Assembly: GCF_000607165.1 (NCBI RefSeq)
Contig: NZ_JFZG01000025.1
Span: forward strand, 62,001 to 126,000
DNA: 64,000 nt
Origin: Ralstonia pickettii
Lineage (GTDB): Bacteria; Pseudomonadota; Gammaproteobacteria; Burkholderiales; Burkholderiaceae
Direction: 5' to 3'
In this document: piece after piece, positions 1 through 64,000 of the stretch
Numbering within the stretch: the first letter of the stretch is position 1
Layout: every line of letters begins with the position of its first letter
The notes under the pieces: model-generated
What the model was told of the DNA's origin: nothing
Database searches by the model: none
Seen by the model: the letters and a program-made list of their open reading frames with translations, nothing else
Translations under genes and position numbers: made by a program

Positions 1-480
1 CATGGACTTGTCACGTGATTAGTGTTGGTGTTTGACGGAATGCGCATACGACGTATCGCGGCACCAGCCAAGCCCTACGCGTTCAAAGCCGCGATGCTGG
101 CGTGTCGGTCTTGCGCGGAAGCTTCTTCAATGTTGACGACAGCGACGGTGGCCGTTCATCAGACCCATTCTAGGTACGCTCCAGGCCGGCCTTTTGCGCT
201 AGCTCAAGGGGCTGGCCTATGTAATCGACATGTAATGAGGGCGCGAGGAAATCGCGATGGCATTCGCCATGCACGGGACACTGGCGCTTTGGACAGCGGA
301 CAGCTCGGGGAGGCGTAATCGTGGGACCGAGATCCAAGCAGAAGCTACAGGAGGCTGCAATTGCGCCTGACTCGGGCCTCGTTTTGGATGGCGCGCAGTA
401 CAAGTGGCTGCGCTGTTTGCCCGAAAGGCGTACACCTTGGGTACGCTAGTGTGAATGCGCGCTCGTCGGCCGGCGTTCGA
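1..480. other. Left edge, no recognisable gene
   Basis: No reading frame here has a recognisable domain, signal sequence or good ribosome binding site. A 43-codon frame opens with GTG at 321 and stops at 449. It reads like the tail of a basic protein, but I cannot place it in a family; it may be a relic. The copS stop codon at 481 marks the right boundary. Confidence 0.5.
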
Positions 481-1878
481 TCAAGCCAGGGCTTCAGCGT
501 TTTCGGCGGGGTGGGGCAATCGGATGGAGAAACGAGTGCGTCCGTCGACGCGGGCCACGGCAATGGTGCCGCCGTGTGCCACAACAATCGCCTTGGTGAT
601 GGCCAGTCCGAGGCCGGAGCTTTCAGACTCAGGTCGTGCGCGCGACTTATCCGCCCGGAAGAAGCGCTCAAAGATGAGCGGTAGGAGATGCGGGGCAATC
701 TCGTTACCGTCGTTGTCTACCGAGATCACGACGCCTTCGCGCTCAGCGCTGACCGAGACGGTCACGTGGCCGCGTCGCGGTGTATAGCGAATCGCGTTGG
801 ATAGCAAATTGCTCAACGCGCGGCGCAGCATAAGACGGTCACCCATGACGTGGCCATCCCCACGTAATTCGAGCTGAACGCCCTTGTCTTCGGCGAGCGC
901 GTCATAGAACTCAAACAACGCGCGGATCTCGTCGGCGACGCGAATGTTCTCAGCGCTCGGCAAGGTCAGGCTGTGCTCCATCTTGGCGAGATACAGCATG
1001 TCGGACACCATGCGTGCCAGGCGTTGGAGTTCTTCGGCATTGGACGTCAGCACATCCCGGTACTTGGTGCCTTCGCGGGGCTGCGAGAGCACAACTTCCG
1101 TCTGTGTGAGCAGGTTGGTGATGGGCGTGCGCAGTTCGTGTGCAATGTCGGTCGAGAAGTCCGAAAGCCGGCGGAAGTCGTTCTGTAGCCGCTCCAGCAT
1201 GGCGTTCAGGGTGGCGGCCAGATCGGCCACTTCTTCTGGAACGGTTTCAACCGGCATGCGCTCGTCAAGCTTGTCGGCCGTCACTATGCGCGCTCGCGAA
1301 GCCATCGTGCGCAGTGGCGCCAGTCCTCGGCGTGCAGCCCACCATCCGAACAAGCCAGAGGCCAGTACTGCTACCGCGATGTAGAAGGTCAACGTACCGC
1401 GGAACGTATGGAGAAAATGGGCATGGATGTCGGTGTTGATGCCCAACAGGATGTCCAGGACGCCCGATGAACCATCATGCAGCGGGATGACCGCGTGCAT
1501 GCCCCGATACTGCTGGCCGCCTTGCTCCCAGACTAGGGCGTCGGCGTTACGACGTCGCTGCGCCAAAGCTTGCGCCGCAGCCTGGAAATCAAAGTCCTGA
1601 GTCTCATACAGGATGTGTCGATCCGGACCTTGGATGCGGGCAACGAGATCGGTGCGATGTTGCAGCGCTTCACGGATGCGTTCTGGCACCTGCGGGGCCG
1701 GGCTCGACTCGACGATCTTCTGGATGACGCTGACGTTCTCACGCAGCGCGGTGTAGTCCTCAACCGCGAAGTGCTGATCCATCGCCAGCGCAATCACAAT
1801 GCCCAGTCCCAGCAGGACGGCGGCTGAGCACAGCGAGAAGTACGCGGTCAGCCGTGTAGTCAGCGAGAATTGCCCCAT
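481..1878 (-). CDS. copS: Heavy-metal sensor histidine kinase CopS
   Basis: Inner-membrane sensor kinase of the CusS/CopS family, about 465 residues. A first membrane helix (about residues 15-34) and a second (about 163-182) enclose a periplasmic sensor loop; a HAMP region follows. The dimerisation box reads DIAHELRTP with the phospho-acceptor His near residue 247. N, G1 (DNDGNEI) and G2 (SGLGLAI) boxes of the ATPase follow. The ATG at 1878 overlaps the copR stop (TGATG), showing translational coupling; a TTG one codon upstream is an alternative start. It is expected to sense periplasmic copper and phosphorylate CopR. The family is certain; copper specificity is inferred from the divergent copABCD. 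Confidence 0.93.
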   Translation of the reverse strand: MGQFSLTTRLTAYFSLCSAAVLLGLGIVIALAMDQHFAVEDYTALRENVSVIQKIVESSPAPQVPERIREALQHRTDLVARIQGPDRHILYETQDFDFQAAAQALAQRRRNADALVWEQGGQQYRGMHAVIPLHDGSSGVLDILLGINTDIHAHFLHTFRGTLTFYIAVAVLASGLFGWWAARRGLAPLRTMASRARIVTADKLDERMPVETVPEEVADLAATLNAMLERLQNDFRRLSDFSTDIAHELRTPITNLLTQTEVVLSQPREGTKYRDVLTSNAEELQRLARMVSDMLYLAKMEHSLTLPSAENIRVADEIRALFEFYDALAEDKGVQLELRGDGHVMGDRLMLRRALSNLLSNAIRYTPRRGHVTVSVSAEREGVVISVDNDGNEIAPHLLPLIFERFFRADKSRARPESESSGLGLAITKAIVVAHGGTIAVARVDGRTRFSIRLPHPAENAEALA

Positions 1879-2564
1879 CAAGCCGCTTCCTCGGGGTCTT
1901 CGAGCACATAGCCCATGCCGCGCACCGTGTGGATCAGCTTGGGCTCGAAGTCGTCGTCGATCTTCGCGCGCAGGCGCCGAATGGCGACGTCGATCACGTT
2001 GGTATCGCTATCGAAGTTCATGTCCCAGACTTGGGAGGCGATCAGCGAGCGCGGCAGAACCTCGCCACTGCGGCGCGCGAGCAGCTCAAGCAGGGAGAAC
2101 TCCTTGCTTGTGAGCGGAATTTTTTGTCCACCTCGTGACGCACGGCGACGGGCCAGATCCAAGACGAGATCGGCCACCTGGATGCGATCGGCCGCGACGG
2201 CGCCGGTTCCGCGGCGCAACAGCGTGCGTACCCGAGCCAACAGCTCGGCAAACGCGAATGGCTTGACGAGATAGTCATCGGCGCCCATCTCCAGCCCCTT
2301 GACGCGATCCGCGACGCTATCGCGCGCTGTCAGAAACAGCACCGGCACTGTCTGTTCTGATGCCCGCAAGGACTGGACGATCTGCCAGCCATCGACATCG
2401 GGCAGCATCACGTCGAGCACCAGGAGGTCGTAGTCGCCGGTCATGGCCAGGTGCAGGCCGTCGATGCCGCTGCGGGCCAGATCCACCACGAAGCCGGCTT
2501 CCGTGAGGCCTTGTTGAAGGTATTCCCCCGTTTTGGGTTCGTCCTCGACGACTAATAGCTTCAT
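1878..2564 (-). CDS. copR: Copper response regulator CopR (OmpR family)
   Basis: A 228-residue two-domain transcription factor. The receiver domain has the acidic pair near residues 8-9, the phospho-accepting Asp at about 51 (LVLDVMLPD) and the conserved Lys in DDYLVKPF. The C-terminal half is an OmpR/PhoB winged helix, ending with the typical IRRLRAKID and VRGMGY segments. Length is standard for the CusR/CopR group. It is co-transcribed with copS, which overlaps its stop, and is divergent from copA, so it probably binds the shared 175-bp promoter region. Confidence 0.95.
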
Positions 2565-2639
2565 AGCGCGCCCAAATCACTTTTTGTTGCGGATACGTGG
2601 GCTGTAGAGTACCGCGCTGCAGGCAAGATCACACGAACA

Positions 2640-2664
2640 TGACCGATTTGTAATGTTTCGGTCA
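2640..2664. promoter_or_regulatory. Inverted repeat, putative CopR operator
   Basis: Two perfect 7-bp arms, TGACCGA (2640-2646) and TCGGTCA (2658-2664), flank the 11-bp spacer TTTGTAATGTT. Symmetry partly extends outward. The site lies midway between the divergent copR and copA starts. Operators of CopR/CusR-type regulators are typically short inverted repeats in this position. Assignment to CopR is inferred from location, not from a matched consensus. Confidence 0.5.
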
Positions 2665-2738
2665 GGTGCGGGTAGCCTAGTGCTGGGTAGTCTGCACGCA
2701 GCTTTCAGCGTCGAACATTACGTAAGGAACATTCGATC

Positions 2739-4571
2739 ATGCGCAGCAATCGTGCATCCGGCCTCCTACTACCGAACCTGCCACGTCGCCGGTTTGTGCA
2801 AGGTTTGGCCGCCGGCGGAGTGATTGCCGGTCTGGGGCTGGGTGGCTTCACTTCATCGCTGGCGGCACAGGCCTCGTCCACCGCGTTGGGTACCGCTCCG
2901 GTGCTGCGCGGCACCGAATTCGACCTGGTGATCGACGAGACGCCGGTCAACTACACCGGCAAGCCAGCAATGGCGACCACGATCAATGGCATGCTGCCTG
3001 GCCCCACGCTACGCTGGCGCGAGGGCGACACTGTCACCCTGCGTGTTACCAATCGCCTGCGGGCGCCGACATCGATCCACTGGCACGGCATCATCCTGCC
3101 GTTCGAGATGGACGGCGTGCCCGGTATCAGTTTCCATGGCATCCCGCCCGGTGAGACCTTCACGTATCGGTTCAAGGTCCAGCAAAGCGGCAGTTACTGG
3201 TATCACTCGCACTCGGGCTTCCAGGAGATGACCGGCGTGTACGGCGGCCTCATCATCGACGCTGCCGATGGAGACCCAATCCGCGCCGATCGCGACCATA
3301 CCGTCCTGCTGTCGGACTGGACCGACGAAGACCCCATGCGGGTCCTCTCCAAGCTCAAAACGCAGAGCGATTACTACAACTACCATCGGCCCACGGTGGT
3401 GGACTTCTTCCGTGACGTCTCCAACGACGGCTGGAAGGCGGCCATGGACAAGCGCTCCATGTGGAACCAGATGCGCATGAGCCCGACGGATCTGGCAGAC
3501 CTCTCCGCTGCTACGCTCACGTATCTGACCAATGGCGTTACCCCTGCCGGTAACTGGACGGGGTTGTTCTCGCCGGGCGAGACGGTGCGGTTGCGCTTTA
3601 TCAACGGGTCAGGCAACACCTTCTACGACGTCCGCATTCCCGGGTTGAAGCTCAAGGTTGTGCAGGTCGACGGACAAAACATCGAACCGGTCACGGTGGA
3701 CGAGTTTCGCTTCGGCCCCGGCGAAACGTGCGATGTGCTCGTGTCACCTAAGGACGACGCCTACACCATCTTCTCGCAGTCGATGGACCGGTCCGGATAC
3801 GCACGCGGCACGCTGGCAGTTCGCCAAGGTTTGCAGGCGGCAGTTCCCGCGCTCGACAAGGTCGAGTGGCTGTCCATGGCGGACATGATGGGAGACATGG
3901 GCGGCATGGGCGGCATGGACCATGGCGGCATGCAGATGATGGGCGACAGCGGCGGCATGACCATGATGGACTCCGGTGAGATGACCATGATGGACCATGG
4001 TCAGCACGCGGAGGCTGCTGGCGCAGCGGACAGCTTGAAGGTGCCAAGCAAGAAAGCCCGGCACGCACGTACGGAATACGGCCCGAGTACGGACATGCGT
4101 GTTGACACGGCCCGTACCAATCTTGATGACCCGGGGATTGGGCTGCGCAACAACGGGCGACGCGTTCTCGTGCTCGCCGACATGCACACCATCGGCGGCC
4201 CCATGGACAAGCGCGGCCCGCAACGCGAAGTGGAACTGCACCTCACGGGCAACATGGAACGCTACACGTGGTCATTTGACGGCGTGGAGTTCGGCAAGTC
4301 GACGCCGGTGCATTTCCGCTACGGCGAACGGCTGCGTGTCATCCTTCACAACGACACGATGATGACGCACCCGATGCACCTGCACGGCATGTGGAGTGAG
4401 TTGGAAGCGCCAGACGGCACGTTCCAGGCGCGTCGACACACAATCCCGGTCCAGCCTGCCCAACGGATCAGCTTTCTTGTCACGGCGGATGCACTCGGCC
4501 GCTGGGCGTGGCACTGCCATTTGATGCTGCACATGGATGCGGGCATGTTCCGCGAAGTGGTGGTGGCCTGA
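2739..4571 (+). CDS. copA: CopA multicopper oxidase, periplasmic copper resistance
   Basis: A 610-residue three-domain multicopper oxidase that oxidises or binds Cu(I) in the periplasm. It begins with a twin-arginine signal (RRRF near residues 16-19), as expected for export of a folded copper enzyme. Copper ligands are visible as HWH (about 114-116), HSH (156-158), a C-terminal HPMHLHG (about 544-550) and WHCHLMLHMDAGM (about 590-602). Between domains 2 and 3 is a Met-rich stretch (about 385-430) of repeated MGGM, GGM and MMD units that probably binds Cu(I). The ATG is preceded by AAGGA about 10 bases away. First gene of copABCD; its stop overlaps the copB start. Confidence 0.96.
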   Translation: MRSNRASGLLLPNLPRRRFVQGLAAGGVIAGLGLGGFTSSLAAQASSTALGTAPVLRGTEFDLVIDETPVNYTGKPAMATTINGMLPGPTLRWREGDTVTLRVTNRLRAPTSIHWHGIILPFEMDGVPGISFHGIPPGETFTYRFKVQQSGSYWYHSHSGFQEMTGVYGGLIIDAADGDPIRADRDHTVLLSDWTDEDPMRVLSKLKTQSDYYNYHRPTVVDFFRDVSNDGWKAAMDKRSMWNQMRMSPTDLADLSAATLTYLTNGVTPAGNWTGLFSPGETVRLRFINGSGNTFYDVRIPGLKLKVVQVDGQNIEPVTVDEFRFGPGETCDVLVSPKDDAYTIFSQSMDRSGYARGTLAVRQGLQAAVPALDKVEWLSMADMMGDMGGMGGMDHGGMQMMGDSGGMTMMDSGEMTMMDHGQHAEAAGAADSLKVPSKKARHARTEYGPSTDMRVDTARTNLDDPGIGLRNNGRRVLVLADMHTIGGPMDKRGPQREVELHLTGNMERYTWSFDGVEFGKSTPVHFRYGERLRVILHNDTMMTHPMHLHGMWSELEAPDGTFQARRHTIPVQPAQRISFLVTADALGRWAWHCHLMLHMDAGMFREVVVA

Positions 4572-5548
4572 TGCTCGACTTTCACAACAGACCGATCATG
4601 CGCAAGCACGCAAAGGCACTATTGACGGTAGCGCTGGCCATCGCCGGTATCGGTGCCGCGTCGGCCCAGGACATCCAACTGATGAATGGGGAGACCGCGC
4701 CAGCATCGCAATCCGAACATCAGGGCATGGACCACGGCTCGATGCAGGGGATGGATCACGGTTCCGCGCAAGGCATGGACCATGGCAGTATGAAGATGCA
4801 AGGCGGCTCGGCACCGGCGGACGCCCGCGACCCTGACGCCTATTCGGGCGGCTACCAACTGGGCAGCGGCAAGTACGCGCTGGGTGACCCCCGCCACGCC
4901 ATGATGATGGCGGACGAACACAACTTCGGATCGGTGCTGGTGGACCGGTTGGAGTGGGTGCACGGCAGCGATGCCAATGCAACGGCCTACGAGCTGCAGG
5001 CCCGTTTCGGCAGCGTGTATAACAAGGCTGTCCTCAAAGCTGAGGGCGACGTCTCGAAAGGACGCTTCGAGGAAGCACGCACCGAGCTTCTTTGGAGCCA
5101 TGCCGTGGCAACATTCTGGGATACCCAACTCGGGATTCGGAATGACACAGGCTTCGGCCGCCCTGCGCGCAACTGGGCGGCATTCGGGGTGCAAGGCTTG
5201 GCCCCGTACTGGTTTGATGTCGAAGCGACGGCCTATGTCGGAAACAGCGGCCGCACGGCATTGCGCCTGTCCGGTGATTACGAACTGCTGCTGACGCAGC
5301 GGCTGATTCTGCAGCCGCGCATCGAAGCCAACTTCTACGGCAAGCGGGACCCAGATCTCGCCATTGGTAGCGGGCTGTCCAACGCGACGGTCGGCGTGCG
5401 CCTGCGCTATGAGTTCAGCCGTCAGTTTGCCCCCTATATCGGTATTGAGCGCAGCCAAGCATTTGGCAGTACAGCCAACATGATTGAGGCAGCCGGTGGG
5501 CGCCGTGGCGACACGCGCTTTGTGGCCGGTGTGCGCCTCTGGTTCTAA
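4571..5548 (+). CDS. copB: CopB outer-membrane copper resistance protein
   Basis: About 325 residues. It has a Sec signal peptide, then a linker of repeated GMDHGSM units (copper-binding Met/His repeats), then a C-terminal beta-barrel of roughly 220 residues with alternating aromatic and hydrophobic strands ending in a terminal Phe (VRLWF), typical of outer-membrane proteins. The ATG at 4571 overlaps the copA stop (TGATG). The internal ATG at 4598 starts the signal peptide more tightly and is an equally possible start. It is thought to sequester or export copper at the outer membrane with CopA. Confidence 0.93.
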   Translation: MLDFHNRPIMRKHAKALLTVALAIAGIGAASAQDIQLMNGETAPASQSEHQGMDHGSMQGMDHGSAQGMDHGSMKMQGGSAPADARDPDAYSGGYQLGSGKYALGDPRHAMMMADEHNFGSVLVDRLEWVHGSDANATAYELQARFGSVYNKAVLKAEGDVSKGRFEEARTELLWSHAVATFWDTQLGIRNDTGFGRPARNWAAFGVQGLAPYWFDVEATAYVGNSGRTALRLSGDYELLLTQRLILQPRIEANFYGKRDPDLAIGSGLSNATVGVRLRYEFSRQFAPYIGIERSQAFGSTANMIEAAGGRRGDTRFVAGVRLWF

Positions 5549-5586
5549 TTTTCTCCTCCCAACCTCCCCAACAAAAAAGGCGCCCT

Positions 5587-5973
5587 ATGTTCACCTCTCG
5601 TTTTGCTACCAAGGCCATCATCGGCACCTCCATGGCACTTCTGGCATCGGCCGCGTTCGCGCATCCGAAGCTTGTCTCCTCGACGCCAGCAGACAAAGCG
5701 GAAGTTGCCGCGCCTGCCAAGATCGAACTGCATTTCTCCGAAACGCTTATGCCGCAATTTTCGGGCGCGAACCTTGTGATGACGGGCATGCCTGGCATGA
5801 CCGACCATGCTCCGATGAAGGTGGCCACCAAAGTCTCGGGCGGCGAAGATGGCAAGACCATGGTCATTACGCCCACGCAGCCGTTGTCGGCAGGAACGTA
5901 CCGCGTCGATTGGCGTGCCGTGTCGTCGGACACACACAACGTGAACGGCAACTTCTCGTTCCAAGTGAAGTAA
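5587..5973 (+). CDS. copC: CopC periplasmic copper-binding protein
   Basis: A 128-residue CopC-family protein. A Sec signal (about residues 1-25, ending AFA) leaves a mature N-terminal His (HPKLVSSTPAD), the conserved CopC start that supplies a Cu(II) ligand. The DTHNVNGNFSF motif near the C-terminus is the other family signature. A short Met segment (MTGMPGMTDHAPM) could bind Cu(I). AAGG lies 6 bases before the ATG. It likely carries periplasmic copper to CopD, whose gene begins 4 bases after this stop. Confidence 0.95.
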   Translation: MFTSRFATKAIIGTSMALLASAAFAHPKLVSSTPADKAEVAAPAKIELHFSETLMPQFSGANLVMTGMPGMTDHAPMKVATKVSGGEDGKTMVITPTQPLSAGTYRVDWRAVSSDTHNVNGNFSFQVK

Positions 5974-5977
5974 GCCG

Positions 5978-6907
5978 ATGCCAGATGATTGGCTGGTAGT
6001 CGCGCTGCGGTTTGCGCTCTACCTCGATTTGATGGTGTTGTTCGGGGTGCCGCTGTTCAGCTTACACGCCATGCGGCCGGATGACCGGACTTCGGCGCTG
6101 GCGTGGAAGTACGTCCGCATTGTGGGCTTGGCCGCCGTGCTCGGTATCGGTCTGTCGCTTGTCAGCATGGTGATGATGGCCAAGACGATGACCGGGGCCA
6201 GCGAATATGCCGAGCTGACTGCCCACGTCTTCGGCATGATCATGACGGGCACATCGGTCGGTTTGGCATGGACGGCGCGCATCGTGGTCCTATTGGCTGC
6301 GCTTGCCCTGATTGCCGCGCTGCGCACACGTCCCGCGCTGCGGTTCGGCGCGTTGGCAGCGCTCGGCGCCGTTGCGCTGGCGACGGTCGCTTGGGCCGGT
6401 CACGGTGCGATGGACGACGGTACGCGAGGCGGGCTGCATCTCGCCTCGGACATCGCGCATTTGCTGGCAGCCGGCGCATGGGTCGGAGCATTGTTTGCCT
6501 TCGTCGTTCTCTCGAACGGCGCGCGCGGTGCCTCATCCGAAGTCGCCGATTTGCTGGGTCGCGCTTCGAACGGCTTTGCCCACATTGGCACGGTGATCGT
6601 CGCCACCCTGGTGCTGACCGGGGCGATCAATTACCTGCTGATCGTCGGCCCCACGGCAGACGGCTTACTGACCACGGCCTACGGTGGCCTATTGGTCGCG
6701 AAGCTGGCGTTGTTCGCACTGATGTTGGTTCTAGCTGCGGCCAACCGGTATCGGTTAAGTCCGCGTCTTGCAGGAGCGCTGAAGGATGGCAATCACGCTG
6801 AAGCTGTGGCAGCCCTGCGCCAGAGCCTGCTCACTGAGACCTGCCTGGCCATATTGATTCTTGCTCTGGTAGCCTGGCTGGGAGTGCTGTCTCCCGCGGG
6901 AACCTGA
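5978..6907 (+). CDS. copD: CopD inner-membrane copper transport protein
   Basis: A 309-residue integral membrane protein with about eight predicted helices. CopD-family features include the ATVAWAGHG and LHLASDIAHLLAAGAWVGAL segments, in which His residues within or beside helices are candidate copper ligands. Family members work with CopC to move copper into the cytoplasm, so in excess they can sensitise cells. It directly follows copC, matching the canonical copABCD order. Confidence 0.93.
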   Translation: MPDDWLVVALRFALYLDLMVLFGVPLFSLHAMRPDDRTSALAWKYVRIVGLAAVLGIGLSLVSMVMMAKTMTGASEYAELTAHVFGMIMTGTSVGLAWTARIVVLLAALALIAALRTRPALRFGALAALGAVALATVAWAGHGAMDDGTRGGLHLASDIAHLLAAGAWVGALFAFVVLSNGARGASSEVADLLGRASNGFAHIGTVIVATLVLTGAINYLLIVGPTADGLLTTAYGGLLVAKLALFALMLVLAAANRYRLSPRLAGALKDGNHAEAVAALRQSLLTETCLAILILALVAWLGVLSPAGT

Positions 6908-6929
6908 CACCTTCTTGTTCTATGACGCT

Positions 6930-7418
6930 ATGACCACGACCTCGCAAGCCAAACCGCTGTCCCGAACGAGGCGGACTTTTGCACTCGGCCTGGCGCTCCT
7001 GCCGGCCATCGCTTTCGCGCAGAAGTCGGCATCGAAACCTGTTGTGGAGGTTTGGAAGACGCCGACCTGCGGCTGCTGCAAAGATTGGCTCACGCATTTG
7101 CGCGACAACGGTTTCGATGTTGCCGCGCATGATGTCGAAGACACCGTTGCGGCCAGGAAAAGGGCGCAGATGCCCGAACGCTACGCCTCTTGCCACACGG
7201 GCATGGTTCAAGGGTATGCCTTGGAAGGCCATGTTCCAGCGCGTGAGATCAAACGGCTGCTGCGCGAGCGGCCGAAGGCGGTCGGCCTCGCGGTGCCGAG
7301 CATGCCGCTTGGCGCACCAGGAATGGATGGGCCTACCTATGGCGGACGGCGCATGGCGTACAACGTGCTGCTCATCGGCGCCGATGGCCAATCTACCGTG
7401 TATCAGGCATACGACTGA
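6930..7418 (+). CDS. DUF411 family periplasmic metal-binding protein
   Basis: About 162 residues from the ATG at 6930; an in-frame TTG lies at 6915. The N-terminus has a Tat-like basic pair (TRR) followed by a hydrophobic segment ending AFA, so export is likely. The mature part starts with VEVWKTPTCGCCKDW, whose CGCC cluster is the DUF411 signature, and contains CHTG further on, plus a Met/Gly/Pro-rich C-terminal part. DUF411 proteins sit beside copper and silver resistance genes and are presumed metal chaperones. Location behind copD supports a copper role; the biochemical function is not established. Confidence 0.85.
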   Translation: MTTTSQAKPLSRTRRTFALGLALLPAIAFAQKSASKPVVEVWKTPTCGCCKDWLTHLRDNGFDVAAHDVEDTVAARKRAQMPERYASCHTGMVQGYALEGHVPAREIKRLLRERPKAVGLAVPSMPLGAPGMDGPTYGGRRMAYNVLLIGADGQSTVYQAYD

Positions 7419-7496
7419 TCGACGGGACACTCAACGGAACCTGCGATGAGTGAGCCAGCAGAAGCGTTCGCACGCGTGGTGAAGTGAGGGGATTCG

Positions 7497-7691
7497 ATGA
7501 GAGGAATGTCTCCCACCGATCTGCCGGCCAGTATTCAAACGGCTATGGCGCTGGTTCTCATTGCCTGGATCGGCGTCTTGATCGGCTTTGCGTGGTATTT
7601 GCGCCGCAAACACGGTGCTGAGCGACGGTCGGCCGAGCGCAAGAGCCTGCGTGGACATCGGCCGTCAAATAAGCCACGCCGCCGCAAGTGA
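7497..7691 (+). CDS. Small single-pass membrane protein
   Basis: A 64-residue protein with one membrane helix (about residues 16-37) and a strongly basic tail rich in Arg and Lys. An AGGGG sequence lies 5 bases before the ATG, which supports translation. It follows the copper cluster on the same strand after a 78-bp gap and may belong to its transcript. No family is recognised. Confidence 0.55.
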   Translation: MRGMSPTDLPASIQTAMALVLIAWIGVLIGFAWYLRRKHGAERRSAERKSLRGHRPSNKPRRRK

Positions 7692-7760
7692 CCTTCGCGA
7701 TTCAGCTCCTTGGTCGCGCACCATTTCGAGGTTGATTGATTGGCCTTGCTTCGCCATTTT

Positions 7761-7994
7761 TCAGACGGGGTATGCGCTGATTGCACTTGCTGTGCGCGAG
7801 TTTGAAGCGCATGGGATCAAGTCGGAATATTTCCGTCGACCTTCGTGCAAGAAGCACGCCATCTTCCAAACTAGACGACCCGGATGACGTTCTCTGTGCT
7901 TAGTTTTTCCGAACCGTTCGGTGATTGGATCCAGTACCGCGTCATAGATCGCAATGAGGTCAGCCTTCGTCACGCGTTCCCAGTCTTCACTCAT
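7761..7994 (-). CDS. Small hypothetical protein
   Basis: A 77-residue frame starting MSEDWERVTKADL. The ATG at 7994 has AGGG six bases upstream. The same frame continues upstream to a TTG at 8066, which would add a signal-like segment, but that start lacks a ribosome binding site. The first half looks like a genuine soluble protein; the last 30 residues are low-quality and Ser/Ala-rich. It may be a truncated or decayed gene. No family is recognised. Confidence 0.35.
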   Translation of the reverse strand: MSEDWERVTKADLIAIYDAVLDPITERFGKTKHRERHPGRLVWKMACFLHEGRRKYSDLIPCASNSRTASAISAYPV

Positions 7995-8246
7995 GGTCTG
8001 CCCTATACAGTGCGGTGCGGTACCTAGGCCAAGTAGTAGAGCGGCGACGCTAACAAACCTTGGCAAGATGGTATCGGACTCTCGACTGGGGCAGAAGGCG
8101 CAAAGCGGTATCTGGACCCGAAAAGAGCTAGCGCGGATCGCGCTGTGTCGCGTTATGTAGAGAAGTGGAGCTCGTTTCGGCGGTGCGTCAGCTCACTTGA
8201 GCGCGGACAACGGGGAATGCCGTTGCTCGGCCGAGCGATACGCCGC

Positions 8247-8723
8247 TCATATTTGAAAAGGGGGCGTCTTGCGCTTGCGCCGTCCGATTGAGATGTGGAT
8301 CCACAGGGCGATGCACACCACCATGCCCGCTGACCAGTGCAACACTTCTGCACTTTGACGCACCAGTTCGCCATTGACGTAGTACAACGCATAACCTGTC
8401 AGTACCAACGCGATCGTCAGGATGACCAGCATTGCGCCAGCTGTGCGATTGCGCTGTCGCACCCACGCGTTGCGGATGTGCGGGCCCCACAGCATGCCGA
8501 ACAGATACAAGCTCATCATGGCGGCAGCGCCATGCAGCTTCATGCTCCACGCCAGCGCTAGCGTGCCGGTGTCGCTGCCTTCGTCGAGGAAATGCAGTGC
8601 GAGCCAGGCCAAGCCGGTGATGAAGAGCACAGCAAACACGCCATACACCATCCACCGCCGTCGGCGGCTCAGGCGAAACGCGCTCTCGCGCACATGGAGG
8701 GGAAAACGCGGAGAAACAGACAT
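8247..8723 (-). CDS. Four-helix membrane protein, possible b-type cytochrome
   Basis: A 158-residue protein with a basic N-terminus and four predicted helices. His residues lie at helix ends in KLHGAAAMM, PHIRNAW, VLHWSAGM and LWIHISIG, a spacing compatible with haem b or quinone-site roles, as in small cytochrome b561- or DUF4405-like proteins. It is the last gene of the leftward cluster with apbE (18-bp gap) and the FMN-binding protein. A membrane electron-transfer role is inferred from this context. Confidence 0.65.
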   Translation of the reverse strand: MSVSPRFPLHVRESAFRLSRRRRWMVYGVFAVLFITGLAWLALHFLDEGSDTGTLALAWSMKLHGAAAMMSLYLFGMLWGPHIRNAWVRQRNRTAGAMLVILTIALVLTGYALYYVNGELVRQSAEVLHWSAGMVVCIALWIHISIGRRKRKTPPFQI

Positions 8724-8741
8724 GGTCTACGAGGCAGCGAA

Positions 8742-9521
8742 TTAACCGGGCGAGTATACGGTGAACGCCGCACCGTACTGGGCAAGGAGCGGACTCGCGG
8801 CGTCGCCGGTGGCCAGCACGATTTTGGTCAGCGCATCGGCCAGCACGCAGGTGGGTGCCCGCACGGTTGCCCCCGCGAGAGCCGGAAGCGCGAGCCGGTC
8901 CGCGTTATGAATTCGGGATGGGCTATCGGGGCCTGCGCCAAGCCCGCCAGCACTGGAGGTGGCGAGCGCCGTATTGTCGAGGCGCACGGTTGCAGCGATC
9001 CGCGCCGCACTGCGTGGGTCACGTACCTGCACGGTGATCGGGCGGGCACCGTGGTGCCGCAGATCGCCACCTGCGTTGACGACTGCACTGTCTACCGCCA
9101 AGCCTCGCATCTTTTCAATTGCGCGATCGACGGCATATCCCTTGGCGATACCGCCCAGGTCCATCCGTGCGAACGTCTGCTTGCAAACGACATCGCCAGC
9201 AAAGGCGACAGGAAAACGCGTATCGGCCAGTTGCTCAGGTGTGCCAACCCGGCAATCGAATGCGCGCGCGGATGCGTCGTGCAAGGTGCAGGCCAAGCGC
9301 AGTACGGTCAACGTTCTTGGATCAACGCGCAGTCGTGTGCCCGGCACCGCGAGGTTGATCGCTTGCAGCTCGCTGTCTGCAGCATGAAAGCTCAGCAGCG
9401 CGTGAACGGCGGCAATCTCGTCGAACGCTGCCGCCACGGCGGCTTCGGCCTCCGGCCCTTCAGCCTGCACGTCGACCAGTGTGCCGAGCAACGGCCGCGC
9501 GCGCCTGCAAGTTGCGAGCAT
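8742..9521 (-). CDS. apbE: ApbE-family FAD:protein FMN transferase
   Basis: About 259 residues. It matches ApbE flavin transferases, which attach FMN from FAD to a Thr in target proteins using Mg2+. Visible features are RPLLGTLVDVQ at the N-terminus, DLGGIAKGYAVDRA (substrate/FAD-binding loop), NAGGDLRHHG, and the ADALTKIVLATG metal-binding segment near the C-terminus. The ATG at 9521 overlaps the stop of the upstream FMN-binding gene (ATGA), strongly suggesting that protein is its substrate. No lipobox or clear signal peptide is seen at this start. Confidence 0.9.
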   Translation of the reverse strand: MLATCRRARPLLGTLVDVQAEGPEAEAAVAAAFDEIAAVHALLSFHAADSELQAINLAVPGTRLRVDPRTLTVLRLACTLHDASARAFDCRVGTPEQLADTRFPVAFAGDVVCKQTFARMDLGGIAKGYAVDRAIEKMRGLAVDSAVVNAGGDLRHHGARPITVQVRDPRSAARIAATVRLDNTALATSSAGGLGAGPDSPSRIHNADRLALPALAGATVRAPTCVLADALTKIVLATGDAASPLLAQYGAAFTVYSPG

Positions 9522-10081
9522 CAGCGTTGGACGAGCGCCAGTTGTGCCATCACCGCAATGCGCCGAATGCTGTCGGTCAGGTGCGTGCACGACAGCGTTG
9601 CGCCGCTGATGTTGTTGATGTCGTCGCCCACACGCAGCGGCGATTTGGCGGACTTGCCGAGAAACTGGGTCCGCCACGGCTTGTTGCGGACTTCGTACCC
9701 GTGGCTTTCGCGGTAGGTGAGGATTTCAACGCCGCTGATCTCGCCGGCTGTGTTCAGGGCCACGGCGTAATTGATGAGCTCGAATTTACCGATGACGGCG
9801 TCGGTCACGAAGTAGCCGAGCGTCTTATCTCCTTGTTTGGCTTGCCATGCGCGCCACGCACCCGGCTTGGCCGGGCCGCCCGCACGTTCGGCCAACTGCC
9901 TGAGTTGGTCGGCTGAGAGCGTGAGCGGTACCGGTTCAAAGCCCGTTGCGTCGGGAAACATTGCTTTCTGGGCCTCGGCAGCGGACAGGTAATCCGCCGC
10001 AAACGCCTTAGTGACAACGATGCCCGGCGCCCCCACGGCGGCGGCACAGACAAGAACAATGGGCACTGGCTGGTAACGCAT
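9521..10081 (-). CDS. FMN-binding domain protein, likely periplasmic
   Basis: A 186-residue protein with a Sec signal (about residues 1-28) and a C-terminal FMN_bind domain. The flavinylation site is the Thr in SGATLSCTHLTDSIR near the C-terminus, matching the SGAT(x)T/S pattern modified by ApbE. The AAGGAGG box five to seven bases before the ATG at 10081 is the best Shine-Dalgarno in this cluster and fixes the start. Such proteins carry covalent FMN and shuttle electrons in the envelope. The adjacent apbE overlaps it. Confidence 0.9.
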   Translation of the reverse strand: MRYQPVPIVLVCAAAVGAPGIVVTKAFAADYLSAAEAQKAMFPDATGFEPVPLTLSADQLRQLAERAGGPAKPGAWRAWQAKQGDKTLGYFVTDAVIGKFELINYAVALNTAGEISGVEILTYRESHGYEVRNKPWRTQFLGKSAKSPLRVGDDINNISGATLSCTHLTDSIRRIAVMAQLALVQR

Positions 10082-10116
10082 GACTTGCACCTCCTTGGAT
10101 TTGCCGCTCCCGCAGC

Positions 10117-11493
10117 TTAGAACGACACGCCCAGGCCCAGATCCACACGCGAGAAATCGCGGTTCTGCTTGAAGCGCTGGTAGTCCACTTTGAAGACAAC
10201 GTTCGGGTTCAGATAGAAGTTCGCGCCGATGGTGTACACGGTGTCGGACAGCGAAGGCCAACCGGCGGGGAAGGTGAAGCCCGGTGCAAGACCTGCGTAC
10301 TTTTCACCCATGTTGTAGCGCTCGTAGCGGACGAACGGAGCGAAACGATAGTCGCCCTTTTGCCACATGTTGTACGCCGCTTGCATGAACCAGCCGTAGA
10401 ACGCCGAGGGCATCGGATTGGCTGCGCCCGGGTTGGCCTGATTGACTGTCTCGGTGTTGCTGAGCGTGCCGCGTGCGTACAGCGCTGACAGGTCCCACTT
10501 GCCGGGCGTCCAGCGAGCGTGCGCCTCATACAGCGTGGCGCGCTGCTCCGGTAGCGGTGCGTCGGTACTCGAGCGGCTGCTCTTGCCCGTAAAGATAGAG
10601 CCGCCGAGCGTAAGGCCGGAAATGCCCGTGTAGTTCAGCGCGACGTATTGCGACAGGTTCTTCGCACTGGCCAGCCCCAGCTCCTGGTGCGTCTGCTGCA
10701 GCGGACCGGCACCGTTGTTTTGCATCTCCAGGGCGGAGTTGAACAGCGGGTTTTCCGGGTTGAAATTCCACTTGGCGAGGTTCAGACCGGTGGTCAGGCC
10801 AACGTTCCAGTTCAGACCGAAATCGGTATCGCCATACAGCGAGAGACCGCCCTCGCGCCACGTGCTCGGAATGATCAGCGTCTCGACAAAGTTGCGATGA
10901 ACGCCGTAGTAGTTGGTCGGCTCGTGGTTGCGGTTGATAAAGCCGGTCGGGATCAGGAACAGGCCCGCATTCAGGCCGATCTTGTCGGTCAGCTTGTGAT
11001 CGATGTAGAACTGCTCGACCTCGAATTCTCCCGAGTCAGACGAGGAGGCGATGGCATGCTCGATCTCGAACTCGGAGTTGAAGCGCGTCTTGTCGTTGAA
11101 CTTGTAACCAATGCCGAACACTGCGCGCGCGAGGTCCATCTTGGTGTCTTCGGCGCGGCGCGTCGGGCGGCTGTAGTTGACTTCGCCGTAGCCCCACAGC
11201 GTGAGGTTGTCGAGCGGCGACGGCCGGCTCGAGGCGAGCTGTGCCGTCTGCACAGTCTGCTGCACGTCTTGCAGGGCAGCGCTTTGCTGTGCCTGTGCCT
11301 TCGCCTGCGTCTGCTGCTGGGTTGCGAGCGTCGCGTTCTGCGCCTTCACCTCCTTCAGCTCCGCCTTGAGCGCTTCAATCTGCGCGGCCATGGCGTCGAG
11401 TTTCTGTTCGAGTTGCGCGGTGGTGGCGGCATTGGCTGCGCCGGCCCCCATCACCGCAATAGCGGCGGCTACCGACAAGGCGGTTCGTTTCAT
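10117..11493 (-). CDS. Outer-membrane porin with N-terminal coiled coil
   Basis: A 458-residue protein. It has a Sec signal ending at ANA, then a coiled coil (about residues 26-85) with heptad-like LEQKLDAMAAQIEAL and a Gln-rich stretch. A beta-barrel follows, with alternating aromatic strands and a terminal Phe (LGVSF). This resembles OprP/OprO-like porins that are anchored by a coiled coil. It sits between the cytochrome c peroxidase gene and the FMN-binding gene on the same strand, so it may import the substrate, perhaps a metal chelate or organic acid. Specificity is unknown. Confidence 0.8.
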   Translation of the reverse strand: MKRTALSVAAAIAVMGAGAANAATTAQLEQKLDAMAAQIEALKAELKEVKAQNATLATQQQTQAKAQAQQSAALQDVQQTVQTAQLASSRPSPLDNLTLWGYGEVNYSRPTRRAEDTKMDLARAVFGIGYKFNDKTRFNSEFEIEHAIASSSDSGEFEVEQFYIDHKLTDKIGLNAGLFLIPTGFINRNHEPTNYYGVHRNFVETLIIPSTWREGGLSLYGDTDFGLNWNVGLTTGLNLAKWNFNPENPLFNSALEMQNNGAGPLQQTHQELGLASAKNLSQYVALNYTGISGLTLGGSIFTGKSSRSSTDAPLPEQRATLYEAHARWTPGKWDLSALYARGTLSNTETVNQANPGAANPMPSAFYGWFMQAAYNMWQKGDYRFAPFVRYERYNMGEKYAGLAPGFTFPAGWPSLSDTVYTIGANFYLNPNVVFKVDYQRFKQNRDFSRVDLGLGVSF

Positions 11494-11530
11494 GCTGTGA
11501 CGCTCCCTGGTCTTGGAATTTTGAATTGGC

Positions 11531-12943
11531 TTATTTGCGTGCTGCCGTCTTGCTCAGCGTGGCCCCGCTGGCAGAGACAGTCTGTATACGGGCGGCACCC
11601 ACGCTGGCTGCGGTAGAACCGCATTGCGCCGGTACGCGATAGGCCGACGGGTTGGCCGGATCGAATCCATCGGTGAGCGTGCACAGGAAGTGCACGAGAT
11701 CGCTCATTTCCTGGTTCGTCAGCGAAGGCGCGGTGCCTGGGTTGTATGGCACTTCGGCCACGTTCACATTGGCATCGAAGCCAACCGGCAAATCGTTGTA
11801 CGGCACATCGGGCGTGCCATCGGCCTTGACGTACCAGCGGCCCGGGTCGGTATCTCGCGTGATGTACCACGCCACCACCTGATCAAGTGTCTGGAACACG
11901 CCGTTGTGGAAATACGGTGACGTAAGCGCGATGTTGCGTAGCGTCGGCACTTTGAACTTGCCGCACGTCGAGCCACCCACGCGAAAGTCCGTACGCAGCG
12001 GTCCGCAAATGCCGAGGTCGTAGTAGCTGTAGTTTGGACTGCCTAGCGCCAGGCCGTTCTTCGGCACGTACGGCAGCGTGGTGCCTTCCTGATTGGCGGT
12101 GATGCTCCAGTTGCGTGGAATACCGACGTTGTCGTACGTGAAATCGGTAAACAACGCCGGCGTGCTGCCCTTGCCTGTCGAGATATGGCAAGCGTTGCAG
12201 TTACCCTTGGTCGGGTTGTTGAACAGCAGCAAACCGCGCGTCTCGGCATCCGTCAGCGTTGTCTTGCCGGCGAGGTAGGCGTCGAATTTGCTGTCGAAAG
12301 TGTGGAAGCTCGGGTCTTCGGATTGGAAGGCCGCCAGCGCGCGGCCGATGCTTTGCATGGCCGCCGCACTGTCCTGGATGCCGGTTTTGGTGAACACCGC
12401 CGTGAACTGGTCGAGATACGGGCGCGTCAGCAACGTCTTGAACACGTCATCTGCCGAGGCGTTGGCCATCTCGAATTCATTGGTAAACGGCTGCTGCGCC
12501 TGATCCGCCAAGGATGCCGAACGGCCATCGCGGAAAAAACCGCCGGAAGCCTTGCCAGCACTGTCGATTTTGAAGTTCGGCGTGAACGAAGCGTAATTTA
12601 GCGACGGCGTGTTTCGCAGGCCGGGCAAATCGGAATTCGGCCCCCCAATCGATACAGACAGATTGTTCGGATCCGTGAAAGCGCGCGATGGGTCGTGGCA
12701 TGACGCGCAGGACTGCTTGCCCGAGGCGGAGAGCGTCTGGTCAAAGAAGATTTGCTTGCCGACCTGTGCCATCGCCGACAGCGTGTCAGTCGATATCGAA
12801 GCCGTCGACGTCGTATTGCCGCCGCCATCCCCGCCGCCGCATGCGCTCAGCAATGTCGCCGCAAGCAGCCAAGCCGCGCCCGATCCCACCCGCGTCACCT
12901 TGCTGGCGCCACGGGTTCCTCCTCCACGTTGTCTTTCTTTCAT
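11531..12943 (-). CDS. Di-heme cytochrome c peroxidase/MauG-family lipoprotein
   Basis: A 470-residue protein with a lipobox (LLSACGGG, Cys about 35), so it is probably a periplasm-facing lipoprotein. Two c-type haem motifs are present: CASCH (about 79-83) and CNACH (about 249-253). NTPSLNYA, FFRDGRSASLADQA and KVPTLRNIALTSPYFHNG are typical of the CCP/MauG family, which either reduces H2O2 or oxidises protein side chains. First gene of the leftward cluster. The Ala/Ser-rich tail after about residue 440 is longer than in classical peroxidases. Confidence 0.88.
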   Translation of the reverse strand: MKERQRGGGTRGASKVTRVGSGAAWLLAATLLSACGGGDGGGNTTSTASISTDTLSAMAQVGKQIFFDQTLSASGKQSCASCHDPSRAFTDPNNLSVSIGGPNSDLPGLRNTPSLNYASFTPNFKIDSAGKASGGFFRDGRSASLADQAQQPFTNEFEMANASADDVFKTLLTRPYLDQFTAVFTKTGIQDSAAAMQSIGRALAAFQSEDPSFHTFDSKFDAYLAGKTTLTDAETRGLLLFNNPTKGNCNACHISTGKGSTPALFTDFTYDNVGIPRNWSITANQEGTTLPYVPKNGLALGSPNYSYYDLGICGPLRTDFRVGGSTCGKFKVPTLRNIALTSPYFHNGVFQTLDQVVAWYITRDTDPGRWYVKADGTPDVPYNDLPVGFDANVNVAEVPYNPGTAPSLTNQEMSDLVHFLCTLTDGFDPANPSAYRVPAQCGSTAASVGAARIQTVSASGATLSKTAARK

Positions 12944-12984
12944 TTCCCTGGCGCGGTGGGCTCTCGGGCCCGCTCAAGCGACTC

Positions 12985-13005
12985 GATTAATGGTAATAGG
13001 AACAA
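12985..13005. promoter_or_regulatory. Possible Fur-box-like AT-rich site
   Basis: An AT-rich stretch in otherwise GC-rich DNA, about 42 bp upstream of the peroxidase gene. It contains TAATGGTAAT, resembling Fur-box hexamer arrays, but the match to the 19-bp consensus is imperfect. If real, the downstream electron-transfer and porin genes would be iron-regulated. Weak evidence. Confidence 0.25.
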
Positions 13006-13529
13006 TTCGCGTTCGCATTCTAAGCGAATCGTCAGGGGAAATCACGCGTTTTGTGACGGGCGGCGCCCGGCATTGATGAATGCCAAGGTCGGCGTTGCCA
13101 ATCCGTTGTCGCCGACCGGTGTAAGGTCGTGGCATCGGGCCAATTCCCTCGGGCGCTGGGCTTGTGCCGGTTGGTAGTGCGAACGCTTAAGTGACTGGAA
13201 TGTTGGGTTTACATTCGAAGGTGCGTGCGTCGCAACTCTGAGAGTTCCAAATTGAGTGACCAAAGTTCCAGATTCAATGAGTCTCGACAGTGGACGACGG
13301 CGTCGATGGACGACACCACCCACGACGACAGGGGAATAGTTTTGCGGAAGGAGCACGGTCGACCCATATCTCAGCCATGTGGACACCCCTTTCAGAAACC
13401 AACCTGCCGCCCAGTTTCGTACGGGAAGCTAGAGCGACCGACCATCAAGATAAATCGCGAGCGTCGTTAGATTTTCTTGAGTCGGACAGCTCATGCACGT
13501 CAGGACGTATTGTGTCGCTCGGCTACCAA
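13006..13529. other. Gene-free region between peroxidase and integrase
   Basis: No gene is recognised. A pair of imperfect direct repeats, AGTTCCAAATTGAGTGA (13243-13259) and AGTTCCAGATTCAATGA (13264-13280), match at 14 of 17 positions and lie 21 bp apart, two helical turns. This could be an arm-type or regulator-binding site for the adjacent recombinase. Otherwise nothing is seen. Confidence 0.4.
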
Positions 13530-13561
13530 GCTATTGCGATAACTATTCTTATCGCAATAGC
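13530..13561. repeat. 13-bp inverted repeat with 6-bp spacer, putative recombinase core site
   Basis: Perfect arms GCTATTGCGATAA (13530-13542) and TTATCGCAATAGC (13549-13561) flank the spacer CTATTC. This geometry, with a 6-bp central region and inner ATAA/TTAT, is that of tyrosine recombinase core sites such as dif (11-6-11). It ends 26 bp before the start of a tyrosine recombinase gene. It could be the recombination core, an operator for that gene, or both. Confidence 0.55.
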
Positions 13562-13587
13562 GACATGGTGGCGCTAAACTGCTTTCC

Positions 13588-15288
13588 ATGAAAACGCGTC
13601 TGCTCCCCGTCGATCTCTCCGTCGGCACCCCGTCTGATTTGCCCGATGCCGTCGAACTGGCGGCGCTGCGCGCCTGGCATGCCGGCTTGTCGACCCGTGA
13701 GGCCGTCGAGCGCTACCTGGGCGAAAGCCTGACGCCTGGACAGTCTTCGCGCGGCGTGCTTGGCCGCATCCGGCGCCAGCTCGCGGCGTTTGCGCGGCGG
13801 CGGCAGCGCGAAGATCTGGCGATGCTGTTCGAGATACAAGCGGCCGAGCGCGCAAGACAGGGGAGGGCGGCTAACCAGGCGATCGAACTGCTCCGCACGC
13901 TGCCGCTACCAGCCCCGCTTATCAGCGATGACGTGGAGTTGTGGCTGGACGCACGCGCCGTCGCCGCACTGCGTGCCGCGGGTATCGACACCTTGGCCGA
14001 CCTGACCGTGCGCGTGCCGCGCAGACGCCGGTGGTGGGCCGTCATCCCGGGGTTAGGGAAGGCCAGCGCGCGGCGCATCGAGGCGTTCTTTGCGGAACAC
14101 CCGCGTTTGACCGAGCGTGCCCGGGCATTGATCGCCGAACAGGTCCGCGGCGTGGTGATGCCGTGGGAGCAGTTGCGCCTGCCAGCCGAGGTCGACGGCT
14201 CGCAGGGGCAATTCCGCGCGCCGCGCGAGACCTGTGTGCTCACCGCTGACAACGACTACGAGGCCGTGCAGGCGTGGCTTTCCCTGCACGAATCGCCCGC
14301 CACCCAACGGTCCTACCGCAAAGAGGCAGAGCGCCTGATCTTGTGGGCGATCGTTGAACGCGACCGGCCGTTGTCGTCGCTCACCACCGAGGATGCGATT
14401 GCTTACCGGGGTTTCTTGCGCCGGCCGACACCGCGGGAACGCTGGGTTGGGCCGGCACGCCCACGCACGTCTGTCGAATGGCGGCCGTTCACCGATGGGC
14501 TGTCGGCGCGCTCGATCGCCTACGCGTTGTCCGTGTTGGGGGCTATGTTCCGTTGGTTAATTCAGCAGCGCTACGTGCTGGCCAACCCGTTCGCGGGTGT
14601 CAAGGTACGAGGCACCGGGCGGACCGCCGCTGTCGATGCCTCTCGCGCATTTACCGATGGCGAATGGTCGCTGGTGCGTACGATTGCGGACGGTTTGGAG
14701 TGGTCCTACGGCTGGGAAGCACCCGCCGCGCAGCGGTTGCGCTTTGTATTGGATTTCGGCTATAGCTGCGGTTTGCGTGCGAACGAGCTCGTTTCAGCGA
14801 AGCTTGGTGATATCGAAACAGATAGGCAGGCCGACCATTGGATCCATTTGGTGGGGAAGGGCGGTCGCGTCGGTAAGGTTGCGCTGCCGTCGCTGGCGCG
14901 AGCAGCGCTGGATCGCTATCTGGTAGAGCGTGGATTGCCAGTGACGCCGACGCGTTGGGATCCGCGAATCTCACTGATCGGCACGCTAGGGCTGGCCCCC
15001 AACGGCGGGGTGACCGGGACGCGCCTGTGGAACGTGGCCAAACGGTTCTTCCTAACGGCGGCCAACGTGATTGAAGGCGATCACCCTGTGCTGGCTGAGA
15101 AGCTACGAAAGGCCAGTCCACATTGGATGCGGCATACGCACGCCACCCATGCCCTGGAGCGCGGCGCAGAGCTGACTACCGTGCGGGACAACCTGCGGCA
15201 CGCGTCCATCTCGACGACATCGATCTATCTGCACGGTGATGACGTGAAGCGGGCTAGGCAGATCAATGCGGCTTTTGCAGCGGATTGA
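13588..15288 (+). CDS. Tyrosine-type site-specific recombinase (integrase)
   Basis: A 566-residue integrase. The first ~200 residues form an extra N-terminal region with a helix-hairpin-helix-like segment (VIPGLGKASARRIEAF), as in the Phage-integr_3/DUF3701 integrases common in Burkholderiales. A SAM-like core-binding domain follows (about 225-320). The catalytic domain shows Arg in YSCGLRANEL, Lys in HLVGKGGR, HWMRHTHAT (HxxR), LRHAS and the nucleophile in SIYLHGD, so the catalytic set appears complete. It probably mobilises or resolves the adjacent island. Convergent with ptuB, 34 bp away. Confidence 0.92.
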   Translation: MKTRLLPVDLSVGTPSDLPDAVELAALRAWHAGLSTREAVERYLGESLTPGQSSRGVLGRIRRQLAAFARRRQREDLAMLFEIQAAERARQGRAANQAIELLRTLPLPAPLISDDVELWLDARAVAALRAAGIDTLADLTVRVPRRRRWWAVIPGLGKASARRIEAFFAEHPRLTERARALIAEQVRGVVMPWEQLRLPAEVDGSQGQFRAPRETCVLTADNDYEAVQAWLSLHESPATQRSYRKEAERLILWAIVERDRPLSSLTTEDAIAYRGFLRRPTPRERWVGPARPRTSVEWRPFTDGLSARSIAYALSVLGAMFRWLIQQRYVLANPFAGVKVRGTGRTAAVDASRAFTDGEWSLVRTIADGLEWSYGWEAPAAQRLRFVLDFGYSCGLRANELVSAKLGDIETDRQADHWIHLVGKGGRVGKVALPSLARAALDRYLVERGLPVTPTRWDPRISLIGTLGLAPNGGVTGTRLWNVAKRFFLTAANVIEGDHPVLAEKLRKASPHWMRHTHATHALERGAELTTVRDNLRHASISTTSIYLHGDDVKRARQINAAFAAD

Positions 15289-15322
15289 TCGGGCGCCAGC
15301 AAACAGCCGACCGCCATCGCTC

Positions 15323-16171
15323 TCATGCGGCGTCGACCCAAGCCGCAAGATTGGGATGGTCTGCCATAGACTTCATCAGGACGGCGATCCAATGGTTCCT
15401 GCCGTAGACCGTAGCCCGGTCTACCGCGCAGCCTTCCAGAAAGGACTGAATGTTCGGGCCACCAGTATCGCGATACTGCCGGCAGTCCGCCAGAATCTCG
15501 GCGACTTCGTCATTACCCTGCTCGTCATATCGATCGATCAGCTTGAGACGTCGAAAATGAGAGTCGATGAGCCCCCAAAGTTCGTCGGAGACCCCATTGG
15601 GTCTCTCCAAGGAAAAGGTCGCACCTACGCCCGCGAGAGCGGCGTTTTCATGCAGCGTCACCTTGACAAACTGCAGGTCAGGGACCTCGTCAATGTAAGC
15701 ATGCAAGAACAGGCGACCTCCCGCAGCCGAAAGCCAGTCGTCGTCCTTCGTGGAGTTGCACGTCGAGCAGCACGGGACCAAGTTCAGCGGATGTACCGCG
15801 AATTCTGGGAACCTGACTGCGGGCATATAGTGATCGAACGTACGAGGTAGTGTCGTTCCACACATCGGGCAATACTTCAGCAACCGTTTGGGTTGCACAT
15901 CCTGGATTGCGCGTTTGAGTCGCGCTAACGGTTGCGTGGAGCCGTTGTAGCAGGATCGCAGGGTATCGCTGAGTAGAAGGGCCTGAGCGTGACTCTGGAG
16001 GCTGGCCAATGAATTGTTGTTGACGGCGGCAGCGTGGGCCTCATACCGCTCTTCGATCAGATCATGAGCGACGGTAAGCGATGCACGCGTGGCTCTATGC
16101 TTTTTGTCTCGGATAGCAACATACCAGTCAAGGTAGGTTGGATCGTCTGGCAGGGCGGTCAGGCTTCTCAC
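15323..16171 (-). CDS. ptuB: PtuB-like HNH endonuclease (Septu-type defence)
   Basis: A 282-residue HNH nuclease. A zinc-binding CPMCG (101-105) and a second knuckle CCSTC (134-138) frame the ββα-metal core: DHYMP with catalytic His about 114, then Asn130 in NLVPCCSTCNSTK. The long helical N-terminus (1-95) and C-terminal part (150-282) lack other recognisable domains. The start is GTG at 16171, overlapping the ATPase stop by four bases (GTGA), so the two proteins are made together. In Septu systems PtuB is the nuclease controlled by the PtuA ATPase. Septu assignment rests on this pair and order. Confidence 0.75.
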   Translation of the reverse strand: MRSLTALPDDPTYLDWYVAIRDKKHRATRASLTVAHDLIEERYEAHAAAVNNNSLASLQSHAQALLLSDTLRSCYNGSTQPLARLKRAIQDVQPKRLLKYCPMCGTTLPRTFDHYMPAVRFPEFAVHPLNLVPCCSTCNSTKDDDWLSAAGGRLFLHAYIDEVPDLQFVKVTLHENAALAGVGATFSLERPNGVSDELWGLIDSHFRRLKLIDRYDEQGNDEVAEILADCRQYRDTGGPNIQSFLEGCAVDRATVYGRNHWIAVLMKSMADHPNLAAWVDAA

Positions 16172-17673
16172 TTGGTCCTGTCCCCCTTCTTACCGTACTG
16201 CGCCAGGAGATAGGCTTGGGCATTTAGGCTCAGACCGCGCTCGAAGCGGGCCATCACCGCCGCGCTCGTTTCGGCATGTGCGAGTTGCTTGAGGGTTCGG
16301 CGGTAGACGCTCTCGACTTCGATGGTCTCGAACACATGCTTGGTCAGTTCCGTGACGCTTTCACCGAAGCTTTCGAGCGCTAAAGGATTGGCCACGGTCA
16401 CGTTTTGTTCGCGCTCGAACACCAGAACTCGCTTCGCAGGAATTTCCTGAATCACAACGGGCGAGTGGGTCGCAACCACCGCGTAGGAATCGAACTCCTC
16501 CAGAATTTTCGACAGCACCAAAAACAGGCTGGCCACGGCGTTCGGGTGCAGGTGGGTTTCCGGCTCGTCGAATAGAACCATCGAGTTTGGCTGAATCCAT
16601 GCGAGCAGGGCTGTAACGAAGTGAGCCAAAATAGATTGCCCGGAGCTCAAAAGGGACAACGCCCCGTCCTCAGTGGCGCTACTACTAATCTCGGCTTTCA
16701 GACTTTCCGTCAATTGATCACCAAGGTTCCCCAAGATAATCTGCATGTAGCTGGCCCAGTCGGCTTCGCCGTCGCGATCGCGGATGCGCTTCTGGTTCCC
16801 ACGGTACGCTTCGATAAGGGACGCACGGGATAGACCGCCCTTGTCGTTCCGGATGCCGCAATAAACGTAGCTGCTAGAGTTGTCGGGTGGCGGACGCTTA
16901 AAGCGATCAAACGCACTATATGAGATGGCGATAATGCGTGTGAACAGCGGGCGGCCGCCGGGAAAGCGTTGCTCGCGCTCAGCCAGTTTCTCCGCCGAGG
17001 TTCGCGAGATTTGAGCGAGATCGGCGCCCAAGCTGGCAAGAAATCGGGTCTTGCCCACGGCATTACGGCCAATGATTCCGACGATGCGGCCAGGGACGGG
17101 ATCCCCAGGGTTGAAGGCGAATGCAGCTTCAACTTCGGCGTCAGCACCCTCGATCATCCCGAGATACGTGAAAGCAGGGTTTTCATTGATCGGCTCGCCA
17201 GCGGCCCAACTCGCACCGAATCTGCGGGCACGGTGCGCGCCGTTCTCCCGCATCATGGCGTTGCGGAAGGCCGTACTTGGTTCGAAGTCAGTAGCGAATG
17301 TTGGCCGCCAAGCAATGTCACTCAGGGAATCGAGTATGTCTCCTGTCTCGCTGCCGAAGAGCGCGTGAAGGTTCTTGTAGTAGTCCTCTTCTTGGCCTAG
17401 CGACACGAACTCCTTACCCAACTCTGAGAATGCTTCCGGCAATTTGGTGGTCTTTGCAACCTCAATGGGTTGACCATCAACATTCGTCCTCTGAAGAATT
17501 TTGACCGGACCAAGGCGCGTGGTGCTTCCTGCAGCATCGACATAACTCAAATAGAACTGTACTTTGTGACCATAGTCATCCCAATTATCTGCCGTTAAAA
17601 CGAAAGCTGGTCGTGGCGCTGAAGGGATGGACTGCCTCCGTTCACGAAGCAGAAAATTGAATTTTTCGGACAC
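16168..17673 (-). CDS. ptuA: PtuA-like AAA/ABC-type ATPase (Septu-type defence)
   Basis: A 501-residue ATPase. A region of unknown fold (1-195) precedes Walker A (GRNAVGKT, about 202-209). Then come an ABC signature-like LLSSGQS, Walker B in VLFDEPETHLHPN (about 365-377) and the switch His in VVATHSP. DEPETHLHPN is typical of OLD/PtuA-type ATPases; no TOPRIM domain follows. The start chosen is GTG at 17673, because AAGGAG lies six bases upstream. An open frame continues upstream through a hexanucleotide repeat, giving a poly-Arg extension that is probably untranslated. It overlaps ptuB by four bases. No reverse transcriptase is nearby, so this is not a PtuAB-type retron. Confidence 0.75.
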   Translation of the reverse strand: MSEKFNFLLRERRQSIPSAPRPAFVLTADNWDDYGHKVQFYLSYVDAAGSTTRLGPVKILQRTNVDGQPIEVAKTTKLPEAFSELGKEFVSLGQEEDYYKNLHALFGSETGDILDSLSDIAWRPTFATDFEPSTAFRNAMMRENGAHRARRFGASWAAGEPINENPAFTYLGMIEGADAEVEAAFAFNPGDPVPGRIVGIIGRNAVGKTRFLASLGADLAQISRTSAEKLAEREQRFPGGRPLFTRIIAISYSAFDRFKRPPPDNSSSYVYCGIRNDKGGLSRASLIEAYRGNQKRIRDRDGEADWASYMQIILGNLGDQLTESLKAEISSSATEDGALSLLSSGQSILAHFVTALLAWIQPNSMVLFDEPETHLHPNAVASLFLVLSKILEEFDSYAVVATHSPVVIQEIPAKRVLVFEREQNVTVANPLALESFGESVTELTKHVFETIEVESVYRRTLKQLAHAETSAAVMARFERGLSLNAQAYLLAQYGKKGDRTK

Positions 17674-17702
17674 CCCGTTCTCCTTGTATTGAATCAGAAT
17701 CA

Positions 17703-17756
<54 letters not shown>

Positions 17757-18249
17757 TAGCCAATACGCTCGAGGTGCGAGCGCAGCTTATTGCCGAGTCG
17801 CCCATGTGAAGCGGCCATTTTCCCGGCCGCCTCTGGTTTTCCCCTGACGCAGTCGCGCCCTCGCTTGACACTGCAGCGACACGTGTCCTTTTCGGCGTGC
17901 CGCAAGTAGTGGAACCGCAAATACCATCCACGGCATTTTATGGAAACATTTGAGGGGGCCGCTCCCCCAGAAAGGGGGGGCACCAGTTATCGTCCTATGA
18001 CACTGGTATAGACTCTTGCGAAAAATCAATATCAGCGGAGCTACGGCCTTGATATTGAAGAGGCTGCGGATTTTCGCGCCTGCAGATCGCTTTGAGGCTT
18101 TTGCTTCCATCCTCCGAGCGCAGGGACGCTGATGCGCATTGGTCGAGCGTGGCTTATGAGGCTGCGCGAGCTATTATTTGATCGCACCGGCAACCCTGTC
18201 CATCAGTTGCGCCGAATACAACTGCCGCCCATAAACGGAGGAGGCTGGC
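17757..18249. other. Divergent intergenic region of two putative defence units
   Basis: About 490 bp with no recognisable gene. It must contain the promoters of leftward ptuAB and the rightward ATPase gene. A strong hairpin GGGGG (17954-17958) / CCCCC (17964-17968) is followed by a run of Gs, and a smaller ACCAGT/ACTGGT pair lies around 17982-18007. The region from 17.79 to 18.11 kb has an open frame on the minus strand, but it lacks a recognisable family and reads like non-coding or transposon-end sequence. Confidence 0.5.
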
Positions 18250-21200
18250 ATGGAAACAACGTTTCGCCCGTTGCATTTGCACACCCTCGATAGCCTGTGC
18301 GCTGATCTCATTGGTGGCCGGTCGATCGGGGTTGGTGAGAACAACTCGCCTTTTTTGCTGGGGTCTGATGCTGCCCGCTCCGTGCTGTACTGGTACTTCG
18401 GTCACAAGGGCAAGTGGGCTGGCAATGTCTTGACCCCGGATGTTGAAGCAATTGTCGACTCCGCTGCCAGCCAACCGGAAGCATTGCCCGCAGCCGCTTC
18501 CAACACTGGAGGTCCTGCGCAGCGCTACACCCTCGTATCAGTGCGAGCGCATCAGTTTGGTGGCCTCCACCAAGCGGGGAGCTCCACGAGCAAACCTGAC
18601 GACTTTTATTTCGAATTCTCGCCACAAGCAAACTTGTTCGAAGGATTCAACGGCTCAGGCAAGACGTCACTTATCAATGCGATCGTCTGGGCGCTAACTG
18701 GCGAGATTCTCCGACCACAGCGCTCGCCAGAGTCTGGTAACAAGGAGTTCACAGTCGAGATAGACGACTCTGCTCAACACACCCTGCCTCCGGTCACCCC
18801 TTTGCCCGATCCCTCAGTTGATCGGCCTGCAGTGACGGCCCTGCCGGTGGAAACGTGGGTGGAGTTGATCTTCGAGGGGGACGACAAGACTCGTCACGCT
18901 GTTCGCAGGTCTTTGAGTCGCGGACAACGTGGTGCTCTTAAAGATGAGGAATCTGGCTTGTCGGCGCTGGGGTTGGATCCTGTCGGAGCACAAGTTGGCA
19001 CAGTCATGCCTGGTCTCCTACCGTTCATTCAGGTGGGTGCAGAGTCAAAGCTTGGGAAAGCAGTTGCTGAATTGACCGGCATGGCTCCACTGGTAAAACT
19101 TGCTTCGCATGCAGGCAAGGCCAAGAAGAAAATTGACGGAGACCTGACCAAGGACCGCAATCGCGAAATCGCAGATATCGATGCCGCCTACCTACGGTCC
19201 CATACCGATCTGGCAACGCTCTTTGCAGAACATCCGGGAGTTAAGTGGAGCAAGGATGTCCCTAGACCATCTGCCGATCCTGAGATTGAAGCCACCCTAC
19301 AAGAGCTACAGGATCACCTCGAGTCCCTCAAAGCCAACGGCCTGAAAGACGCAAAAGACGTGCTCGGTGAAACATTTGATGCAAGTGACGCGGTACAGCG
19401 GTCTAATTTAGTCCAGAGCATCCAGCCTGCTTTGTTGGCCGTCAAGAATCTGCGCACGCTGCCGTCGGCCGAGCGGCTCAGCGGCTTGTCCAAGCTGACT
19501 GATGGCGAGGTCAGCGCGACCAGAGTTCGGATTGCCGCGATCATCGAGGAGGCCGACGCACTACACGACATAGCCGCGCAACCGGGAAAGGCTGCACGAA
19601 TCCGCTTGTATGCCCGGGTGGCAACATGGATGAGCGAACATGAGCCGCATGGGATCGATACCGATCTGTGTGCAGTCTGCGGTCAAGATATTCACGCAGC
19701 GGTCGATCCGGTAACCGGTATCGCCGTAAAAACCCATATTCAAGAAGCCGCTCAGTCAAAATCCGATCTCTTGGGCAAGACCTTTTCCACGTGGGCGCAG
19801 CACGTACTCGGCGAGCTTAGTCGCGACTTGCCCGATATGCTGGCGCGGGAGATGAGGTCTGATCTGCCCGACCACCCCGGCACCCTGATTCGGCAAGCAC
19901 TCATCGAAGAGTTGTTCAAAGACGATGCCTTTGGCGGATCGCTCCGCTTGCTTCGTCCTGGGGTTGAGGCCGCATGCGATGAAGTGCTGAAGTCATTCAG
20001 CACCTGCGATATACCAAGTACCTACCAATTGGCCGATGGCCGTAAGGAGCTCGGAGACCTGAATAGGGCATTGTCCCGCCTGGAGAGGGCACTCGCATTT
20101 GCGGCATGGAGAATCGCCAACCAGCCAGCCCTTGCGAACTTCATGCAAACTGTCGTGGGGCAGTCGCCAACAGCTGATCGACCAACCCATCCCAATTCCT
20201 TGCTCGGTAGCCTTCTTCGACTGCAATCGATGGTGAACGCTATCGAGCCGGTAAACGAGGCTACGAAGCTGTGCAATCGATTGGCGGAAGATATAGGTAA
20301 GCGGCGCGCTAAGGAGAGGCGCCTTGCTGCGTATCACGTGGCCAGCGGGGCACTAGAAGAATGTGCGAAGGTGGGATTACTCGCAGAACAGCAAGTGGGG
20401 CAGCTCCAGAAACATCTACATAAGAGTGCAGTAGGCTGGCGCAACCGCATTTACTCGAGCGCATTTCCTTCTACCAGCCTCGATCTCGTCGCCACGAAGA
20501 TGGATGGCGACGGAGAGCTCCAGTTGCTTGTGGGAAGTGCAGGACTGGCCGCTCCAGCCCAACACGTTGCCAACGCCTCCGCACTACGTGCAAGCTTGGT
20601 AGGGTTCTATCTCGCCTACTGGCAACACATCCTGAAAACGCGTGGTGGTTTGCGGCTTCTTCTGCTGGATGACCCGCAAGAACTCCTCGATGGTGACAAT
20701 CGTGATCGACTTGCGGAATCCATTGAAGACCTAGTGCAGGCGAAAGCGCAGGTAATCATGACGACGCATGACCGCCGGTTCGCGGCTGCAACTGCTCGGC
20801 GTGCGCAGGGTGTCGGGATTGCATTGAACTACCGATATGTACATCCTGCCACGAAGATGCGTGGGACGTTGTTTCTGTCCCCGAGCGTCGCCAAGGTACA
20901 GAGCGCCTGCGACGCTTACAAAGCTGACCCGGACGACCCAGTAAAGGCGCAAGAATACGTCGCGGAATGTCGAGTCTTTATCGAAGGCCGGTTGGGCGAC
21001 TTCTTTGACGAGACGGCGTTTCCCTCCACCGCCACACTCAATTTCGCTCCGACCCTATCAGACCACTTGCAGCGCTTGCGCGGATTGGTCAACGGAGGAT
21101 CGAACGAACTCTTCAGGAGCCCGGTGCTTCGTGGCTTCTGCGACGATGCCGCTCTGCGGGACAAAGCTCCTGCTCTCGTGCTGTTGAACAAGGCCCATCA

Positions 21201-22152
21201 CCAAGACAAGGCCAGTATTCGACCAACCGACGTCAACAAGGCAGTGGTTGACGATCTAGAGCGCCTTCGCCGTACTGCGGAGCGGATCCATGAAGAATTT
21301 CGGCTTTTTAGGCGGAGAGCTCCCTTGGCAGTTCCACCCAATGCGCTGGCACCGCTTGAGCTGCAAGAAGTCCCTTCGTTCCAGGTGTTAGTTCAGCCCA
21401 GTTTGACGGCATTTGTCAGAGACGCTGCGATCGGTGACTCACAGGAAACGGAGTTTGAAGAGCTAAGCTCTACTTGGTTTGACGAGAAAGCCTTCTTCTA
21501 CGTACGCGCCGACAATTTCGGCTTTGCTGGGCCGGCGTCAAGCATAGCTGTTGTAGAAGCGATTCCGTCCGCTGTTGAGGACCGAATGTTGGTCGTCGCG
21601 CGCAAGGACAAAGATATCTTTGCTCGCCGGATCTTGCGCCCGTCCGATTCCGAGATGATCGCGCTGGCGGCTGAAACGCCCGATCCGCGGAAGGGGCCGC
21701 AAACGCTCCTGGTTCATCAGAATAGTGTTTCGCTACACAAAGTGGTCGGTATGCTTCTCGACCGTGATGTTCCGCCACCAGCCTCCAAGAAGGAGGCGGT
21801 GCAAATTGATGCGACGGGTATTCTTCCTCGAATTCGGGCCGCTTATCGCATCAAAGAAGATAGCGCGGTTCCACTCGCGCTACCTGGGCAGATCGCATTG
21901 GGCGGGACACCAATTGCGCTCGACCGATTTGATGCCCACATCGACTCATATGTGGCCCTGCATCTAGATGATGGATCCAGCATCTTCAAGCGTGTGGGCG
22001 AAAGGCTACCCGGAGCACTGTCGCATCTCCGGAGATTCGAGACAATCGGCGGACTTGGGGTGGCCGACGTGCTCGCTGTTGATGCCCCTCAAGCGGGCTT
22101 CAGAAGCGTTGTTCAAGCAGTACCAGTAATTGGTGTGCTGTACCACCTTTAG
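18250..22152 (+). CDS. Large SMC/RecF-like ATPase, candidate defence protein
   Basis: A 1300-residue protein. Residues 1-90 form a small N-terminal region; residues 95-150 begin an ABC/SMC-type head with Walker A (GFNGSGKTS, 132-140). A long helical middle carries CAVC (about 473-476), a candidate zinc-hook-like pair. The head resumes with Walker B (LLLLDDPQE, about 801-809) and a switch His (MTTHDRR, about 836). About 460 residues follow; residues about 1080-1170 look weakly like a LexA/S24 fold. AAA_23/RecF-type proteins bind DNA ends or gate nucleases. GGAGGAGG lies five bases before the ATG. It precedes the GHKL-nuclease gene by 266 bp on the same strand. Confidence 0.8.
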   Translation: METTFRPLHLHTLDSLCADLIGGRSIGVGENNSPFLLGSDAARSVLYWYFGHKGKWAGNVLTPDVEAIVDSAASQPEALPAAASNTGGPAQRYTLVSVRAHQFGGLHQAGSSTSKPDDFYFEFSPQANLFEGFNGSGKTSLINAIVWALTGEILRPQRSPESGNKEFTVEIDDSAQHTLPPVTPLPDPSVDRPAVTALPVETWVELIFEGDDKTRHAVRRSLSRGQRGALKDEESGLSALGLDPVGAQVGTVMPGLLPFIQVGAESKLGKAVAELTGMAPLVKLASHAGKAKKKIDGDLTKDRNREIADIDAAYLRSHTDLATLFAEHPGVKWSKDVPRPSADPEIEATLQELQDHLESLKANGLKDAKDVLGETFDASDAVQRSNLVQSIQPALLAVKNLRTLPSAERLSGLSKLTDGEVSATRVRIAAIIEEADALHDIAAQPGKAARIRLYARVATWMSEHEPHGIDTDLCAVCGQDIHAAVDPVTGIAVKTHIQEAAQSKSDLLGKTFSTWAQHVLGELSRDLPDMLAREMRSDLPDHPGTLIRQALIEELFKDDAFGGSLRLLRPGVEAACDEVLKSFSTCDIPSTYQLADGRKELGDLNRALSRLERALAFAAWRIANQPALANFMQTVVGQSPTADRPTHPNSLLGSLLRLQSMVNAIEPVNEATKLCNRLAEDIGKRRAKERRLAAYHVASGALEECAKVGLLAEQQVGQLQKHLHKSAVGWRNRIYSSAFPSTSLDLVATKMDGDGELQLLVGSAGLAAPAQHVANASALRASLVGFYLAYWQHILKTRGGLRLLLLDDPQELLDGDNRDRLAESIEDLVQAKAQVIMTTHDRRFAAATARRAQGVGIALNYRYVHPATKMRGTLFLSPSVAKVQSACDAYKADPDDPVKAQEYVAECRVFIEGRLGDFFDETAFPSTATLNFAPTLSDHLQRLRGLVNGGSNELFRSPVLRGFCDDAALRDKAPALVLLNKAHHQDKASIRPTDVNKAVVDDLERLRRTAERIHEEFRLFRRRAPLAVPPNALAPLELQEVPSFQVLVQPSLTAFVRDAAIGDSQETEFEELSSTWFDEKAFFYVRADNFGFAGPASSIAVVEAIPSAVEDRMLVVARKDKDIFARRILRPSDSEMIALAAETPDPRKGPQTLLVHQNSVSLHKVVGMLLDRDVPPPASKKEAVQIDATGILPRIRAAYRIKEDSAVPLALPGQIALGGTPIALDRFDAHIDSYVALHLDDGSSIFKRVGERLPGALSHLRRFETIGGLGVADVLAVDAPQAGFRSVVQAVPVIGVLYHL

Positions 22153-22418
22153 CCTTGTTGCTGGACCACTGATATCGAGCAATGGCGTCGTGGTGGCTCA
22201 ACGCCACTAGCTCAACTGGGTTTTGGGTGCAGCGTTTCTCCGCAGTTAAGGCATCTCTGGATATGCGCTAGTACCCGTCAAAATGGGGGCCGAAACAGCA
22301 TTGGATTACCACAAGGCCTCGGAACAGTAGGGCAAGCGCAAGCAGCGACGGTGATGCTGGGGAGCACTTTATCTGGCGCGAGCCCGGCTGAAGGGAAATG
22401 AGGACAGGGGGAATACAG
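22153..22418. other. Intergenic spacer between SMC-like and GHKL genes
   Basis: 266 bp with no gene. There is no strong hairpin-plus-T-run terminator, so read-through from the ATPase gene is possible, but the distance also allows a separate promoter for the GHKL gene. A GGGGG tract lies about nine bases before the chosen GHKL start. Confidence 0.4.
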
Positions 22419-24431
22419 ATGGCAAAGCCGCGCAAAAAGACGGACAACGTCACGGAATCGATCTTTGAAGATGACTACCTGGTGCGGACGCTTGGGTCCA
22501 TCGCTCACGATTCGGAAGTCGCACTCACAGAGCTCGTTGCCAACGCTTGGGATGCAGGTGCGTCGCTGGTGGATCTGACCATCCCTCCGTTACGCGAATT
22601 GGTCTTGACCGTCGAGGACGATGGGCACGGCATGAGTGCAGCCCAGTTCAGGGGCCGCTGGATGAGACTAGGCTACAACCGCGTCAAGCACCAGGGGCCG
22701 AACGTTGAGTTTCCTGCTGAGCGAAAGGGCTGGCGCCGCCGAGCTTATGGCCACAACGGGGTCGGCCGGCATGGGTTGCTGTGCTTCGCAAGTCAATATT
22801 CGGTGGAGACTTGGCGTGATAGCAAGGGCGCGAGCTTCGCGATTGGAACCCAGAGCCAAGATTCTCCATTCCGCATAGAGAAGGAAACATCATTCTCGCG
22901 CCAGGGGCACGGGACCAAGCTGTCCGTATTGGTGGAGCGCCACTTGCCTAATGCGGACAGGATTCGCGAAATCCTCTCGGCGAGGTTCCTACATGACCCG
23001 CAGTTTGTTGTGCGAGTTAATGGTCAGTCGGTGTCGCTGGCCGATCAGACAGGGCTAATCGAGAGGGCGAATCTGGCAATCGAAGGTTGCCCGTCCGCAG
23101 AGGCTTATGTCGTGGACTCGACGCGAACGGCCAAGTCAACGCTCTATCAAGGTATTGCATTCTGGGTGAACGGTCGGCTAGTGGGTACCCCGGGGTGGAT
23201 CATAGGGGCTGAGGCCGTGATTGACGGCCGCGCACGTTTTGCCAAGCGCTACTCGATCGTGGTTAAGGCCGATGATGGTTGGATGGCAGAGGTCGAGTCT
23301 GACTGGTCCCGTTTCAAAACAGGCCCCAAAGCGGCTGCCTTGTTTCAAGCCGCACGCCAGTATGCGCTACGCGTTTTTGCTTCCCTCTCGTCAACGTTCG
23401 TGGAGGAGAGTTCAGAGGAGGCGCTCGTCCGCAACAAGGAACAGTTCAAGGAGCTATCACAGCTTGGTAGGGCCGAGGTGGCCACTTTCGCTCGCGAACT
23501 GGTGGCGTCGACACCGACGGTTTCACAGGATGTCCTTTCCGCAGCGGTGCAAGCGCTGATCAATTTAGAGAAGGCCAGAGGCGGGGCGGCTTTGCTTGAA
23601 AAGCTTACACAGCTCGACGAGTCGGACATCGAAGGTCTTGATCGTTTGCTCGGTCAATGGACGGTGCGTGATGCCCTTTCCGTCCTCGATGAGATCGACC
23701 ATCGGCTAGCAGTACTTGCTGCAATCGAGAAGCTTTCCGGCGACGACACGACCGACGAGTTGCACACCCTACATCCGTTAGTGACGCAGGCGAGGTGGCT
23801 CTTTGGCCCAGAGTTCGATAGCAGCGAATACGCCTCAAATGTGAGCCTGAGGACAGCAGCAGAGAAAGTATTCAAAAAACGCGTGTCCGCGGATGCCTTC
23901 GCTAATCACAAGCAGCGGCCAGACATCATGGTGTTGGCCGACGCGACTTGTTCGATTGTGGGCACTGAGGGCTTTGATCCCACGGATGCCAGCCTCACTC
24001 GCATACAGAACGTCCTGATCATCGAACTCAAGAAGGGAAAGTCAGCGATCGGCCGTGAGGAGATGACGCAAGCCGATGGCTATGTGCAGGATTTCCTGTC
24101 CAGTGGGGCACTGGATGGGACGCCAATGTTTCGTGCATTCGTCATTGGGCACGAGATAGCGCCGAAGACCACGAAGGAGAAAGAGCTTAGGGAGGATGGC
24201 ATGCTTCGGGGGCGCGTGGTTGCGGCCACCTATGGTCAGCTCATGAGGACTGCCCATCAACGGCTCTTTCGGCTCAAGGAGCGAATTCCCGCGCGATATG
24301 AAGATGTGTCGGGCGCGGACCTTTCGGCGAAGGTCATGCAGACTGCCACCCAGGCCCCGCTCGCATTGCCTGCGCCAAAGCAAGATGAATATGTGACTGA
24401 ACCGAAATTCGCAGGCTCGTTACTGCGCTAG
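22419..24431 (+). CDS. GHKL (MORC/MutL-like) ATPase with C-terminal PD-(D/E)xK-like nuclease domain
   Basis: About 670 residues. The N-terminus is a GHKL ATPase: N box ELVANAWDAGA (about 38-48), G1 box DDGHGM (67-72) and G2 box GHNGVGRHGLL (111-121). A transducer-like middle follows. The C-terminal part has RPDIMVL (about 504-510) and, about 25 residues later, IIELKKGK (about 532-540) then QADGYVQDF, the layout of a PD-(D/E)xK nuclease (PD...ExK, then a helical Gln). GHKL ATPases of the MORC/MutL type use ATP-driven dimerisation on DNA. An upstream ATG at 22398 is in frame but has a poorly spaced ribosome binding site. An IS481 element abuts its stop codon. Confidence 0.8.
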   Translation: MAKPRKKTDNVTESIFEDDYLVRTLGSIAHDSEVALTELVANAWDAGASLVDLTIPPLRELVLTVEDDGHGMSAAQFRGRWMRLGYNRVKHQGPNVEFPAERKGWRRRAYGHNGVGRHGLLCFASQYSVETWRDSKGASFAIGTQSQDSPFRIEKETSFSRQGHGTKLSVLVERHLPNADRIREILSARFLHDPQFVVRVNGQSVSLADQTGLIERANLAIEGCPSAEAYVVDSTRTAKSTLYQGIAFWVNGRLVGTPGWIIGAEAVIDGRARFAKRYSIVVKADDGWMAEVESDWSRFKTGPKAAALFQAARQYALRVFASLSSTFVEESSEEALVRNKEQFKELSQLGRAEVATFARELVASTPTVSQDVLSAAVQALINLEKARGGAALLEKLTQLDESDIEGLDRLLGQWTVRDALSVLDEIDHRLAVLAAIEKLSGDDTTDELHTLHPLVTQARWLFGPEFDSSEYASNVSLRTAAEKVFKKRVSADAFANHKQRPDIMVLADATCSIVGTEGFDPTDASLTRIQNVLIIELKKGKSAIGREEMTQADGYVQDFLSSGALDGTPMFRAFVIGHEIAPKTTKEKELREDGMLRGRVVAATYGQLMRTAHQRLFRLKERIPARYEDVSGADLSAKVMQTATQAPLALPAPKQDEYVTEPKFAGSLLR

Positions 24432-25426
24432 GTGTTTGGTCCCATGTTTTGATGGTGCAATCTCTTCTCTGCAATGGAAGGAAGCACTATGGGCCAGGTT
24501 CTCCACGGGAGCGCCACGGCGACAGAGGCAGTCCGTCGAGCAATACAAAATAGTCAAGAGAGCCTGAGCGCGCTGTCCGGGCGTTACGGGATCAATCAGA
24601 AGACGGTTGCAAAGTGGAAGAAGCGAGCTTCGGTCACCGATTTGCCGACCGGGCCGAAGCAGCCTTGCTCTACCGTTTTATCGGTCGAGGACGAGGCAAC
24701 GGTCGTTGCCTTTCGCAAGAACACGCTGCTGCCGCTGGACGATTGCCTCTATGCGCTGCAGCCGACGATCCCGCACCTGACGCGATCATCATTGCACCGA
24801 TGCCACGGCATCTCGCGCTTGCCTGACGTCGAGGGCGATAAGCCAATCAAGAAGAGGTTCAAGGGCTACCCGATCGGCTATTTCCACGTCGATATCGCAG
24901 AGGTGCAAACGGCCGAGGGCAAGCTCTATCTCTTCGTGGCCATCGACAGGACCTCAAAGTTCGCTTTCACTGAACTGCATCCCAAAGCCGGCAAGATGAT
25001 TGCGGCACAGTTCCTGCGTAACTTGGTCGATGCCGTGCCGTACACCATCCATACGGTGCTGATCGACAACGGCATCCAGTTCACCAACCGAACCTGTGAT
25101 CGATACGCCTTCGACCATATCTTTGACCGGGTCTGCGTCGAGCATGCCATCGAGCAACGCCTGACCAAGGTCAGACACCCCTGAACCAATGGGCAGGTCG
25201 AGCGGATGAATCGGACCATCACGGAGGCCACCGTTAAACGTTTCCATTACGACGATCACGCTCAACTGCGCCGGCACCTGGCTGACTTCATCGACGCCTA
25301 CAATTTCGGGCGAAGACTCAAGACCCTCAAGGGTCTAACCCCGTACGAATTCATCTGCTAACAGTGGACAGCCGAGCCAGATCGATTCAGGATTGATCCG
25401 ATCCATCAAATGCCGGGACTGAACAC
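24432..25426. mobile_element. IS481-family insertion sequence, decayed
   Basis: A 995-bp element. The left end GTGTTTGGTCCC (from 24432) and the reverse complement of the right end GTGTTCAGTCCC (ending 25426) are imperfect inverted repeats that match again at TTTGATGG. CTAG lies directly outside both ends (24428-24431 and 25427-25430), matching the IS481 family preference for CTAG targets with duplication. The left CTAG contains the TAG stop of the GHKL gene. Its transposase has a premature stop. Confidence 0.88.
24489..25361 (+). pseudogene. IS481 transposase with in-frame nonsense codon
   Basis: The frame is intact over 291 codons except for a TGA at 25182-25184, where family members read a Trp just before TNGQVERMNRT. 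The upstream part has an N-terminal helix-turn-helix (GINQKTVAKWKKR) and the first DDE acids (HVDIAE, LIDNGIQF); the downstream part restores the catalytic Glu (GQVERMNRT) and the C-terminal LTPYEFIC. One TGG-to-TGA change explains the break. The truncated 231-residue product lacks the third catalytic acid and should be inactive. Confidence 0.9.
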
Positions 25427-25544
25427 CTAGATGAGGACGTCGACGACAAATGCGTCGCTTGCCGGCTTAACGAGCTTGACCTCTATGGCGATAAGACGTG
25501 CTGAACACTCGGAAAGCGCCGGCTGTGCTGGCAGAGGGAAAAAC

Positions 25545-26012
25545 ATGAAATTCAAGACGGGGCCGTGGCTCGATATCGGTGTGTTGCCGGTTCAGGAGGG
25601 AACCTATGAAGTCAAGTTGCCCTCAGGCGAGAAGGCAAAGGCAATTTTTCAATCCGGCACGTGGAGGAAGCATCCTGCCGATTTCACAGAATGGCGGGGA
25701 AGGGTGCTCAAGGGAATGTCCAGTGCTCGCCAGCACAGGGAGAGCGTGGATAGTTTCCGTACAGCGTTACCCAGAACATATCCAACTGCCGTAGAGAGCG
25801 CCGTCTTTCTCGCGCGACACGCGGTTTCGCTGAACTACAAGAAGGACGCATATCGCTACTACCTAATTGCAAACGCAATTGACCGAACCAGGCTGAAGCG
25901 AGTCGACAAACAGTGGCTGAAACGGTTCGCCATGAATTCAGATGTCCGGGACGAGCAGCGCAAGGCTGACAAGTTTTTCGAGCGGTGCGGTGGTAGACCT
26001 CGTCAAGCTTAA
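25545..26012 (+). CDS. Hypothetical 155-residue protein, possible third gene of the GHKL unit
   Basis: The start at 25545 has AGAGGG about six bases upstream. The protein begins MKFKTGPWLDIGVLPVQEGT, has a beta-rich first half and a helical, Lys/Arg-rich second half, with no recognised family. The frame is open further upstream to an ATG at 25431, immediately after the IS481 target CTAG. It is on the same strand as the putative defence genes and was close behind the GHKL gene before the IS inserted, so it may have belonged to that operon. Function unknown. Confidence 0.55.
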   Translation: MKFKTGPWLDIGVLPVQEGTYEVKLPSGEKAKAIFQSGTWRKHPADFTEWRGRVLKGMSSARQHRESVDSFRTALPRTYPTAVESAVFLARHAVSLNYKKDAYRYYLIANAIDRTRLKRVDKQWLKRFAMNSDVRDEQRKADKFFERCGGRPRQA

Positions 26013-26298
26013 GAAAAATCTATGATCGAGGTGCTTCCGCATCAACGGGGCTGACCCGCGCGGGCCCAGCTGCTGCAAACTGCCGAACAAGCCAAGAACA
26101 CCAAATCCTCAGCCTCCGGCGCCGTGGCAGCCATTCCAAGCCGTCCGATAAGGAACAAAATTCTGAAAACGAACGCATGCCGAACACGCACTCGTCGTTG
26201 TTGTCGATGGGTACCACTGACCGGGCCGATAAGGAGCGTTAGTCAGTTGTCGGCCAGCGCGTAGCAAACTCGATCAGTTGTTCCCCACGCAGTAGGTG
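26013..26298. other. Gene-free accessory DNA
   Basis: No gene or recognisable relic is seen. Short frames on both strands lack ribosome binding sites and family features. Confidence 0.4.
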
Positions 26299-26357
26299 TG
26301 GCCGACAAGTGAACAGGGGTACCTCGCGAAAGTGAATAGATTTGCTTCCGTCCGCCA
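26299..26357. repeat. 59-bp direct repeat, copy A
   Basis: Begins TGGCCGACAAGTGAAC and ends GCTTCCGTCCGCCA. It matches copy B (26514-26572) at 52 of 59 positions in the same orientation. The pair resembles repeated ends of an insertion sequence or internal terminal repeats, but no transposase of a matching element is in the window. Confidence 0.8.
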
Positions 26358-26361
26358 CAGG

Positions 26362-26508
26362 TCGAGACTAACCACGTTGCCGTCACCAAAGACAGAATTG
26401 ACGCCGCAGGAGTGGTCAAGCGATAGTCGCTCTTGCAACTCACCAGGCTCCTCAGGGGTCAGCCGACGCTGGCACCGATCACAGGTGCATGCGGTCAGCT
26501 CTTGGGCA
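26362..26508 (-). pseudogene. Fragment of a small CxxC zinc-ribbon-like protein gene
   Basis: The minus-strand frame between the two direct repeats reads a fragment with CDRCQRRLTPEEPGE and later GVNSVFGDGNVVSLDL. This resembles small bacterial proteins that start with CDRC, carry a FGDGN motif and finish with a second CxxC pair. Here the second Cys pair is missing: the frame runs into repeat copy A, and upstream it comes out of repeat copy B without a native start. Family resemblance is from memory and should be searched. Confidence 0.35.
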
Positions 26509-26513
26509 GTATT

Positions 26514-26572
26514 TGGCCGACGAGTGAATAGGGCTACCTCACGAAAGTGAACAAAATTGCTTCCGTCCGCCA
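26514..26572. repeat. 59-bp direct repeat, copy B
   Basis: Begins TGGCCGACGAGTGAAT and ends GCTTCCGTCCGCCA. Direct repeat of copy A with seven mismatches, 215 bp downstream of it. Together they bracket the small zinc-ribbon-like fragment. Confidence 0.8.
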
Positions 26573-26624
26573 GGAGCACTGCAGCGTCTGCATGTCGCCG
26601 CTGCGTTATCTGCAAGCCTCCTTT

Positions 26625-26652
26625 ATTTTACATAACACAAATTATGCGTAAT
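26625..26652 (-). other. dif-like XerC/XerD recombination site
   Basis: On the minus strand the site reads an 11-bp arm ATTACGCATAA, a 6-bp centre TTTGTG, and an 11-bp arm TTATGTAAAAT. The proteobacterial dif site reads GGTGCGCATAA, six bases, then TTATGTTAAAT. The XerC-type arm therefore matches at 8 of 11 positions and the XerD-type arm at 10 of 11. It sits in accessory DNA between a repeat pair and a transposase relic. It may be a plasmid-type pdif, an attachment site of a Xer-exploiting element, or the replicon's own dif. Confidence 0.65.
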
Positions 26653-26753
26653 TTAGGTGCTAGAGCCAGGTTGTGATATCCGGTTATAGCCAAGTCCAAA
26701 TGTCGAGTGACTGGCCGTAGTCCGGATGGCTCCTCCCTTTGCAGGAGCCTGCC

Positions 26754-27162
26754 ATGCTCCCCCACAAGGTTACCTTGACGATGCGGCAGCTCGACCGACC
26801 GAAGAACCTCCAGGCGCTCACCGATGGGCACCTCAAGACTGGAATTGCTGCAGCCCGGCTTGGTGTGAGCGCCCGTCAAGCGTTGCGCTTGTTGCGACGC
26901 TATCAGGTTCAAGGTGCAGCGGGTCTGCAGAACCGACATCAAGGCCGACCGGCCAACAACCAACTGCCGCCCGGTCTGGAGTTACGCATGCGCGGGCTGA
27001 TTCGGGACAGCTATGCGGATTTCGGCCTGAAGCTGGCGGCCTAGAAGCTGCGTGAGCGCTGGCCACCGAGACGGTGCGCCGGATCATGATTGACGCCGGT
27101 TTCTGGGTGCCAAGGAAGCGACGGCCGGCCAAGGTGCACCAGCCGCGGATGTACGGAAGATT
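26754..27162 (+). pseudogene. Truncated ISNCY-type transposase
   Basis: The N-terminal part (MRQLDRPKNLQALTDGHLK...) has the helix-turn-helix (IAAARLGVSARQALRLLRRY) and the RGRPxNxxL-like linker of ISNCY-family transposases. A TAG at 27042-27044 interrupts it. After KLRERW the frame shifts by one, and the family sequence resumes as ATETVRRIMIDAGFWVPRKRR and PAKVHQPR until about 27160, where similarity stops. The DDE catalytic domain is absent. It lies about 30 bp upstream of the cobalamin operon promoter. Confidence 0.8.
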
Positions 27163-27190
27163 CACGCGCATGACTACGCGCTGCGCGATG

Positions 27191-27219
27191 TTCACATGCC
27201 CAGCCTCATCGCGTATGAT
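27191..27219 (+). promoter_or_regulatory. Sigma70-type promoter of the cobalamin operon
   Basis: The -35 box TTCACA (27191-27196) and -10 box TATGAT (27214-27219) are separated by 17 bp, so transcription should start near 27226, just before the riboswitch. Both hexamers match the consensus at four or five positions. No better candidate is seen between the transposase relic and the riboswitch. Confidence 0.65.
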
Positions 27220-27230
27220 CCGGCGACGAA

Positions 27231-27385
27231 TGATGGTGCCCTTGAAGGGTGAAACGGGAACACGGTGTGAAGCCGTGGCTGCCCCCGCAACTGTAAGTGA
27301 CGAGCCCGCATCAAAGTGCCACCGGAGGGTTCCGGGAAGGCGATGCGCGGTGATGACGCACAAGCCAGGAGACCGGCCATCATCT
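27231..27385 (+). ncRNA. Cobalamin riboswitch
   Basis: The sequence carries the conserved AdoCbl aptamer parts in order: GGGTGAAACGGGAA, GCTGCCCCCGCAACTG, a TAAGTGACGAG segment, and the B12 box AAGCCAGGAGACCGGCC (27362-27378). The leader continues about 80 nt to the hoxN start. In that stretch an AAAAGCGGC / GCCGTTTT hairpin (about 27432-27451) could act as terminator or anti-terminator. When cobalamin is plentiful, the aptamer should fold and repress hoxN and the whole downstream cob operon. Confidence 0.95.
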
Positions 27386-27467
27386 CTTGTCGACGTGGGG
27401 TCAATCCGGGCGGGGTGTACTGGGGGATACGAAAAGCGGCCAAGCCGTTTTGTCCTGTCTCGCGGCG

Positions 27468-28556
27468 ATGCATCTCGCAAAGAGGCCTTCCGTGGCATCG
27501 CCGCTCTCGCGCCGTTTAACCTCTCCGTCTCGTACGCCAGTCAGCCTGCTGGCAGTACTCATTGGACTGAACCTACTGGCCTGGGCATGGGCGCTCACCG
27601 CCTTTGCCGGACAACCCGGCTTGCTTGGTACTGCACTACTGGCCTACCTGTTCGGGCTGCGCCATGCAGTCGATGCCGATCACATCGCCGCGATCGACAA
27701 CGTGGTGCGCAAGCTGGTGCAGCAGGGCCAACGCCCCTTCGCAGTGGGTTTCTTCTTCTCCACCGGCCATTCGACGTTGATCGTGCTGGCGGTGTTCGTC
27801 GTTGTTACCGCGAGTTCCGCCATGGGTGCACGTCTTGGCGCATTCAGGGAAAGCGGCGGTGGCATTTCGACGGCCATCTCCGCCCTCTTCCTGCTTGTCA
27901 TTGCGGCAACCAACCTCTTCATTCTTTGTGCGGTGTGGAAACAGTTCGTCCGTTTCAGGAAGGGAGAAGCGATCCGTGACGAAGACATCGACACGCTGAC
28001 GTCCGGCAATGGCGTCATGGCGCGGCTGTTTCGCCCGATGTTCCGGCTGGTCACCAAGAGCTGGCATATGTTTCCGCTCGGTTTCCTGTTCGGCCTCGGA
28101 TTCGACACGGCCACGGAGATCGGGCTGTTTTCAATCTCAGCGGCCCAGACGCCCAAGGGCGTCCCATTCCTGTCGGTCATGGTCTTCCCCGTTCTGTTCA
28201 CCGCAGGCATGGCCCTGATCGACACGCTCGACAGCATCCTGATGGTCGGCGCCTATGGCTGGGCCTTTGTCAACCCGATGCGCAAGCTCTGGTACAACAT
28301 CACGATCACGTTGACCTCGGTGCTGATGGCGTTCGTCATCGGCTCCATCGAGGCGCTCGGTCTGCTGGCCAACCGCCTGAGCCTGCACGACGGGCCGTGG
28401 GCATGGGTTTCCCTACTCAATGAAAGACTGGCGGAGTTCGGCTATCTGGCCATCGGTCTCTTGATCCTGAGCTGGGCCATTTCAGCAGGCATCTATCAGT
28501 GGAAAGGCTACGACCGTCTACCCTCCCCTGCACTGATGAAAGGTGGCCCGCAATGA
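27468..28556 (+). CDS. hoxN: Nickel/cobalt transporter (NiCoT, HoxN/NixA family)
   Basis: A 362-residue inner-membrane permease with about eight helices. It carries the family signatures RHAVDADHIAAIDN in helix II and FFFSTGHSTLIV in helix III, plus LGFDTATEIGL and a C-terminal SWAISAGIY. NiCoT carriers take up Ni2+ or Co2+ with high affinity; a position right behind the B12 riboswitch implies cobalt for corrin synthesis. The start ATG at 27468 has no strong ribosome binding site; upstream in-frame codons overlap the riboswitch leader. Its stop overlaps the next start (ATGA). Confidence 0.93.
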   Translation: MHLAKRPSVASPLSRRLTSPSRTPVSLLAVLIGLNLLAWAWALTAFAGQPGLLGTALLAYLFGLRHAVDADHIAAIDNVVRKLVQQGQRPFAVGFFFSTGHSTLIVLAVFVVVTASSAMGARLGAFRESGGGISTAISALFLLVIAATNLFILCAVWKQFVRFRKGEAIRDEDIDTLTSGNGVMARLFRPMFRLVTKSWHMFPLGFLFGLGFDTATEIGLFSISAAQTPKGVPFLSVMVFPVLFTAGMALIDTLDSILMVGAYGWAFVNPMRKLWYNITITLTSVLMAFVIGSIEALGLLANRLSLHDGPWAWVSLLNERLAEFGYLAIGLLILSWAISAGIYQWKGYDRLPSPALMKGGPQ

Positions 28557-28882
28557 GAACGCACGATCGGCATGTATTGATGTGTACAGGCCCGCGCTGT
28601 ACGGACAACGGTGCCTCAGCAGAAGACATGTTCAAGGTGCTTGGCCAAGCAATCGACGCGTGCGACGGTTTGCGCGTCAAGCGGACCCGCACCCATTGCT
28701 TCGCGGTCTGCAAGCAGGGACCGATCATGGCGGTGTATCCGGACGGCATCTGGTATCGCAATGTGGACGCCGCCGCCATCGGCCGCATTGTCAGTGAGCA
28801 CCTTGCGGGCGACTGCCCGGTCGAGCCGCTCATCTTTCACCGTCTAGGTGTTGGCGACGTGGAACCGGAGGCCGAAGCATGA
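28553..28882 (+). CDS. Thioredoxin-fold [2Fe-2S] ferredoxin of the cob operon
   Basis: A 109-residue protein with Cys pairs in MCTGPRC near the N-terminus and CFAVCKQGP in the middle, followed by YPDGIWYRNV. This is the pattern of the small thioredoxin-like [2Fe-2S] ferredoxins found in cobalamin operons. It overlaps hoxN and cobN by four bases at both ends. It may donate electrons during cobalt reduction or a corrin reductive step; the partner is not proven. Confidence 0.85.
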   Translation: MRTHDRHVLMCTGPRCTDNGASAEDMFKVLGQAIDACDGLRVKRTRTHCFAVCKQGPIMAVYPDGIWYRNVDAAAIGRIVSEHLAGDCPVEPLIFHRLGVGDVEPEAEA

Positions 28883-31800
28883 CAGGCAACATCTCGCCCC
28901 GTGTCGTGTTGCTCAGTCACGCCGGCACTGACCTGACCGCGCTGGTCCGTGCGCGTGTCGCCCTCCCCGGTGATTTCGCTGCGGTCGAAGCGGTGAACCT
29001 GCAGACCATCGACAGCGCTGACCGCATGAACATGCTGCTTGCGACCACATTGCTTGAAGCGCGCGTGGTCGTTGTGCGATTGCTCGGCCGCGCGCATGAC
29101 GTGCCGGGCTTCGATGCGCTGCTCAAAGCCGCATCGACGCACCACCAGGCGCTGATTGTCGTCAGCGGCACCGGTGAGCCAGACCCCGAGCTGGCAGCGC
29201 TGTGCAATGTCCCTCCAGCCTTGCAGCATGAGGTGACGGCCTACCTCCAGGCTGGCGGCGTAGGCAACATGGCGCAATTGCTGCGTTGCTTGTCCGACCG
29301 CCTGTTGATGACCGGCTTCGGTTACCAGCCGCCGGCGGCACTCCCCGAGCACGGTATCTACCACCCCGCGCTGCCGCTGCAGACCACGCTGGCCGATTGG
29401 GCCGCCGATACCGCGGCCTGCAACCCCCAGTGGCCGACGGTCGGCATTACGTTCTACCGGGCTCACTGGCTTAGCGGCAATACCCGCTTTATCGACATGC
29501 TCGTCGATATGCTGGCCGAACGTGGCCTCAACGCGCTGCCGGTCTACACCGCGTCGCTACGCGCGCTGGATGCTTCCGGCCAACCCGCCGCACTGGGGCT
29601 GTTTGTTGCCGATGCAGCCTGCCGCATCGACGCACTGATCAACACTACCTCGTTCGCGATGGGCGACGTCAGCGCGGATGGCCCGACCCTGCCTGGCTGG
29701 TCGGTGGCAGCACTCGGACAGTTTGGCGTCCCAGTGATCCAGGCCATTGCCAGCAGCATGACGCAGGCCCAGTGGGAAGCGTCCGAACGTGGCCTCAACC
29801 CCCTCGATACCGCGATGAACGTCGCACTGCCAGAGTTCGATGGCCGCATCGTGGGCGTACCGGTCTCATTCAAGGACAGTCAGGGCGACATGCGGGGCGA
29901 GACCCACTACGTGCCATTGGCTGACCGGATGCGCCGGCTGGCCGGCGTAGTGGCACGCCAGGTCGCGCTACGCCGCACGCTGCCGGAACACAAGCGTGTC
30001 GCCTTCATCTTCACCAACAGCAGCAGCAAGGCGTCGCAGATCGGCAATGCGGTGGGCCTGGATGCGCCGGCCTCGCTGTTTGCCCTGCTGCACGCCATGC
30101 GGGCCCAGGGCTACCGCATTGAAGGCCTGCCCGAGTCGGGCGATGCGCTCATCCACGACCTCATCGACCGCGGCGCCTACGACGAGGCCTACCTGAGCGC
30201 CGATCAACTCCGGCACGCCATTGCCACCGTTCCCACAGCGCGTTACGCCGAATGGTTCGGCCAACTGCCGCACGTACTACAGCAACGAATGCGCGAGCGC
30301 TGGGGTGAGCCGCCGGGTGGCGCCTACGTTCATGAGGGCAAACTCGTGTTTGCCGGCATCGAATACGGCAACGCCTTCGTCGCACTGCAACCGCCGCGCG
30401 GCTACGGCATGGATCCGGATGCGATCTACCACACGCCCGACCTGCCGCCCACACATCACTACTACGCCCTGTATTGCTGGTTGCGTGATGACTGGCAGGC
30501 AGACGCCATTGTTCACGTTGGCAAGCACGGTACGCTGGAGTGGCTACCAGGCAAGGGCGTGGGCATGTCGCAGGACTGCTTCCCGGATGCGCTGCTGGGC
30601 GACATGCCGATGCTCTACCCGTTCATCCTGAACGACCCGGGAGAAGGGTCGCAGGCCAAGCGCCGCGCGCATTCGGTGATCGTCGACCACCTCACTCCAC
30701 CGATGACCACCGCCGACACGTATGGTCCGCTGGCGCAACTGACGCAACTGGTGGACGAGTACTACCAGGTCGAAATGCTGGACCCTGCCAAGCTGCCCCT
30801 GCTGCAGCAGCAGATCTGGGACCTGATCAAGGAAGCTCAGCTCGACACCGATCTGGCCGCAATGTGCGGCCACGAGAACGGTCACCATGACCATCCCGCG
30901 CACGCCAGTGCACAAGCGGCCACCGCCGGCAAGTACCGACCGATGCCAACCGCAGGCAAAAAGACAGCCGTGCCGAAGCACCGGCTGATGCCCACCGGTA
31001 AGAAACATCACCCCCATGGCGGCCACGGTCATCACCACCATCATCACGATGACGGCCACGGTCATGACCATGATGATCACCACCACGACCACAGCCACAC
31101 GTGGGATGCAACGCTGAACAAAGACGGCGTACCGCTGACGTTGGCCCAGATGGAGGGCGTTGACGTCGCGCACCTGATCGAGGACATCGATGGCTACCTG
31201 TGTGAACTGGGCGCGGCACAGATACGCGACGGCCTGCACGTGCTGGGCAAGGTTCCGGCCGGGGATGCACTGATCGACATGGTCTGTGCGCTGGTGCGCC
31301 TGCCCAACCTCTCGGTTCCAGGGCTGCCGGTCGGCGTGGCCGCCGCGCTCGACATCGATTGGGCAGCATTGCAGCACGACAAGGGCCACCGGCTGGATAG
31401 CATTCCGCCCACGCTCGCCCGACTCGCCGCGCGTACGCTCGTCACCCGCGCCGATGCATTCGACGCGATCACCGCTCTCGGCCGGCAGTTGGTGGCCAGG
31501 CTGGCCGCATGCCATTTCGATGCCAACGCGATCGACGCGACGCTGGCCGATGTGCTGCCGGGCACGGTGGGCATCGAAGCCCTCCGGCAGACCCTGGCCT
31601 ATGTCTGCCGCGAACTGGTGCCCAATCTCGCACGCACCTCGGAAGAGATCGACAACCTGCTCAAGGGCCTTGCGGGGGGCTACGTACCCGCCGGGCCGAG
31701 TGGCGCACCGACTCGCGGCATGGCGCACGTGCTGCCAACCGGCCGCAACTTCTACTCGGTGGACCCGCGCAGCCTGCCGTCGCAGGCAGCATGGCGTGTC

Positions 31801-32988
31801 GGCTCGGAGTTGGCCAACGAAGTCCTGGCGCGTCATCGCAGGGAGACCGGCCGGTTGCCTGAGTCAGTCAGCATCAGCGTATGGGGCACCAGCGCCATGC
31901 GCACCCACGGTGATGACATCGCCCAAATCTTCGCCCTGCTGGGCGTGCGCCCCCGCTGGCAAGCAGAGAGCCGGCGCGTGACCGGTGTCGAGGCGATTCC
32001 GTTGTCCGAACTGGGCCGCCCGCGCATCGACGTGACGGTACGCATCAGCGGCTTCTTCCGTGACGCGTTCCCGCACCTGATCCACCTGGTGGACGAAGCC
32101 GTGCACATGGTCGCCAGGCTCGATGAGCCGGCTGAACAGAACTTCCTGCGCAAGCACTACCTGGCTGACCTCAAGCACGACTTGTTCCGCCAACTGCAGG
32201 GCGATAGTGCCGAGCAGCGTGCGCTCTATCGCGTCTTTGGCTCGAAGCCCGGCACGTACGGCGCGGGCATCCTGCCCTTGATCCAGGAACAGAACTGGCA
32301 GGAAGACGCCGATTTCGCCACGGCCTACATCAACTGGGGCGGCTATGCCTACGGTCGCGCAGACGATGGCACCGATGCGCGTGCCGATTTCCGGCACCGT
32401 CTGTCGGGTGTCGAGGTGGCCCTGCACAATCAGGACAACCGCGAGCACGACATTTTCGACAGCGACGATTATCTGCAGTACCACGGCGGCATGATCGCCA
32501 CCATCCGCAGCCTGACCGGACGCCAGCCGCGCCACTACTTTGGAGACAGCCATCAGCCGGACAACCCCGCCGTACGCGGGCTGAAGGAAGAAGTCCTGCG
32601 CGTCTTCCGCGCGCGGGTGGCCAATCCGAAGTGGATCTCCAGCATCATGAAACACGGCTACAAGGGCGGCCTTGAGCTGGCGGCCACAGTCGACTACCTG
32701 TTCGGCTACGACGCCACCGCCCATGTCGTGGATGACTGGGTGTACGAGCAGGTGGCCGAAACCTATGCCTTTGCACCGCAAATGCAGCAGTTCTTTGCCC
32801 AAAGCAATCCCTGGGCACTCACCGCCATTACCGACCGGCTTCTTGAGGCCGCACAGCGCCAGTTGTGGGCCCAACCCAAACCGGAAACCCTTGCTGCGTT
32901 GCGAGCGCTGCATCTGCACGGTGAAGCCATGCTCGAAGCGCGCGGAGAGGTTCGCACACTAGGCCACGCAACAGCCCGCAAACCATGA
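28879..32988 (+). CDS. cobN: Cobaltochelatase subunit CobN with His-rich insertion
   Basis: A 1369-residue CobN/BchH-family protein, the large porphyrin-binding subunit of the ATP-dependent cobalt chelatase. Recognisable stretches include HVGKHGTLEWLPGKGVGMS, PMLYPFILNDPGEG, GRNFYSVDPRSLP, LGVRPRWQ and MIATIRSLTGRQP. It is about 100 residues longer than typical CobN. The excess is mainly an insertion at about 675-742 whose end (715-740) is almost entirely His, Asp and Gly, a probable cobalt-binding strand. It overlaps both neighbours by four bases. It works with the next gene product, a ChlI/ChlD-type subunit, instead of CobS and CobT. Confidence 0.95.
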   Translation: MTGNISPRVVLLSHAGTDLTALVRARVALPGDFAAVEAVNLQTIDSADRMNMLLATTLLEARVVVVRLLGRAHDVPGFDALLKAASTHHQALIVVSGTGEPDPELAALCNVPPALQHEVTAYLQAGGVGNMAQLLRCLSDRLLMTGFGYQPPAALPEHGIYHPALPLQTTLADWAADTAACNPQWPTVGITFYRAHWLSGNTRFIDMLVDMLAERGLNALPVYTASLRALDASGQPAALGLFVADAACRIDALINTTSFAMGDVSADGPTLPGWSVAALGQFGVPVIQAIASSMTQAQWEASERGLNPLDTAMNVALPEFDGRIVGVPVSFKDSQGDMRGETHYVPLADRMRRLAGVVARQVALRRTLPEHKRVAFIFTNSSSKASQIGNAVGLDAPASLFALLHAMRAQGYRIEGLPESGDALIHDLIDRGAYDEAYLSADQLRHAIATVPTARYAEWFGQLPHVLQQRMRERWGEPPGGAYVHEGKLVFAGIEYGNAFVALQPPRGYGMDPDAIYHTPDLPPTHHYYALYCWLRDDWQADAIVHVGKHGTLEWLPGKGVGMSQDCFPDALLGDMPMLYPFILNDPGEGSQAKRRAHSVIVDHLTPPMTTADTYGPLAQLTQLVDEYYQVEMLDPAKLPLLQQQIWDLIKEAQLDTDLAAMCGHENGHHDHPAHASAQAATAGKYRPMPTAGKKTAVPKHRLMPTGKKHHPHGGHGHHHHHHDDGHGHDHDDHHHDHSHTWDATLNKDGVPLTLAQMEGVDVAHLIEDIDGYLCELGAAQIRDGLHVLGKVPAGDALIDMVCALVRLPNLSVPGLPVGVAAALDIDWAALQHDKGHRLDSIPPTLARLAARTLVTRADAFDAITALGRQLVARLAACHFDANAIDATLADVLPGTVGIEALRQTLAYVCRELVPNLARTSEEIDNLLKGLAGGYVPAGPSGAPTRGMAHVLPTGRNFYSVDPRSLPSQAAWRVGSELANEVLARHRRETGRLPESVSISVWGTSAMRTHGDDIAQIFALLGVRPRWQAESRRVTGVEAIPLSELGRPRIDVTVRISGFFRDAFPHLIHLVDEAVHMVARLDEPAEQNFLRKHYLADLKHDLFRQLQGDSAEQRALYRVFGSKPGTYGAGILPLIQEQNWQEDADFATAYINWGGYAYGRADDGTDARADFRHRLSGVEVALHNQDNREHDIFDSDDYLQYHGGMIATIRSLTGRQPRHYFGDSHQPDNPAVRGLKEEVLRVFRARVANPKWISSIMKHGYKGGLELAATVDYLFGYDATAHVVDDWVYEQVAETYAFAPQMQQFFAQSNPWALTAITDRLLEAAQRQLWAQPKPETLAALRALHLHGEAMLEARGEVRTLGHATARKP

Positions 32989-34928
32989 GACACCACTACC
33001 CGTTCACCGCCATCGTCGGCCAGGCGCAGCTCAAGCGTGCGCTCCTGCTGTGCGCGGTCGACCCGACCTTGGGCGGCGTGCTGATCCGGGGCGACAAGGG
33101 CACCGCCAAGAGCACGGCCGCGCGCGGTCTGGCCGATGTCCTGCCGCCGATCCAGCGCGTGGCCGGCTGCACGTTCAACTGCGAGCCGGATGCCCCGCTG
33201 GCCGAATGCAGCGTATGCCAGGACAGCACGCGCGACATCGCCAGTGCACCCGTGCCGTTCGTCAACCTGCCGCTCGGTGCAACGGAAGACCGTGTGCTCG
33301 GCAGCCTCGACTTCGAACGCGCCCTGAAAGACGGCAGGAAAGCCTTCCAGCCCGGCCTGCTTGCCGCTGCCCATCGCGGGCTGTTGTATGTGGATGAGGT
33401 CAACCTGCTGGCCGACCACCTGGTCGACGTGCTCCTCGACGTTTCTGCCATGGGCCGCAACACGGTGGAGCGCGAGGGTCTGGCGATCAGCCATCCGGCG
33501 CGCATCACGCTGCTCGGCACCATGAATCTGGAGGAAGGGGACCTGCGCCCGCAATTACTGGATCGCTTTGGCCTGATGGTGGAGGTAAGCGCGCCGCGCG
33601 ACCCAGCCGTACGCGCCGAGGTGGTGCGTCGACGGCTCGCGTTCGAGGCCGATCCGAAGTCATTCATCGCCGCGTGGCAACCGGAAACCGATACCTTGCG
33701 CGCGGCCATTCGCACCGCGCAACAGCAGGTGGCCAGCGTGCGGCTTCCCGACTCGCTGCTCGCCTTTATCAGCCAGGTGTGCTGCGAATTCGAGGTCGCG
33801 AGCCTGCGCGCGGATATCGTGATCCACAAGGCAGCGCGCGCGCTTGCCGTGCTGAACGGCCGCGACGTGGTCACTGCCGAAGACGTGCGCGAAGCCGCCG
33901 AGCTGGCGCTGCCGCACCGCCGCCGGCGCAAGCCCTTCGAGCAGAGCGGCCTGGACAGCGAGCGCCTGGATGCGTTGACGCAGCAACAGCAGCAGCTTGC
34001 CCAACCGCCCGCCCCGGCAGATGACACCCGCGCAACGGGTGACGGCGAAACAGCCGAGTCAGAACTTGCGGACAACCGCACCGATGACGTTGACAACGCA
34101 CCGCAATCCAATAGCGCAGCCGAGCGGTTGTTTATGGCCGCCGCAGCGGATGCGATCGGGCGCATCGACGTGGTTGCAATGCAGGCGCATGAGGCCAGTG
34201 GCCGGCGCAGCCGTATCGTGGGTGCCCGCCGCGGCCAAGCCATCAGCGCCGTGCCAAGCCAAGCCCCGAACCAGCTTGCGGTAGACGCCACGCTGCGTCA
34301 CGCGCTGATGCGCAACCCAACCGAGTTTGAGGTGACCCGCGCCGATCTGCATGACAAGGTGCACGTGGGTCAGCAGTCCAACCTGATCCTGCTGGTGGTG
34401 GATGCCTCCGGCTCAATGGCGGCACGCCGGCGCATGGAGACGGTCAAGTCCTGCGTGCTCGGCCTGCTGCAAGACGCTTACCAGCGCCGCGACCAGGTTG
34501 CCGTGATCTGCTTTCGCGGCGAGCGTGCCGAGCTGGTGCTGCCGCCCACCCGCCAGGTCGAGTTGGCCGAACTGGCCCTGCGCGAGCTGCCGACCGGCGG
34601 CAGGACGCCGCTGGCGCATGCGCTGCATCTGGCCGCGTCCACGCTGGCGCAGCACGATGGCGCCACACCGCTCCTGGTGGTGCTCAGCGACGGACGCGCC
34701 AACATCGCTCTGAACGAGAGCGCCGATCCGTGGCAGGAATCGCTCGATGCGGCCCAGAGTCTGGCAGCGCGGGGCACACCAGCCCTGGTTCTGGACACTG
34801 AGCAGGATTTCGTGCGCCTGGGCCGCGCCCACGAGCTCGCGCAAGCGCTGCATGCAGATTGCCTACCCCTGGACCAGATCAGCGGTGAGCAACTGCGGCT
34901 GACCATCCGCGAAAGGCTGCCGCGATGA
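32985..34928 (+). CDS. ChlI-ChlD fused chelatase ATPase subunit (CobN partner)
   Basis: A 647-residue protein. Residues 1-340 are a BchI/ChlI-type AAA+ module: Walker A GDKGTAKST (about 35-43), Walker B LLYVDEVNLL, sensor LLGTMNLEEGDLRPQLLDRFG. An acidic Gln/Pro-rich linker follows (about 345-385). The C-terminus is a von Willebrand A domain with MIDAS motif DASGSMAA (about 472-479). This merged I-D form replaces CobST in many bacteria and powers cobalt or magnesium insertion by CobN/BchH-type subunits. Position directly behind cobN assigns cobalt. Confidence 0.92.
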   Translation: MRHHYPFTAIVGQAQLKRALLLCAVDPTLGGVLIRGDKGTAKSTAARGLADVLPPIQRVAGCTFNCEPDAPLAECSVCQDSTRDIASAPVPFVNLPLGATEDRVLGSLDFERALKDGRKAFQPGLLAAAHRGLLYVDEVNLLADHLVDVLLDVSAMGRNTVEREGLAISHPARITLLGTMNLEEGDLRPQLLDRFGLMVEVSAPRDPAVRAEVVRRRLAFEADPKSFIAAWQPETDTLRAAIRTAQQQVASVRLPDSLLAFISQVCCEFEVASLRADIVIHKAARALAVLNGRDVVTAEDVREAAELALPHRRRRKPFEQSGLDSERLDALTQQQQQLAQPPAPADDTRATGDGETAESELADNRTDDVDNAPQSNSAAERLFMAAAADAIGRIDVVAMQAHEASGRRSRIVGARRGQAISAVPSQAPNQLAVDATLRHALMRNPTEFEVTRADLHDKVHVGQQSNLILLVVDASGSMAARRRMETVKSCVLGLLQDAYQRRDQVAVICFRGERAELVLPPTRQVELAELALRELPTGGRTPLAHALHLAASTLAQHDGATPLLVVLSDGRANIALNESADPWQESLDAAQSLAARGTPALVLDTEQDFVRLGRAHELAQALHADCLPLDQISGEQLRLTIRERLPR

Positions 34929-35686
34929 ACCCGCGTGGCAAGGTGTACCTGATCGGCGCCGGTCCTGGCGATGTCGAGCTGCTGACGCTCAAGGCGGTGC
35001 GCCGCCTGGCGCTTGCCGACGTCGTGCTGATCGACGATCTGGCCAACCCGGAGGTGCTGCAATTCGCGCCAAAAACAGCCGAAGTGATCCACGTCGGCAA
35101 GCGCGGCGGCGGTGCCTCCACCCCGCAAGCCGACATTGAACGCCGCATGCTGGACGAAGCGCTGGCAGGGCGATGCGTTGCCCGCGTCAAAGGAGGCGAC
35201 CCGTTCGTCTTCGGGCGCGGGGGCGAAGAGATGCAAGCCCTGCTTGCCGCCGGGATCGAAGTGGAGGCGGTCAACGGCATTACGGCCGGCCTCGCGGTGC
35301 CGTCCACACTCGGCATCCCGCTCACGCATCGTGATCATGTGCACGGTGCCATCTTCGTCTCCGGCCACAGCCTCCAGAATGACGAACCCGATTGGCCGTT
35401 GCTCGGCCGCAGCGGCATGACGCTGGTGATCTACATGGGCATCGCAAACCTCTCGCACATCAGCGCACAACTGCAACAAGCCATGCCGCCCGACACACCG
35501 GCCGCCGCGATCCAGCACGGCACCCGGCCAGAGCAGCGGCAGGTCTTGAGCACGCTGGCGCGCCTGGCCGACGATGTTGCGGCGGCCGGCCTGGGCAGCC
35601 CGGCGCTGCTTGTGATCGGCTCGACCGTCGGGCTGGCCAGGGACGTGCCACGCCTTACGGCGACACAACATAAGGAAACGCAATGA
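34925..35686 (+). CDS. cobA: Uroporphyrinogen-III C-methyltransferase (SUMT)
   Basis: A 253-residue SAM-dependent methyltransferase making precorrin-2, the first committed step toward cobalamin (and sirohaem). Family signatures: [18 protein letters not shown] at the N-terminus, [16 protein letters not shown], and the [19 protein letters not shown] segment. It is single-domain, unlike CysG. It overlaps its neighbours by four bases (ATGA). Confidence 0.95.
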
Positions 35687-36390
35687 TCATCTGCATCGGT
35701 GCCGGCCCCGGCGATATCGGTTACCTGCCGCAACGCTCCGCCGAATTGATTCGCAACGCCGACGTCGTTGCCGGATTCAATGCCGTCGTCAACGTTGTGC
35801 AGGCGCTGATTCCTCAAAGCGCTGAAGTCGTGCTGATGGGCTACCGCGATCAGGTCGCCCAGCTCGACAAGGTGGCGCAGCTGCACCACGCCGGGAAGAA
35901 ATGCGTGGTCGTGTTCATGGGCGACATCCACTTCAGCGGCTTCCAATATCTGGAGCGGGTCGAGCGGGCGTGCGGCCATCCGGTCGATACCATCCCCGGC
36001 ATCTCGTCGGCGCAAATCCTGGCGTCGCGCGCCAAGGTGTGCTTTGACGAGACAACCTTCATCACCTTCCACCGCCGTGGTGATCTGACACCGTTCAAAC
36101 GCCATCTGGTGCATGTGCTTGAAGACCAGCGCAACGCCATCGTGATCCCCTGCCCCTGGGACGAGGCACGTTCGTTCATGCCCTGGCACATCGCCGCGTA
36201 CCTGCTCGAAAACGGCATCCCCGCGCAGCAGCCGGTGGAGGTATGGGAGCATCTCACGCAAGCCGAGGCCCAATGGCGCGGCACCTTGGCCGAGTGCGCG
36301 CATCAGCGCTTCTCCGACATGAGCATCATGCTGATCCGCACCATGAACCCCATCCCCAGTCAGATCGAGCCGCCGCCGGAGGCGCAATGA
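35683..36390 (+). CDS. cbiE: Cobalt-precorrin-7 C5-methyltransferase CbiE
   Basis: A 235-residue tetrapyrrole methylase. [18 protein letters not shown] is the N-terminal SAM/substrate loop, [16 protein letters not shown] the second, and [16 protein letters not shown] the third. The sequence fits CbiE, the N-terminal half of CobL, rather than CobI, CobM or CobJ. The CbiT half that decarboxylates and methylates C15 is not attached, and no separate cbiT gene is visible in the operon. It overlaps cobA and the cbiX-cbiC gene. Confidence 0.85.
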
Positions 36391-37973
36391 GCGCGACCAC
36401 TGACACGGCCACTGACTACGCCATCGTCCTGGCTGGACACGGCAGCCGCGACCCCGACGGCGTGGGCGAATTCGAGGCGCTGGTCGCGCTCCTGCGCGAG
36501 CGTGCCGGTGGCCGCACGGTCGCGCATGGCTTTCTGGAATTCGCTACGCCAACCATCGACCAAGCAGTCAACGCCGTCATCGCCAATGGCGCACAGCGCG
36601 TGGTGATGGTGCCCGGCGTGCTGCTTGCGGCCACGCACGCCAAGAACGACATGCCTAGCGAACTGCTCGCACTCAAGCAGGCGCACCCCGGTGTCGACTT
36701 CCATTTCGGGGCAGCGATGGACCTGCACCCCAAACTGCTGCAGCTCTGCCGGGAGCGCATCATCCAGGCCGAAGCGCTCTCGGGGCACACCGTGGCGCGC
36801 GCCGATACCTGTCTGGTTGTTGTCGGACGCGGCACCTCGGACCCCGATGCGAATTCGGAGATATCCAAGGTTGCGCGCATGCTCGAGGAAGGGCTCGGCT
36901 TCGGTACGTCGTTCGTCTGCTATTCAGGCACTGCCCGGCCGCTGGTGGCCGATGGCCTCAAAGCAGCCGCGCTGCTTGGGCACAAGCGCGTCGTGGTACT
37001 GCCCTACTTTCTGTTTGATGGCGTACTGGTCAAGCGCATCTACGCCGCGGCCGACGATCTGGCAACCCGCCACCCGGAACTCGAGGTGGTCAAGGCGGGC
37101 TATCTCGGTGCGCACCCGCATGTGGCCGATGTGTTTCTGGAGCGCGCAGCAGAGGGCATCGAAGGCCGGGCCACGATGAACTGCGCGCTCTGCAAATACC
37201 GTGTGCAGATCGTCGGCTTTGAAGAGCAGGTCGGCACGCCGCAGCAGGCTCACCACGGCCTAGTACGCGGACTGCTCGGGCGGGACGAAACAGCGGGCGC
37301 CCCCGCTCCCGCTGCGGAATGGCCGCCCTACGTACCGCACCCGATCGAAGCCGAGAGCATGCGCATTATCGACCAGGGACGCGACTGGTCCGACGTGCCG
37401 GACGATCACCAGATCGTGCTCAAGCGCCTGGTGCATACCAGCGGCGATTTCGACATCGTCGATGACCTGTATTTCTCCCCCGGCGCCGTGACGACCGGCA
37501 TCCGGGCGCTGCTGCGCTGCCGCCGCATCGTCGCCGACGTGACCATGGTGCAGACGGGGCTCAAACGTGCGGTGCTCGACCAACTTGGCATGCAGACATG
37601 GTGCGGCGTGCACGACGAGGAAACCCGGTTGCTGGCCGAGGCGCATGGCATTACGCGGTCCGCAGCGGGCATTCGGCGTGCCTGGCAGAAGTTCGGCAAC
37701 GATGTCGTCGTGGCGATCGGCGATGCGCCCACGGCGATCATGGAACTGGTGCGGCTGGTGCGCGAGCACGGCTGGCGCCCGCAGCTTGTGGTCGGACTGC
37801 CGGTGGGCTTTGTCGGCACGCGCGAATGCAAGGACGAGTTACGCCGCCTGCTGCAGGTGCCGCGCATCACCAACCGTGGCACGCGCGGCGGATCGCCGTG
37901 GGCAGCGTCGGCCATCAACGCACTGATGATCGCGGCAATCGATCAGGTCCACCGCCAGAATCAGATGCCGTGA
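36387..37973 (+). CDS. cbiXC: CbiX-CbiC fusion: sirohydrochlorin cobaltochelatase and precorrin-8X methylmutase
   Basis: A 528-residue fusion. Residues 1-280 are CbiX: two ferredoxin-chelatase-like halves with [11 protein letters not shown] and [12 protein letters not shown], the metal-binding His in [14 protein letters not shown], and a C-terminal MNCALCKYR pair of Cys as in cluster-bearing CbiX. After an Ala/Pro linker, residues about 315-528 are CbiC/Cob[12 protein letters not shown] with the catalytic His, MVQTGLKR, and [17 protein letters not shown]. CbiX inserts cobalt early into sirohydrochlorin; CbiC moves the C11 methyl to C12, giving hydrogenobyrinate or cobyrinate. The ATG at 36387 overlaps the cbiE stop. 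Confidence 0.93.
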
Positions 37974-39121
37974 CCAGCGAAGCGCACCGCCGCCCCTTCG
38001 ATCTCGCCACGCTGGCCCCCAATGGCCTGCGCCGCGGCCGCACGACCGGCAGTTGCGCCACGGCCGCGGTCAAGGCTGCGCTGTTGATGCTGTTGCGCGG
38101 CGAGGTCGCCAGCGAAGTCGAGGTCAGCCTGCCCGACCCCGACTACTACCTGCTGGTGCCGGTGGAGAACGTGGAGCGGCTGGCAGACGGCTCGGTGCGC
38201 GCAGACGTGAAGAAGTACGGCGGCGATGATCCCGACAACACCGACGGCGCAACAATCTTCGCCAGGGTGACGGTCAATCACCAAGGCGCGGTGCGCTTTC
38301 TTGCGGCCGAGGGCGTCGGCATGGTCACCCAGCCGGGCCTGCGCGTGCCGCCGGGGGAGGCGGCCATCAACCCCGTGCCACGCCAAATGATGCAGATGGC
38401 GGTTGACGAGGTGCTCAACGGCGCAGCCAACCCAGGCTTTGATCTAGCCATCGGCTGCGTCGACGGAGAGAAGATCGCCAAGCGTACGTTCAACCCCATG
38501 CTCGGGATCGTGGGCGGTATCTCGATCCTCGGCACCAGCGGCATCGTTGAGCCGATGTCGCTCGCTGCGTGGATGGCGTCGATCGAGGTGTACATCCGCG
38601 TCGCCCTGGGTGAGCAGCCAGAGGCCATCGCGTTCACCCCCGGCAAGATCGGCCGGCGATTTGCGACCGACACGCTGGCCCTGCAAAAGAAGCAGGTGGT
38701 GCAGATCGCCAACTTCGTCGGCGCGTCCCTCGACTATGCCCAGCAAGCGCTGGAAGAGTCGCAGGCGCGTCTGGGAACGCTGTGGGTGCTCGGGCATCCG
38801 GGCAAGCTTGCCAAGCTGCTTGATGAGCGAATGGGGGACGCGTGGGACACGCATTCGAGCAAGAGCCGCATGGCCATGCATTCCGTGGCGGCCGTGGCGG
38901 CCGACCTGGGCTTTGCCAGCGGACTCACCCAACAGATAGAGAAAGCCAACACCGTGGAAAACATCGTGGAAATCATGCGAAATGAACCGGGCGCGCAAGC
39001 GTTCTGGACCGACATCGAACGGCGGCTGGCCGCCCTGATGCAGCCCCGGGTCCCGAGGGTCGACCGCGTGGCGGTCCGCCTGTTTGCCATGGACGGCACA
39101 CCGCTCGGAGCGGCCGCGTGA
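37970..39121 (+). CDS. cbiD: Cobalt-precorrin-5B C1-methyltransferase CbiD
   Basis: A 383-residue CbiD-family protein. The N-terminal [18 protein letters not shown] and [12 protein letters not shown], and [19 protein letters not shown], are strong signatures. CbiD methylates C1 in the early-cobalt (anaerobic) pathway. The start is GTG at 37970 overlapping the previous stop (GTGA); length matches the family. Confidence 0.95.
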
Positions 39122-39849
39122 GCGCGCTCGGTCATTTCGTTGGCGTGGGCGTCGGGCCGGGCCCGGCAGGGCTGATTCCGGTCGCGGCCCTGGCCGCATT
39201 GCAGGATGCCGAGCGCATCTATCTGCCGCGCGCGCGCGGCAGTGAAACCTCGGTCGCGCGCCAGTGCCTGGCAGGCCTGCCCATTCCGGAAGCCAAATTT
39301 TGCGAGATCGAGTTCCAGATGGACCCCGACCGCAGCGTGCTGTCGGAGCACTATGGCGAATTCGCAGACGCGATTGCCGGCGAGCTGCGCCGGGGGCGCA
39401 ACGTCGCCTACCTGACCATCGGCGACTCGATGACATATTCGACCTACGGCTACCTGCTGGCCGCGCTGCGCGACAAGGTACCCGGCTTGCGCCACACCAC
39501 CTTTCCGGGGGTCACGAGCTTTGCGGCCACCGCATCGGCGCTGTCCTGGCCACTTGGCGAGGGCAAGGAACGGATCCTGATCCTGCCGTGCCCCGACGAC
39601 ATGGCGGCCTTGCGCACGGACATCGAAAGCCATGACATCGTCGTGCTGATGAAGATCGGCGCACGCCTGCCGGCCGTACTGCAACTGCTGAACGCGCTCG
39701 GCATTGCCGGGCACTGCGCATTCGCGCGCCGCATCGGGCTGCCCGGCGAGGTGCTGTGTGAGAACGTATCGCGCTTGGATTCCAGCGCCAGCGGCTACCT
39801 CGCAACAATGCTGATCCGCAGTACCGCCAGAGAGAAACGTCACGCATGA
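39118..39849 (+). CDS. cobI: Precorrin-2 C20-methyltransferase (CobI/CbiL)
   Basis: A 243-residue methylase. GVGVGPGPAGLIPVAAL, LPRARGSETSVARQC, FQMDPDRS and AYLTIGDSMTYSTYGYL match CobI/CbiL, which adds the C20 methyl to (cobalt-)precorrin-2. The start is GTG at 39118, overlapping the cbiD stop; the stop overlaps the next ATG. Confidence 0.93.
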   Translation: MSALGHFVGVGVGPGPAGLIPVAALAALQDAERIYLPRARGSETSVARQCLAGLPIPEAKFCEIEFQMDPDRSVLSEHYGEFADAIAGELRRGRNVAYLTIGDSMTYSTYGYLLAALRDKVPGLRHTTFPGVTSFAATASALSWPLGEGKERILILPCPDDMAALRTDIESHDIVVLMKIGARLPAVLQLLNALGIAGHCAFARRIGLPGEVLCENVSRLDSSASGYLATMLIRSTAREKRHA

Positions 39850-40673
39850 AAGTCTATTTCATCGGCGCCGGCCCTGGCGCTGCCGACCTGATTACGCTGC
39901 GCGGAAGCCGCATCCTCGGCAACGTGCCGATGGTGTTGTATGCCGGCTCGCTCGTGCCGACCGAGATGCTGCAGCACTGCCGACCGGACGCCGAAAAATT
40001 CGATACCGCCGAGTTGTCGCTCGACGCACAGGAAGCGCTTTATCGGCGCGCCCAACTCGAAGGCAAGGACGTGGCGCGGCTGCATTCGGGCGACCCGTCC
40101 ATCTACGGCGCCACGGCAGAGCAGATGCGCCGCCTGGAGAAGCTCGGCATCGCCTACGAGATCATCCCTGGCGTCTCGTCGTTCACTGCTGCTGCGGCGG
40201 CGCTCGGCAGTGAACTGACCCGCCCCCTGGTATCGCAGTCGGTCATTCTGACGCGGGTGTCGGGTCGCGCATCGGCCGTGCCGGAACTGGAGTCCGTCCT
40301 CCGCTTCGCGGAGCACCAGGCGACGATGTGCATCTTCCTCTCCGGCCAGCGCTTGAAGCAAACCGTGGCCGACCTGCTGGTGCACTACCCGGCCGACACG
40401 CCAGCCGCGCTGGTGCGGCGTGCAAGCTGGCCAGACCAGGCGATTCATCGCAGCACGCTTGGCACGCTGATGAGCGAGGTGCAAAACAAGGATTGGCTGC
40501 TCACCACGCTTCTGCTGGTCGGCCGCGCACTTGCACACGAGGACGGCGTTGAATCCAGTCTCTACGCTGCGGGATTCACCCATATCTTCCGCGACGGCAC
40601 CGACCGCAAGACGCGGCGCCCGCGCAAGGCTCGTGTAGCCCCAGTCACGCAAGCCGCCGGAGATCCGACATGA
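39846..40673 (+). CDS. cobM: Precorrin-4 C11-methyltransferase (CobM/CbiF)
   Basis: A 275-residue methylase. VYFIGAGPGAADLITLRG, LYAGSLVPTEMLQHC, RLHSGDPSIYGATAEQM and PGVSSFTAAAAAL are diagnostic of CobM/CbiF, which methylates C11. A basic tail (about 258-275) extends beyond the usual end. Overlaps both neighbours by four bases. Confidence 0.94.
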   Translation: MKVYFIGAGPGAADLITLRGSRILGNVPMVLYAGSLVPTEMLQHCRPDAEKFDTAELSLDAQEALYRRAQLEGKDVARLHSGDPSIYGATAEQMRRLEKLGIAYEIIPGVSSFTAAAAALGSELTRPLVSQSVILTRVSGRASAVPELESVLRFAEHQATMCIFLSGQRLKQTVADLLVHYPADTPAALVRRASWPDQAIHRSTLGTLMSEVQNKDWLLTTLLLVGRALAHEDGVESSLYAAGFTHIFRDGTDRKTRRPRKARVAPVTQAAGDPT

Positions 40674-41431
40674 AGCCGGTCGCCGTCTGGTTGACGCGCA
40701 GCGACGCCCTCCCGCTCGGACACCGGCTGTCGGCCGGGTTGGATGCAGACGTGTATCAGCCCTGGCTGCATGCCGATGAAAGTCCGCGCGAGCACTTCCG
40801 TCGGCACTTCCGCCTGCACCGGCAGTGGGTCATGGTGAGCGCAAGCGGCATTGTCGTGCGCTACCTCGACGGCCTGCCGCAAAACAAGTACGAAGACCCC
40901 GCCGTGGTGGTGCTCGACGAAGCCGCACGCTTTGCGATCCCCCTACTGAGCGGGCACGAGGGCGGCGCGAATGCACTCGCCTACGCAGTCGCCAGGCTCA
41001 CCGGTGCGAGCCCGGCCGTGACCACGGCAACCGAGGCGCTCAAACCGCTCACGCTCGGCATCGGCTGCCGGCGCGGCAAATCGGCCGAGGCGATCGAGCA
41101 GGCGGTCGTGCACGCGTTGGGCGGCAGGAGCCTGACTGAAGTACGGGAGATCGCAACGATCGACCTGAAGGCCGACGAGGTCGGGCTGCTGGCGTTCTGC
41201 ATGCACCACCAATTGCCCTTGCGCGTGATTGCGCGCGCCGACGTGGCCGCGCGCGCGTGGGTGGGACATTCGTCCGACTGGGTGCAGCAGCAAATTGGCG
41301 TGGACGGTGTATGCGAGCCGTGCGCGCTCATCGCCAGCCCGCGTGGCCAACTGATCGTGCCCAAGACCGCACTCGATGGCGTTACCGTCGCCATCGTCGA
41401 AGACCACATACTGCCCATTGAACACAACTGA
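40670..41431 (+). CDS. cbiG: Cobalt-precorrin-5A hydrolase CbiG
   Basis: A 253-residue CbiG. VMVSASGIVVRYLDGLPQNK, VVVLDEAARFAIPLLSGHEGGAN, and the C-terminal domain LGIGCRRGKSAEAIEQAV with TIDLKADEVGLLAF are characteristic. The enzyme opens the delta-lactone ring and releases acetaldehyde during ring contraction in the early-cobalt route. The N-terminal part is compact compared with enterobacterial CbiG (about 350 residues). Eight bases separate it from cobJ. Confidence 0.92.
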   Translation: MKPVAVWLTRSDALPLGHRLSAGLDADVYQPWLHADESPREHFRRHFRLHRQWVMVSASGIVVRYLDGLPQNKYEDPAVVVLDEAARFAIPLLSGHEGGANALAYAVARLTGASPAVTTATEALKPLTLGIGCRRGKSAEAIEQAVVHALGGRSLTEVREIATIDLKADEVGLLAFCMHHQLPLRVIARADVAARAWVGHSSDWVQQQIGVDGVCEPCALIASPRGQLIVPKTALDGVTVAIVEDHILPIEHN

Positions 41432-41438
41432 CCCATCC

Positions 41439-42980
41439 ATGACCGGCAAACTTTATTTGGTGTCCGTCGGCCCAGGAACGCGCGAGCTGATTCCCCCGAT
41501 GGTTGAAGCCGCGCTGCAGGCCAGCGAGGTGATCGTCGCCTACGACCTTTACCTCACCTGGATCCAACCCTGGATTGCGGGCAAGACCATCCACACCTTG
41601 CCGCTGACTCAGGAGCGCGACCGCGCACAACTTGCCATCGCGCAGGCACGCGCAGGCAAGACCGTGGCCCTGATCTCCAGCGGCGATATCGGCATCTACG
41701 CCATGGCGGCATTGGCATTCGAAGAGATGGCGGAGGACGACCGCTATGACGTGCAACTGATCCCCGGCATCACCTCGGCCAACGCCTGTGCATCGCTGCT
41801 CGGTTCTCCGCTGTCGCATGACTTCGCCACCCTGAGCCTGTCCGACCTGCTCTGTCCGTGGGCATGGATCGAAACACGCGCCCGCCACATCGCCCAGGCC
41901 GACCTCGCTGCAGTGTTCTACAACGTGCAGAGCAAGCAGCGCCAGGAGGGGGTCTACCGCATCCTCGACATCATGCTCGAACATAAGCGTGCGGAGACCC
42001 TGTGCGGTATCGTGCGCAATGCTTACCGCCAAGACCAGACCGTAGAAATCCTCACGCTGGCCGAGCTGCGCACGCGGCGCTTCGACATGCTCACCACCCT
42101 GGTGATCGGCAACCGTTTCACCAAACGCAAGCGCGGCTGGATCTATACCCCGCGCGGTTACGGCAACTGGGACGACACACCGGACACGGTTACCGCTGCC
42201 AACCTGCCTGTCGGCGCGACCTGGGTCTTCTCCGGCACCAGCGACGGCAACGCGCTGGCGCGGGAGATCGTTGCGGCGGGCCACAGCACCGTGGTCTCGA
42301 GCGCCAGCGAATACGGCGCCGAACTGGCCGGACAAGCGTGCCCAGGGGCCACCCCGATCGCGGGCCGGCTAGGCATCGAGCGCCGGCGCGAACTGCTGCG
42401 GGAAAGCCGTGCGCGCGCGATTGTCGATGCCACGCACCCCTACTCCACGGAGATCTCGCAGCAATTGATCGCGCTCGCCAAGGAGCTCGATCTGCCCTAC
42501 CTGCGTTACGAACGGCCGCGCGCCATGAGCCTGCACAGTGCGCAGCGCGCAGCGTCGATCGAAGACGCCGCGCAACTGGCCATGCAACACGGAAAACGCA
42601 TCTTCCTTGCCACCGGCTCCAAGGACGTCGCGCGCTTCGTGCAGGCGCCAGGCGCGGTGGACCACCAATGGTTCGTGCGCCTGGCGCCGGACCCGCAGCA
42701 CCTTCAGCGTGCAATCGATGCCGGTATTCCGCGTTCTCACATCGTCGCCATGCAGGGCCCCTTCTCCCAAACGGCCAACGAAACGCTGTGGCGCGACTGG
42801 GCGATCGACTGCGTGGTTACCAAAGACTCCGGAGACGCCGGCGGGGTCCGCACCAAGGCGGCAGCGGCGGCAGCGCTCGGTATTGCGCTGATCGTCGTCG
42901 ACCGGCCCAGCCTCGACACTCCGGCCACGGCCTCTGACTTTGCGTCGGTGCTGGCCATGCTGCGAGGGCTGCACGCATGA
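41439..42980 (+). CDS. cobJ: CobJ-CobK fusion: C17-methyltransferase and precorrin-6A reductase
   Basis: A 513-residue fusion. Residues 1-250 are CobJ/CbiH: LYLVSVGPGTRELIPPMVEA, ALISSGDIGIYAMAALAFE and LIPGITSANACASLLG; this half methylates C17 and contracts the ring. Residues about 262-513 are CobK/CbiJ: VFSGTSDGNALAREI, IVDATHPYSTEISQQLI, YLRYERP and VVTKDSGDAGGVRTKAAAA, the NAD(P)H-dependent precorrin-6A reductase. No extra Fe-S-binding domain like that of CbiH60 is seen. The ATG at 41439 is chosen because residues upstream of it overlap cbiG and do not fit the family. Confidence 0.93.
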   Translation: MTGKLYLVSVGPGTRELIPPMVEAALQASEVIVAYDLYLTWIQPWIAGKTIHTLPLTQERDRAQLAIAQARAGKTVALISSGDIGIYAMAALAFEEMAEDDRYDVQLIPGITSANACASLLGSPLSHDFATLSLSDLLCPWAWIETRARHIAQADLAAVFYNVQSKQRQEGVYRILDIMLEHKRAETLCGIVRNAYRQDQTVEILTLAELRTRRFDMLTTLVIGNRFTKRKRGWIYTPRGYGNWDDTPDTVTAANLPVGATWVFSGTSDGNALAREIVAAGHSTVVSSASEYGAELAGQACPGATPIAGRLGIERRRELLRESRARAIVDATHPYSTEISQQLIALAKELDLPYLRYERPRAMSLHSAQRAASIEDAAQLAMQHGKRIFLATGSKDVARFVQAPGAVDHQWFVRLAPDPQHLQRAIDAGIPRSHIVAMQGPFSQTANETLWRDWAIDCVVTKDSGDAGGVRTKAAAAAALGIALIVVDRPSLDTPATASDFASVLAMLRGLHA

Positions 42981-44107
42981 GCCAGCCACGCATTCCCGTG
43001 ACCGTCATCACCGGCTTTCTTGGCGCCGGCAAGACCACGCTGCTGTCAAATCTGATGCGCGACTGCAAGCAGCGCCGCCTCGCGATCCTGGTCAATGAAT
43101 TTGGCGAAGTATCCATCGACGGTGCGCTTCTTCGCGGTGAGGGCGGCGAGGGCAAGGAAGGCAGTGGGGTTGAAATCCACGACCTGTCCAATGGCCTGGT
43201 GGCCTACGACGACGACGCGGATTTCATGCCGACCATGCTGGCGCTCTGGCAACGCCGCAGCCTGATCGACCACGTGCTGATCGAAACCTCGGGACTCGCC
43301 CTGCCGACCGCGGTGATGGAGCAACTGCAGAGCGAAGCGCTGGCCCCCTACTTTGTTCTCGACGCCACGCTGGCAGTGGTCGACACACCGTTGCTGCTGG
43401 CGGGCGAATTCCGTCAGGCCACCGCCGGTGCGAACCAGGACCTCGATCAATCCGTGGCCGGTCTGTTCGACATGCAATTGGCCAACGCCGATATCGTGGT
43501 CTTGAACAAGATCGACGCGCTGGGCGAGCCAGCCTTGCTCGATGCCGAGGCACGCGTGCGTGCGCTTGCGCCGTCCATCCGCTTCATTGAATTGGCCCAG
43601 AAGGCGAAACTCGATACTCGCTTGACGCTGGGCCTGCATCTGCACGAGCCGGCCAACACAGAGCATCGGCACTATGGGCCGATGGCCAGCATACCCGGCC
43701 TGAAAATGCGCCCCCTTGCAAACCAGCGCCTGCTCGACGGCCACAGCCACGGCAGCCTCGGCGCACACAGCCACGGCCTCAGCACGCACAAGCATTTTCA
43801 CGAGCAGGACCCGGGGTGGCTGTCATTCCTGCTTCGCAGCACCCAGGCGCAGGACGCCGACACGCTGCGTGAGGCCATCGCCGCCATTGCGCGCAGCGAA
43901 CCCCTGCTGCGCATCAAGGGCTTCGCGCCCACGACCAGCGGTGAAGGCCGATTGCTTGTCCAAGGCGTACGCAGCCGGATTGAACTGCGGCACGAAGCCG
44001 ATGCGGCACCGGCGCGGCACGCACAATTGGTCTTCATCGGCTATCACCCAAGCCGCGCGCGCGTCATGGAAAAACTGAACGCGTTGACAGGCACCACGTG
44101 GCGGTAG
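42977..44107 (+). CDS. cobW: CobW-family G3E GTPase metallochaperone
   Basis: A 376-residue protein. GFLGAGKTTLL (about 10-20) is the P-loop; IETSGLALP and NKIDAL are switch and base-specificity motifs. The usual CxCC metal site is replaced by an acidic stretch near residues 50-62. A His-rich loop (about 253-276, with HSHGSLGAHSHG) precedes the CobW C-terminal domain. CobW proteins deliver metal, here cobalt, to the chelatase. The absent CxCC motif is notable and may shift metal preference to the His loop. Confidence 0.9.
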   Translation: MSQPRIPVTVITGFLGAGKTTLLSNLMRDCKQRRLAILVNEFGEVSIDGALLRGEGGEGKEGSGVEIHDLSNGLVAYDDDADFMPTMLALWQRRSLIDHVLIETSGLALPTAVMEQLQSEALAPYFVLDATLAVVDTPLLLAGEFRQATAGANQDLDQSVAGLFDMQLANADIVVLNKIDALGEPALLDAEARVRALAPSIRFIELAQKAKLDTRLTLGLHLHEPANTEHRHYGPMASIPGLKMRPLANQRLLDGHSHGSLGAHSHGLSTHKHFHEQDPGWLSFLLRSTQAQDADTLREAIAAIARSEPLLRIKGFAPTTSGEGRLLVQGVRSRIELRHEADAAPARHAQLVFIGYHPSRARVMEKLNALTGTTWR

Positions 44108-44134
44108 GCGGACGAACCCAAGGAAGATCGCACC

Positions 44135-44737
44135 ATGCAGACAGACCCGACCGCTCACCAGCGCATGACCGAACGGCGAAAGGCCGGCTTCGAAAAAAAG
44201 AAGGCCGCGGCAACGCATGAAAAGGGATTACTGATCGTCAATACCGGCACTGGCAAGGGCAAGAGCAGCGCCGCCTTCGGCATGGGGCTGCGCGTGGTCG
44301 GCCACGGCATGCGCCTAGGTGTTGTGCAATTCATCAAGGGCGCGCTGCATACCGCCGAGCGTGACCTCTTGGGCGGCTTTCCCAACTGTGATTTTCTGAC
44401 GAGCGGCGACGGCTACACCTGGAACACGCAGGACCGCGACGCGGATATCGCAACCGCCCGCAAGGGCTGGGCAGAGGCGTGCCGCATGATCCAAAGCGGC
44501 GAGTACGACATGGTGATCCTGGACGAGCTGAACATCGTGCTCAAGTACGACTATCTGCCGTTGGCAGAGGTGCTGGCCGTCTTCGCAGCGCGCCCGCCCG
44601 CGCTGCACGTGGTCGTGACCGGTCGGCACGCGCCCGAGGCCCTGATCGAGGCGGCCGACCTCGTCACCGAGATGCGCCTGGTCAAGCACCCTTATCGCGA
44701 GCAGGGTGTGAAGGCACAGCAAGGGGTTGAATACTAG
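44135..44737 (+). CDS. cobO: Cob(I)yrinic acid a,c-diamide adenosyltransferase (CobO/BtuR)
   Basis: A 200-residue CobA/CobO-type adenosyltransferase. The modified P-loop GTGKGKSSAAFGM (about 37-49), VVQFIKGA, GDGYTWNTQD and ILDELNIVLKY are family signatures. It transfers the adenosyl group of ATP to Co(I). AAGGAAG lies eight bases before the ATG; this and the next start are among the few in the operon that do not overlap the preceding gene. Confidence 0.95.
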   Translation: MQTDPTAHQRMTERRKAGFEKKKAAATHEKGLLIVNTGTGKGKSSAAFGMGLRVVGHGMRLGVVQFIKGALHTAERDLLGGFPNCDFLTSGDGYTWNTQDRDADIATARKGWAEACRMIQSGEYDMVILDELNIVLKYDYLPLAEVLAVFAARPPALHVVVTGRHAPEALIEAADLVTEMRLVKHPYREQGVKAQQGVEY

Positions 44738-44746
44738 AACCGAGCC

Positions 44747-46051
44747 ATGCCTACGCAAACCGCACCCCGCTCCTGTCCCGCGTTGTTCCTGACGGCGCCG
44801 GCCTCTCACCAGGGCAAGACCACGCTCACGGCCGGTCTCGCGCGCCATCACCGTAACCTCGGTCGCTCCGTCCATGTGTTCAAGACGGGGCCTGACTTTC
44901 TTGATCCCTTCATCCTGGAACGCGCATCGGGCAATCCGGTGTATTCGCTCGACCTGTGGATGACCGGCGAAGCCGAGTGCCGCCGCCGGCTCTACGATGC
45001 CGCCGCCAGCGCAGACCTGATCCTCATCGAGGGCAGCATGGGGCTGTTCGACGGTGCGCCATCGAGCGCTGACCTGGCGGCGGTGTTCAACGTGCCCGTT
45101 CTCCCGATCATTGATGTCAGCGGCATGGCACAGACGTTTGCCGCGGTAGCGCACGGCTTGGCGACGTTTCGGCCCGGCCTGCCGTTTCACGGCGTCGTGG
45201 CCAATGGTGTCGCCAGCGCCCGCCATGCCGAGATGCTGCTTGAGATGCTGCCGCCATCGCTACCCTGCGCCGGTGCGGTGATGCGCGACCCGGCGATGGC
45301 GCTGCCCGAGCGTCATCTCGGCCTCGTGCAGGCGCAGGAGATCGACGATCTCGAATCGCGCATAGCCACCGCGGCAGCACGCATTGCCGAGACCGGGCTG
45401 GCCGAACTGCCCCCGCCCGTGGCGTTTGCGCCGGCAGCGGCTGTGGCAGTGCCACAACTGCTGGCCGGCGTGCGCATTGCCGTGGCCCGAGACCTGGCGT
45501 TTTCGTTCCTCTACCCGGCCAACCTGGAATTGCTCAGCGCGTTGGGTGCAGAAGTCGCGTATTTCTCGCCACTGGCCGATGAACCGCTACCTGCCGCCGA
45601 TGCGGTCTACCTGCCCGGTGGATACCCCGAACTGCACCTGGAAGCGCTCGGTGCCCACGGGGCCACCCGGGCTACGCTGCGCGCACACGTCGCTGCCGGC
45701 AAGCCCCTGTTTGCCGAGTGCGGGGGCATGCTTTACCTGCTTGACGCGCTTACTGAGCGAACCGGCACCACGGGCCCGATGCTCGGGCTCCTGCCGGGCC
45801 ACGCCACACTGCACAACCGGCTTTCCGCGCTCGGCCTGCAATCGGTCGAGCTCGGTGGCGAGACGCTGCGTGGTCATGCCTTCCACTATTCAAGCGTGCA
45901 GACTCCGCTTGCACCCTATACCCATGCGCGCCGGGCCAATGGGGCAGCGCCTGGCGAGGCCATCTATCGCCACGGCAGCATCCTGGCGAGCTATCTGCAC
46001 TGCTACTTCCCCTCCAGCCCGAGTGCCACCGCCGCGCTCTTCAAGCCATGA
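44747..46051 (+). CDS. cobB: Cobyrinate a,c-diamide synthase (CobB/CbiA)
   Basis: A 434-residue amidotransferase. The N-terminal ATP-binding domain has SHQGKTTLTAGLARHH, FKTGPDFLDPF and LIEGSMGLFDG. The C-terminal class-I glutaminase domain shows YLPGGYPELH and the nucleophile Cys in LFAECGGMLYLL, with HAFHYSSV near the end. It amidates the a and c carboxylates using glutamine and ATP. It follows cobO by nine bases. Confidence 0.95.
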   Translation: MPTQTAPRSCPALFLTAPASHQGKTTLTAGLARHHRNLGRSVHVFKTGPDFLDPFILERASGNPVYSLDLWMTGEAECRRRLYDAAASADLILIEGSMGLFDGAPSSADLAAVFNVPVLPIIDVSGMAQTFAAVAHGLATFRPGLPFHGVVANGVASARHAEMLLEMLPPSLPCAGAVMRDPAMALPERHLGLVQAQEIDDLESRIATAAARIAETGLAELPPPVAFAPAAAVAVPQLLAGVRIAVARDLAFSFLYPANLELLSALGAEVAYFSPLADEPLPAADAVYLPGGYPELHLEALGAHGATRATLRAHVAAGKPLFAECGGMLYLLDALTERTGTTGPMLGLLPGHATLHNRLSALGLQSVELGGETLRGHAFHYSSVQTPLAPYTHARRANGAAPGEAIYRHGSILASYLHCYFPSSPSATAALFKP

Positions 46052-46695
46052 ACCGACATCGTTATAGCGACAGTGAAATCGATGCCGTCTATCGGGTCAT
46101 CCGCGAGCGTCGTGATATGCGGCATTTCCGGCCGGACCCGATTGATCCCGATGTGCTGCGGCGCTTGCTGCATGCTGCACATCTCGCCCCCAGTGTGGAG
46201 TTCATGCAGCCGTGGCGCTTCATCCGCATTACCGACCGGCAACTGAGAACGCAAATGCATGCTCAGGTTGATGCCGAGCGCAGACGCACGGCTAGCGCGC
46301 TGGGCGAGCGCGAAGACGAGTTCATGCGGCTGAAAGTCGAGGGCATTCTGGACTGCGGCGAAGTTCTGATCGCCGCCCTTATGGACGGACGCGAGCGACA
46401 TATCTTCGGCCGTCGCACCATGCCCGAGATGGATCTCGCCTCGGTCGCCTGTGCAATCCAGAACCTGTGGCTGGCTTCCCGCGCCGAAGGAATCGGCATG
46501 GGCTGGGTGTCGCTGTTCGATCCACAACTGCTTGGCCGATTGCTGAAGTTGCCAGCCGGTGCCCGGCCCGTTGCCATCCTCTGTCTAGGCCATGTCGACA
46601 GTTTCTACGACAAGCCGATGCTCGAACAGGAAGGCTGGGCAGAACGGCAATCACTGTCCGACATGCTGCTCGAAAACTACTGGAGCACGGATTGA
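46048..46695 (+). CDS. bluB: 5,6-dimethylbenzimidazole synthase BluB
   Basis: A 215-residue flavin-destructase of the nitroreductase fold. RRDMRHFRPDPID, AAHLAPSVEFMQPWRF, LWLASRAEGIGMGWVSLFDP and LCLGHVD are BluB signatures; the enzyme cleaves reduced FMN with oxygen to make the lower ligand. This fixes 5,6-dimethylbenzimidazole as the likely lower base and implies oxygen is present when it acts. Last functional gene of the operon. Confidence 0.95.
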   Translation: MNRHRYSDSEIDAVYRVIRERRDMRHFRPDPIDPDVLRRLLHAAHLAPSVEFMQPWRFIRITDRQLRTQMHAQVDAERRRTASALGEREDEFMRLKVEGILDCGEVLIAALMDGRERHIFGRRTMPEMDLASVACAIQNLWLASRAEGIGMGWVSLFDPQLLGRLLKLPAGARPVAILCLGHVDSFYDKPMLEQEGWAERQSLSDMLLENYWSTD

Positions 46696-46724
46696 AGGGA
46701 CCGGCATCGACGCATGGCCTGATC

Positions 46725-46886
46725 CTCCGGGATGCCTTCTCTGAGCGCATAACCGGCCAAGCGGGCGAGAAAATCGCTCTCGAATTCCGCCCGGACCCAG
46801 CACAGACACGGCTCGTCGCATGTCTCTGGTCACACTGGGCGAAGCCAGGCGAACCGGATCTGCTACTGGGACTGCATCGCTGGTGA
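46725..46886 (+). pseudogene. Possible remnant of an SOS-associated peptidase (SRAP/YedK-like) gene
   Basis: A frame running to TGA at 46884-46886 contains EFRPDPAQTRLVACLWSHW, resembling a stretch inside SRAP-family proteins (around the ACLWSxW segment before a Pro-rich strand). The N-terminal catalytic Cys region and everything after are absent. It lies directly behind bluB and suggests a past insertion or deletion at the operon end. The match is from memory. Confidence 0.3.
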
Positions 46887-47308
46887 GGCGTGGCTAGCCG
46901 TCACGCTAGGCCGATCCAAAGAGGGGTTTCCATAGGAAGAGTGGCAGATAACCGCTGCCGGCAAAGACGAATAGGCCGTCTTAACAGCAGTCAGTGCCTG
47001 CGTATATCAAGCTAAGCGCCACGTGCCCACTTCGCCCGTCTCGTGGCCGCACCTCAATCAATGGGGATTAACGTTGCGTCAAAGCGCGGCCGCCCGACCT
47101 GCCCGCTCTTGCGATGCTGAAACGGCCGTGCGTGGCGTCGGCCACTGGCGACGGCACGGTACTGGCAGAAGCATCCGCCCAATGGCCGGGTATCACCGAA
47201 ATTTGACACTCACGATGAGCCTGAGCTCGGCTTCGGTGGTATCCAACGCGCCGCGTCGCTTCGGGGCCGAGCAAGTATCCCCCCGGTACGCAGCGGGCGT
47301 TCAGAGGC
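46887..47308. other. Gene-free region between convergent operons
   Basis: About 420 bp where the rightward cobalamin operon meets the leftward exporter operon. No gene is recognised and no convincing terminator with a T-run is seen. An imperfect inverted repeat (GGCTAGC ... GCTAGGCC, about 46891-46912) could form a weak hairpin. Confidence 0.4.
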
Positions 47309-48478
47309 TTATTTCAGGGGGCGCACGCTCATGCCGTTACTTAGTGTCGTTGGGGGATACGTGACCACAGTGTCGTGGTCCTGAAGCCCATCGAGTATCT
47401 GGGCCTCTTCCGCGTTGCGCTGCCCGATCTGAATGATTCGCTGGACAGCTTTTCCATTCTTGACGATGAACGTGCACCAGTGGTCACCGCAGCGGAATAA
47501 CGCGCCGATTGGCAGCTTGAGCACATCAGGCTGGTCCGAGATGATGATGCGGCCTTGTACGCGGTAGCCATCATTCAATCTTCCCGGTGGGTCCACAAGG
47601 TCCGCGACAACATGGACGCGCTGCTCTTCGACCCCCAGCGCCGACACCTTGGTAAACGCCCCCGGGCCGACTGTCCGTACCGTGGCGTTGACCGCCAATG
47701 GGCCACCCCACTCCACGACCGATACACGCATGCCGGCGCTGATCTTGACAGCATCGGTCGACAGCACGTCGACCACCAGTTCATAGCGCGAAGGGTCAGC
47801 TAAGACCATGAGGACCGTACCTGCGAGCACGACGCGCTCACTTTGCTGTTCGATGCGTAGCAGCACTGAGTTGGCCGGTGCCCGGACTTCAACAGGCTGC
47901 CCTGCTTCCAACGCCTTCAGATTTGCCATCGCGACACGAACGTCGGCTGCGGCCGACGTCTCCCTCGCGCGTGCTGCGGACAGATCGCTGGCACTGGAGG
48001 CAGACATGGTCCGCATCTGCTCCACTTCCTGCCTTGACATGGCACCGCTGCTCAGAAGCGTTTCGCCCCGGGCCAGGTCTCGGCGAGCCTGTTCGTAGTC
48101 CGCCCTGGCGTGAGCGGCCCGCGCCTGGGCCTCACGAAAAATTGCCTCTGCCGCATCAACACGCGCCCGTTGCGAAGCTCGCTCCCCCGGCGTCATCGGC
48201 ACTGGCACCAGAGCGGCGATCACCTGCCCGCCTTTAATCTGATCGCCTTCATGCAGTTCAACGCGAAGCAGTCGGCCTGTGATCGGTGCCGTGATGACGT
48301 AACGGTCATGCGCACGAATTTCGCCGTCTTCGTCGATCGTGACTTGAAGCGGCCCACGTGTGACGCGCCCTGTGTCCACTGTCGCAGGCGTTGGCCAGAG
48401 CGCGTAAGCGAGCGTCAATGCCAACGCAAGCGCGGCACCAGCAAGAGCAAGGGACTTTCGCAGAGCGCCGCGCTTCAT
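47309..48478 (-). CDS. HlyD/MFP-family periplasmic adaptor of an ABC exporter
   Basis: A 389-residue membrane-fusion protein with an uncleaved N-terminal anchor (about 11-30). The lipoyl half-motifs are ITGRLLRVELHEGDQIKGGQVIA and VRAPANSVLLRI; between them lies an alpha-hairpin coiled coil (about 105-190, Ala/Glu/Arg-rich). The beta-barrel domain and YVITAP strand are typical. It overlaps the permease stop by four bases, forming a MacA-like partner for the permease-ATPase pair upstream in the operon. Substrate unknown. Confidence 0.85.
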   Translation of the reverse strand: MKRGALRKSLALAGAALALALTLAYALWPTPATVDTGRVTRGPLQVTIDEDGEIRAHDRYVITAPITGRLLRVELHEGDQIKGGQVIAALVPVPMTPGERASQRARVDAAEAIFREAQARAAHARADYEQARRDLARGETLLSSGAMSRQEVEQMRTMSASSASDLSAARARETSAAADVRVAMANLKALEAGQPVEVRAPANSVLLRIEQQSERVVLAGTVLMVLADPSRYELVVDVLSTDAVKISAGMRVSVVEWGGPLAVNATVRTVGPGAFTKVSALGVEEQRVHVVADLVDPPGRLNDGYRVQGRIIISDQPDVLKLPIGALFRCGDHWCTFIVKNGKAVQRIIQIGQRNAEEAQILDGLQDHDTVVTYPPTTLSNGMSVRPLK

Positions 48479-50844
48479 GATTCTCTGGCCTTAAGCACTG
48501 CGACGATATCCAGCCGTCTGATCTTGGCCGCCACCAGCAGCCCCGAACACACAACCGCCCCACCCGCTACAAGGAATGCGTAAGCGAAGGTCGCGGCATG
48601 AACCACGAGCGGAAGGCGGTATAAGTCAGTTGCCAGCCGAGTCGAGAGGAGCCCGCACACGCCATAGCCAAGCAGGAGTCCGGCTGGGAGCGCAATGGCG
48701 GTGAGCACAAACTGCTCCCCAAGCAGAATCCAAGCGACTTCGGCCTGCGTGAACCCGAGCACGCGCAGGGAAGCCAACTGCTGAACGCGTTCCGAGTAAG
48801 CGATTCGCATGCCATTGAACGCCACACCAAACGCAATCACACAGGCAAAGGCGAAGTTGATGGACGTGGACAGACGAACGCTTTCGTCCATGATCTTACG
48901 GAAGCTGGCGATGACGGACTGGCGAACGGCCACCGCATTCACCGTCGGCAGCCGCTTGAGCGTCGCATACAGATGCGCAGCCTCATGCTGATCGACTGAC
49001 AGCCTTGCCCCTGACCAGTTTCCGCTCTCCCCCAGCAGTTTCGCCAGCGCTTTCTGGTCCATGTAGGCCGCGACGCCCACCAGATCGCCGGACAGCTGCA
49101 TCAACGTGACCTGTCTGGTTTGACGCTCGCCTTCAAGCACTTCGATGGTGACCGGATCACCGGGTTTTATGCCAAGAACGGCGGCAAGTCTTGCCGAAAC
49201 CACCAAGCCATCCGGGGGAATATGCAGCGGTCTGCCCTCATCATCAACCAGCCTGTGCAGATCTGCCTTCTGAGCGATTCCGCTCAGCGACACGCGCCGA
49301 GACCGATACCCAGCGGATAGCTTGACCGGTACATCGCGAAACCCTTCGACCTTCAGCACGCCGGGCAGACGCTCGATCGCGTAGACGGCGCGGTGAGATA
49401 ACGGCTGAGAAAAGGCCACCGTCACTTCCTGGCGCTCGATTTGCTGAAATTGCGTATCGAACAAGAAATCGATTGAATCGAAGAAGAACCCGCCGACGAC
49501 AAGAATCGCGCTCGCGCATGCAATGGCTAAGGAACCAAGGAGCGACTTGACGGGTTGGCGCGCGATATTGCGCGCAATCATTCGCCACACCACGCTGAGT
49601 TGCCGATAGATGCCCGCCCGCTCCACCCAGCCCACTGAAAACGCCGGAGGAACGACTGCGCGAAGCGCCTCGACGGGCATCAACCTCATGGCCTTCGCAG
49701 TGCTCATGATGGCACCGCCAAGTGCCGTTCCGAAGCTGATGAAGAACGCCCAGGCCATCGTCGAAAGATCGGCGCGAAATTCGAGGTGAGCCAGCCGATA
49801 GTACCGGGCGTAGAGATCGGTCAGATACGTCCCTAATGCCAATCCGCCACCAATACCGATAGCAGTACCCGCCGCAGCAACGACGCACCCGAGCTGCAGG
49901 TAATGCAAACCTACTGAAAGATCACCGTATCCAAACGCCTTCATCAGGCCGATCTGCGAGCGTTGTGTATCGATCAGCCGGGTCAGGACGTTCTGCAAGA
50001 GAAACATCGCGACGAGAAAAAAGATGGCCGGCACATAGGTAGCAGTCACGCGATTCTGTGCGATTTCGTCGGTAATGAACCGATTCGATATCTGGTCTTC
50101 ACGGCTGATTGTTCCAAGTCCGCCGTACGGCAACAACATTCGATCGATCTGCGCCATGAGGTGCGGCGCGGGCACGCTTGCATCGAGAGACAACACGAGA
50201 TCATTGAAAGCGCCGTCCATGCGGAACGCTGCCGAAACCGCATTCGTTCCCATCCACACCACGCCGTAGTGACGGTTGTCGGGGAAGATGGAGCCGGCGC
50301 CTGCCTCGTAGACATACTCCGGCGAGATTGCAAGGCCAACAATGTGCAGGCGCTTCCAGCGGCCGTTCAAGATGGCGCTGAAGTATTGACCGGGGCGCAG
50401 GCCATTGGCATCTGCAAAGGCCCCGCTGACCAGCACTTCGTCTTCGCGGCCCGGCGAAATGTATCGGCCGCTTTGAAGATGCAACAGGTTCAGCGCGGGC
50501 CAGCCGAGTTCCGGGATCGAAACAAGGCGCGCCGTGGCTGGCTCGGAAAGGCCGGGTATGTCGACCGTGACATCTGACACCACGCGTGCGTCCACATGTG
50601 ACACCCCCGGTAATGCAGCAATGCGCGAAGCCGTCTCCAGTGGTGCGCGCTTCAGATGCACGAAAAGATCGGCAAAGCGGTATGACGCGTAGTAGTCCTG
50701 CTGGGCGTTCAACAAAGCCAGATAGGTGCTGCGCATCGCCACAAACGTAGCAACGCCGCATCCGACAACCAAGACCGCCGCCACCACCTGCGCCCGCATT
50801 TGCCAGAGGTCTCGCCAGAGTAGCCGGACAAGCATGGTCACCAT
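48475..50844 (-). CDS. ABC exporter permease, duplicated FtsX type
   Basis: A 789-residue permease with two FtsX-type repeats, each with a leading helix, a large extracytoplasmic domain and three further helices (first about 15-40 and 260-400; second about 455-475 and 660-785). The start at 50844 overlaps the ATPase stop region and gives [17 protein letters not shown], the usual cytoplasmic N-terminus; longer upstream extensions read through the ATPase gene in another frame. FtsX/MacB-type permeases do mechanotransmission or lipid/peptide export rather than classical transport. Confidence 0.85.
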
Positions 50845-51542
50845 GCCAGATCCCCCACGCGGGCACGCTGAGCGTTGCGGCGTTGCTCGACAATGGTGCC
50901 GCTGCTCATGCGAACGACACGATCCGCCATGTCGGCGATGACGGCGTTGTGCGTGACGATGACGATCAGGGTGCCGAACTCGCGGTTCACCTGTTCGAGC
51001 ACCTCTAGCACCAGTTGCCCCGTCCGGAAATCCAATGCGCCTGTCGGCTCGTCGCACAGGAGGACATCTGGCCGCTTTGCGACAGCGCGGGCGATGGCAA
51101 CACGTTGCTGCTCACCCCCCGACATCTGCGAGGGAAAGTGATCCGCCAGCGCCCCGATCCCGACCCTGTTCAGGGCCTCAGTGGGGTCCAGCGGGTGCTC
51201 TGCGATGTCCGTCACCAGTGCGACGTTCTCGCGAGCAGTCAGGCTTGGAATCAGGTTGTAGAACTGAAAGACGAATCCAACGTGTTCCCGGCGGAATCGC
51301 GTTAGACCTCGTTCCCCCGCGTGGGAAAGATCGTGGTCCCGATACACGATGGAACCGGTTGTTGGTGTATCCAGCCCGCCCATCAGGTTGAGTAACGTGG
51401 ATTTGCCACTGCCCGATGCCCCGAGCAGCACAACGATCTCACCCGACCCGAGTTCCAGATCGACGTGTTCCAGGGCGCGCACGCTCACGCTTCCCATTGG
51501 ATAGACCTTGCTGACGGCCTGAATATTGAACACCGTTTCCAC
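50838..51542 (-). CDS. ABC exporter ATP-binding protein (LolD/MacB type)
   Basis: A 234-residue ABC ATPase. Walker [10 protein letters not shown] (about 41-49), Q-loop [18 protein letters not shown], signature [14 protein letters not shown] (read as MSGGEQQ), Walker [12 protein letters not shown], and H-loop VTHN are all present. GALDFRTG is the typical LolD/MacB D-loop. The start is GTG at 51542. It powers the FtsX-type permease downstream, which overlaps its stop. Confidence 0.93.
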
Positions 51543-51556
51543 GACACACCAGTCGG

Positions 51557-51847
51557 CTAAGGCGGCTGGCGAGTAAGCCGCTCAGATGTTCGGCGCTGCC
51601 CAGAAAGCGACGTCCAGCGTTCTGCGATTGCCCTTCCGACCTGCATGCCTGCCGCAATTGCAACATCCACAGAATCAAAGTCCGGAGAGACGTGGTGGAA
51701 GCGCTCCAATTTGGGATATTCCAGCGCGGCTGACTTGGGCGAGCAGACAAAGCCGGTGTAGGCGTACTTGAATTCATCGCACCGCCCAACGACCGCCAAG
51801 ATATGAATAGAGCAGCCCCGGTACTGTTCAATTGCCCAGGCCGACAT
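51557..51847 (-). CDS. Small conserved-looking hypothetical protein
   Basis: About 96 residues from the ATG at 51847, which has AGGAG six bases upstream. The sequence has a short beta-rich pattern ([44 protein letters not shown]) similar in style to small Burkholderiaceae stress or DUF proteins of one domain. It lies 14 bp upstream of the ABC ATPase gene on the same strand. The function is unknown. Confidence 0.5.
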
Positions 51848-52008
51848 ATCGATCTCCTGCAAAGCATACGGGGCTGTCATGCATGCCAGCCTCCTCAAGC
51901 TCTGCCCCCGCATGTCTGGGCAGGGTTTTCCGGGCGAAGAAGAGAGGGCCAGCGCACGGGTTCTTTCAGGCTACTTGTATTTGCCCGCCAGACGTTGACC
52001 TACCTCAA

Positions 52009-52176
52009 TCAGTACAGATGCCAGCGCTGACGGGCCAACGTATCGGTAATCCGCCGCGTATTCAGTGAGTTGATATCCCACTCCAGATGCGCACTGTCGA
52101 TGACATGCGCGACGACCGGTCCGGAACCAGGCGCTGCCCATTGCATTCCCGACTCAAAGCTTGTGGGTCTGCTCAT
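52009..52176 (-). CDS. Small 55-residue protein, coupled to a membrane protein gene
   Basis: The ATG at 52176 overlaps the stop of the upstream membrane protein gene (ATGA), with AGGCAGGG just upstream, implying translational coupling. The peptide (MSRPTSFESGMQW...) has no recognised domain. It lacks a membrane segment or signal. Coupling is the main support. Confidence 0.4.
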   Translation of the reverse strand: MSRPTSFESGMQWAAPGSGPVVAHVIDSAHLEWDINSLNTRRITDTLARQRWHLY

Positions 52177-52817
52177 CGCCCTGCCTTTGTCCGTGCGGCT
52201 TTGGCGGACGATGCGATTGAATCCGGTCGCCGCCAGCGCAGACGCTTCGCTTGCAGAAGGTACTGCCAATCCAGTTTGGCAAACCCATAAACGAGCGCCA
52301 GAAACACGACCTGCGACACGACGAAGTACACACCCATATACGCGCCGTCGATCTCCGTTTCCACATCCAGATAACGGGCACCAATCTGGGCAATGCGCGT
52401 CCAGGTCAGGTAGCTTATCCAGCGGCCAACGAAGAACGGAAGCCCGATCAACCAAAGCCGCATCCCAGTCAAGCCGTAGGCTATGAAGATGTAATTGGAC
52501 GGGAACGGGCTGAAGGCGTACGCGAGCATCAGCCCGACCGTCATACCTTTGCGGTCTTCGAGCCAGGCGCGGACAACGTCGATGTTCTGACGATCCGCCT
52601 CGCGCATCCAGCGATTGCGTACGAGCGAGCAGGATAGCCGCGCCAGAACCAGACGGCCGAGGGTTGCCGCGCAAGCGGCAATGCCCGCAAGAAGCACCGG
52701 GTTGGCATCAGGCCGTGAGAAGCCGATCCATGACATCACCATCCACGTCGGCGGTGCGAAGGCCGGCATCACATTCAGCAGCAGGACGGTCGCGAACAAT
52801 GCGAGCAGGTTTGTCAT
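52173..52817 (-). CDS. Multi-pass membrane protein, SNARE-associated/DedA-like
   Basis: About 214 residues from the ATG at 52817, which overlaps the P-type ATPase stop region. Four to five helices are visible. The segments FPSNYIFIAYGLTGMRLWLIGLPFFVGRW and a Pro-rich FAPPTWMVMSWIGF resemble VTT/DedA re-entrant motifs, though not closely. Located between the P-type ATPase and a small coupled ORF, it may share their envelope or metal-stress role; function is not established. Confidence 0.6.
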   Translation of the reverse strand: MTNLLALFATVLLLNVMPAFAPPTWMVMSWIGFSRPDANPVLLAGIAACAATLGRLVLARLSCSLVRNRWMREADRQNIDVVRAWLEDRKGMTVGLMLAYAFSPFPSNYIFIAYGLTGMRLWLIGLPFFVGRWISYLTWTRIAQIGARYLDVETEIDGAYMGVYFVVSQVVFLALVYGFAKLDWQYLLQAKRLRWRRPDSIASSAKAARTKAGR

Positions 52818-52822
52818 GACGA

Positions 52823-55144
52823 TCAAGCCTCTCCTCCGAGCACATGGAACAGTTCGTCTTCTTGTGCGCAATGCAGCCGCAGGATGGCATCGAGCCCATA
52901 CAGCAAGCGTTGCAGCTCCTGTGTCACAGCGGCGTCAGGGCCGTCGGAGGAAACATCCGCCACGATCCGGCCCAACAGGTTTGTCACGCGGAATATCTCG
53001 CGATGCATGGCGCTCATGGCAGCCATCGGGTCATCCCCACCAAGCAGGCGGGCGACGTCCGGATAGAGCTGGGTATCGTCGCGGCGCTCATGCGGCACCA
53101 GTACGTCTGCCAAGGACTGGTTGAGCGATAGCAGCGCGGCTTTTGCCGCACCACCGGCCATATGGGGCAGCGAGTCCGCGACCACGCGGATCCGGCTCAG
53201 GATGGGTTCCAGCTCCGCGTGTTCGGCCGTGAGGCGCTCGACGTCTGCAGAGACGAGTGACCGGGTTGCCTCGTCTTCTGTTGGCCGCAGTGCTCGCAAC
53301 GCGCTGGCGATCGCCAATACATCAATGAACTCTTGCAGCATTGCGCCTGGCAAAGGCGCCAGATAACCGAGTGCAGCGACAACCATAGCGGCCAGCGATA
53401 ACGACATGCCGATCATCACGCTCTGCAGCGCGACGCGGCGTGTGCGGTGCGCTATCCGGACCGCGTCAACGAGCCGATCCAGGCGGTCCACCAACAAGAC
53501 AATGTCTGCAGCTTCCGAAGAGGCAGCAGCGCCGCGCGCACCCATTGCCACGCCAATGTCCGCAGCAGCGAGCGCAGGCGCATCGTTGACGCCATCGCCA
53601 ACCATGACCACCCTGCCGTCGGCGCGTGCACCCCGGATCACCGCAAGCTTGGCCGCCGGAGACAGGGCCGCATAGACCTCCGTCACCCCCAACATGGATG
53701 CGACGGATTCGGCAACGTCTGCCCGGTCCCCGGTCAACATCGCCTGCCGTGTGATGCCCTCTCGACGCAAGAGCCGCAGCGCGCGAGGTGCCTCAAGGCG
53801 AACGCGGTCAATCAACTGCAATGCGCCCACCAGTTCACCATCCACGCCGACAAAGACAGCCGACGCACCGGCATAGCTCACGCGCTTGACGAACGCTTCC
53901 ACCCAGCGCGGCATATCAGACGAACCCAAGACATACGGCAACGCGCCGATGGAAACGACATGCCCTTCAACGCGGCCGCAAACGCCGGCTCCCGGACTCT
54001 CGACAACGGCACTCGGAAGTTTCAGCGTCGCGCCCTGTTCGCGCGCGGCCTTGGCGACGGCTTCTGCCGTGACGTGATTCGATGCCTGTGCGAGTGAACC
54101 GGCCAAGCCCAGCACAACATCGGATGCGTATTGCGGGGCGCATTCGACGTCGACCAATCGTGCATATCCGCTGGTCAGGGTGCCCGTTTTGTCGAAGAAC
54201 AGCGTGTCGGCCAACGCCAGTCGCTCCAATGCGCCGCCGCCTTTGACCAGTACGCCTCGCTTGGCGCAACGCGATAGCCCTGAAACGATGGCGACAGGCA
54301 CTGCCAGGATCAATGGGCACGGCGTGGCCACGACGAGCACGGCAAGACAACGCGCCGAATCACCGGTAAGGATCCAGCTTGCCCCCGCCAGGAGAACGGC
54401 GACGCCCCCAAAGGCAAAGGCGTACCGGTCAGCCAACCTTACGGAGGGGCTACGTTCTGCCTGCGCTGCACTGACCAGCCGGACAACGCCCGCAAACGTG
54501 CTCTTTTCGGCAGACGCACTGGCGATCATTTCGAAAGCGGCGCCCACATTCAGCACGCCGCTGCAAATGGCATCTGCCGCCTGGCGATGGCGGGTGAGGG
54601 ATTCTCCTGTCAACGTGGATTCATCCAGATCGGCAGGCTCGGACAAGGTGCCGTCCACCGGCACGACTTCGCCGTGCCGCACCAGCAACCGGTCACCCGC
54701 TTGAACCTTCTCCAGGCTGACCTGATGCCACTGCCCGTCGTCGAAGCGATTGGCCCGCTTGGGTGCATGGCCAAGCAGCGCAGTCATCTCGCGCTGCGCA
54801 CGCGCTTGGGCAAAGTCTTCCAACGCGCGCCCGGTCGCGAGCATCAACGCAATGACCGAGGCGACCAGCACCTCGCCCGACAAGAGCGCAAAGGTAATCG
54901 ACGTCACCGCCAGAACATCCACCCCGGCCTGGCGTCGCATCAGTGACTGAACAATCGTGACGACCAGGGCCACCCAGTTCGGCACGACGCCAATCAGCCA
55001 GAGTTGCCGCGCGAGCACATCGGCACCGAGGTACCGCGCCCATAACCCTGCCGCCAAGGTCAGCACCGACAAAGCAAGCAATGCAACGTTGGCAAGCAAG
55101 CGCGCGGAGTGCATCGCTGAGGCTCTTGTCGGCGCAGTTTTCAT
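52823..55144 (-). CDS. P1B-type metal ATPase with C-terminal hemerythrin-like domain
   Basis: A 773-residue P-type ATPase. Motifs: TGES (about 180), TPCPLI in the transport helix (about 275, TPCP instead of CPC), DKTGTLT (about 315), MLTGD, and GDGVNDAPAL (about 515). QEFIDVLAIASALRA in the last helices resembles the P1B-5 subgroup. No N-terminal CxxC domain is present. Residues about 635-773 form a helical HHE/hemerythrin-like domain with HAELEP, HERRDDTQLYP, HREIFRV and HCAQEDELFHVL as potential di-iron ligands. P1B-5 pumps with such tails are linked to iron, nickel or cobalt export. Downstream of cytochrome b561 by five bases. Confidence 0.88.
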   Translation of the reverse strand: MKTAPTRASAMHSARLLANVALLALSVLTLAAGLWARYLGADVLARQLWLIGVVPNWVALVVTIVQSLMRRQAGVDVLAVTSITFALLSGEVLVASVIALMLATGRALEDFAQARAQREMTALLGHAPKRANRFDDGQWHQVSLEKVQAGDRLLVRHGEVVPVDGTLSEPADLDESTLTGESLTRHRQAADAICSGVLNVGAAFEMIASASAEKSTFAGVVRLVSAAQAERSPSVRLADRYAFAFGGVAVLLAGASWILTGDSARCLAVLVVATPCPLILAVPVAIVSGLSRCAKRGVLVKGGGALERLALADTLFFDKTGTLTSGYARLVDVECAPQYASDVVLGLAGSLAQASNHVTAEAVAKAAREQGATLKLPSAVVESPGAGVCGRVEGHVVSIGALPYVLGSSDMPRWVEAFVKRVSYAGASAVFVGVDGELVGALQLIDRVRLEAPRALRLLRREGITRQAMLTGDRADVAESVASMLGVTEVYAALSPAAKLAVIRGARADGRVVMVGDGVNDAPALAAADIGVAMGARGAAASSEAADIVLLVDRLDRLVDAVRIAHRTRRVALQSVMIGMSLSLAAMVVAALGYLAPLPGAMLQEFIDVLAIASALRALRPTEDEATRSLVSADVERLTAEHAELEPILSRIRVVADSLPHMAGGAAKAALLSLNQSLADVLVPHERRDDTQLYPDVARLLGGDDPMAAMSAMHREIFRVTNLLGRIVADVSSDGPDAAVTQELQRLLYGLDAILRLHCAQEDELFHVLGGEA

Positions 55145-55149
55145 GTGGG

Positions 55150-55674
55150 CTAGATCATGCGGCGCAGCAGCCGATCCTTCAGGATGAACTCATGCCAGAG
55201 CGCCGCGGCGGCATGCAGCCCGACCACGATATAAACGACCGTCGCGCCCGACTCATGAATTTCCTTGGCCAAGTGGGCCAACGACTTGTCCAGCGCCAAC
55301 GCCAGCGTCAGATTCAGTCCGAACGGTTGAATCGGCTTGCCTGCCAAAGCCAGCGCCAGCAAACCCAAAACGGGCATCCCCACCATCAGGACGTAGAGCA
55401 CGCCGTGCGTGAGTCGCGCGACAAGCTGAACCAGCGGTGTGCCCGGCACGGGAGGCGGTGCCTGCGTGCCCACCCGGGCCAGCAAGCGCAACACCATCAG
55501 GGCGAGCACGGAGAGCCCTGCTGTCTGATGGACCATGAACAGAGCGGCACGCTCGGCGCTGCCTTTCGGAAAGAAATCCATGATTTCGATGGCCACGACG
55601 GCGATCAACACCGCCAGAACCACGAGCCAATGGAGCGAGCGCATGGTGAGGGAGTATTTCGGTTCAGATTGCAT
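55150..55674 (-). CDS. Cytochrome b561
   Basis: A 174-residue membrane protein with four helices. SLTMRSLHWLVVLAV (first haem His), MVHQTAGLSVLALMVLRLL, LTHGVLYVLMVGMPVLGLL and VGLHAAAALWHEF carry the four His positions of bacterial di-haem cytochrome b561, which passes electrons from quinol or superoxide across the inner membrane. It lies 5 bases upstream of the P1B ATPase gene in the same direction. Confidence 0.92.
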   Translation of the reverse strand: MQSEPKYSLTMRSLHWLVVLAVLIAVVAIEIMDFFPKGSAERAALFMVHQTAGLSVLALMVLRLLARVGTQAPPPVPGTPLVQLVARLTHGVLYVLMVGMPVLGLLALALAGKPIQPFGLNLTLALALDKSLAHLAKEIHESGATVVYIVVGLHAAAALWHEFILKDRLLRRMI

Positions 55675-55719
55675 AGCGTTATCCAGAATGTGTTGAGTAA
55701 GGGGTGAGGCTGGAGCAGG

Positions 55720-56976
55720 TCAATCGTCAAAGTCCCACATCCGGTGCAGATCGAGCTGGAGGCGGCTGTCTGCCTCCAGCAGGTCGACGCGGGCGAGCCG
55801 CTCGCCAAGCAGAGCCTCAGCCAGACTACGGCGCGTTGCCAGTAGTTCAGTCAAGCCCGACTCACCTGCGCGATATGAACGGGTTGCTCTGTCGGATGCG
55901 CTTTTCTGCAGCGTAACCGCTTCCATCTGCGCTTGCGCGCTCGCTCGTTTGCCTTGCAAGTTGCCATAGAGCACGTCGAACTCGGCACCCAGCCGACGCT
56001 CAGAACCCAATCTACGCCGAGCTGCCGCTTCCGCATCGGCCGCCGCCGCAGCAGCCGTTGAGCGCCGATGCGCCGAACCGATCGGCATGGCAACGCTTAC
56101 GCCCATGATGCGTTCCGCACCGCCGCGCTCCACCGTAACAAACATGCCGACGGTCGGGTCAGGCCGACGCTCCAGATCTGCACGCTTGGCCATTTGTTGT
56201 GCCTGGGCCTCTTCTGCCATCGCAAGACGGTATTCGTGGCTGTCTTGAATGTACTGTGTCCGTAATCGATCTGGTGGATCTTGCGGCAATGCAGGCAGCG
56301 CGGTGTCGGGGCCAGACGTGGGGTGGCCCAACCCCGGAAACCGGGCTTGCAGCTCCGCCTGCGCCGTCTGTTCCGTAGCAACGGCTGTCGCCAGCGCAGC
56401 TTGCGTGCGCGCCCGATCGGCGGCGGCCAATTCAGCATCCAGGCGAGAGGCATCGCCCAGTTGCACCCTCCGGGCAGTCAGCGCCGCCAGATCAGTGGCC
56501 GCTTTGGCATTCTCCTGCGCCGCCTGGCGTGCCTGCCCTGCACGCACGGCGGCAAACCAGAGTGCCAGAATCTGGCGCGATGCCTCGTGGCGCGCATCCT
56601 TGACGGCCAGCTGCCCAGCCTCGGCGGCGGCATCGGCAAGCTGCCCATCGGCCTGAGCTTTGCCCCAAAGCCGCAACGGCCGCTCCACAGCGATCTGCCC
56701 TTCGGCATGGCGCTCTGAGGGGTCGCGTACCTGGCGCCCTTGGCCAATTGCGCGCACCACAGTTTCCGCTGTGCCAGCGCGGATGCCTTCTGCCCGAGCC
56801 AGTACGGCATCGCGGCGGGCCTCTGCCGCAAGCACGTCAGGCGACTGCGCGACGGCCTCGCGCACTGCGCTCTCCGCCGGCAGATAGGTCGGCGGGATTT
56901 GCGCTTGCGCTGCGGCACTCCAAAGCAGCATCGCGCTAGCTCCCGCCAATACGATGCGAAACAGGTCCAACCTCAT
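55720..56976 (-). CDS. czcC: Outer-membrane factor of RND metal efflux (CzcC/OEP family)
   Basis: A 418-residue TolC-like protein with a Sec signal (about 1-25, ending AQA). Two long coiled-coil halves (Ala/Arg/Glu-rich, about 40-190 and 240-400) carry the OEP repeat, for example SPDVLAAEARRDAVLARAEG and RSYRAGESGLTELLATRRSLAEA. GGGAG lies seven bases before the ATG, and its start overlaps the RND pump stop by four bases (ATGA). It forms the exit duct of the CzcCBA-like complex. Confidence 0.9.
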   Translation of the reverse strand: MRLDLFRIVLAGASAMLLWSAAAQAQIPPTYLPAESAVREAVAQSPDVLAAEARRDAVLARAEGIRAGTAETVVRAIGQGRQVRDPSERHAEGQIAVERPLRLWGKAQADGQLADAAAEAGQLAVKDARHEASRQILALWFAAVRAGQARQAAQENAKAATDLAALTARRVQLGDASRLDAELAAADRARTQAALATAVATEQTAQAELQARFPGLGHPTSGPDTALPALPQDPPDRLRTQYIQDSHEYRLAMAEEAQAQQMAKRADLERRPDPTVGMFVTVERGGAERIMGVSVAMPIGSAHRRSTAAAAAADAEAAARRRLGSERRLGAEFDVLYGNLQGKRASAQAQMEAVTLQKSASDRATRSYRAGESGLTELLATRRSLAEALLGERLARVDLLEADSRLQLDLHRMWDFDD

Positions 56977-59900
56977 TGTGAATCTCCCTGCCCGGCGGCC
57001 GCACGCGGCCGAGGCAACCCAAAGCGTTCAAACAGCAGGGGTAGAAGAAGCAGCGTCAGCGCAGTCGAAGAGATCAGCCCGCCCGATACGACGATGGCCA
57101 GCGGCCGCTGAATCTCTGACCCCGGCCCGCTTGCCAGCAGTAGCGGAATCATCCCCAGTGCGGTAATGCAGGCCGTCATCAGGACGGGCCGCAGGCGGTC
57201 GCGTACGCCGTCGCGCACGGCTTGCGCCATACCCAAGCCGGACTCCAATAGCGTGTTGAAGTGCGAAACCAGCACCACGCCGTTGAGCACCGCGATCCCG
57301 AGCAATGCGATAAAGCCAACGGAGGCCGGCACCGAAAGGTACTCGCCCGATATCCGCAGCGCCGCAATGCCGCCGACAAGCGCGAACGGAATGTTGGCAA
57401 CCACCAGCACTGCCTGCCGCACCGAGCGGAACGTCAACATCAGCAAGAGAAAGATTGCGCACAGGGCCAATGGGACAACCAACGCAAGGCGCGCTGCGGC
57501 GCGTTGCTGGTTCTCGAACTGGCCACCCCACACCACCCGCAATCCTTTTGGCAACGTGCCAATACCGCCGACTGCTGCCTGGGCTTCCTGCACGAAACCC
57601 GCCAGGTCACGACCGTCAACATTGGCCTGGATCACGGCAAACCGGGCGCCGTCTTCGTGGTTGATACGCACGGGCCCATCCACGCGTTCGATACGTGCCA
57701 GAGAGGTGAGCGGCCATGCTTTGCCGTCGGGTGCCGTTACCAGAAGGTTGGTCAGGTTTTCGGGCGCCTGCCGCAAGCCTGCTCCGCCACGCAAGATCAA
57801 CGGCGTGCGGACGATGCCCTCGGGCACCACGCCAATCCGGTCGCCCTCGATCAGGGCGCGCAGTTGCGCCTGGAGGGCGTCGCCGGAGAAGCCAGCCTGA
57901 CCGACCGCAGCGCGGTTCAGTGACACTTTCAGGTATTGCACGCCGCTGTTGCTGGGCGCAATCACCTCTGCCGCGCCCCGGATGGTGCGGACCTTGGCAG
58001 CAATGGCCTGCGCGGCTGCGTCGATGGCAGCAAGGTCGCTGCCGAACAGCTTGATGGCAACGTCGCCACGTGTGCCGGTCAGCATCTCCGAGACACGCAT
58101 CTCAATGGGCTGCGTGAAGCCGTAGATCACGCCCGGGAAGCGCTCCATCACGCGCCGGATCGCAATCGCGATGTCTTCCTTGCTGCCGCGCCACTGATCC
58201 TTGGGCTTGAGTACCAGGAAGGTATCGGTTTCGTTCAGCCCCATCGGGTCAAGGCCGAGATCATCCGAACCCGAGCGTGCGACGATCGAGCGTATTTCCG
58301 GCACCTCCTTGAGCAGCGCCTGCTGCACGCGTTGGTCCATGTCCAGCGAAGCCGTTAGCGAAACGGACGGTGCTTTCTGCAACTGCACGATCAGGTCGCC
58401 CTCGTCCATCGTCGGCATGAATGTCTTGCCGACCGACATGTACAACACCACGGCCAGCGCCAACGCCGCCCCGGCCAGGCCGAACACCGTGCGGCGATGC
58501 GTTGTCGTCCATGCCTGGATTCGCGCAAAACCGCTCGCGACCTTACGCATCAACCAGGGTGGCTCATCTGCATGCGCAAGCAAGAGCAAAGAAGCGAGCG
58601 CCGGGACCACCGTAAAGGCAATGACCACGGACGAGGCCAGCGCCAGCACGATGGTCAGCGCCACCGGCCCGAAGAGCTTGCCCTCCAGACCTTGCAGTGA
58701 CAGCAGCGGCAGGAACACGATGGCAATAATCGACACGCCCGACAGCATCGGTACCGCTACCGTTGCCACTGCATGGCGGATGACCGCACCGCGCAGGGCA
58801 GGATCGGTCTTGTGATCTTGTGCGCGCGCCATGGCCGTCTCGATGTTCTCGACCACGACTACGGCTGCATCCACGAGCATGCCCAGTGCAATGGCGAGCC
58901 CCCCAAGGCTCATCAGGTTGGCCGTCAGGCCCACATAGCGCATCAGGAGAAAGGTCGCCAGCATCGACAGCGGTAGTGTGGCCGCCACGACCAGGGCCGA
59001 CCGCACCCCACCCAGGAACAGATACAAGGTGATGACGACCAGCACGCTGGCCTCAATCAAGGCGCGAACCACAGTATTGGCCGCCCGTGTTACCAGCTCA
59101 CCGCGGTTGTAGAAGACGTGGGTCGACATGCCCTTCGGCAACTGGGGCCCTAGCGCATCCAGCCGCTCCTGCACCGCCTCGACCAGCTTGCGGGCATCGC
59201 TGCCGCGCAGGCCCAGCACCAGCCCTTCAACCGCTTCACCGTTGCCGTCTTTGCTGACAGCGCCGTTGCGGGTGGCTTCACCCAGCCGCACGGTCGCAAC
59301 ATCACCAACCGTGACCGCAGGGGCGGAAGTCAGGCTCTGCGCAGGTACCACGACAATCGCACGCAGATCATCCAGCCCGCGTATGCCACCTTCCACGCGC
59401 ACGACCCAGTGCTCGTCTCCGCGGTCCAGCCGCCCTGCCCCGTCGTTGCGATTATTGGCGTCCAGCGCCTGACGCAGTTGCTCAAGGGTGACGGAGCGTG
59501 CGCGCAACCGGGCTGGGTCGGGTGTTACCTCATAGCTGCGCACCTCGCCGCCCAAGGCGTTGACGTCGGCCACGCCTGCCACGGTGCGCAGCGCTGGCCG
59601 GATCACCCAGTCCAGCACGCGGCGCCGCTCGGCCAAGGAATAGCCATCGCCCTCCACCGTGAACATGAACATCTCGCCCAACGGCGTGGTGATAGGCGCC
59701 AGGCCGCCCACTGCGGTCGACGGCAGATCACGCGCCAAGCCGGCCAAGCGCTCCGATACCTGCTGGCGCGCCCAGTAGACGTCTACCCCCTCTTCAAAAT
59801 CGACCGTCACGTCGCTGATGCCGTATTTGGATACCGAGCGCACGATCGTCTTGTGCGGCAGGCCGAGCAGCTCCTGCTCAATAGGCGTCGAGACCCGCTG

Positions 59901-60086
59901 TTCGACCTCCTCCGGGGTCATGCCCGGCACCTTCAGCACGACCTTGACCTGCGTCGGCGAGATATCGGGAAACGCGTCGATCGGCAGGTTCAGATACGCC
60001 CACACGCCGGCCACAGCGAGCACGCCAGCCGCGATCAGCACCAGCACGCGTTGGCGCAAAGAGAACTCAATCAGGCGGGGCAACAT
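56973..60086 (-). CDS. czcA: Heavy-metal RND efflux pump CzcA/CusA family
   Basis: A 1037-residue HME-RND transporter with twelve helices and two large periplasmic loops. LPIDAFPDISPTQVKV at the N-terminus, QLPKGMSTHVFYNRG, VVLYMSVGKTFMPTMDEGD and SGGLISSTALTLLLLPLLFERFG are family signatures. Helix 4 reads ALGMLVDAAVVVVEN; the DAA triplet is of the monovalent Cu/Ag class (HME4) rather than the DGA of Zn/Co/Cd pumps, while the rest looks Czc-like. Start taken as ATG 60086 (GGGAG seven bases upstream); a GTG is one codon earlier. Its stop overlaps the outer-membrane gene. Confidence 0.93.
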   Translation of the reverse strand: MLPRLIEFSLRQRVLVLIAAGVLAVAGVWAYLNLPIDAFPDISPTQVKVVLKVPGMTPEEVEQRVSTPIEQELLGLPHKTIVRSVSKYGISDVTVDFEEGVDVYWARQQVSERLAGLARDLPSTAVGGLAPITTPLGEMFMFTVEGDGYSLAERRRVLDWVIRPALRTVAGVADVNALGGEVRSYEVTPDPARLRARSVTLEQLRQALDANNRNDGAGRLDRGDEHWVVRVEGGIRGLDDLRAIVVVPAQSLTSAPAVTVGDVATVRLGEATRNGAVSKDGNGEAVEGLVLGLRGSDARKLVEAVQERLDALGPQLPKGMSTHVFYNRGELVTRAANTVVRALIEASVLVVITLYLFLGGVRSALVVAATLPLSMLATFLLMRYVGLTANLMSLGGLAIALGMLVDAAVVVVENIETAMARAQDHKTDPALRGAVIRHAVATVAVPMLSGVSIIAIVFLPLLSLQGLEGKLFGPVALTIVLALASSVVIAFTVVPALASLLLLAHADEPPWLMRKVASGFARIQAWTTTHRRTVFGLAGAALALAVVLYMSVGKTFMPTMDEGDLIVQLQKAPSVSLTASLDMDQRVQQALLKEVPEIRSIVARSGSDDLGLDPMGLNETDTFLVLKPKDQWRGSKEDIAIAIRRVMERFPGVIYGFTQPIEMRVSEMLTGTRGDVAIKLFGSDLAAIDAAAQAIAAKVRTIRGAAEVIAPSNSGVQYLKVSLNRAAVGQAGFSGDALQAQLRALIEGDRIGVVPEGIVRTPLILRGGAGLRQAPENLTNLLVTAPDGKAWPLTSLARIERVDGPVRINHEDGARFAVIQANVDGRDLAGFVQEAQAAVGGIGTLPKGLRVVWGGQFENQQRAAARLALVVPLALCAIFLLLMLTFRSVRQAVLVVANIPFALVGGIAALRISGEYLSVPASVGFIALLGIAVLNGVVLVSHFNTLLESGLGMAQAVRDGVRDRLRPVLMTACITALGMIPLLLASGPGSEIQRPLAIVVSGGLISSTALTLLLLPLLFERFGLPRPRAAAGQGDSQ

Positions 60087-61171
60087 CACTGCTCTCCCGC
60101 CAGCAAGCCCTTGAGCGCGCCGACACCTGTCACCGCCACGCGTGTACCCGCTGGCAGGTTGGCACGGACGACGGCGATGGCGTCGTCTGTACTGGCGACT
60201 GCGACATCCTGGAAGCGGAAACCCTTGTCGGTCGCGACGAATACGCCGGGCACACCCCGCACGTAGACCAGCGCAGCCACAGGAACCCGCAGCAGGCCCG
60301 GCGCGTTTGCATTGGCCGCGCTGCGCAGCTTGAGCGTGACGTTGACGCTCTCTCCGGCACGCAGGTCCCCACGTCGCTCCAGCGACGCACGCACGCGCAC
60401 ACCAGCAGTGCCATCACCGGAAGGCGCAACACCGATGACGGTGCCGCCCGCGCCGCGTTGTGCGATCTCGACCCGGTCGCCTGGGGCCGGCACCGGTATG
60501 TCGCGTCCAACGAGCAGGTCCAGCTCCAGAGCCGCCGGATCAACGATCCTGAAAAGCGGTGCCGCCGCGTCTACTCGCGCCCCCGGAACGGCGTTGACTT
60601 CGGACACCACACCGCCACGGCTGGCAACCAATTGCGCCTCACCGCCCGCGCCGCTGAATGCGATGCCTGCGGAGGCCAGCTCTGCCCTGCGCGCCTTGAC
60701 CATGGCGCTGGCTTCAGCGGCCCGCGCCTGCGTGGCCTGCCAGCGGCTTGCAGCGATGATGCCGTCGTCGTACAGCGCCTTGTCGCGCGCGAGCGACTGC
60801 TGCGCGAGCCGCGCCTGGGAGTTGGCTTCCGTCAGTGCGCGGCTGGTTTCGAAGAGCTGCGGGCTCAGAAAACCGGCCAGCGGCTGGCCCGCCCGGACGG
60901 TTTGCCCGACCGACACCAACACCCGGGGCACCATGCCCGCGTATGGGGCAGCCACCACATATTGTGCATCTGGCTTGAAGACGACACGCGCATGCGTGCC
61001 GACCTCCAGCCCTGAAGAAGCGGCGACTGGGCTGAAGCGCACGCCGAGGGAGCGCGCCTGCTCAGCCGATAGCGGCACCACCTGGGGGCCTGCTTGGGCA
61101 GCGGCCTGCTCAAGGGGAAACGCGATCAGCGCAATACACGCACTGGCCGCGACGATTCGTTTGAAAGACAT
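60086..61171 (-). CDS. czcB: Periplasmic adaptor of RND metal efflux (CzcB family)
   Basis: A 361-residue membrane-fusion protein with a Sec-like N-terminal segment. ATG at 61171 has GGAG six bases upstream; a TTG four codons earlier is less likely. Lipoyl halves (YAGMVPRVLVSVGQTVRAGQPLAGF and ASRGGVVSEVNAVPGARVDA) flank a coiled-coil hairpin (about 105-165). No N-terminal His-rich segment, as some CzcB proteins have, is visible. Its stop overlaps the czcA ATG by one base (TGATG). Confidence 0.9.
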   Translation of the reverse strand: MSFKRIVAASACIALIAFPLEQAAAQAGPQVVPLSAEQARSLGVRFSPVAASSGLEVGTHARVVFKPDAQYVVAAPYAGMVPRVLVSVGQTVRAGQPLAGFLSPQLFETSRALTEANSQARLAQQSLARDKALYDDGIIAASRWQATQARAAEASAMVKARRAELASAGIAFSGAGGEAQLVASRGGVVSEVNAVPGARVDAAAPLFRIVDPAALELDLLVGRDIPVPAPGDRVEIAQRGAGGTVIGVAPSGDGTAGVRVRASLERRGDLRAGESVNVTLKLRSAANANAPGLLRVPVAALVYVRGVPGVFVATDKGFRFQDVAVASTDDAIAVVRANLPAGTRVAVTGVGALKGLLAGEQ

Positions 61172-61468
61172 GCCTGACTCCAATCCTCGGAGGCAGCGCC
61201 ACGGACGCTACCTCTGATTGCCGCGCATACGCGAGCGACCTAAAGATCAACCGTCGCTCAGCATTTCCATGCGACGCGAACGACAAACTCTTACGGTGGA
61301 TGGCCGATGGAAGTGGAGTTGCTACCACCGCGTAGCGTCAGGCGTGCGCCATGAATCAGAAGACAACACTTCTGACACATTCATCATCGCCAATGCAGAC
61401 ACGAGAGGCTTGTTGCAAGTCAACAAGTTGCGGAGCAACCCGCCCGCCGGCCGTCAACCGGGTACGGA
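61172..61468. other. Intergenic region upstream of the RND operon
   Basis: About 300 bp. It presumably carries the promoter of the leftward RND operon. No gene, strong terminator or clear operator was recognised. Confidence 0.4.
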
Positions 61469-61939
61469 TCAGAACTGCAGCGGAGGTGCCTGGGCAGGAG
61501 GCGGCCGATTGATGCGATCGCGCCAGCGCGCTCGAACGGGCGTTGGGCGATAGGCGGGACGAAATACTGCGGCGAAAGCAAGCGCCGCAAGCAGGAGGAA
61601 CGTCAGCGCGGATACTCCCGGCGCCGCCGCTGCCCAAAGAAATGCACCCAGGTCCGCAGGGCCAAGGGCGGGCTCGACGTCCACCTCGAAGGGCTCGTGG
61701 TTCGTCAATGCCCAGTCATGAGGGGCGGCGTCGACCGATTCCTTGATGGAAGCGCGGTGGGCAAACGGTAAAGATTGGAAATGAGAATCAACCGCAGCAG
61801 GAAGCGCGGTGTGCACGTGCAGGCCAAATTGTTTCGGTGTTCCGAGATGGCCGTGCAGAAGCGGGCTTAGCAGCTGCATCAACACGATGGTCAACAACAG
61901 CATTGCCCGAAGCGAGATGCTTGCGGTCGCACGTGGCAT
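61469..61939 (-). CDS. Small envelope protein, CzcI-like
   Basis: About 156 residues. An N-terminal hydrophobic segment (about 9-32) is followed by His pairs (LHGHLG, HVHTALP, HDW, NHEP), a second helix (about 105-125) and a Pro/Arg-rich C-terminus ending PPLQF. Small proteins of this type precede czcCBA in Ralstonia and Cupriavidus and are called CzcI, a periplasmic accessory of unclear function. The start is uncertain: a TTG at 61957 has a slightly better ribosome binding site. Confidence 0.5.
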   Translation of the reverse strand: MPRATASISLRAMLLLTIVLMQLLSPLLHGHLGTPKQFGLHVHTALPAAVDSHFQSLPFAHRASIKESVDAAPHDWALTNHEPFEVDVEPALGPADLGAFLWAAAAPGVSALTFLLLAALAFAAVFRPAYRPTPVRARWRDRINRPPPAQAPPLQF

Positions 61940-61982
61940 TTCAAGATTGTAACGCAATGTGCCTTTCGTTTAGTGCTTGATA

Positions 61983-63530
61983 TCAGCCCGCGTCCATCGG
62001 AGACAGACCCACCACAGCATGCGTCAACGCATATGCCGACGAATACTCCAGCTCACCGGACGCTTGCGCGTGAATCGTAAACAGCGGCTGCCCAACACTG
62101 ACCTGATCGCGCAGTCGCACATGCATTTCCACCCCCGCGACTTGACGCATCGGTGCGCCCGCAAGTTTTGCGATGCGCGCAAGGTGGCGGTTGTCGATGT
62201 TCGTGACGATGCCATTTTGCTCGGCAACGACGTCTCGGCGGAAGACGGCTTCTCCGGGGATGCGCAAGCCGCCCTGCGCCTCGCAAATCGCTTCGAACTT
62301 CCGCCATGCGGCGCCGCTATCCAGCAGGCCGGTTGCCATGTCGAGCCCCGTTCCGGCAACCGCTGCGCCGCAGAACTCCAGCAATGCGCTGGCGAGCAAT
62401 AAAGACCGTTCCCGCAAGTCGAAAGGCGCCGTAGGAGACCGCTCAAGTACAGCCAGAACGTCTCTGGCTTCCAGCGCGGGGCCAATTCCACGGCCAACGG
62501 GCTGCGCGCCATCCGTGCGCACCATCAGCACCTGCACCCCAAATGCCTGGGCCACGCGCTTGAGCAGCATTTCAAGGCGCTCGAGGTCTTCGACACTGCG
62601 GACTTTGGCCGTCGGGCCCACGGGCACATCGATCAACACATGCGTGGACCCGGCTGCAATCTTCTTGGAAAGAATGGACGCCACGAGCTGTGCATCGCTG
62701 TCGACGTCGAGCGCCCTTTCCACGCGAATCAGCACATCGTCCGCCGGGCTGAGGCTCAACGCCCCGCCCCACGCAAGCGATGCCCCAACCTGCCCGACAA
62801 CGCATCGCAGCTCGGCAGCGGTCAGGTTGACCCGGGTGAGCGTTTCCATCACGTCTGCGGTACCCGCCGGCGAGGTGATGGCGCGTGATGAGGTTTTGGG
62901 CAGCAGCAGCCCCGCCGCCGCACAGATGGCAACGACGATGGGGCTGGTGCGATTGCCGGGCAACCCGCCCACGCAGTGCTTGTCTGCCACGACGGCGCGA
63001 TCCCACTGCAGGCGCTCGCCCGAGTCGACCATGGCTTGTGTGAGGTCGATGGTTTCCTTGATGGTCATGCGGCCCGATGCACAGGCACTCAGGAAGGCTG
63101 CGATATGGACATCGGCGTAGCGCTCGTTCGAAATGTCCGCGATGATCTCGTGCAACTGCTTGGCGTCCAGATGCCCACCATAGATCTTGGCCCGCAAGGC
63201 GCGCAGGGACTCGAGCGACGGCGCATGCCTGACACAGATCTCGTCACCCGGGCGCGCCATCAATGCATCGACCGCGCTGGCTGACAGGCTCACCTCATGC
63301 TTTTCCAGCAGCCCCGACCCGACCAGGTTCAGCGTGGCGATCGTCGATCGCTGCCCGATCTGGACTTCCACACGGGCCTGCGCGGTAAAGCCCTCCGACC
63401 GGCAGATCGCGCTGTCCGGGTGCATGTAGATGACATGCTCCTGCCACGTGTCAATGCCAAGCGCCTTGAACCGGAGGCACCCCTGCGGCACAACGGCTGC
63501 GTCAACCGCGAGCATGGAGAGGGTGCTCAT
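61983..63530 (-). CDS. Thymidine/AMP phosphorylase-family enzyme
   Basis: About 515 residues, of the longer thymidine/AMP phosphorylase subfamily, not the roughly 440-residue DeoA type. The N-terminal ~90 residues are an extra beta domain. The conserved core has [43 protein letters not shown] (phosphate-binding region), [19 protein letters not shown] and [24 protein letters not shown] Lys in [11 protein letters not shown] and the C-terminal [13 protein letters not shown] also fit. Substrate (thymidine or a nucleoside 5'-phosphate) cannot be decided by eye. It starts 10 bp after the DUF1488 stop. Confidence 0.88.
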
Positions 63531-63540
63531 GACACGCGCA

Positions 63541-63819
63541 TCAACCGGCGAACCGGAAGTGCCCGCTGTGTAGCGTGATCTCCTTGGAACCGGTCTGCTC
63601 GAACAGCATGCGTGCGACTTCTTCGATATCACTGCGGTGCACTTTGAATGCACTGAGCAGATCGTCCGACTGGCAGGAGCGCGCGCCAAAATGGTCCTCA
63701 AGGGCCTCGGCCGTGATTGCATAGCTTGCGGAGCTGCCATCGACCGACGCGCTGCATTGCAGACGCGGACCCGCTGCGCAGTATGTCGGGTCGTCAGGCA
63801 GGAACCTGATCTGTTTCAT
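63541..63819 (-). CDS. DUF1488 family protein
   Basis: A 92-residue protein beginning [16 protein letters not shown]. The ATG at 63819 has GGAGG five bases upstream, which fixes the start. The sequence fits the DUF1488 pattern: an N-terminal beta strand pair, then a helical stretch ending in the FRFAG terminus. It sits between the phosphorylase and a PRPP-synthetase-like gene with short gaps. Its function is unknown; it may be an accessory of this nucleotide operon. Confidence 0.75.
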
Positions 63820-63848
63820 GATGGCCTCCAGATACGAAAGCGCCCTCG

Positions 63849-64000
63849 TCAAACAAGCATCTGCTTGCTCGAAGGCATGGGTAAATCAAAGATGCGTGAA
63901 ATGGCGTCGACCAGCGGCTCTGTGAGTGCAATCTGGTTCGAGGGATGCGGGATGGTGTCGCACGTGACCACCTCTGCGCTGGCGGCACACAGTTGGCTAT
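63849..64000 (-). CDS. Ribose-phosphate pyrophosphokinase-like protein (C-terminal end, partial)
   Basis: Fifty codons enter from the right edge of the window and stop at TGA 63849-63851. The reading VVTCDTIPHPSNQIALTEPLV, then AISRIF, matches the C-terminal end of Prs proteins (cf. TDTIPxP and the final helix). Canonical Prs is housekeeping; a copy beside a phosphorylase suggests a dedicated PRPP- or ribose-phosphate-linked salvage step. The rest of the gene lies outside the window. Confidence 0.75.
   Translation of the reverse strand, partial: SQLCAASAEVVTCDTIPHPSNQIALTEPLVDAISRIFDLPMPSSKQMLV

What the first reader, a model, noticed from the sequence alone, without database searches (positions are those of the whole stretch)
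18250..26012. Candidate undescribed defence system: SMC/RecF-like ATPase plus GHKL ATPase fused to a PD-(D/E)xK-like nuclease
Seen: adjacent same-strand genes encode a 1300-residue protein with a split ABC head (GFNGSGKTS, LLLLDDPQE, MTTHDRR) and a CxxC midway in its helical part, and a 670-residue protein with N, G1 and G2 GHKL boxes and C-terminal RPDIMVL...IIELKKGK. Known: SMC-like and MORC/MutL-like GHKL ATPases with nuclease tails recur in restriction-like loci. Inference: two ATP-driven clamps may sense foreign or damaged DNA, with the nuclease as effector. They lie beside a Septu-like pair and a recombinase. I know of no named system with exactly this pair and no helicase, methylase or TOPRIM.
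Basis: partly seen in the sequence, partly recalled or inferred. Interest (0 to 1): 0.82.

Follow-up and report, generated by a model that had tools for sequence, protein, structure and literature searches.

The report
Rad50-like protein carrying RNase-like and LexA-like domains
Two neighbouring bacterial genes flagged as one new defence system look like two independent single-gene defences: one a relative of a known GHKL-Shedu nuclease, the other a DNA-break-sensor-like ATPase that carries an RNase-like domain and LexA-like (SOS) domains, a combination I did not find described.

Summary
The two-gene system is not supported: 1 of 80 genomic loci and 0 of 5 plasmid loci of the SMC gene carry a GHKL relative. 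The GHKL gene is a relative of paraMORC3 / Shedu type I-D nucleases (VcSduA), which act alone.

The surprise is the SMC gene, one of a conserved 1300-residue family (96 relatives found, 80 kept). It has a Rad50-like head, an invariant CxxC hook, a helical domain whose predicted fold matches HEPN RNases, and two C-terminal beta domains. The helical domain's only five invariant residues (R908, E912, N980, H983, H984) resemble the RloC/PrrC triad. The first beta domain is LexA-like with a degenerate active site. The second may be a diverged copy, with invariant Ser1205/Lys1247 at the LexA dyad positions.

Best reading: an RloC-like, DNA-break-sensing RNase (abortive infection) with a built-in LexA-like regulator. 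Head and first LexA-like domain are well supported; the HEPN assignment rests on fold and residues. RNase activity, autocleavage and RecA dependence are inferred and untested.

The parts
18250..22152 (+). Rad50/SMC-like ATPase gene, 1300 aa: N-terminal domain, ABC head with CxxC hook, HEPN-like domain, LexA-like domain D1 and second beta domain D2
18643..18669 (+). Walker A GFNGSGKTS (residues 132-140)
   Evidence: N134, G135, G137, K138 68 of 68
19669..19680 (+). CxxC zinc-hook-like motif (C474, C477)
   Evidence: 68 of 68
20656..20682 (+). Walker B / D-loop LLLLDDPQE
   Evidence: D807-Q810 68 of 68
20836..21324 (+). HEPN-like helical domain (residues 863-1025); invariant R908, E912, N980, H983, H984
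21373..21762 (+). LexA-like domain D1 (residues 1042-1171), dyad positions N1089/R1126 degenerate; A1054 aligns with the LexA cleavage-site Ala
   Evidence: Pfam Peptidase_S24 at E<=1 in 51 of 61 members (none from D2 alone); hhalign to LexA prob 79; fold
21763..22149 (+). Second C-terminal beta domain D2 (residues 1172-1300), candidate active LexA-like domain with invariant S1205 (21862-21864) and K1247 (21988-21990)
   Evidence: against: no S24 match by sequence, D2-only fold rows are SH3-like
22398..24431 (+). GHKL (paraMORC-type) ATPase fused to a PD-(D/E)xK nuclease, Shedu-like; likely start 22419
23916..24032 (+). Nuclease core RPD (507-509) ... ELK (543-545)
   Evidence: R507, P508, D509, K545 10 of 10
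15323..17931 (-). Neighbouring Septu-like pair (PDC-M01B HNH, PDC-M01A ATPase); separate from the finding
13588..15288 (+). DUF3701 tyrosine recombinase at the island edge
24474..25184 (+). IS481-type transposase, matches positions 2-226 of 284 (likely truncated)

Best explanation
The interval holds two independent single-gene defence-type modules. (1) The SMC gene encodes an RloC-like sensor-effector in one chain. A Rad50-like, zinc-hooked ABC head would engage DNA ends or abnormal phage DNA; ATP turnover would relay this to a HEPN-type RNase that stops translation by cutting tRNA or other RNA. A C-terminal pair of LexA-like domains (D1 degenerate, D2 with a Ser-Lys pair) would keep it off or set its threshold. 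The most economical mechanism is RecA-filament-stimulated cleavage by D2 of the linker in front of D1 (the AA|F segment aligned with LexA A84|G85, numbers recalled), releasing the RNase. (2) The GHKL gene is a stand-alone paraMORC/Shedu-type nuclease in which the dimerising GHKL ATPase gates a PD-(D/E)xK nuclease that cuts phage DNA. Shown here: conservation, Rad50-like head, LexA-like D1, GHKL and nuclease motifs. Inferred: HEPN nature, D2 as a LexA-like domain, RNase activity, autocleavage, RecA dependence, anti-phage function.
Confidence: 0.6

Rival explanations
1. Two-gene system as first proposed: the SMC protein senses DNA and the GHKL-PD-(D/E)xK protein is its effector.
For: Same strand, adjacent, 245 bp apart by the first ATG.
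Against: 1 of 80 genomic and 0 of 5 plasmid SMC loci carry a GHKL relative; 0 of 5 plasmid and 0 of 34 viral-contig GHKL loci carry the SMC gene; no overlap of the two genes; no constant SMC partner.
Confidence: 0.06
2. The SMC protein is an RloC-like RNase, but the LexA-like module is non-proteolytic: a RecA-docking, dimerisation or DNA-structure sensor that holds the RNase off without cleavage. (Overlaps the best explanation in its RNase core, so the odds are not exclusive.)
For: D1 is degenerate (N/T/S1089, R1126); D2 has no S24 sequence match and its own fold matches are SH3-like barrels.
Against: S1205 and K1247 are invariant over sequences down to about 25% identity and fall on the LexA dyad positions in the D1-D2 alignment.
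Confidence: 0.3
3. The SMC protein is a Lamassu-like sensor (LmuB type) whose C-terminal helical domain is structural; the effector is elsewhere or is the protein's DNA clamp itself.
For: Best PADLOC match LmuB 1e-18; Foldseek places Lamassu LmuB just after Rad50.
Against: No LmuA or LmuC among the hits listed for 7 window proteins (best 25 each), none among the 25 families shown for 130 neighbour proteins, no conserved neighbour; Lamassu chains are about 560-650 residues; the five invariant polar residues look like an active site.
Confidence: 0.15
4. The SMC family is a DNA-repair factor of mobile elements, not a defence protein.
For: Rad50-like head; an SbcD/Mre11-type exonuclease cluster in 11 loci, 5 within 800 bp (annotated SbcCD subunit D in L003).
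Against: Sporadic distribution (own genome only, 1 of 300 in the order), defence-gene neighbours, 9 of 80 loci read as two ORFs, RNase-like invariants.
Confidence: 0.15

Closest known systems
RloC anticodon nuclease (and PrrC)
   Same: Rad50-like ABC head, CxxC hook in a helical insert, C-terminal HEPN-type domain with R-x3-E...H; single gene
   Different: About 1300 aa against 658-897 aa for RloC; no AAA_13 match above noise (2 of 44 members, best 0.084); H lies about 70 residues after E (41 in RloC); extra N-terminal domain and two C-terminal beta domains, the first LexA-like
LexA / lambda CI / UmuD (S24 autoproteases)
   Same: D1 sequence and fold; D2 carries Ser and Lys at equivalent positions in a D1-D2 alignment
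   Different: Fused to a Rad50-HEPN-like protein instead of a DNA-binding HTH; D1 dyad degenerate; D2 not recognised by S24 models
Shedu type I-D / paraMORC3 (VcSduA of Vibrio cholerae, PMC12137116)
   Same: GHKL ATPase plus C-terminal PD-(D/E)xK (SduA_C/DUF4263-like) nuclease
   Different: Not compared letter by letter with VcSduA (sequence not held); the window protein itself is below the SduA_C threshold; it also matches the BbrUII/HgiDII restriction enzyme model, below its cut-off
Lamassu (LmuB)
   Same: SMC-like head (PADLOC LmuB 1e-18)
   Different: No LmuA or LmuC found; own nuclease-like domain

Membership tests
RloC | Rad50-like ABC head split by a coiled coil with CxxC hook | tested here: met
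RloC | ACNase triad R-x3-E ... H | tested here: met
   R908, E912, H983/H984 68 of 68; triad from PMC2610378 passages; residue pattern only
RloC | Recognised by the Pfam model AAA_13 | tested here: not met
   2 of 44 members, best E 0.084
RloC | HEPN domain homologous to the RloC C-terminus | tested here: inconclusive
RloC | tRNA cleavage activated by linear DNA | not testable with these tools
   needs biochemistry
S24 / LexA-like protease | Peptidase_S24 domain | tested here: met
S24 / LexA-like protease | Ser-Lys dyad in D1 | tested here: not met
   1089 T40/N14/S14, 1126 R 67 of 68
S24 / LexA-like protease | Ser-Lys dyad in D2 | tested here: inconclusive
   S1205/K1247 invariant and aligned to the D1 dyad positions, but D2 has no S24 match and SH3-like fold rows
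S24 / LexA-like protease | RecA-stimulated autocleavage | not testable with these tools
   none
Shedu type I-D / paraMORC3 | GHKL ATPase domain | tested here: met
   HATPase_c_3 in 10 of 10
Shedu type I-D / paraMORC3 | SduA_C (DUF4263) nuclease domain | tested here: inconclusive
   4 of 10 members at E<=1, best 3.1e-6; window protein none; PD-(D/E)xK residues conserved
Shedu type I-D / paraMORC3 | Stand-alone gene | tested here: inconclusive
   5 plasmid loci: no common same-strand partner; two near relatives (L007, L008) share a RusA-type gene with a neighbouring ORF on the other strand
Lamassu | LmuB with LmuA (with or without LmuC) in one operon | tested here: not met
   no LmuA/LmuC among listed hits of the 7 window proteins; no conserved neighbour in relatives

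The most novel reading that the evidence does not exclude
A one-protein, SOS-licensed suicide RNase: a Rad50-type DNA-end sensor, a HEPN RNase and a LexA-type protease/pseudoprotease pair in one chain, in which RecA-ssDNA filaments formed during phage attack trigger self-cleavage that unleashes (or destroys) the RNase. This would be an effector wired directly to RecA rather than through transcription.
Probability: 0.3. Interest if true: 0.85.

Novelty: new variant of a known kind. Interest (0 to 1): 0.62.

Why it matters
RloC is described as a DNA-break sensor and effector kept latent by its own ATPase region. A family of similar build with a LexA-like module suggests a second, SOS-linked lock on such toxins and a direct route from RecA filaments to translation arrest. 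That makes the question of how defence toxins read DNA damage testable with a few point mutants.

Tried and rejected
The two-gene system was tested from both sides and rejected. Lamassu membership was rejected (no LmuA or LmuC found). Filing the SMC protein as RloC proper was rejected (AAA_13 not met). A conserved partner of the SMC gene was sought by clustering ORFs within 8 kb of it in the fetched genomic and plasmid loci: the commonest cluster, an SbcD/Mre11-type exonuclease (annotated so in L003), occurs in 11 loci and is adjacent (<800 bp) in 5. A same-strand nearest neighbour within 60 bp was found in 4 of 77 loci upstream and 10 of 77 downstream. By sequence, HEPN was not found in Pfam or PDB; a PDB relative of an RloC-type protein was not found. 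PF14082 and PF00717 run over the window's genome did not reach these genes. D2 alone found neither S24 nor LexA. The SMC family has no match in 50,697 phage records; in viral contigs only a 66-residue P-loop match was found. The N-terminal 1-90 residues were not tested alone. No paper joining RloC/HEPN/Rad50/SMC with LexA/S24 was found (0 papers) or in the listings (15 of 142 papers listed); one search found 0 mentions of LexA or S24 in the HEPN survey. These cover PubMed Central open licences only; the ABC-ATPase survey (10.1093/nar/gkaa726) was not held.

Rows dropped: 18 of 85 SMC loci (truncated or split) were left out of the 68-row alignment (67 loci plus the window) and checked apart as fragments, where K138 is K in 12 of the 14 pieces that reach it (1 A, 1 R). 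Alignments A3 and A6 used 61 of the 63 window and genomic full-length rows (two different choices of rows), A5 44 and A7 45. In the RloC alignment 2 of 11 rows were dropped. Only 11 of 30 S24 loci yielded a LexA stretch by my motif filter. The PF13166 search found 11 of 150 genomes. The neighbour scan covered 130 of 525 neighbour proteins of at least 150 aa within 5 kb, from 20 of 80 loci, none over 900 aa; L040 and L050 share several neighbours.

Full report
1. The observation. Both genes are present at the stated coordinates with the stated motifs. They lie in an island of about 56-57% G+C between flanks of about 60-68%, next to a Septu-like pair on the other strand (PDC-M01A/B) and a DUF3701 tyrosine recombinase. 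A short IS481-type transposase ORF follows. The GHKL gene probably starts at 22419, behind a GGGGGAA.

2. Not a pair. The SMC protein was used as a six-member profile on the genome-contig collection (84,980 species genomes by the tool's description): 157 stretches matched a pattern, 96 encode a relative, 80 loci were kept, 62 of them with alphaproteobacterial titles by my reading. BLAST of the GHKL protein against every ORF in the loci found a relative in 1 of the 80 (L062, 25% identity, about 5 kb away on the other strand) and in 0 of 5 plasmid SMC loci; flanks were up to 10 kb, less at contig ends. From the other side, the SMC protein is absent from 5 GHKL plasmid loci and from the 34 GHKL viral-contig loci; the only hit was 66 residues of P-loop in L136, which the SMC scan itself had brought in. 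The 20 plasmid records with GHKL and the 25 with SMC have no record in common. In 398 genomes of the phylum, GHKL is in 4, SMC in 2, both only in the window's own (E <= 1e-40). In 300 genomes of the order, SMC is in 1 (the window's own) and GHKL in 6 (E <= 1e-10). No constant SMC neighbour was found. The five GHKL plasmid loci have no common same-strand partner; two near relatives (L007, L008) share a RusA-type gene with a neighbouring ORF on the other strand.

3. The GHKL gene. It matches HATPase_c_3 and, below its cut-off, the BbrUII/HgiDII restriction enzyme model (94.7 bits against 550). All ten sequences of A4 (window and nine relatives) match HATPase_c_3; four also match the Shedu nuclease domain SduA_C at E <= 1, best 3.1e-6, not the window's. 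R507, P508, D509 and K545 are invariant. Its profile finds MutL and Hsp90 heads in the PDB; no Shedu nuclease is among the 60 of 91 rows shown. The one phage relative is annotated ParaMORC3 (24% identity over the ATPase part). PMC12137116 (passages and section 12 read) describes VcSduA: GHKL plus DUF4263, proteins of this build earlier called paraMORC3, Shedu type I-D, active alone, lost with E27A or K557A. The window gene is best seen as a relative of that kind. I could not compare it with VcSduA itself.

7. Context. In 130 proteins around 20 SMC loci, the 25 PADLOC families shown (of 113) include ZorA/ZorB, SngB/SngC, SIR2, HerA, DarG, BrxH, PtuA, DndC, HEC-06 and mad8. No random baseline was run. 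Nine of 80 loci read as two ORFs; assembly error or inactivation cannot be told apart.

8. Mechanism. RloC needs linear DNA and is switched on by DNA-break inducers (PMC3874168, abstract and section 18). By analogy the head and hook would sense DNA ends and the HEPN-like domain would cut RNA. The LexA-like pair would hold the RNase in check, and D2 could cut the linker before D1 when RecA filaments form. My odds: Rad50-like head plus LexA-like D1 about 0.85, RNase about 0.55, proteolysis about 0.35, RecA trigger about 0.3.

9. Novelty. Known kinds: ABC-HEPN toxins, S24 proteases, GHKL-Shedu. New as far as the searches named under Tried and rejected go: the fusion of a Rad50-like, HEPN-like protein with LexA-like domains.

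Noticed in passing
L185:1896-4301 (-): An 801-aa ORF in another genome joins a nuclease-like N-terminus and a DUF2075-like NTPase (names by eye) to an S24 domain (Pfam E 1e-9) with both Ser and Lys motifs: LexA-like domains may be fused to several defence-type enzymes.
   Followed up: partly
window:15323-17931: Septu-like pair PDC-M01A/PDC-M01B on the minus strand, a candidate defence system in its own right.
   Followed up: no
window:26299-26357 and 26514-26572: A 59-nt direct repeat pair, 88% identical, at the right side of the island.
   Followed up: no
window:24474-25184: IS481-family transposase ORF of 236 aa matching only positions 2-226 of the 284-position model.
   Followed up: no
L034, L040, L050, L085: A recurring pair of ORFs (about 390 and 423 aa) of unknown type near the SMC gene in 4 loci.
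   Followed up: no
L102:8001-9866: Closest GHKL relative found (47% identity) lies on a viral-collection contig without the SMC gene in the held stretch.
   Followed up: partly
window:18250-18534: Conserved N-terminal domain of about 90 residues of the SMC protein with no assigned family.
   Followed up: no
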